DNA of 44,030 nucleotides from a virus: the IMG/VR virus record IMGVR_UViG_3300047548_001097, positions 1 through 44,030 of that record; one strand, given 5' to 3'. The notes under the pieces were generated by a model. The model searched no databases, was not told the DNA's origin, and saw nothing but the letters and a program-made list of their open reading frames with translations. This document shows positions 1 to 44,030 of the stretch, one piece after another. Each line of letters starts with the position of its first letter. Position 1 is the first letter of the stretch. A program made the position numbers and the translations under genes.

Positions 1-1004
1 CCATCCATAGTTCCCCATCTCTCTTTAGTCTTAGAGGTAGGGGCTACCAATTCCAGTTTCAAAGATTGTTTATTCACCAAAGGAATCGTACCCGGTAATG
101 CACCTAACACATCGCCAAAGTAACCGCTCTTTAATCCATAAATAGATAGGTCAACAGTACCTTTCAGATATTGGTGTAAGCCACAAATAGTATCATTAAC
201 ATTGAGTGAGTTGGGAGCACCTAACTCTGCAGGTGCAGGGTCCATAGCAGTGATTACATTTCGTGTACCGCCGTGAACAACCCTTGTTCCCCATTTAGAT
301 AAAAGGAAGCCGCGCTTACCTTCTAAGATGGTTTCAATGTAGTGATAGATCTCATTAAACGTGGTCTGTAATGACCATCTAACGGTATCCAAAGTAGGGT
401 CATTGCTATTATTACTGCGGACTGCTATTGTATTGGCGACCCCCATGATCTTCCGATAAAGCTTATTTATTTCATCTTCGACCATCCTTCCATCAGCCTC
501 CGTCTCAATATCTCTCAAGCCTGCGCCAAGAACAACTAGATAACGGTAAAGTGCTTTAGACCGATATTTCTCTACGAGCATAATTCTTTGCTCACGAATA
601 GAGCTCTCGTTTCTTTCAAAGACAATGTCATTAAAATGGGACATGAAAAAACTGTACCCAGTTTGACCATCGAGAATATCGCTCTTAACAAAATCCTTTA
701 TCTTTTCGTCCCACACAGCGTAGGTAGTACCGGCTAATATTCCGCCGTATAAGTTCTTGAGACGTGTTAATTCCAGAAAGATTTTTGGATGCAATACTTC
801 GGTACGCATGTCAATATAGCCGTGTCGAGTTAATCGACTTTTTTCACCTGGCTTTCCAAAAATTTCTGTTGAGTACAGGCCTTGTGGATGGTAGTTACCA
901 TCGGTATCCAGAATGTCCATTGACTGAACTGGAAGTAACCCCGCCAACCTATTCCTACTGTTATCCAGTAGCTTTATGTTGAAAGGTTCTTTTGGTTGTG
1001 CCAT
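1..1004 (-). CDS. Multisubunit RNA polymerase beta' subunit, N-terminal part (partial)
   Basis: This gene starts with ATG at 1002-1004 on the minus strand, behind GAGGA with a seven-base spacer, and runs off the left edge after about 334 codons. I translated it by hand. Residues 42-66 read GLYSTEIFGKPG, then RHGYIDM, then HP, matching the beta' N-terminal core around the zipper/lid but without the zinc-finger cysteines. Residues 228-256 (LEGKRGFLLSKWGTRVVHGGTRNVI) match the conserved beta' segment that in bacteria reads [24 protein letters not shown]. The catalytic DFDGD would lie beyond the edge. Phages of the phiKZ group split beta' into two genes and carry a virion and a non-virion polymerase. 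A beta' N-terminal gene beside the tape measure gene suggests the virion enzyme, but that is inference from synteny. Confidence 0.85.
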   Translation of the reverse strand, partial: MAQPKEPFNIKLLDNSRNRLAGLLPVQSMDILDTDGNYHPQGLYSTEIFGKPGEKSRLTRHGYIDMRTEVLHPKIFLELTRLKNLYGGILAGTTYAVWDEKIKDFVKSDILDGQTGYSFFMSHFNDIVFERNESSIREQRIMLVEKYRSKALYRYLVVLGAGLRDIETEADGRMVEDEINKLYRKIMGVANTIAVRSNNSNDPTLDTVRWSLQTTFNEIYHYIETILEGKRGFLLSKWGTRVVHGGTRNVITAMDPAPAELGAPNSLNVNDTICGLHQYLKGTVDLSIYGLKSGYFGDVLGALPGTIPLVNKQSLKLELVAPTSKTKERWGTMD

Positions 1005-1064
1005 GGGTAGGTCCTCAAGCAAAAAAATTAAAGTAAAAACCATTATTCCCGTTAGGAGGATAAA

Positions 1065-4000
1065 ATGGCTAAAGACGATTGGGATATAGATGACGACCCT
1101 AATGGTAGTAAGGGTCTAGACGATTTTGATCGCGACATGAATTTTGATTTCGATCCAATGGACATGCGCGATGATCGTAAACCTGTCACGAAGTTTGCTT
1201 CGGCAGCAGCTCGTGAAATTGCCTCTATGCGGGGAGCAGGCCGCTTCGTTAAGAAGGTAGCTTTTGAAGCTATGCCTGACGGCTATAAGAACGCTTATGG
1301 TACCGCTAAAGGTGTTAAGGATAGCGTAAGCGATATATACGATACGTCGATACGTGCCGCTCAACCGACTATCCAAACTGTTAAACGATTAGGCCGTCTT
1401 ACAATACCTGCCGCCGAGAAAATATTACCAAAATCAGTGACAGAGCGTTTAAAAAGAGCCACGGCTAAAGAAGAACGATACGCTTCTCCAAATCGTGAAG
1501 AGTTAGAGATTGCTCAAACCTTAACCAGTATTTTTGACGCTCAACAGAAATCTGCCGAACTCGGTAAACGAGAAGACGATGCCAAAGAAGAGATGCAGCT
1601 GAATATTGCTAAAAAGCAATTCAGTACCAATCTCGAAGTGCAACGTCAGATCTCTGAAGGTATTGGTAGACTCGTCGGTTATCAAGACGGTGTTCTTGCT
1701 AAATACCACCGTAAGTCATTAGAACTACAACATCGTCATTACTTTGCTTCAAAAGAATTGTTAGCGTTCACTAAGAAAACTAACGAGGTGATGGTAGAGC
1801 AGTTAAAGGTCATTGTTAAGAACACCGCACTGCCTAATGAAATGAAAGTTCAGTTAAATGAACAGTTCATGCGGCAGAGTAAAGAACGGTTGATTGGCGC
1901 TGTTACTGATAGCTCTATGAATAAGTTACGTAACTTACCTTCTAAGATTGCAGAAGGTGCTAAGTCTCGTGCACTAGAAGCTGTTGAAATGATGAACATG
2001 ATGTCCGATATGGTTAACGGCATGATTGATTCATCGGGATTGGAGGATGGAGACTCTGGCGGATTCGGAATGGATCCGTACGAGATGATGGGTTCAGCTA
2101 CCGGCGATATGGTTAGGGATTCATTAGCCAAGAAAGCAGTAAATTCAAAATTCTTCCAAGACATCTTAAAAGATAAACGTGTTGCCGGTAAGTTACAGAA
2201 AGGCAACAACATGGCGAATATCTTCGTTGAATCTTTGCCTCGGTATTTGAATACCAAGATGAAGAAAGGTGATCATTGGTTATGGAAAGTTCTGGCTGAC
2301 TTTGCTGGTAGTGACGGAATGTTAGGTGAGGACAAAGTATCTGTCAACACTAACTTAGATAAAAATGCATTGGCTACTGCTAGCTGGGATGTGCTTTCAC
2401 GCAGAACATTGATCGAAGTTATTCCTGGTTATTTATCACGTATGCTGGTAGAACTGGAAACAATCAATAGAGATGTTCCTCCGGATCAAAAGGCTAGCAG
2501 AATTGTTTGGTCTAATGAGCGCGAATCGTTTATTACTGCTAAACAACAACAAATTGATATTCGTAGTAAATTTGAGAAACAGGCGGATACACGCCTGAAG
2601 TCCTATGCAGATGAATTGACAAAAACTATGGGAGCGGATAAAACGCTTTCTCCGGGTGCATTGGCTGCATTAAAACTTCGTATGACCAAAGAATCGGGTA
2701 ATATGGAATACTTTGACCCACGTGTCTTTGCTGATATGGGTGGGGAACATGGCGATGAAATTGCTGCCTTTATGGAAAGCAAATATAAGTTGAGTCAGTT
2801 TGCTGGACAAGAGGATGACAGTTTCCTTAAAATGGCTAAAAATAAAGCTAACTATTTTAAAGGGCAAGATCCTCAGTTCTTTGACGATTACTTAAAATCC
2901 ATGGTTTTATTTAATCAATTAGCTTCAGCTACACCCAACTTCCAAGATGTAGTGAAGGGGGAAATGGCTGGTGGTTTAGAAGGTCTACGAAATGCTGGAT
3001 TTGTAACAACGGATTCCGGTGGTGTACGTAGCGCCTTTAATGAAGACTACAAAGCTGAAATGATTAAGAAGATTTTAGCAGGTGAGAAACTTTCCTTCTT
3101 CGCTGACGGTGGAGATGTTAATAAAGGAAAGAACACTACGCCTAATGATGAAGATACTGTAGCGGCTTTGATGAAGAAGGGTGAATTTGTTATCCCTAAA
3201 GAAGTCGTTGATAAACGTGGTCGTAAGTTCTTTGAAGATATTATCTCTGGTCGAGATCAAGATGGTAATAGAAACAAAGCGTCTATGTTTAAGCGTAAAG
3301 GTATCGATCCACTCTATGAAGCCTTTGATTCGGCAAATGAATCATTACGCGTTAGTTTAGTCGGTGCTAATCAGGAAAGGCAATTAGAAATACTCATGCA
3401 GATTTCTGATGCCCTCCAACATGGCTACGTTGTGAATTCCGATGGAACCGTATCTCAAACAGGATATATGGGGCAATTCGGTAAAGACAGTAAGAAGGTT
3501 ATTAATAAAGGTTTCCGTGCACTATGGAAAGGTGTTCGTAAAGGAAACGATATTCGTAACGAAATGTTTGGTAAGTTCAAGGATAAGATGTTGAAGCCAG
3601 GTATGGAGATGGGCGGCAAAGCTGCTCGTTGGATCGGTGCGCATGTTGCCGACAGACTTGAACTCGGTAAAGAAATGGTAACTGATCTTTACGTAAAGGG
3701 AATGAAGAGTCCTCTATTGACCGAAGCCAAAATGCGTTTAGGACATTACTACTACGTTAAAGAAGATGGTACACGTGTCTTTATCAAATCTTGGGATGAG
3801 ATAAAGGGTGAAGCGGTTGACATCTATGACGTTTCTACCGGTAGTATTATTGTCTTTAAGGATCAGTTAAAAGATCTTTACTCAATGACACGACCTAAGT
3901 TAAACGGTTTCTTTAGAAAACTCAGAACCAAAGCAGGCAATCTTTTCTTGGCTCAGTTTGATGCGGCAAAAGCGGTATTAGACTTTAGTAAGAATATTGC

Positions 4001-7000
4001 TAGAAAGGTTTATCGAGCAGTAACTGCTCCCGTTGACGTCTACGTCAAAGGAAAAATGAATGAAGGTCCTCGACTGAGGAAAATCATTTTCCTGAATGGT
4101 GGCTACACGGATGCATTGGGTAACATTATTGATCATCACGATAAGATCAATGGTCCTGTGTATTCTGTTGGAGCTGATATGAAGATGGAAATGCGCTTAT
4201 CCATGGAAGATATTCAAGAAGGTCTTGTGGATAGTGCAGGTGACCCCATTGAAGGTACTGGCTTAGCTGGCAAGATTATCGCTAAAGGTTATCGTCTCGG
4301 AAAAGCTGCTGCGGATATAATGTACAAGTCCAGTAAGTTTACTATGGAACTTGCCAAGAATGTTGGCGGTACCATACTGGGTGTAACGGGACGAGCTGCA
4401 GGTAGTTTACCCGGATTCGGATTCAATAGCGGTATCGAAACTCGTTTAGATAAAATACTTAGACATATGCGTTTAGCGTTCCCTGTCTCAGGTGAAGATG
4501 ATGATCTGATAAAATCAGAACTTCCTATTGCTAAAGCCAGTGCTAGTATGAAAGCCAAAATGGAAACTATGCGTGAAGCTATCATTGATAAAAAGAATCG
4601 TGCTATTGCTAAATTGAAAGCAAAACGTGATGCAGCTAAAGCAGCGATGGATCTTGATGGTGACGGAGACACTGAAGGTAGCTGGCGAGATATTCTGCAA
4701 CGTCGGAAAGAAAAAGCTAAAGCGGGTGTAACGAATGTTGTTGCTAAAGCTAAAGCTGCTATTCCGGCATGGAAGCAGAAGATGGGAGAAAAGAAAGAGG
4801 ATCCAGAAGACGGTATCCTTGGGATGTTCGGTGAATTCTTCCAGTTCTATGTCTTTGATAAATTTACTGAGGCACTATTCAGCATTGTCCCCGGTGGTGT
4901 AGGACAAGCTGGTCGAGCACCTTTACTAGCTGCTAAAGTAGCGAAACTAAAACGTGCAGGCAAATGGTTGCGTGGTGCCATAGGTGGAGCTGCTAAAGGT
5001 CTAGGTAAAGTAGCCGCTGTAGTTGGTGGTGGTTTATTGAAGGGGGGTGCTAAAGCTGTCGGTGGCTTACTGAAAGGTGGAGCCAAGATGGTTGGTGGTG
5101 CCGCCAAAGGTTTAGGCAAGATGTTGGGCTTTGGCACTAAAGGAATAGGTAAGTTTGGTAAGGGTGCCGGTGTTGTTGGTGGCTTCATGTTGAAAAATCC
5201 AGCATTACTTTGGGCCAGTGCTGGTGTTGCCGCTGCACTATATGGTGGTCAAAAAATCAAAGAAGCCTTACGTCGCCGTAAAGAACTGAAGCCGATTGAG
5301 AAACTCCGTTTCTTGCAATATGGTATTCCTATTAATAACAAAGATGCTCGTGTAGAAATACACTACCTCGAGCAAAGAGTTATTGGTAGAATCCGTTTAT
5401 CTCCTGATGGTGGATTTAAACTAGGCTTTAAATGGCATGACATCTGGGAAGAATTTCATGACGACTTCGGCTGTGATGAAGAAGACGTAAAACAACAAGC
5501 TCGTTTCCGTAGCTGGTTCTACTATCGTTTCTTACCAGTATTCATTTGGCACATGCGTGCAGCTAAACGTATTGAGAAGTTGAATGTCTTTGATGTCGAT
5601 GACAAGATGACACCTAAGTTAAAACAAGACTACGTGAAGCAAGTTCAGTTTGGCACCAAAGAAGCTTTAACCTTAAAGCTGGATCCATACTCTGTTATGG
5701 AATCTCCTTGGAAAGAAATTGAACTACAAGACACTGCTGACTCTATTCAATCCCTGTCTAATGACATTATTAAGGCTTCGAAAGAAGGTAAAAACTTAGA
5801 CGGCGATGAAGCTACTAAAGTAGATAAGAAAGAGAAAGCTGAGGAAGACAAAAATAAAACCACGAAAGAAACTTCTGTGGGTGGCTTCTTCAAACACATT
5901 GTTAAGAAAACATTGGGCATCGATAAAGATTCTGATTATCAACGTGATAAGACACAGGCAGAGAAAGAAGACGAACGTCGTTTGGCCAATGCACGTAACT
6001 TAGGTCAGGCGCGGCGTCAGGGTGCCGTGTTAAAGACTAAAGAATACGATTATAAGCAAGCTCAAGATTCCAGCTTACAAGAAGAGTTTAATAAACTCAA
6101 TGGAGCTGGTGTTAAAGGGACACCGAAACTGTTGTTCCCTACTGAACCTGCTAAAGTCAATTCTCCCTTCGGTACACGCACAGATCCTTTTGGTTCTGGC
6201 GCTAAGCAAGCGCATAAAGGTATTGATATTAAAGTACCTGCCGGCACACCGGTTTATGCTGCTGCAGACGGTCGTGTAGTGCTTGCACAAATACTGAAAG
6301 GGTATGGTCTAGTTATCTATTTGCAACATGATGACGGTACATCTACACGCTATGCCCATTTGTCTGGTTTAATGCCAAATATTAAAGTGGGTGCCGTTGT
6401 TAGAGCCGGTCAACAGATTGCTTACTCTGGCGGTATCAAGGGATTACCTACATCAGGTCGTTCTGAAGGCCCGCACTTACATTTCGAATATCGAGATGCC
6501 AATGCAGGTGCTACTAGCAATGATGCTAAACCGTTGAACCCTATCGCTTACTTTAAAGGTTTGGATAAGGGTAACGTGGATATGGTGGTGGAAGCAGGAG
6601 AACCTGAAAAACCAAAAGATGATATGGGTAGTAAACCGATCATCCCGACACCACCTAAAGCGACTAGTGGGCAAATCGCGGCTATCAAAACTACACCTCC
6701 AGGAACACAACCAGTTCCGTCGGTGAAAGGTGAGATTGCTACTACTTCCGGTAATCCAGTTGTGGCAGGAACAACAAATGTTAATGTTGCTCCACCTAAC
6801 TTGGATCCATTAAATAAAACTATTGTTGATACTAGCAAAGGTTCATCCGCTCAACGTGATGAACAGATATCGTTGATGCGTGAGAATAACAATCTCATGG
6901 CAGCATTAATACAGCGATATGATCAACAAAATCAAGCCAGTGCTGCGGCATCGGCCGGTGGTGGTAGATCTCCTATGGGTGGTCCCACTAAAGTAAACTC

Positions 7001-7028
7001 CGTTATAGATCTTAGTGTAGGTGCATAA
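1065..7028 (+). CDS. Tail tape measure protein with C-terminal M23 peptidase domain
   Basis: This 1987-residue protein probably sets tail length and helps DNA entry through the cell wall. The start has a strong AGGAGG site six bases upstream. Residues 679-711 hold the FADGGDV...GEFVIP pattern common in phage tape measure proteins. A long Gly/Ala/Lys-rich hydrophobic stretch lies at about residues 1300-1410. An M23 (LytM-type) endopeptidase domain at about 1695-1830 has the zinc-site motifs HKGID (His1717, Asp1721) and HLH (His1804, His1806), plus His1765 in YAHLSG. It should therefore cut peptidoglycan cross-links during infection. The two genes downstream follow closely on the same strand, making a tail-structure block. 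The gene is divergent from the RNAP beta' gene across only 60 bp, which must hold both start regions. Confidence 0.85.
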   Translation: MAKDDWDIDDDPNGSKGLDDFDRDMNFDFDPMDMRDDRKPVTKFASAAAREIASMRGAGRFVKKVAFEAMPDGYKNAYGTAKGVKDSVSDIYDTSIRAAQPTIQTVKRLGRLTIPAAEKILPKSVTERLKRATAKEERYASPNREELEIAQTLTSIFDAQQKSAELGKREDDAKEEMQLNIAKKQFSTNLEVQRQISEGIGRLVGYQDGVLAKYHRKSLELQHRHYFASKELLAFTKKTNEVMVEQLKVIVKNTALPNEMKVQLNEQFMRQSKERLIGAVTDSSMNKLRNLPSKIAEGAKSRALEAVEMMNMMSDMVNGMIDSSGLEDGDSGGFGMDPYEMMGSATGDMVRDSLAKKAVNSKFFQDILKDKRVAGKLQKGNNMANIFVESLPRYLNTKMKKGDHWLWKVLADFAGSDGMLGEDKVSVNTNLDKNALATASWDVLSRRTLIEVIPGYLSRMLVELETINRDVPPDQKASRIVWSNERESFITAKQQQIDIRSKFEKQADTRLKSYADELTKTMGADKTLSPGALAALKLRMTKESGNMEYFDPRVFADMGGEHGDEIAAFMESKYKLSQFAGQEDDSFLKMAKNKANYFKGQDPQFFDDYLKSMVLFNQLASATPNFQDVVKGEMAGGLEGLRNAGFVTTDSGGVRSAFNEDYKAEMIKKILAGEKLSFFADGGDVNKGKNTTPNDEDTVAALMKKGEFVIPKEVVDKRGRKFFEDIISGRDQDGNRNKASMFKRKGIDPLYEAFDSANESLRVSLVGANQERQLEILMQISDALQHGYVVNSDGTVSQTGYMGQFGKDSKKVINKGFRALWKGVRKGNDIRNEMFGKFKDKMLKPGMEMGGKAARWIGAHVADRLELGKEMVTDLYVKGMKSPLLTEAKMRLGHYYYVKEDGTRVFIKSWDEIKGEAVDIYDVSTGSIIVFKDQLKDLYSMTRPKLNGFFRKLRTKAGNLFLAQFDAAKAVLDFSKNIARKVYRAVTAPVDVYVKGKMNEGPRLRKIIFLNGGYTDALGNIIDHHDKINGPVYSVGADMKMEMRLSMEDIQEGLVDSAGDPIEGTGLAGKIIAKGYRLGKAAADIMYKSSKFTMELAKNVGGTILGVTGRAAGSLPGFGFNSGIETRLDKILRHMRLAFPVSGEDDDLIKSELPIAKASASMKAKMETMREAIIDKKNRAIAKLKAKRDAAKAAMDLDGDGDTEGSWRDILQRRKEKAKAGVTNVVAKAKAAIPAWKQKMGEKKEDPEDGILGMFGEFFQFYVFDKFTEALFSIVPGGVGQAGRAPLLAAKVAKLKRAGKWLRGAIGGAAKGLGKVAAVVGGGLLKGGAKAVGGLLKGGAKMVGGAAKGLGKMLGFGTKGIGKFGKGAGVVGGFMLKNPALLWASAGVAAALYGGQKIKEALRRRKELKPIEKLRFLQYGIPINNKDARVEIHYLEQRVIGRIRLSPDGGFKLGFKWHDIWEEFHDDFGCDEEDVKQQARFRSWFYYRFLPVFIWHMRAAKRIEKLNVFDVDDKMTPKLKQDYVKQVQFGTKEALTLKLDPYSVMESPWKEIELQDTADSIQSLSNDIIKASKEGKNLDGDEATKVDKKEKAEEDKNKTTKETSVGGFFKHIVKKTLGIDKDSDYQRDKTQAEKEDERRLANARNLGQARRQGAVLKTKEYDYKQAQDSSLQEEFNKLNGAGVKGTPKLLFPTEPAKVNSPFGTRTDPFGSGAKQAHKGIDIKVPAGTPVYAAADGRVVLAQILKGYGLVIYLQHDDGTSTRYAHLSGLMPNIKVGAVVRAGQQIAYSGGIKGLPTSGRSEGPHLHFEYRDANAGATSNDAKPLNPIAYFKGLDKGNVDMVVEAGEPEKPKDDMGSKPIIPTPPKATSGQIAAIKTTPPGTQPVPSVKGEIATTSGNPVVAGTTNVNVAPPNLDPLNKTIVDTSKGSSAQRDEQISLMRENNNLMAALIQRYDQQNQASAAASAGGGRSPMGGPTKVNSVIDLSVGA

Positions 7029-7030
7029 AA

Positions 7031-9370
7031 ATGGCAAATGAAGCTCTCCGTCAAGAACAAAAGGATAGTAGCTGGGTACGACAAGTAATGTTCATCCCCA
7101 GCCGGGGAGCGAACACTCAAGGTATAAACGAGGGTCGTAAACAACATATCTTGCGTAGTAGGGAATTTACGCAAGGTGTGTTAAATTTTGCGGATACCAC
7201 TTTAGGGGGTAATCGTTCGATTAACCCCCGACCGCAATTTACAGAATTCGCAGATCAGAATATTGAATGCCTATTAAGTTCGGCTTCATCGCGTTCTGAA
7301 ATGTCAGGTACCGGTGGTGCCAATCTTTTAAACGGTGGTATGGGTAGACGTTATGAAGAGTCTATCGATAAACACGCTAACCGTATCTATATGGATTTCG
7401 GTGTACCGATGTATAACTCATTGGGTAACTTCTTTACCCGTTTCTATGACCACGATATGGGTCTGTTAGCTAATCAAGGTATCATGATTGGTTTGGGTTA
7501 TACTGCAGGTAAATTTCTGGGGTATGTCTTCTTATTTCCTGTAATAGCTGCAATGAAAGTTATACACACAGTACAGGACATCAGTCGTTATCTGAGACAT
7601 ATTCCTAGTAGCCGTTATTATTACATGAAACCTACTATGCATGTCTATTGGACAATGGTAACAACCATTACCACCGCGATGATGGTTAACATGGGTTTGA
7701 TTCCCGGTTACGATCCTGTTAAATATGAAAATGAGAAAACATTAAAGCAGAATGCTGCTACCGGCGGTAAAGATGCTTCTCCCGACTCTTCATTAATTTC
7801 TTCCGAGGAGTTTGAAGCCTATCGTCAGATATTACCTGACATCTTTAGACTGGATAGCGGTGGTATTGATGCTCGTGCAGTAGCTACTCGGTATCAGCGG
7901 TTGGCAAATGCTCATCGTAGTGAAATCGATCGAATCACTGAAAACTCTGTTTCGGCAGAAGATTCATATAACAAGATTATTGAGTACATAAAAGATCATA
8001 GGGATAAAATTAACAGTGTATTAACTGCAGCTGACCAAAGGAAGTTTATTGAAGAATATAAAGCTTCTAATGTCGGTATGGGTGTTGGTGTTAAAGATAT
8101 TTCTATTCCAGCTCAAACTGAAGAAGAGCGTGAAGCTATTCAAGAAGCGTACAACTCGCTATTGGATGCTACAACAGCCGGTGAAGCAGGTGAAGCTGCT
8201 GTTGAGAACATTGGACGTAGTATCGATAAAGTAAAAGAGTTGGTAGGACTACAGACCCAGGGTCAAGGTCAGACTGTACCACAAGCTGAACAGAATAATG
8301 CTGAAGCTATCGGTACAACAGTTGCAGAAGATGCTGAGTCGTTGTCAGATAATGCACACGCTGCTGAAGCAGAAGGGAATGCCCAGAACTCCGGTAATGA
8401 AACAGGTTTCTGGGACGGCATCGGCGACTTTATGGCGGAAAACCATAACTTTTTTATGGGTACCGTTCGCGACGGTATGGCGTGGGCGTCATTTATTGTA
8501 GATCACCATAACAACTATTCTGAATCTTTCAGTAACAGTTCCCGGTCTTCTTCTATAGCTGACTCCATGAACCAAACATCTAGTGAAGCCAAGAACATGG
8601 TCTTCAACGTAGCTGGTGGTAACATAGGTGATAACTTAGCGGCGGATATATTTGAATCCTTTATGGGCGGCGTAAAGAGTGTATTCCAAGGAGTTACTAA
8701 CTCTGTTGGTTTGCAGGGTCTGAATGCGTTAGGTGGTGCTGCGTTTGCCGATATTCCAGACTTCTGGGATTCTTCATCAACCAGCCTACCACAAAACAGT
8801 TACACTATTCAGTTACGTTCTCCTTATGGTAACCCCATGAGTTTGTTCATTAACGTGTACTTCCCGTTAGCAATGATATTGGCTGGAGCCGTACCACGTT
8901 CTACGGGTGGTGCTTCATACACCTCACCTTTCCTTTGTCGATTGTGGCATAAGGGACGTGCCCAAGTACAATTGGGATTGATCAGTGAGTTAACAATATC
9001 CCGTGGTCAAGGTAACGTGGGTTGGAACGTTCGAGATCAAGCTACGGCGATAGATGTGAGTTTCAGTATTACGAACTTATCAAAAATGCTGCATATGCCA
9101 ATCACTACTGAAGTCGGTTTAAAAGACGCCTTTGGTTTAAACCTGTTTAATGAAGATACTAACTTTACTGACTACATGGCAGTATTAGCAGGTCTTGGTT
9201 TACCGGAACAATTCTACCGTAGACCTAACTTGATTAGACAATGGCATTTGTCCAGAGCTAACTGGGACGCATGGTTTAGCATGACTAACTTTTATGCTAA
9301 CTTTGTTCATGGCGACTTCCTACCCGGGAACTTAATGAATGCTGTGGCAATGGATGCCAATTTTTACTAA
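7031..9370 (+). CDS. Probable virion structural protein after the tape measure
   Basis: This 779-residue protein starts two bases after the tape measure stop codon, with only a weak ribosome site (TAGGTG), so translation is probably coupled. The N-terminal half has a hydrophobic stretch at about residues 155-190. The middle (about 400-480) is Glu/Ala/Gln-rich and looks like a linker. The C-terminal third is better ordered and ends with a beta-rich region (LTISRGQGNVGWNVRDQATAIDVSFSI). I do not recognise a family. Its place behind the tape measure gene suggests a tail or baseplate part. A strong hairpin terminator follows eight bases after the stop. Confidence 0.6.
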   Translation: MANEALRQEQKDSSWVRQVMFIPSRGANTQGINEGRKQHILRSREFTQGVLNFADTTLGGNRSINPRPQFTEFADQNIECLLSSASSRSEMSGTGGANLLNGGMGRRYEESIDKHANRIYMDFGVPMYNSLGNFFTRFYDHDMGLLANQGIMIGLGYTAGKFLGYVFLFPVIAAMKVIHTVQDISRYLRHIPSSRYYYMKPTMHVYWTMVTTITTAMMVNMGLIPGYDPVKYENEKTLKQNAATGGKDASPDSSLISSEEFEAYRQILPDIFRLDSGGIDARAVATRYQRLANAHRSEIDRITENSVSAEDSYNKIIEYIKDHRDKINSVLTAADQRKFIEEYKASNVGMGVGVKDISIPAQTEEEREAIQEAYNSLLDATTAGEAGEAAVENIGRSIDKVKELVGLQTQGQGQTVPQAEQNNAEAIGTTVAEDAESLSDNAHAAEAEGNAQNSGNETGFWDGIGDFMAENHNFFMGTVRDGMAWASFIVDHHNNYSESFSNSSRSSSIADSMNQTSSEAKNMVFNVAGGNIGDNLAADIFESFMGGVKSVFQGVTNSVGLQGLNALGGAAFADIPDFWDSSSTSLPQNSYTIQLRSPYGNPMSLFINVYFPLAMILAGAVPRSTGGASYTSPFLCRLWHKGRAQVQLGLISELTISRGQGNVGWNVRDQATAIDVSFSITNLSKMLHMPITTEVGLKDAFGLNLFNEDTNFTDYMAVLAGLGLPEQFYRRPNLIRQWHLSRANWDAWFSMTNFYANFVHGDFLPGNLMNAVAMDANFY

Positions 9371-9377
9371 ACTATTT

Positions 9378-9405
9378 AGGAGTCCTTCGGGACTCCTTTT
9401 ATTTT
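9378..9405 (+). terminator. Rho-independent terminator, TTCG tetraloop
   Basis: An AGGAGTCC / GGACTCCT stem of eight base pairs closes on a TTCG tetraloop and is followed by TTTTATTTT. It ends the tape measure unit, so the next plus-strand gene may need its own promoter in the 50 bases that follow. Confidence 0.85.
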
Positions 9406-9454
9406 GTCTACTGAATGTGATGATATGTTCATTAAATAATCGAGGATTTTCATA

Positions 9455-10519
9455 ATGACATCTATAGGTCGTTTAGCTAATAATAGCTTTGAGAATAATC
9501 CTGCAGCAGAATTAACGCGTGTGGATCCGTATGATCCTAGTGAGATACAGCGTATTAGTCAAGCACAACCATTGACTGAACGGGAGATGTCTACGTTAGC
9601 AGACAAAATTCCTCCCGATGAAATTGCTAGGATGCAAAATGATCCTGTACTACAAGCTAAGTTACAAGCTTCAGGATTAACACTACCACAATATGCTGCT
9701 GCGATGGAGAATAAATTACCGCGTGGTCTTGACCTTAAAACTACAATGGCTAATGGCATTGGTCTTAAGGATATTGATCGCGATATGGATAGACTGAAAG
9801 ACAGGATTAAAGCCCGTGAAGCTGGTTTCGCACCTTCTAAAGTATTGTCCAGTTTAAAGTTTATGAAGAATGCCGGTAAGATTGTTGATCTGGATTTTTA
9901 TAAAGACGGATTGGACAAGGCACGTGAATACGGAATTAACTTACCCTTCGGTGATGAAGTTACTGAAAGTGGTTTGACATTGGGAATCATTGATGGTATT
10001 CTGGAATATTCTTCTAAGTCTGACATTTGGCAGTATATCGAAGGTACTCCACTAGGCGATAAGTTTAAGAACTATATCGTCACTGAAGGGATTGAGATAG
10101 CGGCTAAGAAAGGTAGTTATACCAGTGTTCGTAGTGTCATTCAGAACTATCCTGGTGAGGTTAGCATGAACCTACGCTACAAGTGCATAGGTTTGATTAT
10201 GGAGAACTTTAGGGTAGGAGATGAGAATCTGGATCAGGGTTATCGAACAGCCGCTAGACGTGTTGTAAACGATTTTAACTACATCTTCCCGGCATGGGAA
10301 AAAATCCTGATTAATTCACCGAATCGCGGTGAATATTACCTAAATAGTCATAATCACTTCTTAGGTGCCAATGAAGGTATGTTAACATTGTTAAAATATA
10401 ATGATATTAACTACGACGGTATCGATGTTGCATCCACAATACAGATTGATAAGATGTACAAGCGTGAACCAATGACCACTGCTGTTGCTAGAAGTAATCC
10501 AACGGTGTACATACCGTGA
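9455..10519 (+). CDS. Unknown phage protein, possibly structural
   Basis: This protein of 354 residues has no family I recognise. The start is preceded by GAGGA nine to ten bases upstream. The N-terminal 110 residues are polar and likely helical. The rest is mixed helix and strand, with no signal peptide, membrane segment or nucleotide-binding motif. It is the third plus-strand gene after the tape measure gene and ends in a bidirectional terminator facing a minus-strand cluster. Its position suggests a virion component, but nothing in the sequence proves this. Confidence 0.5.
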   Translation: MTSIGRLANNSFENNPAAELTRVDPYDPSEIQRISQAQPLTEREMSTLADKIPPDEIARMQNDPVLQAKLQASGLTLPQYAAAMENKLPRGLDLKTTMANGIGLKDIDRDMDRLKDRIKAREAGFAPSKVLSSLKFMKNAGKIVDLDFYKDGLDKAREYGINLPFGDEVTESGLTLGIIDGILEYSSKSDIWQYIEGTPLGDKFKNYIVTEGIEIAAKKGSYTSVRSVIQNYPGEVSMNLRYKCIGLIMENFRVGDENLDQGYRTAARRVVNDFNYIFPAWEKILINSPNRGEYYLNSHNHFLGANEGMLTLLKYNDINYDGIDVASTIQIDKMYKREPMTTAVARSNPTVYIP

Positions 10520-10520
10520 A

Positions 10521-10555
10521 AAAAAAAAAGGAGTCCCGAAGGACTCCTTTTATTT
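10521..10555. terminator. Bidirectional terminator between convergent genes
   Basis: The AGGAGTCC / GGACTCCT stem (10529-10548, CGAA loop on plus, TTCG on minus) is flanked by a run of A on the left and TTTTATTT on the right, so it works in both directions. It separates the gene ending at 10519 from the minus-strand gene ending at 10550. Confidence 0.88.
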
Positions 10556-10879
10556 CGTCAAGACAGGATAGTGGATTGCTCCACCGTTCTGCTTGAACCA
10601 GGTCTCCCCGTTAAGGGAGTAAAGTATCTCCGCTCCCGACATGCGAATACTATCCGCAGGTATAGAAGCACCAACTTCCACATAGATGTGGCAATTGGCT
10701 GACAGGTAATGGCAAACTACAATGTAGTTAGCCCCTTCTACTATTTTCGGAGTAGAGGTACCTATCTCGGGAGCGTCCGACGTCAGGCCATTAAAGCCTG
10801 ACTTGACACCCTCTACAAACTTGGAAACTCCTGTTCCCAATATGTAGAGGAAAACCAACGTTCCAATGATCCACCACAT
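10550..10879 (-). CDS. Small membrane-anchored protein, unknown
   Basis: This 109-residue protein begins with a hydrophobic segment (about residues 2-18) that should act as an uncleaved membrane anchor. A soluble domain of about 80 residues follows, with paired cysteines near the middle (CHYLSANC). The ribosome site GAGGA lies nine bases upstream. The start sits one base after the stop of the upstream gene, so the two are cotranscribed. The family is unknown. Confidence 0.6.
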   Translation of the reverse strand: MWWIIGTLVFLYILGTGVSKFVEGVKSGFNGLTSDAPEIGTSTPKIVEGANYIVVCHYLSANCHIYVEVGASIPADSIRMSGAEILYSLNGETWFKQNGGAIHYPVLTK

Positions 10880-10880
10880 T

Positions 10881-11117
10881 TTACCATTTCCTCATTGAGA
10901 TTTTAGTATCCATGGAAAGAACGAGGCAACGACCGTTCATTTCCATCCCCTCTTCATTGATGAAGTTACCATTAGGTAACACCTTAATTGTGACATTTTC
11001 TTTTACCACTTCTCCATATGACCACACTTCTGGAATCGTCACATCATGGTACTGTACAGGTGTGTCAGCACCTTCCACATAAACCGCGTTACATTTTACA
11101 TACTTTGGATTACTCAT
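10881..11117 (-). CDS. Small unknown protein
   Basis: I place the start at 11117 (MSNPKYVK, 78 residues) because GAGGAG lies five bases upstream. An earlier in-frame start at 11156 has no such site. The product is beta-rich with no recognised domain. It is the first gene of a two-gene unit, about 65 bases downstream of a promoter-like element at 11182-11209. Confidence 0.6.
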   Translation of the reverse strand: MSNPKYVKCNAVYVEGADTPVQYHDVTIPEVWSYGEVVKENVTIKVLPNGNFINEEGMEMNGRCLVLSMDTKISMRKW

Positions 11118-11181
11118 AACTACTCCTCGCTGTTGCCAGCTTATTAATTTTGGCATAACTTATTTATACCAGTTCACATGT

Positions 11182-11209
11182 AGTATATGTATTTTCAAAG
11201 TATTTGAAA
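11182..11209 (-). promoter_or_regulatory. Promoter, TTTCAA-N16-TATACT
   Basis: On the minus strand TTTCAA is followed after exactly 16 bases by TATACT, upstream of the two-gene unit starting at 11117 and just after the terminator of the previous unit. The same arrangement recurs at 19482, 24261, 30262 and 34540. Confidence 0.65.
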
Positions 11210-11211
11210 CA

Positions 11212-11244
11212 CAAAAAAAAAGGTAGCCGAAGCTACCTTTTATT
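11212..11244 (-). terminator. Rho-independent terminator
   Basis: The AAAGGTAGC / GCTACCTTT stem (11219-11240, CGAA loop on plus) is followed on the minus strand by a long T run. It ends the unit whose last gene stops at 11244. Confidence 0.85.
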
Positions 11245-11699
11245 CAGACATCTCCTTCCATATGGGCAATGAGATAATCGTTGATAGCACTTTCAGTGTA
11301 CTCACACTCACGATAGGTATCACACCTTTCTACAATCGTTTTTACGATATCCTTGTTGATATCATCAATGATTGTACGCGTAAAGTTTTCAATGGCCTGC
11401 TCCAGCTTGATACGTGGATATGATAAAACCTTATCAGAAAGTTTTATCACTGCACCATTATTAATTACTTTACCATCATTCTCAATATCAGTAGCCCAGG
11501 TCCGAAGCGTATTATTGTTACCGTTGTACACTATCTTCAAGGTAAGCCCACGGGCAATTTTAGAAGTTGGTGTACAAACTACTTCGCAGGTAAACATTCC
11601 GGATCCGTTAAGGTTTACGGTACTGGTAAAGGCAATGGACATCATATCTTCCAAAATAATCATTGGAAACAACGGGGTGAATTGAAATATTGATTTCAT
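11244..11699 (-). CDS. Unknown protein, last gene of a six-gene cluster
   Basis: The start is set at 11699 (MKSIFQFTP, 151 residues). AGGAGA lies just upstream, inside the last codons of the preceding gene, whose TAA stop ends two bases before this ATG. A longer reading frame back to 11846 has no ribosome site and overlaps the neighbour. The protein is mixed alpha/beta with a helical C-terminal third. I do not recognise a family. Confidence 0.6.
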   Translation of the reverse strand: MKSIFQFTPLFPMIILEDMMSIAFTSTVNLNGSGMFTCEVVCTPTSKIARGLTLKIVYNGNNNTLRTWATDIENDGKVINNGAVIKLSDKVLSYPRIKLEQAIENFTRTIIDDINKDIVKTIVERCDTYRECEYTESAINDYLIAHMEGDV

Positions 11700-11700
11700 C

Positions 11701-11952
11701 TTATTCTCCTGGGAATTGTTCTTCAAATAGTTGAACGAGTGTTTTATAATCCGGCTGTCGCCGATCATGCTCAAAAAGTGCTTTGTGTTCACGCATGAAT
11801 TTTCTAATACCACCCCGCACTTGACCGAGTATTCTGCCTGACACATCTACCGGATGATAGAAGTTGCCTTGGTAATAATACAGGTTAGTACGGGGATCAG
11901 TATCTAGATCCATGATGTGAATTGTGTCTTGAGATAACTCAGAGGTACTCAT
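11701..11952 (-). CDS. Small unknown protein
   Basis: An 83-residue soluble protein, acidic at the N terminus and with a basic stretch (residues 44-68). AAGGA lies upstream of the start. It overlaps the upstream gene by 14 bases, as do several genes in this cluster, so translation is probably coupled. No domain is recognised. Confidence 0.6.
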   Translation of the reverse strand: MSTSELSQDTIHIMDLDTDPRTNLYYYQGNFYHPVDVSGRILGQVRGGIRKFMREHKALFEHDRRQPDYKTLVQLFEEQFPGE

Positions 11953-12184
11953 GGATTCCTTCTTCCTGAAATTTGGTGGGGTTTTCAGACCATTCTTGGA
12001 AAACTTCTTCTATTTCCTGTGTATTGAAAGTTCCGTCCTCATTACACTGAAATAAACTTTTGCGGGCTCGGGTATCGATTTCTTCCATAGAGATACCGCG
12101 AAATAACATCTTACACCAATATGTCCATAGCGGTGTAGTGGTGATATAATCAATAAACTGTTGTCTCGCATTACTTACTTGCAT
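11939..12184 (-). CDS. Small unknown protein
   Basis: An 81-residue, mainly helical, acidic protein with two aromatic clusters (TPLWTYW and VFQEW). AGGGGGG precedes the start by about eight bases. It overlaps its neighbours by 14 bases on both sides. No family is recognised. Confidence 0.6.
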   Translation of the reverse strand: MQVSNARQQFIDYITTTPLWTYWCKMLFRGISMEEIDTRARKSLFQCNEDGTFNTQEIEEVFQEWSENPTKFQEEGIHEYL

Positions 12185-12413
12185 CGTCTTGCCCCCCTTG
12201 AGATATCTTTGGTTTTAAACACATTGCACCATTATGCGGTTCACCTTCACGATGGTCACATGTAGGCTTCAGTTTTCCTTCTAGCACATTTGCCTTTTCC
12301 AAGTGTTCTTTCAAGCAGTAGGAAATCCTTTCCCTTAACTGCTGAGTTCTACCGTAGAGTTGAGCAATCGATGTAAGTTCGTTCGTCAGTTCAGCTAACT
12401 CATGATCTTTCAT
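12171..12413 (-). CDS. Small protein with N-terminal coiled-coil helix
   Basis: An 80-residue protein. Residues 3-45 form a heptad-like helix rich in Leu, Glu and Arg, followed by a short tail containing Cys, two His and another Cys (CDHREGEPHNGAMC) that could bind a metal. GGTGA lies six bases upstream of the start. The gene overlaps the upstream gene by 14 bases. Function unknown. Confidence 0.55.
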   Translation of the reverse strand: MKDHELAELTNELTSIAQLYGRTQQLRERISYCLKEHLEKANVLEGKLKPTCDHREGEPHNGAMCLKPKISQGGQDDASK

Positions 12414-12972
12414 AACTCATCACCCCTTCTTTAAACCACCGGTCCAGATCAATGACGGCATAGTTTCCTTTATACCCCATCTCACCACAGCTGGTTAATG
12501 CCAGATCAATTGCTTTTGGTACATTCTTGAAAATAGAATGAGCCGCCACAAACCGCTGTTCGATCATCAACCAAGGAGACCGATAATACATTACATTCGG
12601 CATACCCTGCAAAAACCTGAATGATAATCCTGTATTTTCCTTCTTCTCAGAATCATAGACCAATGAAGATAAACGACTGTGCGTCAACTCAATCATTTCA
12701 AATCGTCGAACTTCGCTCTGCTTACTCAACAGATCACGGTACATATCCCAATATTTGATAGTGGGCAATACCATTTCCTTATCGGTATCTTTAGCCGTGA
12801 ATTCACCGATCTCCTGATGAAAGACCAGCCACTTTTCGAAATCACCAAAGAGAGGAAAGTTAAAGTTTCTTCCTTCTTTACAATCTTCGACATTAAACCT
12901 AACAGTCATGTTGTTTGGTTTGCTGTAGAATAGTGGGACATGTAACTTTCCTTTATCACTTACTGCTAACAT
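12400..12972 (-). CDS. Unknown cytoplasmic protein
   Basis: The start is placed at 12972 (MLAVSDKGK, 190 residues) because AGGAG lies eight bases upstream. The frame opens at 13002, but the earlier start has no ribosome site and overlaps the Ntn-hydrolase gene more. The protein has no membrane segment or recognised motif. It sits directly behind the proteasome-like gene, overlapping it by 17 bases, and could be its partner or substrate adaptor; that is speculation. Confidence 0.6.
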   Translation of the reverse strand: MLAVSDKGKLHVPLFYSKPNNMTVRFNVEDCKEGRNFNFPLFGDFEKWLVFHQEIGEFTAKDTDKEMVLPTIKYWDMYRDLLSKQSEVRRFEMIELTHSRLSSLVYDSEKKENTGLSFRFLQGMPNVMYYRSPWLMIEQRFVAAHSIFKNVPKAIDLALTSCGEMGYKGNYAVIDLDRWFKEGVMSYERS

Positions 12973-13576
12973 TTTTCTTTCTCCTGGTTTTGATTGGTGC
13001 AATCAAAGGCTTCAACGTCTTACAATCCACAATGTCAAACTCAGCAGAGCTTTTATTGTCAAACAGTGGAACACGTCGCATGATTTCTTCCAGTGGTAAA
13101 TTGGGATCTGCCAGATGTAAACCAATGGCGTATTCACCTCCGGTACCACCGGCCATAAAGTCTTCAGGCTGAATCTCAGCCAGATAAAGTTTAAAGAGTG
13201 TACCTGGCTTAGATTGTTTAACTTTGTTATCTTCAAGATATGAATCCAAGCTACCAAAGTAATAAATGGTATCTTTGATCAGAATTTTCATATACATCTT
13301 TACGGGTATAACCAATAGTGTTTCCCGTTTGATACTGATAATTGGATACGTATCATTTACATGCATGTTAACGATAGCATCCATGAAATCCTGCATAATC
13401 ACAGGAATGTTTCTAGCGGTTGGTAAATCATAGTAGAAAACAAAGGCTCCACGGCCATCCTCTGTTTTATGAATTTTGCTTTTACCGTTAGCAAAATACG
13501 TTTCGCCAGAATAGGGTTCAATGCGCAGTTTGCGGTCAGTAGCTACACGACCTTGATAAGCGATTACCGTTGTCAT
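12956..13576 (-). CDS. Proteasome beta/HslV-like Ntn hydrolase
   Basis: With the start at 13576 the protein begins MTTVIAYQGRVATDRK (206 residues), the hallmark start of proteasome-type N-terminal nucleophile hydrolases. Met removal would expose Thr as nucleophile. Counting from that Thr, Lys33 lies in GKSKIHK and Asp13 in ATDRK, where the family has its catalytic Lys and Asp. Later, GGTGGEYAIGLHLADP...EEIMRR matches the GSGG-A-G segment and helix of the fold. AAAGGA lies three bases before this ATG. A GTG four codons earlier has no ribosome site and would bury the Thr. Related genes occur in other large phages without an assigned role. Proteolytic activity is inferred. Confidence 0.65.
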   Translation of the reverse strand: MTTVIAYQGRVATDRKLRIEPYSGETYFANGKSKIHKTEDGRGAFVFYYDLPTARNIPVIMQDFMDAIVNMHVNDTYPIISIKRETLLVIPVKMYMKILIKDTIYYFGSLDSYLEDNKVKQSKPGTLFKLYLAEIQPEDFMAGGTGGEYAIGLHLADPNLPLEEIMRRVPLFDNKSSAEFDIVDCKTLKPLIAPIKTRRKKNVSSK

Positions 13577-13597
13577 AATTCCTTTCACTCCAAAAAA

Positions 13598-13621
13598 TAA
13601 AAGGAGTCCCGAAGGACTCCT
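13598..13621 (-). terminator. Rho-independent terminator
   Basis: The same AGGAGTCC / GGACTCCT stem as at 9378 and 10529 (13602-13621, TTCG loop on the minus strand) is followed on the minus strand by TTTTATTTTTT. It ends the gene at 13628-13960. No clear promoter fits in the 20 bases before the next gene, so read-through may feed the cluster below. Confidence 0.8.
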
Positions 13622-13627
13622 GTGGAT

Positions 13628-13960
13628 TTAGTTAGGGTTTTCTTTACATGCCGGAGGAGTTTTGCGACTGGGTGTAGCACCGTTACCGGCTTCGGCCGCC
13701 GTTACGATTTCAGTTGATACACCATCTTCACCAAAAACAATAACTGCACCTGCAGCCAGCTCCAAACCTTCTTCAATGGCGATGTTGCCCTTGATTGCAG
13801 TCCCTGCCTCATAGGCGATACGATCCAGCTTCAGCACGTTATTGAACTTGGTGTTGATCAACGTTACCGTCTTCAGCGTAATTTCAGTTACCCGGAATTT
13901 ACTGTCGCCGATAATACCGATCACATCTTTGGATATTGCTACCTTCTTTTTATCAGACAT
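13628..13960 (-). CDS. Small beta-rich protein, unknown
   Basis: A 110-residue protein behind a strong GAGGAG site. The first 75 residues alternate hydrophobic and polar positions, suggesting a beta domain. The last 25 residues are a loose Ala/Pro/Asn tail. It stands alone between two terminators. No family is recognised. Confidence 0.6.
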   Translation of the reverse strand: MSDKKKVAISKDVIGIIGDSKFRVTEITLKTVTLINTKFNNVLKLDRIAYEAGTAIKGNIAIEEGLELAAGAVIVFGEDGVSTEIVTAAEAGNGATPSRKTPPACKENPN

Positions 13961-14028
13961 GTTTGTCTCCTCTTAGTAGATGTCTGCCCAACGAAATAAT
14001 CATACCATGTATTGGCACAATTATAAAT

Positions 14029-14056
14029 AAAAGCTCTTTTAGAATTAAAAGAGTTA
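14029..14056 (-). terminator. Rho-independent terminator
   Basis: The CTCTTTTA / TAAAAGAG stem (14034-14053) is followed on the minus strand by CTTTTATTTAT. It ends the four-gene unit starting at 15614. Confidence 0.75.
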
Positions 14057-14064
14057 TTACCGTA

Positions 14065-14601
14065 CTAACGACCCAAAAAACGTTTTCTATCACGGACTAC
14101 CCCTGTTACACGTTTCTTTTCAAGTCTCCTACAAAAACCTTTTATAGTACTCTGACAAACTCTCCTGTCCTCTTCACGTAACTGATAAATTCGTCTAGAA
14201 ACCTTTTCATTTAAGGATTGTAGAGTAACGTAGTCGGAGCGTGGTGTTCTATCCAGAATCCAGTAGAAGTCGGTAGAGAGCCGTTGCCGTTTTCTACTAG
14301 CTTCCATTTGCTGGAGTTTGAAAAGTTTATTGACTGTATCTTCCCACAGCAATTCCGATACATGTACTTGAGGTTTTTCAAACAATGTTTCAGGCCCACT
14401 CACTGTTTTAACCTCAGAAGAGATTAATTGTAACTCACTTTTACAGCCTGCCAAATCCACTCTATTGAAGCTGAGGTATTCTTCTTCAACCACCTGCTTT
14501 AGTCTGGCATTAGCATACAGCCATGAAAGACATAACGCCAGAGCTACAACGACACCGAACAATGCTAACCATGTTTCCTTCTCAAAAAACAATTCAAACA
14601 T
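14065..14601 (-). CDS. Membrane-anchored protein with basic C-terminal domain, unknown
   Basis: A 178-residue protein. Residues 10-29 form a single hydrophobic segment flanked by charge, a likely signal anchor. The rest is soluble, helical and rich in Arg/Lys, especially over the last 60 residues. AGAGGA precedes the start, and the gene overlaps the upstream membrane protein gene by eight bases. Two anchored proteins in a row could be an inner-membrane pair. A spanin role is possible but there is no lipobox or matching partner. Confidence 0.55.
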   Translation of the reverse strand: MFELFFEKETWLALFGVVVALALCLSWLYANARLKQVVEEEYLSFNRVDLAGCKSELQLISSEVKTVSGPETLFEKPQVHVSELLWEDTVNKLFKLQQMEASRKRQRLSTDFYWILDRTPRSDYVTLQSLNEKVSRRIYQLREEDRRVCQSTIKGFCRRLEKKRVTGVVRDRKRFLGR

Positions 14602-14938
14602 AGAGTCCTCTCTTCTTTACCAGTTTCCGTCGAACGTCCACAACTTTGCGATTACCTCGAATTCTTTTCCTCATGGTAATCTTTTCTTTATGACGTTTTC
14701 TTTTTATCAACATACTGTCGATTACGTCATTGATAGTAACCCCGCCCAATGGATGATAATTATTGTAACCGCCAGTTGAGATTTGTCTTTCCGGATACAA
14801 CGACCTTATACCTTCTTGCTCTATTCGCTGATTAACAAGACGACTCAATGAATCATTATAATCCTTTTGTTGTTTGTTGTTAATATAAAGCAAATAGCAG
14901 AACGCTATTATCGCAATGATAGCTATTAAAGGTTCCAT
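14594..14938 (-). CDS. Small membrane-anchored protein, unknown
   Basis: A 114-residue protein with an N-terminal membrane segment (residues 4-19, Ile/Ala-rich) and a strongly basic C-terminal 40 residues (RKRHKEK, RKRIRGNRK, RRKLVKKR). The basic tail could bind nucleic acid at the membrane. The ribosome site TAGGAG contains the stop codon of the upstream SEC-C gene, so the two are coupled. Confidence 0.55.
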   Translation of the reverse strand: MEPLIAIIAIIAFCYLLYINNKQQKDYNDSLSRLVNQRIEQEGIRSLYPERQISTGGYNNYHPLGGVTINDVIDSMLIKRKRHKEKITMRKRIRGNRKVVDVRRKLVKKRGLYV

Positions 14939-14947
14939 AGTTTACTC

Positions 14948-15244
14948 CTATTTCACGCGCATAGTGCCACAGCACTTTTTAGTTTTCTTTCCACTACCGC
15001 ACCGGCAAGGCTGATTCCTTTTACCGTTGGTAGTACCGTGAACTTTGCGATTATACGTTACTGGATCGTAATCCTCTAAACGGATATTAGGAAGGTCAAG
15101 AGGTTTTGTTTTACCCCTATTCTTAGTTTCTTCCGTTTCTGTAGTAATCACATTTAGACCACCTTCCAGTAAGGCCTTTGTAACAGCTGCTCTGGCAAAG
15201 GATGACGCCCCACCGACCAATATTACTTTCTTTTCACTTTCCAT
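14948..15244 (-). CDS. SEC-C motif protein
   Basis: A 98-residue protein whose C terminus, QPCRCGSGKKTKKCCG, is a complete SEC-C zinc-binding motif (Cys-x-Cys-x8-Cys-Cys), as found at the end of SecA, where it binds zinc and SecB. The N terminus (VILVGGASSFARAAV) looks like the start of a small nucleotide-binding fold but is too short to be a full domain. AGGAG lies seven bases before the start, and the gene overlaps the XRE regulator gene by 11 bases. Role unknown; a metal-dependent protein contact is likely. Confidence 0.7.
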   Translation of the reverse strand: MESEKKVILVGGASSFARAAVTKALLEGGLNVITTETEETKNRGKTKPLDLPNIRLEDYDPVTYNRKVHGTTNGKRNQPCRCGSGKKTKKCCGTMRVK

Positions 15245-15614
15245 CCAATATCTCCTTTAATACCTTTTTCTTTTCGGCTGACATCCTGTGAAAGTTTCGA
15301 GCAAAATTAATTGCTAACTCTTTAACATCATCATCTAATCCTTCTAGTGATAATGTTATTTTTCTACAACTCATCAATGCTAAGTCGTGTAACTTTGCAG
15401 TCTCATGCGTATTAAGTCCATACACAACAGAGATCAATGACACCAGTTTTGGTGTAGGATCATTCTTACCCAATTCTACTGCACTTAAATAGGCGGTAGA
15501 TACTTTTAGCTTCCGGGCCATAACGGCCATTATTTCGTCTTTATCAATACGCAGCTTTCTAAGATATTGGCCAAAGGGTGTCGGTAACTTTCGTTGTAAA
15601 TTTACAATTGCCAT
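15234..15614 (-). CDS. XRE-family helix-turn-helix regulator
   Basis: A 126-residue protein. Residues 14-66 (FGQYLRKLRIDKDEIMAVMARKLKVSTAYLSAVELGKNDPTPKLV) have the pattern of a Cro/CI-type HTH domain: helix 2 at about 27-35, recognition helix at about 39-47, then the usual E-x-G-K-N-x-P-T. The C-terminal 50 residues are helical and may dimerise. It is the first gene of a four-gene unit. AAGGA lies about ten bases upstream. It may control its own unit or a phage gene switch; there is no integrase or other sign of lysogeny here. Confidence 0.8.
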   Translation of the reverse strand: MAIVNLQRKLPTPFGQYLRKLRIDKDEIMAVMARKLKVSTAYLSAVELGKNDPTPKLVSLISVVYGLNTHETAKLHDLALMSCRKITLSLEGLDDDVKELAINFARNFHRMSAEKKKVLKEILDGK

Positions 15615-15671
15615 AAACTGTTTTCCTTAGTCTAGTATGGTCATTTGGATAATGTAGGTTTGAAAAAGCTT

Positions 15672-15703
15672 AGAAAAAAAAAAGAACCCGTTAGGATTCT
15701 TTT
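15672..15703 (-). terminator. Rho-independent terminator overlapping a stop codon
   Basis: On the minus strand AAGAATCC pairs with GGGTTCTT (15682-15701, one U-G pair that is an A-C mismatch on plus), followed by a run of about ten T. The TAA stop of the gene at 15691 lies in the loop. Confidence 0.8.
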
Positions 15704-16251
15704 TCTTTATGCACATCGATTATCCCTGGATGATGTTTAACATACCAAGGAATCAGATTATCTTCGATGTCAACGCAACTTTCTCTCAGTGCAGTGACTT
15801 GTTCGTGTTTACCATTTCTGGTTAACACATTAATTGCCATCTGCAAAGCTCCTTTGTCAATAGCTACCAGATTTCTTCGACCCAACAATTTCTGAACTTC
15901 AGTTTCCTTATAGGTTTCATAGATCTGCATACCTTTAACAAAGTCATCGTCGCTATAATCGTCATTCATCGCTTTAATCAAACCTGAGCGACTTAGCCGA
16001 TAACCTTCAACATTACCTGCAGGAAAATCTTCTTCCAAAATAGGAAAGTCTGAGTTATAGTCGACAATGATGTACCGGGAATTATTACATGGAACAGTCT
16101 CTTCTGCAGGATTGATTCGAGAATGTCTGTTACAATCACAGCTACCACTCCCCTCAACTAGATAGAATAAGTCATCTACAGTTTGCATTTCTGTTACGTC
16201 CCAATCGGTAACCGTTCCTTTCATCAGGTCTACCACTTTTACTACAAACAT
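15691..16251 (-). CDS. Unknown protein with N-terminal cysteine cluster
   Basis: A 186-residue protein behind AAGGAG. Residues 38-57 contain C-D-C and a further Cys (CDCNRHSR...VPCNN), which could hold a metal. The rest is acidic and mostly helical. No family is recognised. It is the last gene of the unit that also contains the gene at 16278. Confidence 0.6.
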   Translation of the reverse strand: MFVVKVVDLMKGTVTDWDVTEMQTVDDLFYLVEGSGSCDCNRHSRINPAEETVPCNNSRYIIVDYNSDFPILEEDFPAGNVEGYRLSRSGLIKAMNDDYSDDDFVKGMQIYETYKETEVQKLLGRRNLVAIDKGALQMAINVLTRNGKHEQVTALRESCVDIEDNLIPWYVKHHPGIIDVHKEKES

Positions 16252-16277
16252 AATACATCTCCTTCAGATTGATTGCG

Positions 16278-16850
16278 TTATAAGTCACGGAAAACAGGGT
16301 TACCGTTTTCCCCTAGTCTGGCTGAAATAGCAAAAACATTTTTCAATGACAGTGCTTTTTCTTCCAATATGCGCTCTACTTCAGCTACGATACTTTCGTC
16401 TTTCACTACTTTATGGAGTTCTCCATCACAAAAAACCGACGGCTTTTTGCAAATCGTCCGCGTTTTCTGACTATTACTGTATCCATCATAGTAGTGTGCC
16501 TTAATAATAATGGCTTTTGTGTTACCATCATCATCAGTATCCGGCATACCTACAGCCAGACGTTTGGCCTCGACCTGTTGTTCTTCTGTGATTTTCCAAG
16601 CCAAATTCCTTTGGTAATCCAGAGGAAGTATGGTAACGATCTTACCATCTACCTGATCTTGGATAGCCACAAAACAGGCATCATCCGTTTTGCTGTAGAA
16701 CAACAAATGATTCTTTGTCAATCCAGGCTTACTACCAGTATTGACTACACGTCCTTCACCTAACAGACGTACTATTTCTTTTTCATGCATAGAGGTACGT
16801 TGATGATTTCGTACCATTGCATGTTTTGATAAGATTGTTTTACTTTTCAT
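16278..16850 (-). CDS. Unknown protein, N-terminal half weakly DUF4258/RelE-like
   Basis: A 190-residue protein behind AGAGG with a five-base spacer. Residues 8-80 (SKHAMVRNHQRTSMHEKEIVRLLGEGRVV, then HLLFYS and KIVTILPLD) resemble the small RelE-like fold of DUF4258 proteins, which have an H-x-x-x-R start, a short helix and a central sheet. The C-terminal half is unassigned. No antitoxin-like partner is evident, so I do not call it a toxin. Confidence 0.55.
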   Translation of the reverse strand: MKSKTILSKHAMVRNHQRTSMHEKEIVRLLGEGRVVNTGSKPGLTKNHLLFYSKTDDACFVAIQDQVDGKIVTILPLDYQRNLAWKITEEQQVEAKRLAVGMPDTDDDGNTKAIIIKAHYYDGYSNSQKTRTICKKPSVFCDGELHKVVKDESIVAEVERILEEKALSLKNVFAISARLGENGNPVFRDL

Positions 16851-16872
16851 GACGGCCTCTCTTTGAGTTTAA

Positions 16873-16895
16873 AAGGTATCCGGAATGGATACCTT
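16873..16895 (-). terminator. Hairpin terminator
   Basis: The AAGGTATCC / GGATACCTT perfect nine-base-pair stem is followed on the minus strand by TTAAA, a weak T tract. It lies just after the stop of the gene at 16903. Confidence 0.65.
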
Positions 16896-16902
16896 GTTGA
16901 GT

Positions 16903-17343
16903 TTACAAACGTTCTTTACACTTCTTTAATACCCGATCAGAAACCTTTCCTATTGCTCGGAAGTCTTGTTTCGTCACCGTACTTTCCCAGCGCATGTCAG
17001 CGTCTAAAGAAACCAGGACAAATGGCTCCAAAGAAGCAACAACAGCTCCACCATATTCCTGTCTGCCTGAACGTAGATGTGAACCATCTTTAGTGACCAC
17101 TGCGTGCCCTACTTCCAAATCATCGGTCGGATGATCGAAATGTGAAATTTTGGCTTCAGTATCTACATCCCCCTGGATCCCTTCGATAGATTGGATAAAA
17201 CGGTTTGCACTAGCCAGCACTGCTTTGGCGTCTTCCAGCGTGCGTACCGTAACAACATGTTTACCATCTTCCGAAACAATCTCCATTATCGGCTGCGGGT
17301 ATTCGAAAATCTTGATATCTTTACCAACATAACTTGGTTCCAT
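16903..17343 (-). CDS. Unknown soluble protein
   Basis: A 146-residue protein. The start has AAGGAAA directly upstream. It is acidic in the middle and basic at the C terminus. No domain is recognised. It is the first protein gene downstream of the structured RNA region and may be cotranscribed with it, since no clear terminator separates them. Confidence 0.6.
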   Translation of the reverse strand: MEPSYVGKDIKIFEYPQPIMEIVSEDGKHVVTVRTLEDAKAVLASANRFIQSIEGIQGDVDTEAKISHFDHPTDDLEVGHAVVTKDGSHLRSGRQEYGGAVVASLEPFVLVSLDADMRWESTVTKQDFRAIGKVSDRVLKKCKERL

Positions 17344-17372
17344 TTTCCTTTCCTCTTAGTTAGACAAAATAA

Positions 17373-17990
17373 AATACACTCCCCAGACAGCACTCAGATG
17401 TCCCCATCCGAATGCCGTCCAGGCAATGCACGACCATCACTTATAGTCAGTTGTACCTTAACACCCGTATGGGTACTAAGGGGGGTACTACCAACGCCCC
17501 GTGGATTTATGTTAATTACAGCTCAACCTTAGCTGTAGTCTAGTACCGACACCAGACTGTGAGTCCTACTACCGTCGCTTCAACAACTGATCACTGGGCG
17601 ATACCATATGACCAATCTCCACAATAGCTCAGCCCACCGAAGTGAAGACTGAGTTCCAGTAATAACCATCCGAACGCAATAGTGCTTCGGGAAATAATCG
17701 GAGGCGGACTATTTCCTATACTTGACAGTTTAAGATCCGGAATCGCTGTATAAAGAGGGTCGCTCAATATACAGAAATCTACCCGGCTTCTCCAAGCGCC
17801 TGCTCGCAAAACATTAAGTATTTGCGATGTACTGCTCCACAGATGGGTATTGTTAATACGTACCAGCGCCAACGATCCTCGTGTTAGGAAACCGGCCCTG
17901 CTTATACGCAAATTAATATACAGAGGTCTGTCTCTACGGCCGTAGATTGACATGTACTTTTTCCAACCCTATCGTCTTCTGTCAGACGGG
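17373..17990 (-). ncRNA. Candidate large structured RNA (about 620 nt)
   Basis: No convincing gene covers this stretch, which is full of inverted repeats. Main stems: 17973-17988; a CTACGGCCGTAG palindrome at 17934-17945; 17846-17864; 17804-17827 (seven perfect pairs); 17690-17716 (ten pairs only when read on minus, where A-C becomes G-U); 17628-17653, capped on minus by a classic C-UUCG-G tetraloop; 17537-17558; 17518-17536; 17453-17488 (two stacked stems); 17413-17425. The ends may pair too (GACAG near 17982, CTGTC near 17387). The UUCG cap and the G-U pair favour the minus strand. It follows tRNA-Leu and a small gene. Size, phage context and tRNA neighbour fit the ROOL and GOLLD giant RNAs. 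Membership is untested. Confidence 0.55.
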
Positions 17991-17997
17991 ACTTCTT

Positions 17998-18258
17998 TTA
18001 ACCGTTTACAGATTGTAGATAAAAAGCAGTTGTTACTTCTTCTGCGGTATAACTACTCTCCAAAGATGATCCTGGGAGCATAATCGGCGATTTTGAATCT
18101 TCGCCAATCTTGTCCCGGAAAGCTTTTTCGCGCATGTCATACTGGTAGTCAGTAATGACTGGTTCGGCAAGTATGTAATAAAGATAACGATGAGCCATTA
18201 ACTCCCGTTCTTCATCTCGCAGCGGACCATCTTTACAACGAACGACATCTTCTGACAT
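17998..18258 (-). CDS. Orphan NAD-dependent DNA ligase domain Ia-like protein
   Basis: The start is at 18258 (MSEDVVRC, 86 residues), with AGAGG five bases upstream. A longer frame back to 18345 runs through the tRNA gene and is not real. Residues 22-45 (HRYLYYILAEPVITDYQYDMREKAF) match domain Ia of LigA, where Tyr, His, Asp and Tyr-Asp bind the NMN half of NAD. The following SPIMLPGSSLE resembles the linker to the adenylation domain. No adenylation, OB or BRCT domain follows. It might bind NAD or NMN, or assist a ligase encoded elsewhere. It lies between tRNA-Leu and the structured RNA. Confidence 0.6.
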   Translation of the reverse strand: MSEDVVRCKDGPLRDEERELMAHRYLYYILAEPVITDYQYDMREKAFRDKIGEDSKSPIMLPGSSLESSYTAEEVTTAFYLQSVNG

Positions 18259-18275
18259 ACACACCTCTTGTAAAT

Positions 18276-18359
18276 TGGTACCGGAAACCGGACTCGAACC
18301 GGTACGCCTTACGGCAGGAAATTTTAAGTCTCCGATGTCTACCATTCCATCACTCCGGC
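18276..18359 (-). tRNA. tRNA-Leu(UAA)
   Basis: Read on the minus strand, the acceptor GCCGGAG pairs with TTCCGGT, followed by discriminator A and an encoded CCA (18276-18278). The anticodon stem GGAGA/TTTCC carries loop CTTAAAA with anticodon UAA. The variable arm is long (TGCC-GTAA-GGCG), as in leucine tRNAs. The T arm is ACCGG-TTCGAGT-CCGGT. It decodes UUA, which is frequent in this AT-leaning genome. It is the only tRNA I find here. Confidence 0.93.
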
Positions 18360-18374
18360 GAATTAAAAGTAAAA

Positions 18375-18394
18375 GGGGGAGTATTACCTCCCCC
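18375..18394 (-). terminator. Strong rho-independent terminator before tRNA-Leu
   Basis: On the minus strand a GGGGGAG / CTCCCCC perfect seven-base-pair GC stem with a six-base loop is followed by TTTTACTTTT. It ends a transcript coming from about 18600 and isolates it from the tRNA. Confidence 0.85.
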
Positions 18395-18600
18395 CGTCAC
18401 ACCCTTGATCCCATAAGTACATGAGTGATGGGAGGGATTTTACCGACCCATGTACTATATGTCGGCTGCGCTTCGCTACTGTTAATTCAGCTGCCTCTCC
18501 ACCGATAGTGAAGTACTCACGCAATTAGACGGGAAATGCATTTCTCCCAACCGAGGTATATGTGAATAAACTAACCATTATTGTTGACTCCCAACCCAAA
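18395..18600 (-). ncRNA. Candidate small structured RNA (about 200-220 nt)
   Basis: This stretch lies between the stop of the gene at 18661 and the strong terminator at 18375, and I see no gene in it on either strand. It contains a 12-base palindrome GAAATGCATTTC (18533-18544), an eight-base inverted repeat AGTACATG/CATGTACT (18416-18456), and a short hairpin with a GGAGU loop on the minus strand (18583-18595). It could be a long structured 3' UTR of the gene at 18661 or a separate small RNA. I looked for a second tRNA and found no T arm. The 5' end is not defined. Confidence 0.4.
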
Positions 18601-18660
18601 CGGCCAGGCAATACCAATTAATTTTCTTCACATATTCTTACAAACTGTCATCTTTTTTTA

Positions 18661-19434
18661 TCAGTGCATGACAGTTTTGTTCTTCACTAACTCACCACCC
18701 ACTAAGGAGATATGGTGTATTTCTGTTGCTTCTTCTTTATTCCTGCGAATAAAGGAAAATTCCAACATTTCAGCCGGGGCATCACCGACGAATGAAGGTC
18801 CAGTAAACAGCAAACCAAACTCTTCACCCATAGCATCGTTGTACACCTTGGTGACATACTGCGCATCAGCAACAGTCTTGATATATTTAGGGTTCATAAT
18901 ACCCTGAATAGAAATATCCAGACTCTCACGGATGGGATCAGTCAGATCGCCACGTGTATCATACATCGCTTTCAGTGCCAGATCGATCATGCTAGCTGCT
19001 GTAGCCACGTATTCATGATTCATGTGACGTGCAACTTCAGGCAGATCACTATCATCATCTTCGAGGTCTTCACCGGTGATGACGTCACCAGTACCCATGT
19101 TAACAGCCCGCATGTTCTCAATCGGAATACCGACTTTTTCCGCGATACCTCGCATGATTGATTCCACCGCTTCACGAGCATCCTTTTCGTAGTTCTCTTC
19201 TTCCACTTCTACTTCTTCCCACTCGTCATTCTCAATGTTTTCATCCCGGTGAATAGGACAATCACATTTGGTAGGCTGTGGTTCGTCTTCCATCAGGCTA
19301 ACACCGAGGGCCCGGCTAAGCATTAGTACATCATTAGCACTGTCTACCTTACCGGCATCCAGAAATACTTGTTGCATGGCTTTCAGTTTCCGAAACATAC
19401 CACGTTTGCTGATTTTAATTTGAGTCTTTTTCAT
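18661..19434 (-). CDS. Acidic unknown protein
   Basis: A 257-residue protein behind AAGGAG. The N terminus is basic (MKKTQIKISKRGMFRKLK). Residues 57-85 contain CDC, His and then a very acidic run (EWEEVEVEEENYE), and a second acidic patch (EDLEDDDSD) lies at about 122-131. The C-terminal half is helical then beta-rich. No family is recognised. It has its own promoter (19482-19509) and is followed by the structured RNA island. Confidence 0.6.
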   Translation of the reverse strand: MKKTQIKISKRGMFRKLKAMQQVFLDAGKVDSANDVLMLSRALGVSLMEDEPQPTKCDCPIHRDENIENDEWEEVEVEEENYEKDAREAVESIMRGIAEKVGIPIENMRAVNMGTGDVITGEDLEDDDSDLPEVARHMNHEYVATAASMIDLALKAMYDTRGDLTDPIRESLDISIQGIMNPKYIKTVADAQYVTKVYNDAMGEEFGLLFTGPSFVGDAPAEMLEFSFIRRNKEEATEIHHISLVGGELVKNKTVMH

Positions 19435-19481
19435 GTTGTTCTCCTTACCGCAGAGCGGCTTTATGAATGAAGGTTCTCTTG

Positions 19482-19509
19482 ATTATGTATCTTTGAAAAG
19501 TATTTGAAA
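19482..19509 (-). promoter_or_regulatory. Promoter, TTTCAA-N16-CATAAT
   Basis: On the minus strand TTTCAA is followed after 16 bases by CATAAT. It lies about 50 bases upstream of the gene starting at 19434 and directly after the terminator of the helicase gene. The first 11 bases of its spacer region closely match the promoter at 11182. Confidence 0.65.
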
Positions 19510-19515
19510 CGGGAA

Positions 19516-19539
19516 TAAAGGGAGAGCTTTCGCTCTCCC
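19516..19539 (-). terminator. Rho-independent terminator
   Basis: The GGGAGAGC / GCTCTCCC stem (19520-19539) is followed on the minus strand by TTTATT. It ends the helicase gene at 19544. Confidence 0.8.
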
Positions 19540-19543
19540 GGTA

Positions 19544-21610
19544 TTACCAACTAGTACTACTCACTACGTCATCATAGAGGCTATGTTCAATATATCCAGT
19601 TTCAATGTCATCCAACATTTCTAAACTGAATACATTACTCAGTAATGATTCGATAGCAATATCCCCCATTGTTTTTACACCCATCATCAGATCGACTTGA
19701 TCTTGAGACCATTTCATAATATCCATACTACGTGTTGAAATGTTGGGCTCTATACCGGTATCTAACAAGGTGTTAAATATGCGGACTTGTGAATCCTGCC
19801 CTAAACGATGGACACGAGAGATCGACTGTTCACGCTCTATACTTCTAAATGGTTGATTTAAAAGTACAACGGAGTTAGCCATAATCAAAGGTACCGCTGT
19901 AGATAACGATTGATAGGTAGCCACCAAAGGATTTAAATCTTCATCCTTTTCAAAGGCATTTACAATGCTACTCAAGTTCTTATTGGTTTCACCGTAAACC
20001 AGTAATGGCTTATACCCCTGATGTTTTAAAATGCGATCAACTTCTTTAACCACTTCTACAAAGCTGGTAAAGATAATTGTCTTCTTTTCAGAACGATCAA
20101 TGATTTCGCTGAAGTTAATATGTTTTACCATATCCACATTACAGTCCACTCGCCGTTTACCCAATATACGTCCCAAAGCTTCACCACGAATCTTTAGGTG
20201 TACATATTTGATAACAGACTTCACATCTTTAAACCGTGCTCGATAATCATACGGTAGGTTAGGAAGTATATTGTTTTTCTCAAACAAATTTAACTCCACC
20301 AACAATTCGCCATACGGTTGTAAGTCTGTTACTTTACTGACAGTTTTAACACCCTGTAAATAACGTTCTAAAGCCTGTCGGTCGTGCGAACTACGCAACG
20401 TTTGACGATAGAGTTCAATACACTGATTATAGAACGCTTTATCCTCAGCTTCCCTAGCCTTATAGTACTTCACACGTTCTTCGATGAAAGCACGCATCTC
20501 AACCGTAATAGCAGCCAGTGTATACTGATGAGAATCTGCAAAGTCTACTTTAATAGTAGTTTCAATGGGATCCCCGGATACAACTGTGGCTTTATCAACA
20601 CGGTAAGAAGAAATACCTAAGCGATGCGATAGAATATCCAACGCATGAGATTGTCCCATACCGAAGACTTTCTTAAAGCTCTCTTGTACATCGTCATTAA
20701 AATACTTATCAATGGTTTTCAAGAAAGGAATCATCTCAGAACCCATTGCTTTCAATGGTGTACCGGATGCCCATAATACCCCAATAGGAGCAATGATTTC
20801 ACACAGTTTAATAAAGTTATTGGTACGATTAGATTTAATGTCATTGAAGTTATGACATTCGTCCAGAATAATAAAAGTGCGTCTTCCACGAAATGCTCTA
20901 GCTCGTTCTAATACACGTTCCAGACTTTCATAGTGGCAGATGATGAACTCTTCTTTACCCGTAATAGGTTCATTACCACTACTGATCCAAAAAGGTTGTG
21001 GACCTTTTACATATTCGTTTTGAAGGGTAGCTGCCCATACTCTATCGATAGCATTTTTAGGAGACACCACAATAACGGTTTCTGCTTCTTTCTGCGCCGC
21101 CAACATCAAACCGGAAAGTGTTTTACCACTACCCGGAGGAGCCGCTAGCAAATAACCATTCAGATCATACTGTTGTGTATATCGATCATACGTATGAAAG
21201 AATTCTTCTTGTGAAGGTAAAGGGCTTTTCTTAAAACGTGATAAATGTTTAGTTTGTAAAGAAGGGGTGAAGGGAAGTACCGTCTTCTTTAACCACGTAT
21301 TCTCTAGCAATAGTTCCTGAATACGTAGTGCCACCTTTCCTAACTGACTCATTCTGGCTTCAGCATACACCTTGGATAAAATGTATTGTAACTCCAGACC
21401 ATAGAACTTATCAATCTCTACGCTGACATCTGATGATTTTCTAAATAAGTTATTCCCTATTTTAGACGTACCCCAAATCATCTTTAAGTCTCTACGGATA
21501 GCCTCCGTTTTAAATCCTTTTATGCGAATAACATGTTCGTCTTCCTCAACCGTTAAACGCATTAAAGCAAGTTTTAATGGGGTAAAGTAATTCATAATGT
21601 TAACATCCAA
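19544..21610 (-). CDS. SNF2-type superfamily 2 DNA helicase/translocase
   Basis: A 688-residue ATPase. Motif I is APPGSGKT (residues 157-164), motif II DECH (250-253), motif III SGTPLK (about 283-288). A second RecA-like domain has IIFTSF (motif IV, about 515-520) and the SNF2-like motif VI REQSISRVHRLGQDSQVR (about 590-607). It should use ATP to move along or remodel DNA during phage replication or recombination, comparable in role to T4 UvsW, though the motifs are closer to SNF2 proteins. The first 120 residues are a separate N-terminal domain. The ATG at 21595 (MNYFTPLK) has GGA about ten bases upstream and may be the real start. Confidence 0.88.
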   Translation of the reverse strand: MDVNIMNYFTPLKLALMRLTVEEDEHVIRIKGFKTEAIRRDLKMIWGTSKIGNNLFRKSSDVSVEIDKFYGLELQYILSKVYAEARMSQLGKVALRIQELLLENTWLKKTVLPFTPSLQTKHLSRFKKSPLPSQEEFFHTYDRYTQQYDLNGYLLAAPPGSGKTLSGLMLAAQKEAETVIVVSPKNAIDRVWAATLQNEYVKGPQPFWISSGNEPITGKEEFIICHYESLERVLERARAFRGRRTFIILDECHNFNDIKSNRTNNFIKLCEIIAPIGVLWASGTPLKAMGSEMIPFLKTIDKYFNDDVQESFKKVFGMGQSHALDILSHRLGISSYRVDKATVVSGDPIETTIKVDFADSHQYTLAAITVEMRAFIEERVKYYKAREAEDKAFYNQCIELYRQTLRSSHDRQALERYLQGVKTVSKVTDLQPYGELLVELNLFEKNNILPNLPYDYRARFKDVKSVIKYVHLKIRGEALGRILGKRRVDCNVDMVKHINFSEIIDRSEKKTIIFTSFVEVVKEVDRILKHQGYKPLLVYGETNKNLSSIVNAFEKDEDLNPLVATYQSLSTAVPLIMANSVVLLNQPFRSIEREQSISRVHRLGQDSQVRIFNTLLDTGIEPNISTRSMDIMKWSQDQVDLMMGVKTMGDIAIESLLSNVFSLEMLDDIETGYIEHSLYDDVVSSTSW

Positions 21611-21630
21611 AAAAAAAACAAGACATAAAA

Positions 21631-21664
21631 TTAGTAGCGGGTGTTTAACAGCACCCGCTACTAA
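21631..21664 (-). terminator. Long perfect hairpin terminator after csrA
   Basis: TTAGTAGCGGGTG pairs with CACCCGCTACTAA (13 perfect base pairs, eight-base loop), followed on the minus strand by TTTTATG and, 15 bases later, a run of T. It separates csrA from the helicase gene. Confidence 0.8.
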
Positions 21665-21672
21665 CTATTTAC

Positions 21673-21885
21673 TTAACTACGTTCAAGAATGGTACGGGCA
21701 TGCCCCTCGCCAGTATACGCTTCACCGTTTTGGATACGCTCATAAATCTCTTCACGGTGTACACTGACATTGTCAGGTGCTTCAATGCCGAGTCTGATTT
21801 TACCACCCTTATCAGAAATCACAGTAACTACAATGTCATTACCAATGATTACACTTTGACCCTTCTTGCGAGTGAGAATCAACAT
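21673..21885 (-). CDS. csrA: CsrA/RsmA carbon storage regulator homologue
   Basis: This 70-residue protein is a full-length CsrA. It begins [18 protein letters not shown] and has [23 protein letters not shown], almost the E. coli consensus. The RNA-binding residues are kept: Leu4 and Arg6 in strand 1, and Arg44 in VHREEIY. CsrA dimers bind GGA motifs in RNA loops and block ribosome sites or alter mRNA stability. Its start (21885) overlaps the upstream stop as TGATG, with AAGGAG upstream, so translation is coupled. The tail (residues 56-70) differs from host CsrA and carries extra charge. A phage copy could reprogramme host carbon metabolism and biofilm genes, or regulate phage RNAs. Confidence 0.95.
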
Positions 21886-22295
21886 CACACTTCTCCTTCT
21901 TCATCTTCGTCATCCAGTGCATTGAATTCATCATTCAGCACCACCATTGTTATTTCCCTACAATCATTTTTCTTGTAACATTTGAAAGTAATTTCCAAAC
22001 GATCAATCTCCATGATTGCAAAGCCGCGCATCAAAGTACCCCATGACAACTTAGCTTCAGCAAGCCTACGCGTCATATTTCCTTTCATGTTGGCAGAACC
22101 TTTCTTAGAAGAGATTTTGTTGATCTTCTCCTGATACTTAGTTATCTGCCTTTGCCACTGATGTCCCGTCAAGCCATACCGATACAGCAGAATTCTCCAG
22201 ACTCTGGCTAACGTATTATTGGTATTGTGAATTCCTTCTTCTCCTTGCTCGATGAGATTCAACATGGCATTCTTTTTCGATTTCTCGTCAGCCAT
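21885..22295 (-). CDS. Unknown protein upstream of csrA
   Basis: A 136-residue protein with a basic centre (about residues 50-80) and a very acidic C terminus ([12 protein letters not shown]). The pattern [14 protein letters not shown]...[20 protein letters not shown] resembles small proteins I recall from large phages that lack an assigned function. Its stop codon overlaps the csrA start, so the two are made together; it may act with CsrA. Confidence 0.6.
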
Positions 22296-22310
22296 CGATC
22301 ACTCCTTCCG

Positions 22311-22820
22311 TCAGGTAAAAGATCTATCCCCTAACACTTCTACCATGGTCATAAAACAGTCTAGTACTTTGGATAATCTCCTTTCCAAATAAGTATTAGG
22401 ACTGTCACCTCTATTGGCATAAATAGCTTTAATGTAACTTCCCACTAAATCTACGGATGCCGATAAATCATTTACTATCCACCCAGCGTCTTCGGGCATT
22501 GATAACCAAGTGGATAATGGAACTACTTCAGTATTCATTGGCGGTATTCTGGCAGAGATAAAACCTTTTTCACTCTGTAGAATCGAGCATTCTCGCAGAA
22601 AATATAACAAATCATATAGAGATGCAATTGCCATCAACACAGAAATCTCCCGACACTCTAGTCGAGAGATCTTTTTTACTTCCGAGTTTTGTAAAAACTC
22701 TAAAGTCAGTAACACGGTTTCCAAATCAGATTTTAATAAGCCATCTGCGTTACTGTTATTGTTTTTAAACTGTCGCCATCTCCAGCGGTTTAAATATGGT
22801 TTAAATGGGTTTTTTATCAT
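22311..22820 (-). CDS. Unknown helical protein
   Basis: The start is set at 22820 (MIKNPFKPYL, 169 residues), with AAGGA nine bases upstream. A frame opening at 22853 has no ribosome site. The N terminus is very basic and aromatic (NRWRWRQFK). The rest is helical, with one moderately hydrophobic stretch (about residues 60-80) that may be a core helix rather than a membrane span. No family is recognised. Confidence 0.55.
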   Translation of the reverse strand: MIKNPFKPYLNRWRWRQFKNNNSNADGLLKSDLETVLLTLEFLQNSEVKKISRLECREISVLMAIASLYDLLYFLRECSILQSEKGFISARIPPMNTEVVPLSTWLSMPEDAGWIVNDLSASVDLVGSYIKAIYANRGDSPNTYLERRLSKVLDCFMTMVEVLGDRSFT

Positions 22821-22897
22821 ATGCCTATTCCTTAAAGACAGTACATCATACAAATAATGTATATCTGAAATAATTTATAAATCGGAGGTATCCCATC

Positions 22898-23287
22898 ATG
22901 GATCCTAAAGTGAACGACGAGCCTCTGGATATTAGCCCTGAGGCTATTATTAAAGCAGTACAAACCAAACGTATGCGGATGTTGTTAGGTAAAGAAGACG
23001 TTGATAAGAACGCTCGTTACTTAATGAATGAACTGGCCGAAACGGCAGTACAGTGTCGTAAGATTGAATCCGATGAAAAGATTTCTGGTGATGATCGTGA
23101 AACGGCTACAGCCATTGCTAACGTGCTAGCGAAGATAGACCGTAACCCTTATTATGATAAAGGTGGTCGTACATTCGATATGCCGGTTGTTGTACCTCCA
23201 TTACCTTCTACCGAAATTGTTCCCGGTGAGATGGGGAAAGAGATAGAAGATCTGGACTACAATCAATTTGTAGAAACAAAAAAATAA
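22898..23287 (+). CDS. Isolated plus-strand protein, unknown
   Basis: A 129-residue soluble, acidic, helical protein behind a strong GGAGG site. The C-terminal 40 residues are Pro/Val/Glu-rich and probably unstructured (MPVVVPPLPSTEIVPGEMG). It is the only plus-strand gene between 10519 and 27982, flanked by minus-strand genes, and it ends in a bidirectional terminator. An internal virion or packaging role is possible from its isolation alone; nothing in the sequence shows it. Confidence 0.6.
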   Translation: MDPKVNDEPLDISPEAIIKAVQTKRMRMLLGKEDVDKNARYLMNELAETAVQCRKIESDEKISGDDRETATAIANVLAKIDRNPYYDKGGRTFDMPVVVPPLPSTEIVPGEMGKEIEDLDYNQFVETKK

Positions 23288-23308
23288 AAGGGACTTTACG
23301 TCCCTTTT
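23286..23308. terminator. Bidirectional terminator
   Basis: AAAAGGGAC pairs with GTCCCTTTT around a five-base loop, followed by T-rich sequence on plus and, on minus, by TATTTTTT. It separates the genes ending at 23287 and 23310. Confidence 0.85.
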
Positions 23309-23309
23309 T

Positions 23310-23816
23310 TTATTTTGTCTTAGTAGGAGCCGGCTCAATAACAATTTCTACCAGTACACTTTCCATCAATACTACCGTCAACAAGAATGGGTATTCCATA
23401 ATGAGGTTATACACATTTCGTTGATCCGTCGTCATTGTGGCAGTTTTACTATCGCTCTGGGGAGCACCGTACAAAGCTTCATCTGTTGTAAGAACAACAT
23501 ACTTAACTAAGTTACGCCACTCATCCTGCGTAAATCCAAAGGATAGATTGGTCAATACTGTCAGGTTCTTTAACAGATTCAACAAGGAGTAGTTTTCATC
23601 CACTCCCCGATCTTTCTTTTCAATAGCCTTACTGTCTAACTCCTCCAACATCTGCAGAACGGTTTCTTTCCCACCAGTACGCAATAAAGCATAGGTAGGA
23701 ATAATCCCGCCAGGTCTACTCACCATTCTCTGATAAAGATCAGTAAAAAGGTTATTGCGTTCAATCTGCCATGACAGATCACCAACAGCCTGTTGAAACA
23801 TATCTCTCGTATTCAT
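23310..23816 (-). CDS. Unknown protein
   Basis: A 168-residue helical protein behind GAGGG. Near the C terminus a hydrophobic stretch (FLLTVVLMESVLVEIVI, about residues 143-160) is interrupted by two Glu, so it is more likely a buried helix than a membrane span. No family is recognised. Confidence 0.55.
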   Translation of the reverse strand: MNTRDMFQQAVGDLSWQIERNNLFTDLYQRMVSRPGGIIPTYALLRTGGKETVLQMLEELDSKAIEKKDRGVDENYSLLNLLKNLTVLTNLSFGFTQDEWRNLVKYVVLTTDEALYGAPQSDSKTATMTTDQRNVYNLIMEYPFLLTVVLMESVLVEIVIEPAPTKTK

Positions 23817-23822
23817 ACACCC

Positions 23823-24194
23823 TCACAGATACCGTTTAACGATGTCTTGGATTTCCTTACTTTTCCAAAACGCCCATGGAGACGCATAACGCAACTTAGA
23901 ATAATCTTCCTTATCCACAGTAGCGCTGTCCACCAACTTATCAGTAACCGTGGTAACATGACCAATAACTTCGCGTACCATTTTTACCGTTGCAGTCATC
24001 ACCACATTCTGACCCGCATCCAAGAACTCAATGACTTCCGTAGGATGCATCCACCGCAACCTTTCCAAAATGTCTTCTTTGTAGGTAAACGGGCTAAAGA
24101 CTTCTGCCCTGATTTTCGGCAATCCCCTGTTCGGGTACCAACGAATATAGCCGAGTTTGACATCGTTGAATTTCTTATTGTCGGATTTTGACAT
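23823..24194 (-). CDS. Unknown protein
   Basis: The start is set at 24194 (MSKSDNKKFN, 123 residues), just behind AAGGAAAAGG. The longer frame from 24236 has no ribosome site. The product is basic, mixed alpha/beta, with aromatic clusters (IRWYP, SPWAFWK). It lies 65 bases downstream of a promoter-like element at 24261-24288. Family unknown. Confidence 0.55.
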   Translation of the reverse strand: MSKSDNKKFNDVKLGYIRWYPNRGLPKIRAEVFSPFTYKEDILERLRWMHPTEVIEFLDAGQNVVMTATVKMVREVIGHVTTVTDKLVDSATVDKEDYSKLRYASPWAFWKSKEIQDIVKRYL

Positions 24195-24260
24195 TTTCCT
24201 TTTCCTTTTTATACCGGGGTTGAAACAAAAAGTCATGAAGTGTATAACTTCATCAGTATG

Positions 24261-24288
24261 ATGATATACTTTTCAAATATTTTTGAAA
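24261..24288 (-). promoter_or_regulatory. Promoter, TTTCAA-N16-TATCAT
   Basis: On the minus strand TTTCAA is followed after 16 bases by TATCAT, preceded by GTA, as in the other elements. It drives the unit starting at 24194. No terminator is visible for the gene ending at 24299. Confidence 0.6.
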
Positions 24289-24298
24289 ATGTTTTTCA

Positions 24299-24982
24299 TC
24301 AAATAGCGCTACTAAAACATTTCAGTGGTAATACGTCTACCGTGAAATGTTTAGAAAGAGTCAGTGCCATATAATCGATAATCTCTTTTGGATTTTTACC
24401 ATTAGGATCCACCTCATCCAATAAACATAGAGGGAAGGTAAAGACTACATCCGGCACTTTATTTTTATCCAGGTTTTGGGCATGTATAGCCAACCATTCA
24501 TTCATATCAAAGAAATACACGTTATCAAAATTATCACGTATCCATAAAGGAGTGCAGACTTTAATGTCTCTGTAGATAACATTTACGTGTTCGGTAATGA
24601 AGAGTTCTTGTAAACAGGTTTTGAAATCATTTATCTCAGAAGATGATAACCGATAAGGCCATGTATTTAAAGTAACATCTGCTTCAAAGGACTTCGGATG
24701 ATCGGGACCCAATAACTCATTCTCTTTTCTTTTTGCAGAAAACATGTGGAGTATTTCTGTAGGGTCTGCTATCTTTAAAATCTCAGAATCCCTTTTGACC
24801 CAGCGACTAGATATCTGTTGATCGGATACCGTAGGTAGAATATATGAGAAACGATTTGTCAATCGAGTCTTATAACCTTGTTGTAAGAGTTCTTCTGCCC
24901 ATGTTGGATTACAGCTCTTAATAACTGCTAAACGTGTATCCAGTATGGAGTCCAGAAATAGCAATGTTCTAACTTTCTCCAT
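24299..24982 (-). CDS. Unknown protein next to the RNA polymerase fragment
   Basis: A 227-residue protein behind AGGAG with a ten-base spacer. It is mixed alpha/beta and mildly acidic, with no recognised motif. It starts only 15 bases after the stop of the RNAP beta C-terminal gene, so the two are cotranscribed. Phage polymerases of the phiKZ type have an extra subunit with no bacterial counterpart. That role is a guess based on position only. Confidence 0.55.
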   Translation of the reverse strand: MEKVRTLLFLDSILDTRLAVIKSCNPTWAEELLQQGYKTRLTNRFSYILPTVSDQQISSRWVKRDSEILKIADPTEILHMFSAKRKENELLGPDHPKSFEADVTLNTWPYRLSSSEINDFKTCLQELFITEHVNVIYRDIKVCTPLWIRDNFDNVYFFDMNEWLAIHAQNLDKNKVPDVVFTFPLCLLDEVDPNGKNPKEIIDYMALTLSKHFTVDVLPLKCFSSAI

Positions 24983-24997
24983 ACTACAGATCTCCTG

Positions 24998-25663
24998 TTA
25001 GAGGTTATTGTCAATATGCATTCCGAAGAAGAATGCTTTCAAAGTTTCTGTACTGGTAGGCCTACTATTCAAACTGGCAATAGCGTCCAGATTATACCCA
25101 CCTTGTTCGACGGTCAAACGCCGGGCTTCACGGAAAGCGGCTACATCACCACCACGCACTTTAATCAATTCTTCGATGGCATCAATATGGCCAGATGATT
25201 CCATGATCATCAGTTCAGGTAATGAAATCCTAGAAGAACGAGAAGCACCTACGGCTTGTCCCGATAATGGATCGGTAAATTTACTACTTTCAACAACCGA
25301 CTTACCCTTGACCAAATGTTGTTGTTGCCTACGAATAGGCATATCAATGACCAAATATTTTTCAGGCGTCAAAAAACGAACACCGGATACAGGGTCTGTC
25401 ACCCATATTCTTTGGAAGAAATCGATACCCAGATCATCTCCTAAGGCCAGAATCTTTTCCATTCGTATTATTTCTTCATTTAAGTTACTGACGAAATAAG
25501 GAAGGATGACTTCTCCCCTTTCTATCTTACCCATTAACTCATCAAACTCTTTGTCTGAACATGCTGCAAAGAAATCTTCATACATTTTAACATTGGATGA
25601 GTTGGGGTTTAACTTCTTTATCTTCTCAATAAAGAATTCTGTTGCACCTTTACGATTGCCCAT
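24998..25663 (-). CDS. Multisubunit RNA polymerase beta subunit, C-terminal part
   Basis: A 221-residue protein. Residues 104-180 follow the order of the bacterial beta C terminus: RRQQQHLVKGKSVVES corresponds to the L-x-HLVDDKxHARS segment, then FTDPLSGQAVGASRSSRISLPELMIMESSG corresponds to [27 protein letters not shown], then AIEELIKVRGGD corresponds to LQEMLTVKSDD. That region binds beta' and the RNA-DNA hybrid. phiKZ-group phages split beta into separate genes, so a stand-alone C-terminal piece fits. Together with the beta' part at 1-1004 it shows that the phage makes its own polymerase; whether both belong to the same enzyme is open. Confidence 0.65.
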   Translation of the reverse strand: MGNRKGATEFFIEKIKKLNPNSSNVKMYEDFFAACSDKEFDELMGKIERGEVILPYFVSNLNEEIIRMEKILALGDDLGIDFFQRIWVTDPVSGVRFLTPEKYLVIDMPIRRQQQHLVKGKSVVESSKFTDPLSGQAVGASRSSRISLPELMIMESSGHIDAIEELIKVRGGDVAAFREARRLTVEQGGYNLDAIASLNSRPTSTETLKAFFFGMHIDNNL

Positions 25664-25681
25664 GAATAATCACCGTAGAAA

Positions 25682-25712
25682 TAAAGGAGCCCTACTAACG
25701 TAAGGCTCCGGT
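25682..25712 (-). terminator. Hairpin terminator overlapping a stop codon
   Basis: GGAGCC pairs with GGCTCC (25686-25709, 12-base loop holding the stop of the gene at 25695), followed on minus by TTTATTTC. It is moderately strong. Confidence 0.6.
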
Positions 25713-26006
25713 TTTTATAACGTCTTTACACCAGTTTTTATGGAACAGAGTAATATATTCATCAACTGAATTGATATTCTCTAACCACGCACGAATTGAA
25801 ATGGTTCCAGGAATAGGATCTAAAACATGACGCCAAAAGGCATTCATCTTCTTTACTTGATCGGCATCAGGCATACCGTCTAAGTTACCTACACCAAAAA
25901 ACCGTTTAGCTTTTCTTTTAAAGATAACGGCAGGTTCTGGCCCACCGTTAAGTGCTATCACTTCTAAACTCATGTGTATAATGCAACGCTTGTATCCGCT
26001 AGACAT
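25695..26006 (-). CDS. Unknown protein downstream of the recombinase
   Basis: A 103-residue protein; the start has TAGGAG about nine bases upstream. It is basic at both ends. There is no recognised domain. It follows the UvsX-like gene by 21 bases and ends in a terminator, so it is the last gene of a three-gene unit starting at 27881. Confidence 0.55.
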   Translation of the reverse strand: MSSGYKRCIIHMSLEVIALNGGPEPAVIFKRKAKRFFGVGNLDGMPDADQVKKMNAFWRHVLDPIPGTISIRAWLENINSVDEYITLFHKNWCKDVIKTGALR

Positions 26007-26027
26007 GAATTAGTCTCCTATTTATTA

Positions 26028-27479
26028 TTAGTCTTTTCTGACCGTCCATATTTTGACAGCTTGTTCGTACCATGCTGGCGTATAATCGCCAACACGCATT
26101 CTTAACAAATCCATGGTGGATAAGTAGTACAATCCGTCTTTACCTTCGTCTTCATTGAAGACCCAATAGTTACGAGTCATACCCAATAAAACTTCCCAGT
26201 TAAAACCCATAGCCTTTATATCTGTATAAAGGGTTTCTGGATCACACATAAGATCATTAGGAAGTGGTGCCCATGTCTGCTTAATTTGCAATAACTGACT
26301 GGTGATTTCCAGTGCACGACGCAACATTGCATCTGTGTCAATTTTCTCGCGCACCGTAGTACGACTTAGCTTCACATCCGGATACAGGTACAACGCATAA
26401 TTGATAGCGTTACCGACGATTCCATATTCATTGGTTTTACAGTGATGGAACTGTGTCAAATGCGGTAATAAACCTTCACGTTGTGAAACGATGACTTCTA
26501 ACGGAATACCCGCCGGACCACTTTTATTTCGGGTGGGCTTCGTAGTCACTAACATCAAGTCAGTAGTATCTTCTTCTTTATCCACTTCAGCAGCGGGATA
26601 AAGTACACCTGTACCGCGTTCTTTGTTATTCAGAATACTAACACTGAATATTTCGTAAATAACATCATTGATAAATTCAAAGGCTTTGGTGGTACCAGTA
26701 ACTTTACTACCCTTCTTGGCATGGGTTAGCTTATGCTTTTTAGGTGCATAAGGATCCAGTTCAAATTCGTCACCGACATGGGCGACATAGGTGAAGTACA
26801 AACCGCCCGTAGGACCCATATTCATACTTTGGTTAATCAATTGTTTCTTGGCAATACCTTGCTTCATATACAGGGTATTATTACCACTGTCACCAATGGC
26901 ATTCTTATCAGTCATCTTTTCATTCAGACTACTGATTTCCAACTGACTGAGAGAATCGATCATGACGCCTGTGGGACGAACAATAGGAATGTATTTACCC
27001 TGGCTGTTAACAAACGGTGTATCTATCATGATTTTAGCACGATCTTTTACTTTGGCATTACAGATACTCTTCACCTGTTCAAAGTATTCGTCACCCATTA
27101 CTTCGCCTGCAGAAGTAACTTTGATCTTGACTTCGCCAGGTTGCAGCTCCTCTGAACCATGATCAATTTTAGACAGATTCACGAATCGCCTGGCCAAAGT
27201 ATTGATACGGGTATACTTCAAACTGTTTTCCGAATCATAGATACTGTACTGATAGCAGTTATACCTATCGGCAATGGTCATGTTAAAGTAATTGGCAATA
27301 ACAGATTTAAAACTGTTACCTGGTCCAGCAACGGAAACAATGTGTCCTTGTCCACCATTTAATATCATTTCACCGTTAGCACCTTTTTCATAGGTACCTG
27401 TAACGATGTCAAACAAACAGCCGACATTAAACATCGGCCTAATTTTTGGGATGGTTGGTAATGAAGATAAAAAGCTCAT
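26028..27479 (-). CDS. UvsX/RecA-like recombinase
   Basis: A 483-residue protein. Residues 46-59 (HIVSVAGPGNSFKS) match T4 UvsX, whose Walker A reads AGPSKSFKS, and YSIYDSENS (about 79-87) matches its FYDSEFG. Walker B is GVMIDSL (about 172-178), followed by the helical LNEKMTDKNAIGDSGNNTLYMK stretch and GLYFTYVAHVG, which align with the UvsX L2 region. It should form filaments on single-stranded DNA and drive strand exchange during recombination-dependent replication. It is about 90 residues longer than T4 UvsX, mostly at the C terminus. The Phe-Lys-Ser in place of Gly-Lys-Thr is typical of UvsX. The ribosome site is weak. Confidence 0.8.
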   Translation of the reverse strand: MSFLSSLPTIPKIRPMFNVGCLFDIVTGTYEKGANGEMILNGGQGHIVSVAGPGNSFKSVIANYFNMTIADRYNCYQYSIYDSENSLKYTRINTLARRFVNLSKIDHGSEELQPGEVKIKVTSAGEVMGDEYFEQVKSICNAKVKDRAKIMIDTPFVNSQGKYIPIVRPTGVMIDSLSQLEISSLNEKMTDKNAIGDSGNNTLYMKQGIAKKQLINQSMNMGPTGGLYFTYVAHVGDEFELDPYAPKKHKLTHAKKGSKVTGTTKAFEFINDVIYEIFSVSILNNKERGTGVLYPAAEVDKEEDTTDLMLVTTKPTRNKSGPAGIPLEVIVSQREGLLPHLTQFHHCKTNEYGIVGNAINYALYLYPDVKLSRTTVREKIDTDAMLRRALEITSQLLQIKQTWAPLPNDLMCDPETLYTDIKAMGFNWEVLLGMTRNYWVFNEDEGKDGLYYLSTMDLLRMRVGDYTPAWYEQAVKIWTVRKD

Positions 27480-27488
27480 GGGTTTTCT

Positions 27489-27881
27489 CTACGCATAATT
27501 GTTGATGAAATCAAACGTAATAAGGTCCTTGGTAGGATCATTGTGTCTAAACCTGGGTTTGAAGATAACACCCAGATCACCGGTTAAACCGTCAGAAAGA
27601 ATAACACTTTCAGTACCACCCATTCCGATAACGGCAGTTACTAAACTACCAATAATTGGATGAGCTGTTAATTTTACCTTCAGGATACGAAACGGTAACA
27701 TACCGGTCTTTTGTTTATTCATTGTAGGGATATAGTCCCCATACACAGAACGTTCTCCATTATTGATACCATCAATCCATTCGATCAGGTTAGGGGCGGC
27801 TCCTACATCAGCCAGTTTGCACAGAGTAACAATAAAGCAATCATTGCCGTCTGGAACCAAGTTTTTGTTAAGTTCTTTCAT
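27489..27881 (-). CDS. Unknown protein upstream of the recombinase
   Basis: A 130-residue protein behind CGGAGA. It is beta-rich in the second half (GSLVTAVIGMGGTESVIL). It is the first gene of the recombinase unit, nine bases before uvsX-like, so it may assist recombination (a mediator or single-strand binding role is conceivable). No motif supports a specific assignment. Confidence 0.55.
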   Translation of the reverse strand: MKELNKNLVPDGNDCFIVTLCKLADVGAAPNLIEWIDGINNGERSVYGDYIPTMNKQKTGMLPFRILKVKLTAHPIIGSLVTAVIGMGGTESVILSDGLTGDLGVIFKPRFRHNDPTKDLITFDFINNYA

Positions 27882-27904
27882 GGTTATCTCCGTTGTTTGT
27901 CTAT

Positions 27905-27932
27905 ATTATCTTTGTCTGTTTTTAATTTTTAA
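27905..27932 (-). promoter_or_regulatory. Possible promoter, TTAAAA-N16-GATAAT
   Basis: Upstream of the unit starting at 27881, on minus, TTAAAA is followed after 16 bases by GATAAT. The spacing agrees with the other promoters but the -35 box departs from TTTCAA, so this call is weak. Confidence 0.35.
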
Positions 27933-27981
27933 TTGATAGTATGTCACCCCAATTTCTATTAGACCATGAGGATATATCTAA

Positions 27982-28812
27982 ATGGGTAATCATGACCTTA
28001 CAATTGCCAGAGAAGCTTTAGCGAATTTTGCTCCTGGTCAAGTTATCGGCTTGGAAAATCGCTTGAATTTGAACTTCATGGCCACAGGTTTCGGTGCTGT
28101 CGTTGTCGACAATGCTAAACGTTTTATCAACAGTTCTATGGTAGCCCATTTTGTACCGTCTGCAAATCTCAGTGCAGCTTCTAAGAAGTTGGAAAGAATT
28201 TCGTATGCATCCCTGGATAAATATGTAATTCGTACTCCTGAAGGCGTCACGGGTCCAATGGTTCCTTATCTGGAAGTACTGGATGCCGCTGCGGATGATC
28301 TGTTGGACATACGGGATCGTTTGTTGAATCCCTTGAAGCAGTGGCTGGGTCGCGCTTTAACGCATCCAGGCTTCGTAGAGAAGGTTTGGATGGATGCCGA
28401 TATACGTTTCATTGACGTAGAAAATCATGTCAACATGTTGGCTAAACATTACGATGATAAAGTGGGCGATGACATCAGCTTTAATTATCTTCACAAAGTG
28501 TATCCGAAACCATCTGACTTTCATACCGCTCAAGGTATGGTGAATGATCTGGTGAAAGAATCAGCTATTCTTTTGGGACATGATATTCCCAAAATGACAG
28601 AAGAAATTTCTGTTCTTGTAAAGAAACTGATTGATGCCAATGAAAAAGCCGATTACTTGGAGAAGATGCCTTCAGCATCTGCTGCTAAGTTGTCAGATAT
28701 GCTTTATCATGCTGGCCGTGAAGTAGAACTGTTGTCTATTGTTCTCTTTCAGATTAAGATCGCTTCAGTTGCCTATGAAGAAAGTGTCAACAAGATCATC
28801 GCAGAACTGTGA
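27982..28812 (+). CDS. Isolated plus-strand protein, possibly virion-associated
   Basis: A 276-residue soluble, largely helical protein with heptad-like stretches near residues 95-120 and 205-265. GAGGA lies about ten bases before the start. It is a lone plus-strand gene between minus-strand units, with a divergent start region at 27882-27981 and a bidirectional terminator at its end. The family is unknown. Lone plus-strand genes here (also at 22898) may follow the late structural programme; that is inference. Confidence 0.6.
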   Translation: MGNHDLTIAREALANFAPGQVIGLENRLNLNFMATGFGAVVVDNAKRFINSSMVAHFVPSANLSAASKKLERISYASLDKYVIRTPEGVTGPMVPYLEVLDAAADDLLDIRDRLLNPLKQWLGRALTHPGFVEKVWMDADIRFIDVENHVNMLAKHYDDKVGDDISFNYLHKVYPKPSDFHTAQGMVNDLVKESAILLGHDIPKMTEEISVLVKKLIDANEKADYLEKMPSASAAKLSDMLYHAGREVELLSIVLFQIKIASVAYEESVNKIIAEL

Positions 28813-28845
28813 AAAAAAAAAGGAGTCCGTGAGGACTCCTTTTAT
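28812..28845. terminator. Bidirectional terminator
   Basis: The AGGAGTCC / GGACTCCT stem (28821-28840) with GTGA loop is flanked by a run of A and TTTTATT. It is the fourth use of this same stem in the window. Confidence 0.87.
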
Positions 28846-28849
28846 TCCG

Positions 28850-29215
28850 TCAATCCTCCAGAAGGGAGAAGTTGACATCACCCATCACCATCTCACCGTC
28901 ATCATCCACTTCGAAATATTCATTGAGAATGATACCTTGACTGCGCGATGTGGCCAAGTTCTGAAGATCGTTGACTGCATCATGATTGATGGTTCCATCA
29001 ATGTTGACGAACAGTGTAGCGGCATCCATATGGATATCCTCTAACAACTGTTCGGTTTCTGGATCCAGGTCTGCGTCGTCTTCGAGGTAATCGGTAACTA
29101 CCACTTTACCATTTACCCCTTTAACATAGACCTCATCATCGATTTCACAATCCATCAACTTATCATCCAGTTTCAGCAGATTGGCTACTAAACGATCTTG
29201 TATTTCATTGGACAT
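28850..29215 (-). CDS. Very acidic small protein
   Basis: A 121-residue protein behind AAGGAG, rich in Asp and Glu over its whole length (for example DYLEDDADLDPETEQLLED). Such acidic phage proteins can mimic DNA or bind basic host proteins, but no anti-restriction family signature is visible. It is the last gene of a three-gene unit. Confidence 0.6.
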   Translation of the reverse strand: MSNEIQDRLVANLLKLDDKLMDCEIDDEVYVKGVNGKVVVTDYLEDDADLDPETEQLLEDIHMDAATLFVNIDGTINHDAVNDLQNLATSRSQGIILNEYFEVDDDGEMVMGDVNFSLLED

Positions 29216-29227
29216 GATAATTGCTCC

Positions 29228-29611
29228 TTATGCAATCACGATTTGAAAGTAATTGGTACTGATGCAGTAGGTAACTGGACCAAACGAATCCCTTTCACCT
29301 ACGAATACCAGGAAATTAATATCTGGATAATCGGCTTTCACCTTTCTCATTACCGTATGAGCAATCCTAAAATTGGCATCAATGAATAGGCCGCAAGCAT
29401 CACCTGCGAACTGGAGAAACTTCTTATTCATATCTTGCGGGATAGGAATTTTTGTTTCGTCATATTCATAACCTTTACGGGTAACGAAGTAACCCTCGTC
29501 GTCATTACCACAATAACACAACATGTCATCCACATCGCTAACGTGCGGTTTACACCACTCCTCCAATTCTCTCCAGAGTGATACAAAACTTTCAACATTT
29601 TCTTGGTTCAT
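29228..29611 (-). CDS. Unknown acidic protein
   Basis: I choose the ATG at 29611 (MNQENVES, 127 residues): it is eight bases after AGGAG, whereas the ATG two codons earlier sits too close to that site. The product is acidic, alpha/beta, with a CYCGNDD segment. No family is recognised. Confidence 0.55.
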   Translation of the reverse strand: MNQENVESFVSLWRELEEWCKPHVSDVDDMLCYCGNDDEGYFVTRKGYEYDETKIPIPQDMNKKFLQFAGDACGLFIDANFRIAHTVMRKVKADYPDINFLVFVGERDSFGPVTYCISTNYFQIVIA

Positions 29612-29632
29612 AGACATTCTCCTTTTAGAATG

Positions 29633-30232
29633 TTATAGTTGTAAAAAAGCTTCACGGTATTGTTGTAGCTCTTCCTTAAATAAATCTTCCACCAGCTTTG
29701 GATATTGGGCATACCCGCTGGGTCCATACTTGTCTTTCAGATGTTGGCTTGCTTCCTTAATAGCTTCGGCTTCTGAAAGACCATTAACATCGATGTGATA
29801 CGCTATACTACGTTTCAACATATTGGAAATGTTTTCAATACGTGGTAATCCGCGATCAGCAACGGCAAAGATTTCGCTGAACTTAGAACTATACGTACCA
29901 CTGAAAGATGCACGGTGTTCTTCACACGCCTCCGCAATCATCTGCCGTTTCAAGGGACTGACTGATAGGACAAAGGGATCATCACTTTCTCGCCAGTGTC
30001 TGCCGGACAACATGTGATGTTTGTCTTTATCCACGTGCCGGAACATGTCATGCGTGTACGCCGCTATTGTTCCCATCCTCAAGAATAACGTACGATGTTC
30101 ACCCAACTTCTCTGCAATGATACGGAAGTTTTCTGACACCTCTTTAAAGTGCGGCTCCTGATGCGCACGATCATTCTTTATCCAAAGTTGTCCATAATGA
30201 TTGCGCATTTCTTCTATTAATTCTTCAAACAT
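29633..30232 (-). CDS. HD-domain phosphohydrolase
   Basis: A 199-residue protein with the motif order of the HD superfamily. DRAHQEPHFKEV (residues 21-32) gives the first metal-binding His. AAYTHDMF (57-64) gives the His61-Asp62 pair. A helix with EEHRASF and SEIFAVADRG (119-128) gives the last Asp126. Such enzymes remove phosphates from nucleotides or cut cyclic or hyperphosphorylated nucleotides with a divalent metal. Substrates could be dNTPs, nucleoside monophosphates or host alarmones. AAGGAG precedes the start. First gene of a three-gene unit with a clear promoter (30262-30289). Confidence 0.72.
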   Translation of the reverse strand: MFEELIEEMRNHYGQLWIKNDRAHQEPHFKEVSENFRIIAEKLGEHRTLFLRMGTIAAYTHDMFRHVDKDKHHMLSGRHWRESDDPFVLSVSPLKRQMIAEACEEHRASFSGTYSSKFSEIFAVADRGLPRIENISNMLKRSIAYHIDVNGLSEAEAIKEASQHLKDKYGPSGYAQYPKLVEDLFKEELQQYREAFLQL

Positions 30233-30261
30233 ACTGAGCTCTCCTTAGTTGACTCCTATAG

Positions 30262-30289
30262 AGAATATACGTTTTCATTTCAGTTGAAC
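30262..30289 (-). promoter_or_regulatory. Promoter, GTTCAA-N16-TATTCT
   Basis: On minus GTTCAA is followed after 16 bases by TATTCT, with CGTA before the -10. The stretch AACGTATATTCT is identical in the promoter at 34540. It drives the HD hydrolase unit. Confidence 0.68.
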
Positions 30290-30291
30290 GG

Positions 30292-30319
30292 ATATAAAGG
30301 AGATCCTTTCGGATCTCCT
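30292..30319 (-). terminator. Rho-independent terminator
   Basis: AGGAGATCC pairs with GGATCTCCT (30298-30319, GAAA loop on minus), followed on minus by TTTATATCC. It ends the spike gene at 30322. Confidence 0.8.
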
Positions 30320-30321
30320 AA

Positions 30322-31488
30322 TTAAGTATCAATCAAATAGTTAGCAACAGGAATTCCATTTATCGTAGACAAGTTAATATTTGTACAACTTATCAGTGGA
30401 GCCGATAGCGACAATGCCGTCAAAGATCCTGTTAAGTTAAAGGTACCGGTCTGTACAATATTACCGGTTTGAGTAACATCACCAACAATACTGCATGTTC
30501 CTGGAGCGCCGCCCGGCCCCGACATGCTGATAGCACCAGCAATACCGATTGTGGGGGCGGCCAGATTACAAGTAGCACTTCCGGATAGGGTCACATTAAT
30601 ACCATTTACGGTATAATTAGTCAAAGCAATCTGGGTGATGTTCTTACCATTTAACGTAAAGTCGCCGATAATTACGTCAGTCTGGTTACCCATCACCGTA
30701 TTGTTAACATCGCCCTGGATAATAGTACTGCTATTACCACCCACGGTTTCACTGTAGTCACCGGTGACATTGACAGTATAATTACCGCCGACCTTCAGGT
30801 CAAAGTCCTTACCGAATTCCCCATTAAAATTTTCCTTAGCAAATGCCTTAATATCTTTCTTATCCAAAGTTAAATACGTACCATCAGCATTCATGAAGGT
30901 AATCTTCTTTTCAGCTGAATCTAATTGAATCAGATTATCAAACCCATCTTTAACTGTAAAGTTACCGTCAGCAGCATTCACCTGCAATAGATAAGTTGTA
31001 AATTCCCCATTCGCTATACTGGTACTTAACGTAATATGTTTATTGATAGTATCAACAGTCACATAGTACGTATTCTTAGCAGTTAATTCATCCGCTTTCC
31101 CGCGAGCAGCCCATGCATAGGTAACTGACTCAGTAGTACGTAATTTATCATCACGTCCTAAAGGTTCCCACCAATAACGTTCGCTGTCACCTGCTGACCA
31201 TAATTTTACTTGCTCACCCCGTTTAATGGTAGGAGCTGTTCGACGATTCGTTTCACCTAACCAGTCTGCTTTAACTGACATACTCTTTTTCAAGTTAACA
31301 GCATACTTCTCACCGGTAATTGACATACCTTCTTTTTCAACATCAATTATGGCGTTAGTGATATCTCCTTCAAAGAAAGGAAGGAATTCTACTGGATAGA
31401 CTTCAATAAAACGGGAACCGTCTAGCTTATCGGCTGCGACGATCCCCATAGTAACGACGCGGAAATTACTTTGTTTGGTTTCCATCAT
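30322..31488 (-). CDS. Baseplate spike protein (T4 gp5/VgrG C-terminal type)
   Basis: A 388-residue protein. Residues 1-125 are consistent with an OB-like N-terminal domain ending in GEQVKLWSAGDSERYWWEPLG. From about residue 225 the sequence becomes a repetitive series (KVGGNYTVNVTGDYSETVGGN, then IIQGDVNNTVMGN and DVIIGDFTLNG), typical of the triple-stranded beta-helix of T4 gp5 and VgrG spikes. It should trimerise at the tip of the contractile tail and pierce the outer membrane. No lysozyme domain is present. The start overlaps the end of the Rad50-like gene by four bases (or one, if the second ATG is used). Confidence 0.72.
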   Translation of the reverse strand: MMETKQSNFRVVTMGIVAADKLDGSRFIEVYPVEFLPFFEGDITNAIIDVEKEGMSITGEKYAVNLKKSMSVKADWLGETNRRTAPTIKRGEQVKLWSAGDSERYWWEPLGRDDKLRTTESVTYAWAARGKADELTAKNTYYVTVDTINKHITLSTSIANGEFTTYLLQVNAADGNFTVKDGFDNLIQLDSAEKKITFMNADGTYLTLDKKDIKAFAKENFNGEFGKDFDLKVGGNYTVNVTGDYSETVGGNSSTIIQGDVNNTVMGNQTDVIIGDFTLNGKNITQIALTNYTVNGINVTLSGSATCNLAAPTIGIAGAISMSGPGGAPGTCSIVGDVTQTGNIVQTGTFNLTGSLTALSLSAPLISCTNINLSTINGIPVANYLIDT

Positions 31489-33947
31489 ACACCATCATTA
31501 ATTTTCACATTTTGATTATAGATACTCGGTACAACAATATTACGGTTATCCAGAACCACTGCTTCATAATTACTCAGTCCACCATGCCAATCGGCATAAT
31601 GGTTAATCATGAATATTTGTTGACACTGTTGTGTATCCAATAGATTTTTAATAAAGCGTAACAGATTAGAACGGTGTGCGGAGTCAAACGTAGAACCTGT
31701 TTCATCCATAAAGATCGGATAATCCACTAGATTCAAATATTGACGCATGACTAATACAAATCCTAAATCGATAACGTCGCGCATACCCGCACTACCGAGA
31801 CTAATATCGGGTACTAATTGCCCCTCAGTATCAATAGGGAATTTGTAATCCAATCCACCATTTTCCAAATGACAACCTAATACCGTCATAGATTGTTCCC
31901 AGATTTGATCAATCACTTTGTTAATCTGTTCAACATAGCTATTAATGAACGCCGTCATCTGATCCGCTACCACACCTTTGGTGGGTGATAGTACGGACAA
32001 TAAAACTTCCAAATCAGATTGCCTTTCTTTTAAAAGACTAATATCTGCATGGGCATCGACAATAGCTTTCTGCAACAAACCTTTCTGGTTAACTAAATGT
32101 TTAATTGCCCCTAATCGACTGTAGAGTTCTGACAGACGGTCACGTGCATCTTTCTGAATAGAACAATCAACCCATTCTTTAAAGGTATCAAACAAAGTAA
32201 TTAACATTTGTTCACTACGTTCAGTAATTTGAACAAAGTGATCATACATTTTAGCAGCACGCATAAAGTGAGTGATGTCATCTTTCAATTCTTTTTGTAA
32301 GATAACTTCGGCTTCAATCTCTTTTTCTAATGCGGTTTGTGTTTGAGTGATATCGCTACCTATTAATTCATGTTGCTTCAAGGCATTCAAATAAGAATCC
32401 TTTTCCTTTTGCAACTGAATAAACCGTTCACAGTTCTGTGTATACAGATTGAATTGTTGAATATGCGTAAGAAAACCGCCCATATTCTCAATGACTTTGT
32501 CAATGTGCCAATCACTATTCATAAAGAAATCTGCAAACGCATCATCTTTACGGATTAACATATTCAGTCTATCACGCAGTTTAATATACCGTTCCATATT
32601 TCCTTTTTCAGGAATCATGGACTGTAGTTCACGGTCAGCTTTATCGTAAGCTATTTTACCATTTTCAATAACGCGTTCCAGTCTACCGATTTCTTGTTCA
32701 ATATCTAAACCGGAAATAGATAATTTTGTTTTACAATTAGAACAAACAACCGATTGACTATCTTCTTTCAGATGAGATAACCTATCCTGTTCGGAAGACA
32801 GTCTCTGCTTAATGCTAAGGAAACGAGCAGTTAAATCGTCGTAACGTTTTTGCATCACATCAATCTGTTCAGTAGTGAATATAGAAACCTCAACACCCGC
32901 AATACTATTCTCAATCTCTGAACTAATTCGATTGAACCGATCAACACTGTTAGGCTTATACTGATCCAATGAAAAGTTAGTACGTGTGAAATGCACTAAT
33001 TCTTTCTGAACAATTTCTAACCGTTCTTTAATCTGATCAACAGATAATCCTTGACTATCCATCTGATCGATCACTGTATTTATTTCCAATGCCCGCTTAG
33101 TTAAACCTTCCAGCTTTGTAATACTGCTTTGTATCAAAGCTTCTTTTTGACCGATAGCATTATTCAGATCATTTAAATTATGAATACCTTTCGGTAAGCG
33201 AATATCGGTTCTCCACTTGTCCCACTTCTGAACAGCTACTTCCAACGAGGCTGTAATACTGGAGATGGTATTCCATAATGATTCTAAGTCAATATCTTTG
33301 TTACCCTTGAACGGTAATAGTTTCTGCACCATCTCTTCAAGATAGTTAACAGTATCTTCGTCATCAGTAATATCAATCGACGCTAACTTAGATTCTAAGT
33401 CAGCACACTTCACCTGTTGGTGTTTCAAAGCACCTTGATCATCTCTGGCCATGACACGAATATCGTCATATAACTTTGTGGCATAACCAAGATCTAAAGG
33501 ACATATGTCCATTAATAATTCTTTTCGCTGTGACGGAGACATTGTAGTAAAACGTAATTGTCCCGTTAACAAGGCATGAATGTTATTATCATACCGTAAA
33601 ATCTGTTCTACCAACTCTTTCTGGATAGTAACTGTACCGGAAGGATTCAGTTCCTCTTCCACACCTCCTACAATGCGTTTAAAGGAGTGTAACTGCCCTT
33701 TACTGAAGTCAGATGTCAATTTATATCGAACGTCGTCCAGAGAGCATACAAATCGTTTGCTACCCCCACTAACAAAATCATTTTTATTAGCCGGCATTGG
33801 ATTTATTTCGTTTAACAGACTACTCTTACCAGCGCCATTCCCTGACAATATTAATCCCAGCCTACTCTTGGGAGTCCAGTGAAAGGACCTCACCATATCC
33901 ATCTTAAATCGTTTATAACCTGCAAGTGCTATCTCTTCCACTAACAT
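31485..33947 (-). CDS. Rad50/SbcC-like recombination ATPase (T4 gp46 type)
   Basis: An ABC-type ATPase with a split head and a central coiled coil, 820 residues from the ATG at 33947. The frame opens two codons earlier at a TTG. SGNGAGKSS (about residues 36-44) is Walker A. The coiled coil at about 170-650 carries a zinc hook CSNC (about 400-403). The C-terminal head has the signature LGSAGMRDV, Walker B PIFMDETG with a D-loop, and a His switch in MINHYAD. With an SbcD/Mre11 nuclease (not in this window) it should resect DNA ends to feed the UvsX-like recombinase. It is longer than T4 gp46. Confidence 0.87.
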   Translation of the reverse strand: MLVEEIALAGYKRFKMDMVRSFHWTPKSRLGLILSGNGAGKSSLLNEINPMPANKNDFVSGGSKRFVCSLDDVRYKLTSDFSKGQLHSFKRIVGGVEEELNPSGTVTIQKELVEQILRYDNNIHALLTGQLRFTTMSPSQRKELLMDICPLDLGYATKLYDDIRVMARDDQGALKHQQVKCADLESKLASIDITDDEDTVNYLEEMVQKLLPFKGNKDIDLESLWNTISSITASLEVAVQKWDKWRTDIRLPKGIHNLNDLNNAIGQKEALIQSSITKLEGLTKRALEINTVIDQMDSQGLSVDQIKERLEIVQKELVHFTRTNFSLDQYKPNSVDRFNRISSEIENSIAGVEVSIFTTEQIDVMQKRYDDLTARFLSIKQRLSSEQDRLSHLKEDSQSVVCSNCKTKLSISGLDIEQEIGRLERVIENGKIAYDKADRELQSMIPEKGNMERYIKLRDRLNMLIRKDDAFADFFMNSDWHIDKVIENMGGFLTHIQQFNLYTQNCERFIQLQKEKDSYLNALKQHELIGSDITQTQTALEKEIEAEVILQKELKDDITHFMRAAKMYDHFVQITERSEQMLITLFDTFKEWVDCSIQKDARDRLSELYSRLGAIKHLVNQKGLLQKAIVDAHADISLLKERQSDLEVLLSVLSPTKGVVADQMTAFINSYVEQINKVIDQIWEQSMTVLGCHLENGGLDYKFPIDTEGQLVPDISLGSAGMRDVIDLGFVLVMRQYLNLVDYPIFMDETGSTFDSAHRSNLLRFIKNLLDTQQCQQIFMINHYADWHGGLSNYEAVVLDNRNIVVPSIYNQNVKINDGV

Positions 33948-33971
33948 AGTCAATAACCCTTTCTCTTAATC

Positions 33972-33999
33972 ACTATATGAAAACTACTTACAGTTTAAA
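33972..33999 (-). promoter_or_regulatory. Promoter, TTTAAA-N16-TATAGT
   Basis: On minus TTTAAA is followed after 16 bases by TATAGT, 25 bases before the Rad50-like start. The spacing agrees with the main promoter set but the -35 box is more relaxed. Confidence 0.5.
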
Positions 34000-34003
34000 A
34001 AGA

Positions 34004-34031
34004 CAAAAAAAAACAGTCTCCGAAGAGACTG
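34004..34031 (-). terminator. Rho-independent terminator
   Basis: CAGTCTC pairs with GAGACTG (34014-34031), with TTCG loop on minus, followed on minus by nine T. It ends the gene at 34038. Confidence 0.85.
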
Positions 34032-34037
34032 CTATAG

Positions 34038-34496
34038 TTACCGCCAAGTTTTACCTTGACCTTCTGCCCATTCACGTATAGCCGAAACCAACCGCACAGA
34101 ATTGAAGAAATCGAACTGATACGGATTCAGTTCTATGAGTTCTTCATCTGTTTTTAAATCACCGCAACCGTAGTACTCTGCACGACTACTTTTTCTGAAC
34201 ATTAGTTTACCATTCCGAATAAACCATTTGGCGGGCTCATTCTTCAATGACCAGATAAAGGCGGTGACCATAGAACTGTTCTCAGGAAACAATATTCCTG
34301 ATGTTACGACTCTAGCCATTAGTCGATGGAATAACCATCCGGCAATAACACCTAGGCTAACAGTCACTATAAAGTGCTCTTCGGGCATCAGCGTGGCGAA
34401 AATATATCCACCAAGAATGTAAGGTGTCGCTATATACAGTATTGACTGTATAACCAGACTCACCAGAGGTACCATCGATTTCTTTTGATTTTGCAT
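34038..34496 (-). CDS. Membrane protein with two hydrophobic segments, unknown
   Basis: The start is set at 34496 (MQNQKKSMVP, 152 residues), with AAGGAG upstream. The frame back to 34535 has no ribosome site. Two membrane segments lie at about residues 10-35 and 42-60, followed by a soluble domain of about 80 residues with charged and aromatic residues. It is a single-gene unit with its own promoter. Function unknown; a host-membrane role is likely. Confidence 0.6.
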   Translation of the reverse strand: MQNQKKSMVPLVSLVIQSILYIATPYILGGYIFATLMPEEHFIVTVSLGVIAGWLFHRLMARVVTSGILFPENSSMVTAFIWSLKNEPAKWFIRNGKLMFRKSSRAEYYGCGDLKTDEELIELNPYQFDFFNSVRLVSAIREWAEGQGKTWR

Positions 34497-34539
34497 AGCT
34501 TTCTCCTTGCCGAAACAGTCGGCTAATTGATTCACTATA

Positions 34540-34567
34540 AGAATATACGTTTCTTTTGTTTTTGAAA
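34540..34567 (-). promoter_or_regulatory. Promoter, TTTCAA-N16-TATTCT
   Basis: On minus TTTCAA is followed after 16 bases by TATTCT with CGTA before it. It sits about 45 bases upstream of the membrane protein start at 34496 and after the terminator of the upstream gene. Confidence 0.68.
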
Positions 34568-34572
34568 TGGCA

Positions 34573-34599
34573 AAATAAAGCTACCCGTGTAGGGTAGCT
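34573..34599 (-). terminator. Rho-independent terminator
   Basis: AGCTACCC pairs with GGGTAGCT (34579-34599), followed on minus by TTATTTTG. It ends the two-gene structural unit 34603-36602. Confidence 0.8.
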
Positions 34600-34602
34600 A
34601 GA

Positions 34603-35241
34603 TTATGAGAAGAAGCCTTTCAACGTTTCCTCTAATGCACCTACTTTACTTTTCAGCTTATCATTTTCTTCCTGAGTCTGTAGCTTACTGGCAAATATAT
34701 TCAATGCATCTTTGGTTTGATTGAGTCGAGCTGTCGCTAAATTAGCCGCAGCATTAACGTCAACAAAACCTGCAAGAGGTACTACGTGTGTAGTGACCAT
34801 TATAGCACCGTTACCAACATAGGTGGCTGCTACAGCGGCCAGTTCCGCTTTCAGATCATCCAATGGAAAATCTGAAGGTAGGGGACCAACATCCACACCA
34901 AGAACGATACGTCCATAGGGAACACTGAGTTCATTCGGATAACTGATGATAAATGTGCTGGGAACATAAATTGTTTCTCCAGCACCACTCATCAGTGTAA
35001 CAATATTGACGTTACGAGAACGATCCGTATTATACGCATCCGTTGCATCAAATCCATCAATACCGTTTTTAGGCTGATAGTAGTCAGATAGTACGTTACC
35101 ACCCTTTTCTGCAATCGCTTCGAAACCTTGAATAGCTTCACAGCGGTAACTGGATGCTGGGTCAACTGACCAGGGTGCACGTAATACGTAACTCCCTGTA
35201 GCGTCAATAGCTGGCGTTTTACTGGGGTGTGCTACAGCCAT
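34603..35241 (-). CDS. Probable virion structural protein
   Basis: A 212-residue protein with a beta-rich body (residues 15-150) and a C-terminal helix with heptads (about 165-210, QTQEENDKLKSKVGALEETLKGF), suggesting an oligomer. GAGGTGA, containing the TGA stop of the upstream gene, serves as ribosome site. The style and neighbours suggest a baseplate or tail part. No family is recognised. Confidence 0.55.
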   Translation of the reverse strand: MAVAHPSKTPAIDATGSYVLRAPWSVDPASSYRCEAIQGFEAIAEKGGNVLSDYYQPKNGIDGFDATDAYNTDRSRNVNIVTLMSGAGETIYVPSTFIISYPNELSVPYGRIVLGVDVGPLPSDFPLDDLKAELAAVAATYVGNGAIMVTTHVVPLAGFVDVNAAANLATARLNQTKDALNIFASKLQTQEENDKLKSKVGALEETLKGFFS

Positions 35242-35249
35242 AGATCACC

Positions 35250-36602
35250 TCAAATATTTTCATAGTCTTCACGGATTAACACGTATATCTTGGCACTGTT
35301 ATTTGTGTCTAACAGTGTCATGTAATGTTTGCCGTTAAAGGTTTCTACCGAAAAGGTATTGGTAGAGGGATGTGGAGGAATTGGATCACCGAGGTGATAA
35401 GATTCTGCAGCCTGTAATGTATCATGGATGTCTCGTATTACGTTTTCAGTAATGACAGACAGACCCAATGCCGGTAACGAAACAATACTGGTGACAACGA
35501 AGTCGCTGAATGTCTCGCTAAAACGATCCCAGCTACCACCACCGTTTGAAGAAGATGGTACAATGAAGAAGCCTGCTGACTTATATGCGGCTACGCCGTA
35601 TTCAGCTTTCGTCCTAAATTCGGACTGAATAAATGCGCCCTGGAAATAGGTAGACCAAATTGTATCAACAATCTGTTCATTAGAACCATGTATCATGGGT
35701 ATTATTGGATTGTATTGCAATGGGGCCAATAATGGATTTGGGTTGGGTTTGGCTACACCTTCCCAATAAGGAATGAGATAGTAGGTACCCACAGCATTCA
35801 ACTGAGGAATGGTAATCAACCAATCTTCCAGATCGTATCCACCTCCCAGACCCAATAAGAAAGCTTGAATAGCAGCAATCAGATTAGCATAGGTAACACC
35901 TTTCTGCCCGTTGTATCCAACAATGAATGGGCAATCGAAATACTCAGCTAAGTTATCTTTGTTATAGATGCGCAGCGTTACCGATTCAAAACCAGTTACT
36001 ACGTGACCCATTAGATGCGTCTGTGCGCGATTCATATGCTGATCGAAACTACGGTTAGTAATTTCAAACTTAGCAATTGGGAAATTGTTAATGAAGTCCA
36101 AACAATTGTCGATAGGTGGAACAACTTCAAAATTAGCCAGCGGATAATCTTCCATGAAGGTAGCATCTGTCAGCCAAATAGTAACGTCAAAGACACTGGC
36201 GGAATAGGTGACACGGATAGTGAAGTAATTTGGCCAATCACTTCCGGTATCACTTACTACAGAACCGGCGGACAAAACTTCATAAGTATACGAGCCTGAG
36301 GTACCGTCCAACAATGATTGAAGCGCAGCTACCAGTGTAGTGCTGATGGAAACACCTGAATGAATACCAGAAGCATTCAAATAAACCGCCAATGAAGATA
36401 AAGCGGCCAAATACTGAGTTCCTTCAGAGCCCACAAATTCTTCACCACCAAAATAATTAAAGGTGATGTTGCTACGCTCATCGATACGCGTATCAGGTGC
36501 ATAGGTTTTACAGAAGGCAGATAATTCGCCGATTGCATTAAAACCTGCTGCGGTAGGAGATAAACGACTGTTTATCTCCAGGAAGGTATATAATTTTGCC
36601 AT
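35250..36602 (-). CDS. Probable virion structural protein
   Basis: A 450-residue, Ser/Thr/Tyr-rich, beta-rich protein with few charged residues, as in baseplate or fibre-associated proteins. It lacks coiled coils, membrane segments and enzyme motifs. It is translationally linked to the next gene (stop to start eight bases). The start lies 60 bases from a divergent plus-strand gene. Function inferred only from composition and setting. Confidence 0.55.
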   Translation of the reverse strand: MAKLYTFLEINSRLSPTAAGFNAIGELSAFCKTYAPDTRIDERSNITFNYFGGEEFVGSEGTQYLAALSSLAVYLNASGIHSGVSISTTLVAALQSLLDGTSGSYTYEVLSAGSVVSDTGSDWPNYFTIRVTYSASVFDVTIWLTDATFMEDYPLANFEVVPPIDNCLDFINNFPIAKFEITNRSFDQHMNRAQTHLMGHVVTGFESVTLRIYNKDNLAEYFDCPFIVGYNGQKGVTYANLIAAIQAFLLGLGGGYDLEDWLITIPQLNAVGTYYLIPYWEGVAKPNPNPLLAPLQYNPIIPMIHGSNEQIVDTIWSTYFQGAFIQSEFRTKAEYGVAAYKSAGFFIVPSSSNGGGSWDRFSETFSDFVVTSIVSLPALGLSVITENVIRDIHDTLQAAESYHLGDPIPPHPSTNTFSVETFNGKHYMTLLDTNNSAKIYVLIREDYENI

Positions 36603-36662
36603 GAGGATTTACCTATTTCTGGTCGAATAATATGTTGTGGTGAATAGAAACGGAAACATAAA

Positions 36663-36875
36663 ATGACGCCCTTTACTTTAATACAAGCAGCTTTCCGAGC
36701 TTTCCCCAGAGTGTATGCACTGGGCTTCATACTTTTTATCCAGTCGGGTTACATTATTGTCGATCACTATATCTTTGATCTAACTCCTAATTTAAACTCG
36801 CATCTATTTGAAAAGCTTGAAGATATTGAAAGTAAAGTTACGGTTATTATCGAGACGTGTAAAGGGAGTCCGTGA
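36663..36875 (+). CDS. Small membrane protein, unknown
   Basis: A 70-residue protein with one hydrophobic segment (about residues 17-35, VYALGFILFIQSGYIIV) and a charged C terminus. The ribosome site is weak (GGAA about ten bases upstream). Its stop lies inside a bidirectional terminator and it sits alone between minus-strand units, which supports it as a real gene. It could be a small inner-membrane factor such as a holin-like or exclusion protein, but nothing specific shows this. Confidence 0.5.
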   Translation: MTPFTLIQAAFRAFPRVYALGFILFIQSGYIIVDHYIFDLTPNLNSHLFEKLEDIESKVTVIIETCKGSP

Positions 36876-36890
36876 GGACTCCCTTTATTT
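36861..36890. terminator. Bidirectional terminator
   Basis: AAAGGGAGTCC pairs with GGACTCCCTTT around GTGA (11 pairs), followed by ATTT on plus. It ends both the small plus gene and the RNase H gene. Confidence 0.85.
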
Positions 36891-38226
36891 AGTCGATAAT
36901 ACGGTATGTAGATTCGCCTGTGTAATAGACCGCTACGTCATCTGCACACGTAATAATTGTTCCACAGTGATAGCTCTTTGAGAAGATATCCCAAATGACT
37001 AAGTATACCTTGACGGGTTCTTTTACATTCTGTTTAACAATAGCGTTGATTTGATTCCGCACAGGAATATCAATTCCCGCTGTTAACTGAACCTGAATTT
37101 CTCGACCATCCGGCAAAGGAACACGTTGAAAGATAACACTGCGATCGGCAATGCCATAATTCTTAGTCATCTCTTGTTTACCTTTATCATCGGTCTTGAT
37201 GAAAAAGTCAGTTACTTCATGAACAGTCAATCGAGGATCTTTCTTCTCGAACCAGTCGATCAGGTCAATACCTGTTCTAAAGTATTCGGCTAGGCGATAC
37301 GCCAACAATGGAGGACGTAGTACATTACCTAAGAGATCACCATTTGGCATAACTCCCATATCAGTTTTATACTCGATATAGTTTGCTATGTTTTTGTTCA
37401 TTTCTTTCCAATGATCTTTCTTCTTGATAACATCCATATTCACAAGTACCGGAGCTTGTTCAGTACCTACCATTTTGTCAAAGTCCGCTTTCAAGGTGTG
37501 TAGAATATCCAAACCACCTTTAGAAACTAGAAGACAATAGTGACTATCAGAAGCTACTTTACCAGCATTCTTCTTGACGTCTTTAGAACCTTCCTTTTTA
37601 TTTTTCTCATACGTAAGGCTGGCAAAGTAATGGCGTCCATCCGGTAACGTATGTTCCAAATTAGTTTTAAAGAACCACTCACGCCCGGTAATCATGGGGT
37701 GCAGAGGATCAAACTTTTCTTCTTTCTCTTTCTTAGCAGGTTCTGATGTGGTACACTCGTAGACATCAACCGGTTCAACAGTGTTTGCATTACGCTGCAT
37801 TAATACACCACGAGTCGCTAATATGTCCGCCTTCTCATTTCCTTCCACACCACTATGACCTTTCACCCAGTCAAAGCTAACGTCAATATTCTTTTCCAGG
37901 ATTTTATTCCTAAGCTCTTCCAGATGTAACCACCAGTCTTTATTGGTAGCTGGCATTTCACCGTTATGAATTTTATTCATCCCCAAAATGACATATTCCG
38001 AATCCAGGAACATCTGAAGTTTTTCTACGCCTTTTTCTAAGGCAAACTCCAAAACCTTTATCGCGGCTAATACTTCTGCAACATGGTTATTAGTACCATA
38101 TCCAGCTGCACCATAACCGGTGTATTCATTGTTGGATTCATCTACACCATAGAATCCCCAACCGGCTGATTGTACACCATCATAAAAACGTGCACCGCCA
38201 TCAGTATATGCTGTTAACATCTTCAT
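36889..38226 (-). CDS. RNase HI with long unknown C-terminal extension
   Basis: I start it at 38226 (445 residues), about ten bases after GAGGAG. A frame back to 38277 covers the promoter. Residues 3-140 are RNase HI with all active-site residues: Asp9 (YTDGG), Glu51 (HVAEVLAA), Asp75 (FLDSEYV), His124 (KGHSG) and Asp134 (NEKAD), nearly the E. coli numbering. It should cut RNA in RNA-DNA hybrids, for primer removal. The remaining 300 residues, after a charged linker, match nothing I know. One might expect DNA or polymerase binding. Confidence 0.87.
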   Translation of the reverse strand: MKMLTAYTDGGARFYDGVQSAGWGFYGVDESNNEYTGYGAAGYGTNNHVAEVLAAIKVLEFALEKGVEKLQMFLDSEYVILGMNKIHNGEMPATNKDWWLHLEELRNKILEKNIDVSFDWVKGHSGVEGNEKADILATRGVLMQRNANTVEPVDVYECTTSEPAKKEKEEKFDPLHPMITGREWFFKTNLEHTLPDGRHYFASLTYEKNKKEGSKDVKKNAGKVASDSHYCLLVSKGGLDILHTLKADFDKMVGTEQAPVLVNMDVIKKKDHWKEMNKNIANYIEYKTDMGVMPNGDLLGNVLRPPLLAYRLAEYFRTGIDLIDWFEKKDPRLTVHEVTDFFIKTDDKGKQEMTKNYGIADRSVIFQRVPLPDGREIQVQLTAGIDIPVRNQINAIVKQNVKEPVKVYLVIWDIFSKSYHCGTIITCADDVAVYYTGESTYRIID

Positions 38227-38251
38227 TGAGAATAAACTCCTCTCTCTAATT

Positions 38252-38279
38252 GCTATACTATCTCTTTGTCTAGTCAAAA
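38252..38279 (-). promoter_or_regulatory. Possible promoter, TTTTGA-N16-TATAGC
   Basis: On minus TTTTGA is followed after 16 bases by TATAGC, 25 bases before the RNase H start. An alternative -35, TTGACT, would give a 14-base spacer. Weaker than the main set. Confidence 0.42.
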
Positions 38280-38304
38280 ATAATAGGGAGTCATTGACTC
38301 CCTA
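38280..38304 (-). terminator. Hairpin terminator
   Basis: TAGGGAGTC pairs with GACTCCCTA around a three-base loop (38284-38304), followed on minus by TTATTTTTG. It ends the gene at 38308. Confidence 0.78.
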
Positions 38305-38307
38305 AAA

Positions 38308-39717
38308 TTATAGTGCGTAGTAATCTACCATTTTAGCAGAACGACGTGTTTTTGGTTGTATCGTAGGTACATTTGCCATATTGGTAATTTGGGTAGAGTG
38401 TATTGTATTCACGATACTATCCACCGTACGAGGTTCTGATACGGATAAAGCTACCAGATCAAAGTCCCAATCACGTATCATGTACTCGCCAATAGTACCA
38501 TCGCATTGATACAGTATACCACGCGGTGCTCGGTAATGGAGATACTCACCATTAAAACCACTCGTCTGCAAATATTCCACCATCATCGCTAAGCGGTCAT
38601 TATCCACAATGAGTACTGCGCTATTTCCTGAAGTTACATATTTTTCAATATCCAAGGTATTTAGATCAAAGCCTAGGAATCTTCCATTTGCGGGTTTAAT
38701 CCAATCTTGTTCCTCCATAGGACTATCGGCCATACCGACAATTTTTCTATGATAGAGTTTTACTTGAATCAATCCATCGTCGCCAATCACATATCCCTGT
38801 TCTAGTTGAAACAGGTGCCCGCGAATAATTAAGAAGACAGCTTTAGACAAACGTTTATACAGCTGTTTGACTTCATCATCAGTACAGACTAAAACATCTG
38901 TACCATTAACAGTTTCATAAACATCTTTCTGTGCTTCTAACAGCAAACTAAATGTACTGACAGTAACCTTACTGGATCCTACAAAAACCCAATAATCTCC
39001 CGCAGTCAATTTATCTATCGTAATTACCGCAGAATCAATATCCGGTAAATAGTAATCATACATATTTACAGTAGGACGAATGTTTACTATCGAATAAATG
39101 TGATTACTTTCTTTAACAGTAACCATCGCTTCAGTAAGTATTTCCTTTTTAAATCCGCCCAGTTGAGTAAAGTCAATAATCCCCATAGACTGACGTTCTT
39201 TACGATTCAGTCGATAATACGCATTTCGTAAATAGACTTTATCATTAACTACTTCAGGAAAGAAGACACGACCATTCACTAGGTATAACAGTTTGTCAAC
39301 GTTGTCTTTGGGCTCTGTTAAAGCCGTACCCTTTCCAATATAAATATCAGAATGATTAGCATCAGGATTAATAACGGTTTTCCCTAATGCCCAACAGCCT
39401 CTTTCTGCGGTATAGCCATAATCCCAAAAATCGATATACCGTATATGTTTAGGACGACGTACACTACGCTTATGGCTTTCATCAAAGAGTGGGCCGTTAT
39501 ACGCTAACAGATAAACATCTATTGCTGTATCCAAATCACTCATCAGATAAGGAATATCTTTAATCTTGATTTGGCGGGTAACTGGATTTCCGACTTCTTG
39601 ATAATCAATAAAGCCATCATAAGACATCGCTACCAATTCTCGGATGGTAGGATAAGGTGTTTCTAGAACAGACCATGTCCTATTATTCATGACTGCTATT
39701 CTAATGATTTCGTACAT
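38308..39717 (-). CDS. Probable virion structural protein
   Basis: A 469-residue alpha/beta protein rich in Tyr, Asp and Val, without enzyme motifs, coiled coils or membrane segments. The C-terminal 45 residues look flexible and end in a basic, aromatic tail (KTRRSAKMVDYYAL). The ribosome site is weak (GGGG/GAAAG). It is divergent from the repeat-containing structural genes at 39791 and may belong to the same tail or baseplate assembly; that is inference. Confidence 0.5.
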   Translation of the reverse strand: MYEIIRIAVMNNRTWSVLETPYPTIRELVAMSYDGFIDYQEVGNPVTRQIKIKDIPYLMSDLDTAIDVYLLAYNGPLFDESHKRSVRRPKHIRYIDFWDYGYTAERGCWALGKTVINPDANHSDIYIGKGTALTEPKDNVDKLLYLVNGRVFFPEVVNDKVYLRNAYYRLNRKERQSMGIIDFTQLGGFKKEILTEAMVTVKESNHIYSIVNIRPTVNMYDYYLPDIDSAVITIDKLTAGDYWVFVGSSKVTVSTFSLLLEAQKDVYETVNGTDVLVCTDDEVKQLYKRLSKAVFLIIRGHLFQLEQGYVIGDDGLIQVKLYHRKIVGMADSPMEEQDWIKPANGRFLGFDLNTLDIEKYVTSGNSAVLIVDNDRLAMMVEYLQTSGFNGEYLHYRAPRGILYQCDGTIGEYMIRDWDFDLVALSVSEPRTVDSIVNTIHSTQITNMANVPTIQPKTRRSAKMVDYYAL

Positions 39718-39790
39718 TCTTTCAGCCCCTATTATTTATTCAGTACACACAGGATTAATCGTATGTTTGGCTACTTAGCGGAGAAGAGCA

Positions 39791-40786
39791 ATGCCTTTAT
39801 CTTTTGACCCCACAGGTATTTTGCCTGCAAACAAGATTATTAATGAAATGCACACGGTACTTTTTGCCGGTGAAACCAACCCATATCTGATTATTCCTAC
39901 GATGGGACCATTCTACAAAGACAGTTTCAGTATCGTTGATCAGAACGGTATTACCTTACGCGAAGGGGAACATTACTTCTTTTCACATATATGGCAAGAT
40001 GCTATTGCTGCCATCGGTAAACAAATTCATGGTAGTATAGCACTGATTGGGTTAACGTCTTCTGGAGATTATCGAATCAATTACCAGGCATTGGGTGGTA
40101 GTTATCCGTCAGGTAATGCTTTTGCTACTGAAGGTTTCCACGCATTAACGTCGTTTGAATTGTCAGCATTGGATTGGGAGAACGTACCGGATTCATTCCC
40201 ACCTACTCCACATACCCATCCCTTAATTTCAGGCTTTGAAGGGATGAAGATGATCCATGAAGACTTCAGAGACATCATAGAAGCTTTACACGCTCCGGAA
40301 GGTGCGATTCAGGTGGACGATGTAGAGGACCTGGGTCCTAAATTCATGGATCCTTTATTATTGTCACTGAATCAAATCATCGCTTTATTATCCGGTAGCA
40401 CTGCAGAGGTAGGTCAACTGAATACCATTCAGATGAAACTGTTGAAGCTGATACCCTGGGCTTCTGTTAACGGTTCATTATCGTTTTATGACATACCTGT
40501 TGCCGAGTTCTTCAAAGTAAAAACAGGTAAGATCGACTACGATCCGGCTATCCTTACAGGTCCAGGTTCAAAACCCACAGCTATTACCTTTCCAGTAGCC
40601 TTTGCCAATCAGTGTTTGTATTGTAACATACAAGTCCATATGGAAGATGACACATTGGTACAGGAACACAAAGTTGTGTATAGCAAACCGAAGAAAGAAG
40701 GTATCAGTACGCTGCAGATCGAACCTATTGCTGACGCATATCCTACTGGTATCAGAACTATCACCTATTGGGCCATTGGTCTCTAA
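39791..40786 (+). CDS. Virion structural protein sharing a domain with its neighbour
   Basis: A 331-residue protein. Residues 3-105 (FDPTGILPANKIINE, then LREGEHYFF) are a copy of the domain that occurs three times in the next gene: a D-x-T-G start at residue 6, then N-x-I-x-x-E, then an L-x-x-G-x-x-Y/F strand. A flexible Pro/His stretch (PPTPHTHPLISGFEGMKMIHEDF, about 135-158) and a helical part follow. The C-terminal 90 residues form a beta domain. GGAGA lies close before the start. The pair probably forms a baseplate or fibre attachment structure. Confidence 0.6.
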   Translation: MPLSFDPTGILPANKIINEMHTVLFAGETNPYLIIPTMGPFYKDSFSIVDQNGITLREGEHYFFSHIWQDAIAAIGKQIHGSIALIGLTSSGDYRINYQALGGSYPSGNAFATEGFHALTSFELSALDWENVPDSFPPTPHTHPLISGFEGMKMIHEDFRDIIEALHAPEGAIQVDDVEDLGPKFMDPLLLSLNQIIALLSGSTAEVGQLNTIQMKLLKLIPWASVNGSLSFYDIPVAEFFKVKTGKIDYDPAILTGPGSKPTAITFPVAFANQCLYCNIQVHMEDDTLVQEHKVVYSKPKKEGISTLQIEPIADAYPTGIRTITYWAIGL

Positions 40787-40797
40787 GGAGCTTATAA

Positions 40798-43700
40798 ATG
40801 CCTAAGCGTTATGACGTAACGGGTGTGTCGCCATTAAATTACATTTCTCAAGAGAAGAATTATTTACTGTCTGGCGCAAACGTTATTCCCAAAGAAGGTT
40901 TATTCTTCGCTAGTGGATTTAGTATGGTGGGTTTTAGCCCGCTGTTTCCTGCCGGCACACCGTTGGTGTTGGGTACCGATTATTCAATGTCAGCACTGAA
41001 GGAACCCTATAGCACTGCACTCGGTGTTCCTATTCATGACAAAGCAGTACTTATTACTTCGGGCTGGACATCCGTAGAGATATGGTACCACGCATTAGGT
41101 ACACACGTCTATTATGATGCTACAGGGGTAGCTACGGAAAACTATTTCCAGAATGAAAGACAGGTGTTGGCAGGACGTTTAAAGATGTATCCTGTTAAAC
41201 AGGTTCCTTTCTTTAAATCCACCTTTTCTGCAGTAGGTTTTAATGTAGCCAATCCTGGCGGGTATCCGCTGGTAGAAGGTGTTGACTTTGCATTTGGTCC
41301 TTTAGTAGAACCGACATCAACTGCCTTAGGTATGGATGTCGTTGAGTACATTACACTGTTAGTCCATGATTTGGACGAAATAGAAATGACGCTGCACTCA
41401 ATGGGTAACTATGTACCCTATGACGCCTATGCTACATTACCATCAAACTACATTGTGGATGAAATTCAACCGATTACTGATTCGTTGATGGTTCGTCCCC
41501 TAATGCCTTCTGCCTTCTATTTACAAGACCTGGTAGTCAAGGGTTACAACCTAGATTATCCTACTGGTAAGGTATTACAGGCGGTTTTAGACTATAAATA
41601 CTCGCCCATGTATCTGACATACTCAGAAGCAACCGCTAAAGAGGTTTATAGCTACGTTGTTTTGGCAGAAAACATTTGGGATAGCGTGAGCTTTACCTGT
41701 CGAATGACGGGTGGATCAGTTGACGCTACACTGTTCACTGAAATTATGTTGGCGGGTTCTTTTGATAAAATGGATCCGGTTAACTGGATGCAATTCCGTG
41801 GTCAGCAAAAGACACTGAACGTCCACATTATGGACGATGATGAACCCGGACAATCTTTCTTAGAAGTCCTGAGTTATAAGTTGGTGGAAATAAAAGATGC
41901 TATTGCGGCTCTTCCTGCAGCTCCTGTGGTGTCACTGCCAAGTAACATCACTAATGACGTTACCAACTTAATTACACAGTTGACTGAACAACAGATGAAT
42001 GTTAATAATGCCATGGGACTACTGGGTCAGTATGGAGTTAATGGTCCTTTGTTTAAAGTCATTACTGATGCGACGTATACCGTCGTAGATACCGACATTG
42101 GCTTTACGTTAATATTCACTAGTCCAACAGGCTGTGAATTAACCATCAATGATGGCTTACCGGAAGGTATGTATTTCCGTGCAGTACAACATGTTACTGC
42201 CGGTACTGTTCAATTTGTGGGTACTGCCGAACGCTATTCCACTAGTACGATTAATGGAACGACTACTCCTGGTGAAATCTGTTATTTCATGAAAACGGAT
42301 ACTGGGGTATCACCTGCGCACGACCGTTTCTTGTTAGACAGTAACAGACTGAATGCAGATGTTTTATCTGCTGAGAATAAAATTGTTACTGCACAAACCT
42401 ATACCGTAGTCGCCAGTGACATTGGTAAGAATTTGATTTTCACCAATACCGTTAGTCCTACCACGGTTAGTGTGAACGATAATTTACCGGAAGGTATGAA
42501 CTTCAGTATTATCAAACCAGTTGGTGCTGCTAAGGTTGTACTGTCGGGCAGTTCTACTAAAGTAAATCCGGCTGAATCGCTGGAGGTTACTACTGACGGT
42601 CAGGTGTTCTCACTACTGATGATTACCAAGGCGGTGTCACCGGCACACGATGTTTTCTTGGTAGATAACAATTGTTCTGACCCATTTAAAGCAATTCCTA
42701 TCGTTAACATAACTGCGTCCACGTATACAGTCACCAGTGCCGATGCCGATAAGTTGTTGATTTTTAACCACACTACTGGTACTACGGTAACGTTAAATGA
42801 TTCATTACGTGCCGGTATGCGATTTAAGTGGTCATTAGATGATACTGCTGGTCCAGTGACTTGGGCAGGTACTGCTGTTGGTTATCCTGCAGCACCGGTT
42901 GATTTAGCTTCTTTCACAGGAAAGAACTGGATTGAGATGGTGAAGATTGTTGAAAAAACAACCGCACCTACTCATGACGTGTATGTTTCTAATGCTACAA
43001 TCGCAGCACCAGCTAGTGAAGCATATGTCGATCAGAAAGTTTCTCAGGCGGTAGCTACCGTAGCCAGAACCTGTAACGTTAGACAAACTGTCTTAACAGG
43101 ACCTGTAGATGCCAATGGTAATGCTAACTTCTTATTAAATGTAGGAAGTGAGTTAAAGACCACTAACACGCTGGACGACTTTCCACTCGTTCTGTGTTTC
43201 GGCGATGGTTTTGATGAATATGGTGAAAGAAACTATATTGTTAAAGTCACTACAACCAAATCCTGGGGTTCCGGTAGTTTGATCAATGGCCACCGCTGGT
43301 ACTATTTTGAATATGATCCTGATACTGAAACATTGACTCAGGGTTATTCAACATTACCTCCTGTATATACTTTCGCTAAACCGGCATTTCCTGCAGAAGG
43401 ACAATGGTGGTATCCTCGCGATCATCGTAGCTGTGGTGAAGCGTATTCCGGTGGTGAGTGGTTGAAGAAACGTCGTGTCTATGTTGCTTACGGTAATACC
43501 GCAATGGATATTAACTTCTGTTGTTATGCATACCAGGGCAAAGGGATTGTGGAAGTTGATCCTTTGACATTAGTTGAAGGTACTATTGCTGTTCCCTTTA
43601 AAACGGATAACTGGAGTTTGAACCTTAAAGGTCAGATACAGTTACTGGGTGCTGCAGCAACCGCTTTAGGTTGGGAAGGGGAAACGATTTTACCACTACC

Positions 43701-43935
43701 ACCGTCAACGTCGTTGAATATTAGCGGTAATGCCGGTGTAGGCGGTTTCACACTTTCCAGACAGCAGTTAGCAACACTTCGGTACAGACAACTGGCGCTG
43801 ACATTAGCAAGAGATACTGCTAACCCTACAGGGGCTATTTATTTACCAAACTTTACTACAGGTGTCGAGACAACGTTCTACTACAACGTAGCTGGAAACT
43901 GTAAGATCTTTGTACAGGTAGAAAGAGACTTTTGA
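40798..43935 (+). CDS. Large repeat-built tail or fibre protein
   Basis: A 1045-residue structural protein with AAGGAG before the start, 11 bases after the previous gene. The N terminus holds three copies of a 101-102-residue domain (Asp of D-x-T-G-like start at residues 6, 107 and 209) that is also in the upstream protein. A short helical linker (about 345-405) leads to three copies of a 108-residue beta domain, with the YTV-x-x-x-D start at residues 427, 535 and 643, each containing N-D-x-L and usually AHD-x-F. The last 280 residues include an aromatic, Gly-rich part and a beta-sandwich-like end (NLTTGVE-like, IFVQVERDF). The order of anchor repeats, shaft-like repeats and C-terminal head suits a receptor-binding fibre. 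Confidence 0.65.
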   Translation: MPKRYDVTGVSPLNYISQEKNYLLSGANVIPKEGLFFASGFSMVGFSPLFPAGTPLVLGTDYSMSALKEPYSTALGVPIHDKAVLITSGWTSVEIWYHALGTHVYYDATGVATENYFQNERQVLAGRLKMYPVKQVPFFKSTFSAVGFNVANPGGYPLVEGVDFAFGPLVEPTSTALGMDVVEYITLLVHDLDEIEMTLHSMGNYVPYDAYATLPSNYIVDEIQPITDSLMVRPLMPSAFYLQDLVVKGYNLDYPTGKVLQAVLDYKYSPMYLTYSEATAKEVYSYVVLAENIWDSVSFTCRMTGGSVDATLFTEIMLAGSFDKMDPVNWMQFRGQQKTLNVHIMDDDEPGQSFLEVLSYKLVEIKDAIAALPAAPVVSLPSNITNDVTNLITQLTEQQMNVNNAMGLLGQYGVNGPLFKVITDATYTVVDTDIGFTLIFTSPTGCELTINDGLPEGMYFRAVQHVTAGTVQFVGTAERYSTSTINGTTTPGEICYFMKTDTGVSPAHDRFLLDSNRLNADVLSAENKIVTAQTYTVVASDIGKNLIFTNTVSPTTVSVNDNLPEGMNFSIIKPVGAAKVVLSGSSTKVNPAESLEVTTDGQVFSLLMITKAVSPAHDVFLVDNNCSDPFKAIPIVNITASTYTVTSADADKLLIFNHTTGTTVTLNDSLRAGMRFKWSLDDTAGPVTWAGTAVGYPAAPVDLASFTGKNWIEMVKIVEKTTAPTHDVYVSNATIAAPASEAYVDQKVSQAVATVARTCNVRQTVLTGPVDANGNANFLLNVGSELKTTNTLDDFPLVLCFGDGFDEYGERNYIVKVTTTKSWGSGSLINGHRWYYFEYDPDTETLTQGYSTLPPVYTFAKPAFPAEGQWWYPRDHRSCGEAYSGGEWLKKRRVYVAYGNTAMDINFCCYAYQGKGIVEVDPLTLVEGTIAVPFKTDNWSLNLKGQIQLLGAAATALGWEGETILPLPPSTSLNISGNAGVGGFTLSRQQLATLRYRQLALTLARDTANPTGAIYLPNFTTGVETTFYYNVAGNCKIFVQVERDF
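40804..41718 (+). repeat. Three tandem copies of a 101-102-residue domain
   Basis: Copies begin near 40804, 41107 and 41413. They share the D-x-T-G-like start, N-Y-x-x-x-E, a G-F/Y-N turn and an L-x-x-G-x-D-Y/F strand. A fourth copy is in the gene at 39791. Protein similarity is modest and DNA similarity is low, so the duplication is old. Confidence 0.65.
42052..42990 (+). repeat. Three tandem copies of a 108-residue beta domain
   Basis: The Tyr codons of the YTV-x-x-x-D start are at 42076, 42400 and 42724, exactly 324 bases apart. Each copy has L-I-F, then N-D-x-L, then a GM-x-F strand. Copies 1 and 2 are closer to each other than to copy 3. Confidence 0.75.
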
Positions 43936-43941
43936 TCGGAT

Positions 43942-43975
43942 AAAAGAGAGAGCGAAGCGCTCTCTCTTTTTATTT
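43942..43975 (+). terminator. Strong rho-independent terminator
   Basis: AAAAGAGAGAGCG pairs with CGCTCTCTCTTTT (13 pairs, three-base loop), followed by TATTTTTG. It ends the fibre gene. Confidence 0.88.
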
Positions 43976-44027
43976 TTGTTAGCCACGCAAATCCTATGTA
44001 AAAAATAAATGTTTAGGAGAAGTAAAC

Positions 44028-44030
44028 ATG
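44028..44030 (+). CDS. Start codon of a further gene (partial)
   Basis: The window ends on ATG, eight bases after AGGAGA (44015-44020), a good ribosome site. Nothing can be said about the product. Confidence 0.55.

Follow-up and report, generated by a model that had tools for sequence, protein, structure and literature searches.

In this study, we propose that the minus strand of a distantly phiKZ-like jumbo phage encodes a stand-alone phage long noncoding RNA (lncRNA) of about 600 nt and of no known family, a reading to which we give a probability of roughly 0.58. The DNA came from a 44-kb IMG/VR virus record (IMGVR_UViG_3300047548_001097), and the whole stretch of 44,030 nt that was analysed is referred to below as the window. 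The points in favor of a stand-alone RNA are the length and elevated GC content of a gap between genes, the absence of coding signal, a hairpin excess confined to the minus strand, a strand asymmetry in span-limited folding beyond that of all 37 background windows, a terminator-grade 3′ hairpin and a nearby tRNA-Leu gene, and we also counted orf-less tRNA-side stretches in two other phages (G001 and Noxifer) and the precedents of ICP1 and phage K. Counted against it were the failure to find a homologue, an energy signal that lies within the range of ordinary windows once the 3′ hairpin is removed, and the lack of a good promoter-like motif copy before the RNA. We regard it as a well-supported candidate rather than a demonstrated RNA.

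The contig proteins match phiKZ-type families, including an SNF2-like helicase, a UvsX-like recombinase, an SbcC-like subunit, RNase H and virion structural proteins. The identity of the helicase to those of Noxifer, LucasX and other jumbo phages is at most 42–45%, and that of RNase H is about 27%. Judged from these proteins, the contig is an orphan jumbo-phage lineage, distantly phiKZ-like, and the remoteness of its relatives limits every comparative test. Elsewhere in the window, 1065–7028 (+) encodes a tail-fibre-like protein of 1987 aa whose C terminus carries a metallo-endopeptidase/endolysin-type domain, and 14948–15244 (-) encodes a small protein with a SEC-C-like zinc motif at its end (CRCGSGKKTKKCCG), as judged by eye.

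Gene calling by codon usage left a gap of 654 nt, the longest in a tightly packed contig, where the remaining gaps measure at most 126 nt, except for a 315-nt gap at the tRNA and the uncalled first 1,064 bases. Its GC content is 0.46, compared with 0.41 for the contig and its genes and 0.35 for short gaps. A preliminary description of this DNA had stated that the interval holds no credible gene, and the coding analysis agreed with it. The only sizeable minus-strand ORF of the gap (17591–17953, 120 aa) has an antisense-frame-like codon score of -0.07, against 0.2–0.52 for the genes of the phage, and matched no family in PHROG or Pfam; the six stop-masked frames of the gap gave no PHROG match either. 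Therefore, the gap is noncoding and without signs of an obvious pseudogene, and an origin from a decayed gene was rejected on the result for the stop-masked frames. No tRNA remnants were recognized in the gap by ARAGORN at thresholds 90 and 80 or in Rfam at E<=10, and the tRNA-like matches at thresholds 70 and 60 occurred on both strands and were discarded as noise.

The many stems reported in the preliminary description were recovered on the minus strand. When uninterrupted hairpin stems, 7 bp or longer and with three or more G-C pairs, were counted in 618-nt stretches, 8 were present on the minus strand of the gap, compared with 2.8 ± 1.9 in shuffles (at least 8 in 6 of 300) and with a mean of 1.9 and a maximum of 7 in the other stretches of the window; the plus strand of the gap has only two such stems. 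With the span restricted to at most 60, the folding z was -5.99 on the minus strand and -1.64 on the plus strand, and the strand asymmetry z of 4.75 lay above all 37 background windows (maximum 3.2). Without the 3′ hairpin, the span-limited minus z was -3.75 (background -2.1 ± 1.4), and in unrestricted folding the minus z of -4.5 became -1.75 (background -2.5 ± 1.8). Much of the energy signal stems from this single hairpin, and the structure consists of one extraordinary 26-bp hairpin and, on one strand only, a moderate surplus of ordinary stable hairpins. A genuine ROOL RNA, from Ligilactobacillus salivarius pMP118, scored a z of about 0 in the same test, so folding energy can be used neither to prove a large functional RNA nor to rule one out. 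The earlier proposal of a large structured minus-strand RNA beside a tRNA gene stands as the best reading, although its energy signal is modest when the 3′ hairpin is left out.

The positions of the structural elements and their neighbors are given in Table 1. Several were already named in the preliminary description and reappeared here: a stem within 17453–17488, found as 11 bp; the cUUCGg hairpin, canonical on the minus strand only; and the stem at 17690–17716, which runs through a G-U pair on the minus strand. Its suggestion that GACAG and CTGTC near the two ends pair and close the molecule is not credible, since CTGTC (about 17386–17390) lies inside a perfect 19-bp hairpin (17382–17423) that would have to open, and a five-base match arises easily by chance. 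Two 14-nt perfect palindromes exist in the window, the one at 17933–17946 among them, and the longest palindrome has 16 nt. A pairing of 17697–17717 with the tRNA-Leu anticodon arm (76% over 21 nt) was also considered and rejected, as by our estimate chance alone would yield about one match of this kind.

Table 1. Features in and around the orf-less gap, with positions in the window.
Feature	Position	Strand	Evidence
146-aa gene just downstream of RNA, own ribosome-binding site	16903–17343	-	phrog_17597, E 3e-15, function unknown
Orf-less gap of elevated GC with the putative structured RNA	17344–17997	-	longest gap, no coding signal, minus-specific structure
26-bp hairpin (7 + 19 bp), then UUUAUUUUG U-rich tail	17374–17431	-	-41.4 kcal/mol, z -10.4
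11-bp hairpin CCUUAGUACCC-AUAC-GGGUGUUAAGG	17456–17481	-	stem count; z -3.6
7-bp hairpin UACAGCU/AGCUGUA	17517–17537	-	stem count, folding
9-bp hairpin AGUCUGGUG/UACUAGACU	17537–17558	-	stem count, folding
10-bp arm GAUUGGUCAU/AGUGAUCAGU	17585–17618	-	span-limited fold
cUUCGg-tetraloop hairpin	17628–17653	-	stem count, folding
10-bp hairpin GGAAAUAGUC/GAUUAUUUCC, one G-U pair	17690–17716	-	z -4.1
Hairpin CUGUAUA.../UAUACAG	17746–17774	-	z -4.9
Hairpin UCGCAAA/UUUGCGA	17804–17827	-	stem count, folding
Long interrupted arm, about 19 bp	17856–17912	-	-21.6 kcal/mol, z -2.5
Hairpin with 14-nt perfect palindrome UCUACGGCCGUAGA (TCTACGGCCGTAGA) at 17933–17946, self-complementary GGCC loop	17929–17952	-	
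86-aa gene between tRNA and RNA	17998–18258	-	codon score 0.32; phrog_6466, E 1e-4
tRNA-Leu (UAA)	18276–18359	-	ARAGORN; Rfam 44.6 bits
Second orf-less stretch, minus-structured, upstream of tRNA	18360–18660	-	minus z -3.4, asymmetry z 2.9

It is unlikely that the gap is a non-functional remnant of decayed genes or tRNA-cluster debris, holding mostly chance stems and one ordinary terminator. Against this reading stand a GC content higher than that of both genes and gaps, a hairpin excess restricted to one strand, the lack of a PHROG match in the stop-masked frames and the lack of tRNA fragments in ARAGORN at its stricter settings and in Rfam at E<=10. Spacers of 650 nt are normally purged from phage genomes, and no second internal spacer as long as this occurs in the contig, but the energy signal is modest without the terminator hairpin, phage tRNA regions are plastic and no conservation is known, all of which would suit a remnant.

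The 26-bp hairpin was terminator-like in a terminator scan and is likely the 3′ end of the RNA, either as a predicted terminator or as a processing stop. It is located about 15 nt ahead of the ribosome-binding site of the 146-aa gene (AGAGGAAAGG), which lies outside the hairpin. The position of that gene, an immediate neighbor on the same strand with the hairpin between the RNA and its start codon, is also what would favor a 5′ leader or attenuator, long and structured, with its hairpin controlling the translation of the 146-aa gene, its read-through or its stability (RNase III). We consider this unlikely, slightly more so than a remnant. Counted against it, 600 nt with a dozen arms would be unusual for a leader, the ribosome-binding site is not enclosed by the hairpin, and no Rfam cis-regulatory family was matched.

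On the minus strand, the order is a promoter-like motif at 19494, a 257-aa gene, the structured stretch 18360–18660, tRNA-Leu (UAA), the 86-aa gene, the RNA gap, the 26-bp hairpin with its U-rich tail and the 146-aa gene, with 279 nt between tRNA-Leu and the gap. The 86-aa gene has a weak N-terminal DNA-ligase Ia-like match below the cut-off (PF22745, 20.9 bits). The stretch upstream of the tRNA ends in a terminator-like hairpin (18374–18395, GGGGGAG...CUCCCCC, UUUUACUUUU) only about 15 nt before tRNA-Leu. The motif AAA-N-N-TAYATTNTC (AAANNTAYATTNTC), found by eye from few instances, recurs in gaps at 30274, 15661, 34552, 24273, 19494 and 22866 (-) with scores of 12.7–16.3, and it looks like an AT-rich phage promoter. 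No good copy precedes the RNA, the best being a weak one at 17961 (7.2 versus 12.7–16.3), so the RNA may arise by processing of a transcript shared with the tRNA, or its start may lie in the first 50 nt of the gap.

Considering these observations, we have drawn up a plausible model for the stand-alone RNA. Its transcription would run in the direction of the flanking genes, within the tRNA-Leu/86-aa unit or just downstream of it, and the RNA would fold into a chain of at least 10 local hairpins and arms. The 26-bp hairpin and U-rich tail would set its 3′ end ahead of the 146-aa gene with its separate ribosome-binding site, and the putative product would act as RNA. If tRNA-adjacent phage lncRNAs are a guide, it would most likely serve as an infection-time RNA of high abundance, connected with translation or with RNA-only assembly.

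The preliminary description had thought of the ROOL/GOLLD type of giant RNA or, equally, of a new class; membership of ROOL or GOLLD found no support. A cmscan with Rfam 15 at E<=10 over the interval, in which OLE, HEARO, group I/II introns and tmRNA were included, gave no family match, and its sole matches were chance matches to microRNA hairpins far below their cut-offs; ARAGORN found no tmRNA. The ROOL (RF03087) and GOLLD (RF02032) covariance models, also run alone, did not match at E<=10. As a control, the true ROOL of pMP118 was recovered at 130 bits, and the control genomes for GOLLD gave sub-cut-off matches only. The candidate is similar in size and setting to ROOL RNAs, which are phage-borne, about 500–600 nt long and often near tRNAs, since it lies on a phiKZ-like contig close to tRNA-Leu, and to GOLLD RNAs, which are large, belong to phages or prophages and are near or contain tRNAs, but differs from both in having no covariance-model match. 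In addition, the control ROOL has a GC content of 0.40 and folds no better than shuffles, whereas the candidate is a chain of hairpins with high GC. It is very improbable that the RNA is a diverged ROOL or GOLLD, or belongs in diverged form to another known family of large RNAs, because these models did not match while the ROOL control worked and the architecture is unlike that of the control, even though size, phage setting and the tRNA neighbor fit the location of ROOL and GOLLD near tRNA islands (PMC12286853); membership by sequence is largely refuted.

Parallels by setting also come from other phages. Phage K, a Staphylococcus kayvirus, has two lncRNAs beside tRNA genes, lnc001 and lnc002 (PMC9241854), which are orf-less, intergenic, about 635 and 1150 nt long and of unknown function, and which their authors placed in no curated family, just as the candidate has none. 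In contrast to the candidate, their transcription was seen by RNA-seq, and phage K is an unrelated phage; the likeness drawn here is one of setting. The most abundant transcript of ICP1 is an orf-less RNA of about 800 nt (PMC7567579), which likewise occupies a long orf-less interval of a virulent phage and has no known function; it differs in being the top phage transcript by RNA-seq and in belonging to a phage without tRNAs (PMC7567579). Being orf-less, several hundred nt long and beside a tRNA gene, the candidate would join the phage tRNA-adjacent lncRNAs, a descriptive kind and not a family, and by sequence it would belong to no family.

Homologues of the RNA were sought without success by blastn in 50,697 phage records, with two covariance models built from the single sequence (R1 and R2) in 22 records of jumbo phages and related viruses, and by exact-pattern scans in IMG/VR and GTDB. 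Synteny through the helicase (14 loci, 32–45% identity) revealed no conserved gene order and no counterpart of the RNA, and the neighboring proteins provided no useful anchors for finding relatives. In G001, the phiKZ-like jumbo-phage contig IMGVR_UViG_3300024312_000003, an 864-nt orf-less stretch adjoins tRNA-Ser (L086:13384–14247), and in Noxifer one of about 405 nt lies near tRNAs (NC_041994.1:197156–197560). With filters off, R1 and R2 gave only simple hairpin look-alikes in the tRNA-side gap of G001, and blastn found no relatives of its 864-nt stretch in the phage collection; for the Noxifer region, the best matches among those listed fall at its tRNAs, outside the orf-less part. Both stretches have weak folding signals and a strand-specificity unlike that of the RNA gap. 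This suggests, without proving, that the tRNA neighborhood of these phages is a site where unrelated noncoding RNAs reside.

G001 also carries a phage-borne permuted tmRNA at L086:17334–17703 (-), equal to G001:C1:117334–117703, with 76 bits for RF04321 (cut-off 47), 91 bits for RF01850 and the ARAGORN tag AANDSTFAQRLAA. By eye, it adjoins an HNH-endonuclease-like ORF, and it was absent from the other 21 records searched.

Tentatively, the candidate could also be the first representative of a new class of large RNAs in phiKZ-like jumbo phages, built as chains of hairpins. The tRNA-side "RNA slot" in which it lies would then be fast-evolving and occupied by unrelated orf-less RNAs in other relatives, and the palindromic GGCC loop of the hairpin at 17929–17952 might allow the RNA to multimerise. 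If the stand-alone RNA is real, a large RNA from phiKZ-like jumbo phages would join the small set of phage lncRNAs of unknown purpose, and large tRNA-side RNAs would seem to have arisen repeatedly rather than by descent from ROOL or GOLLD.
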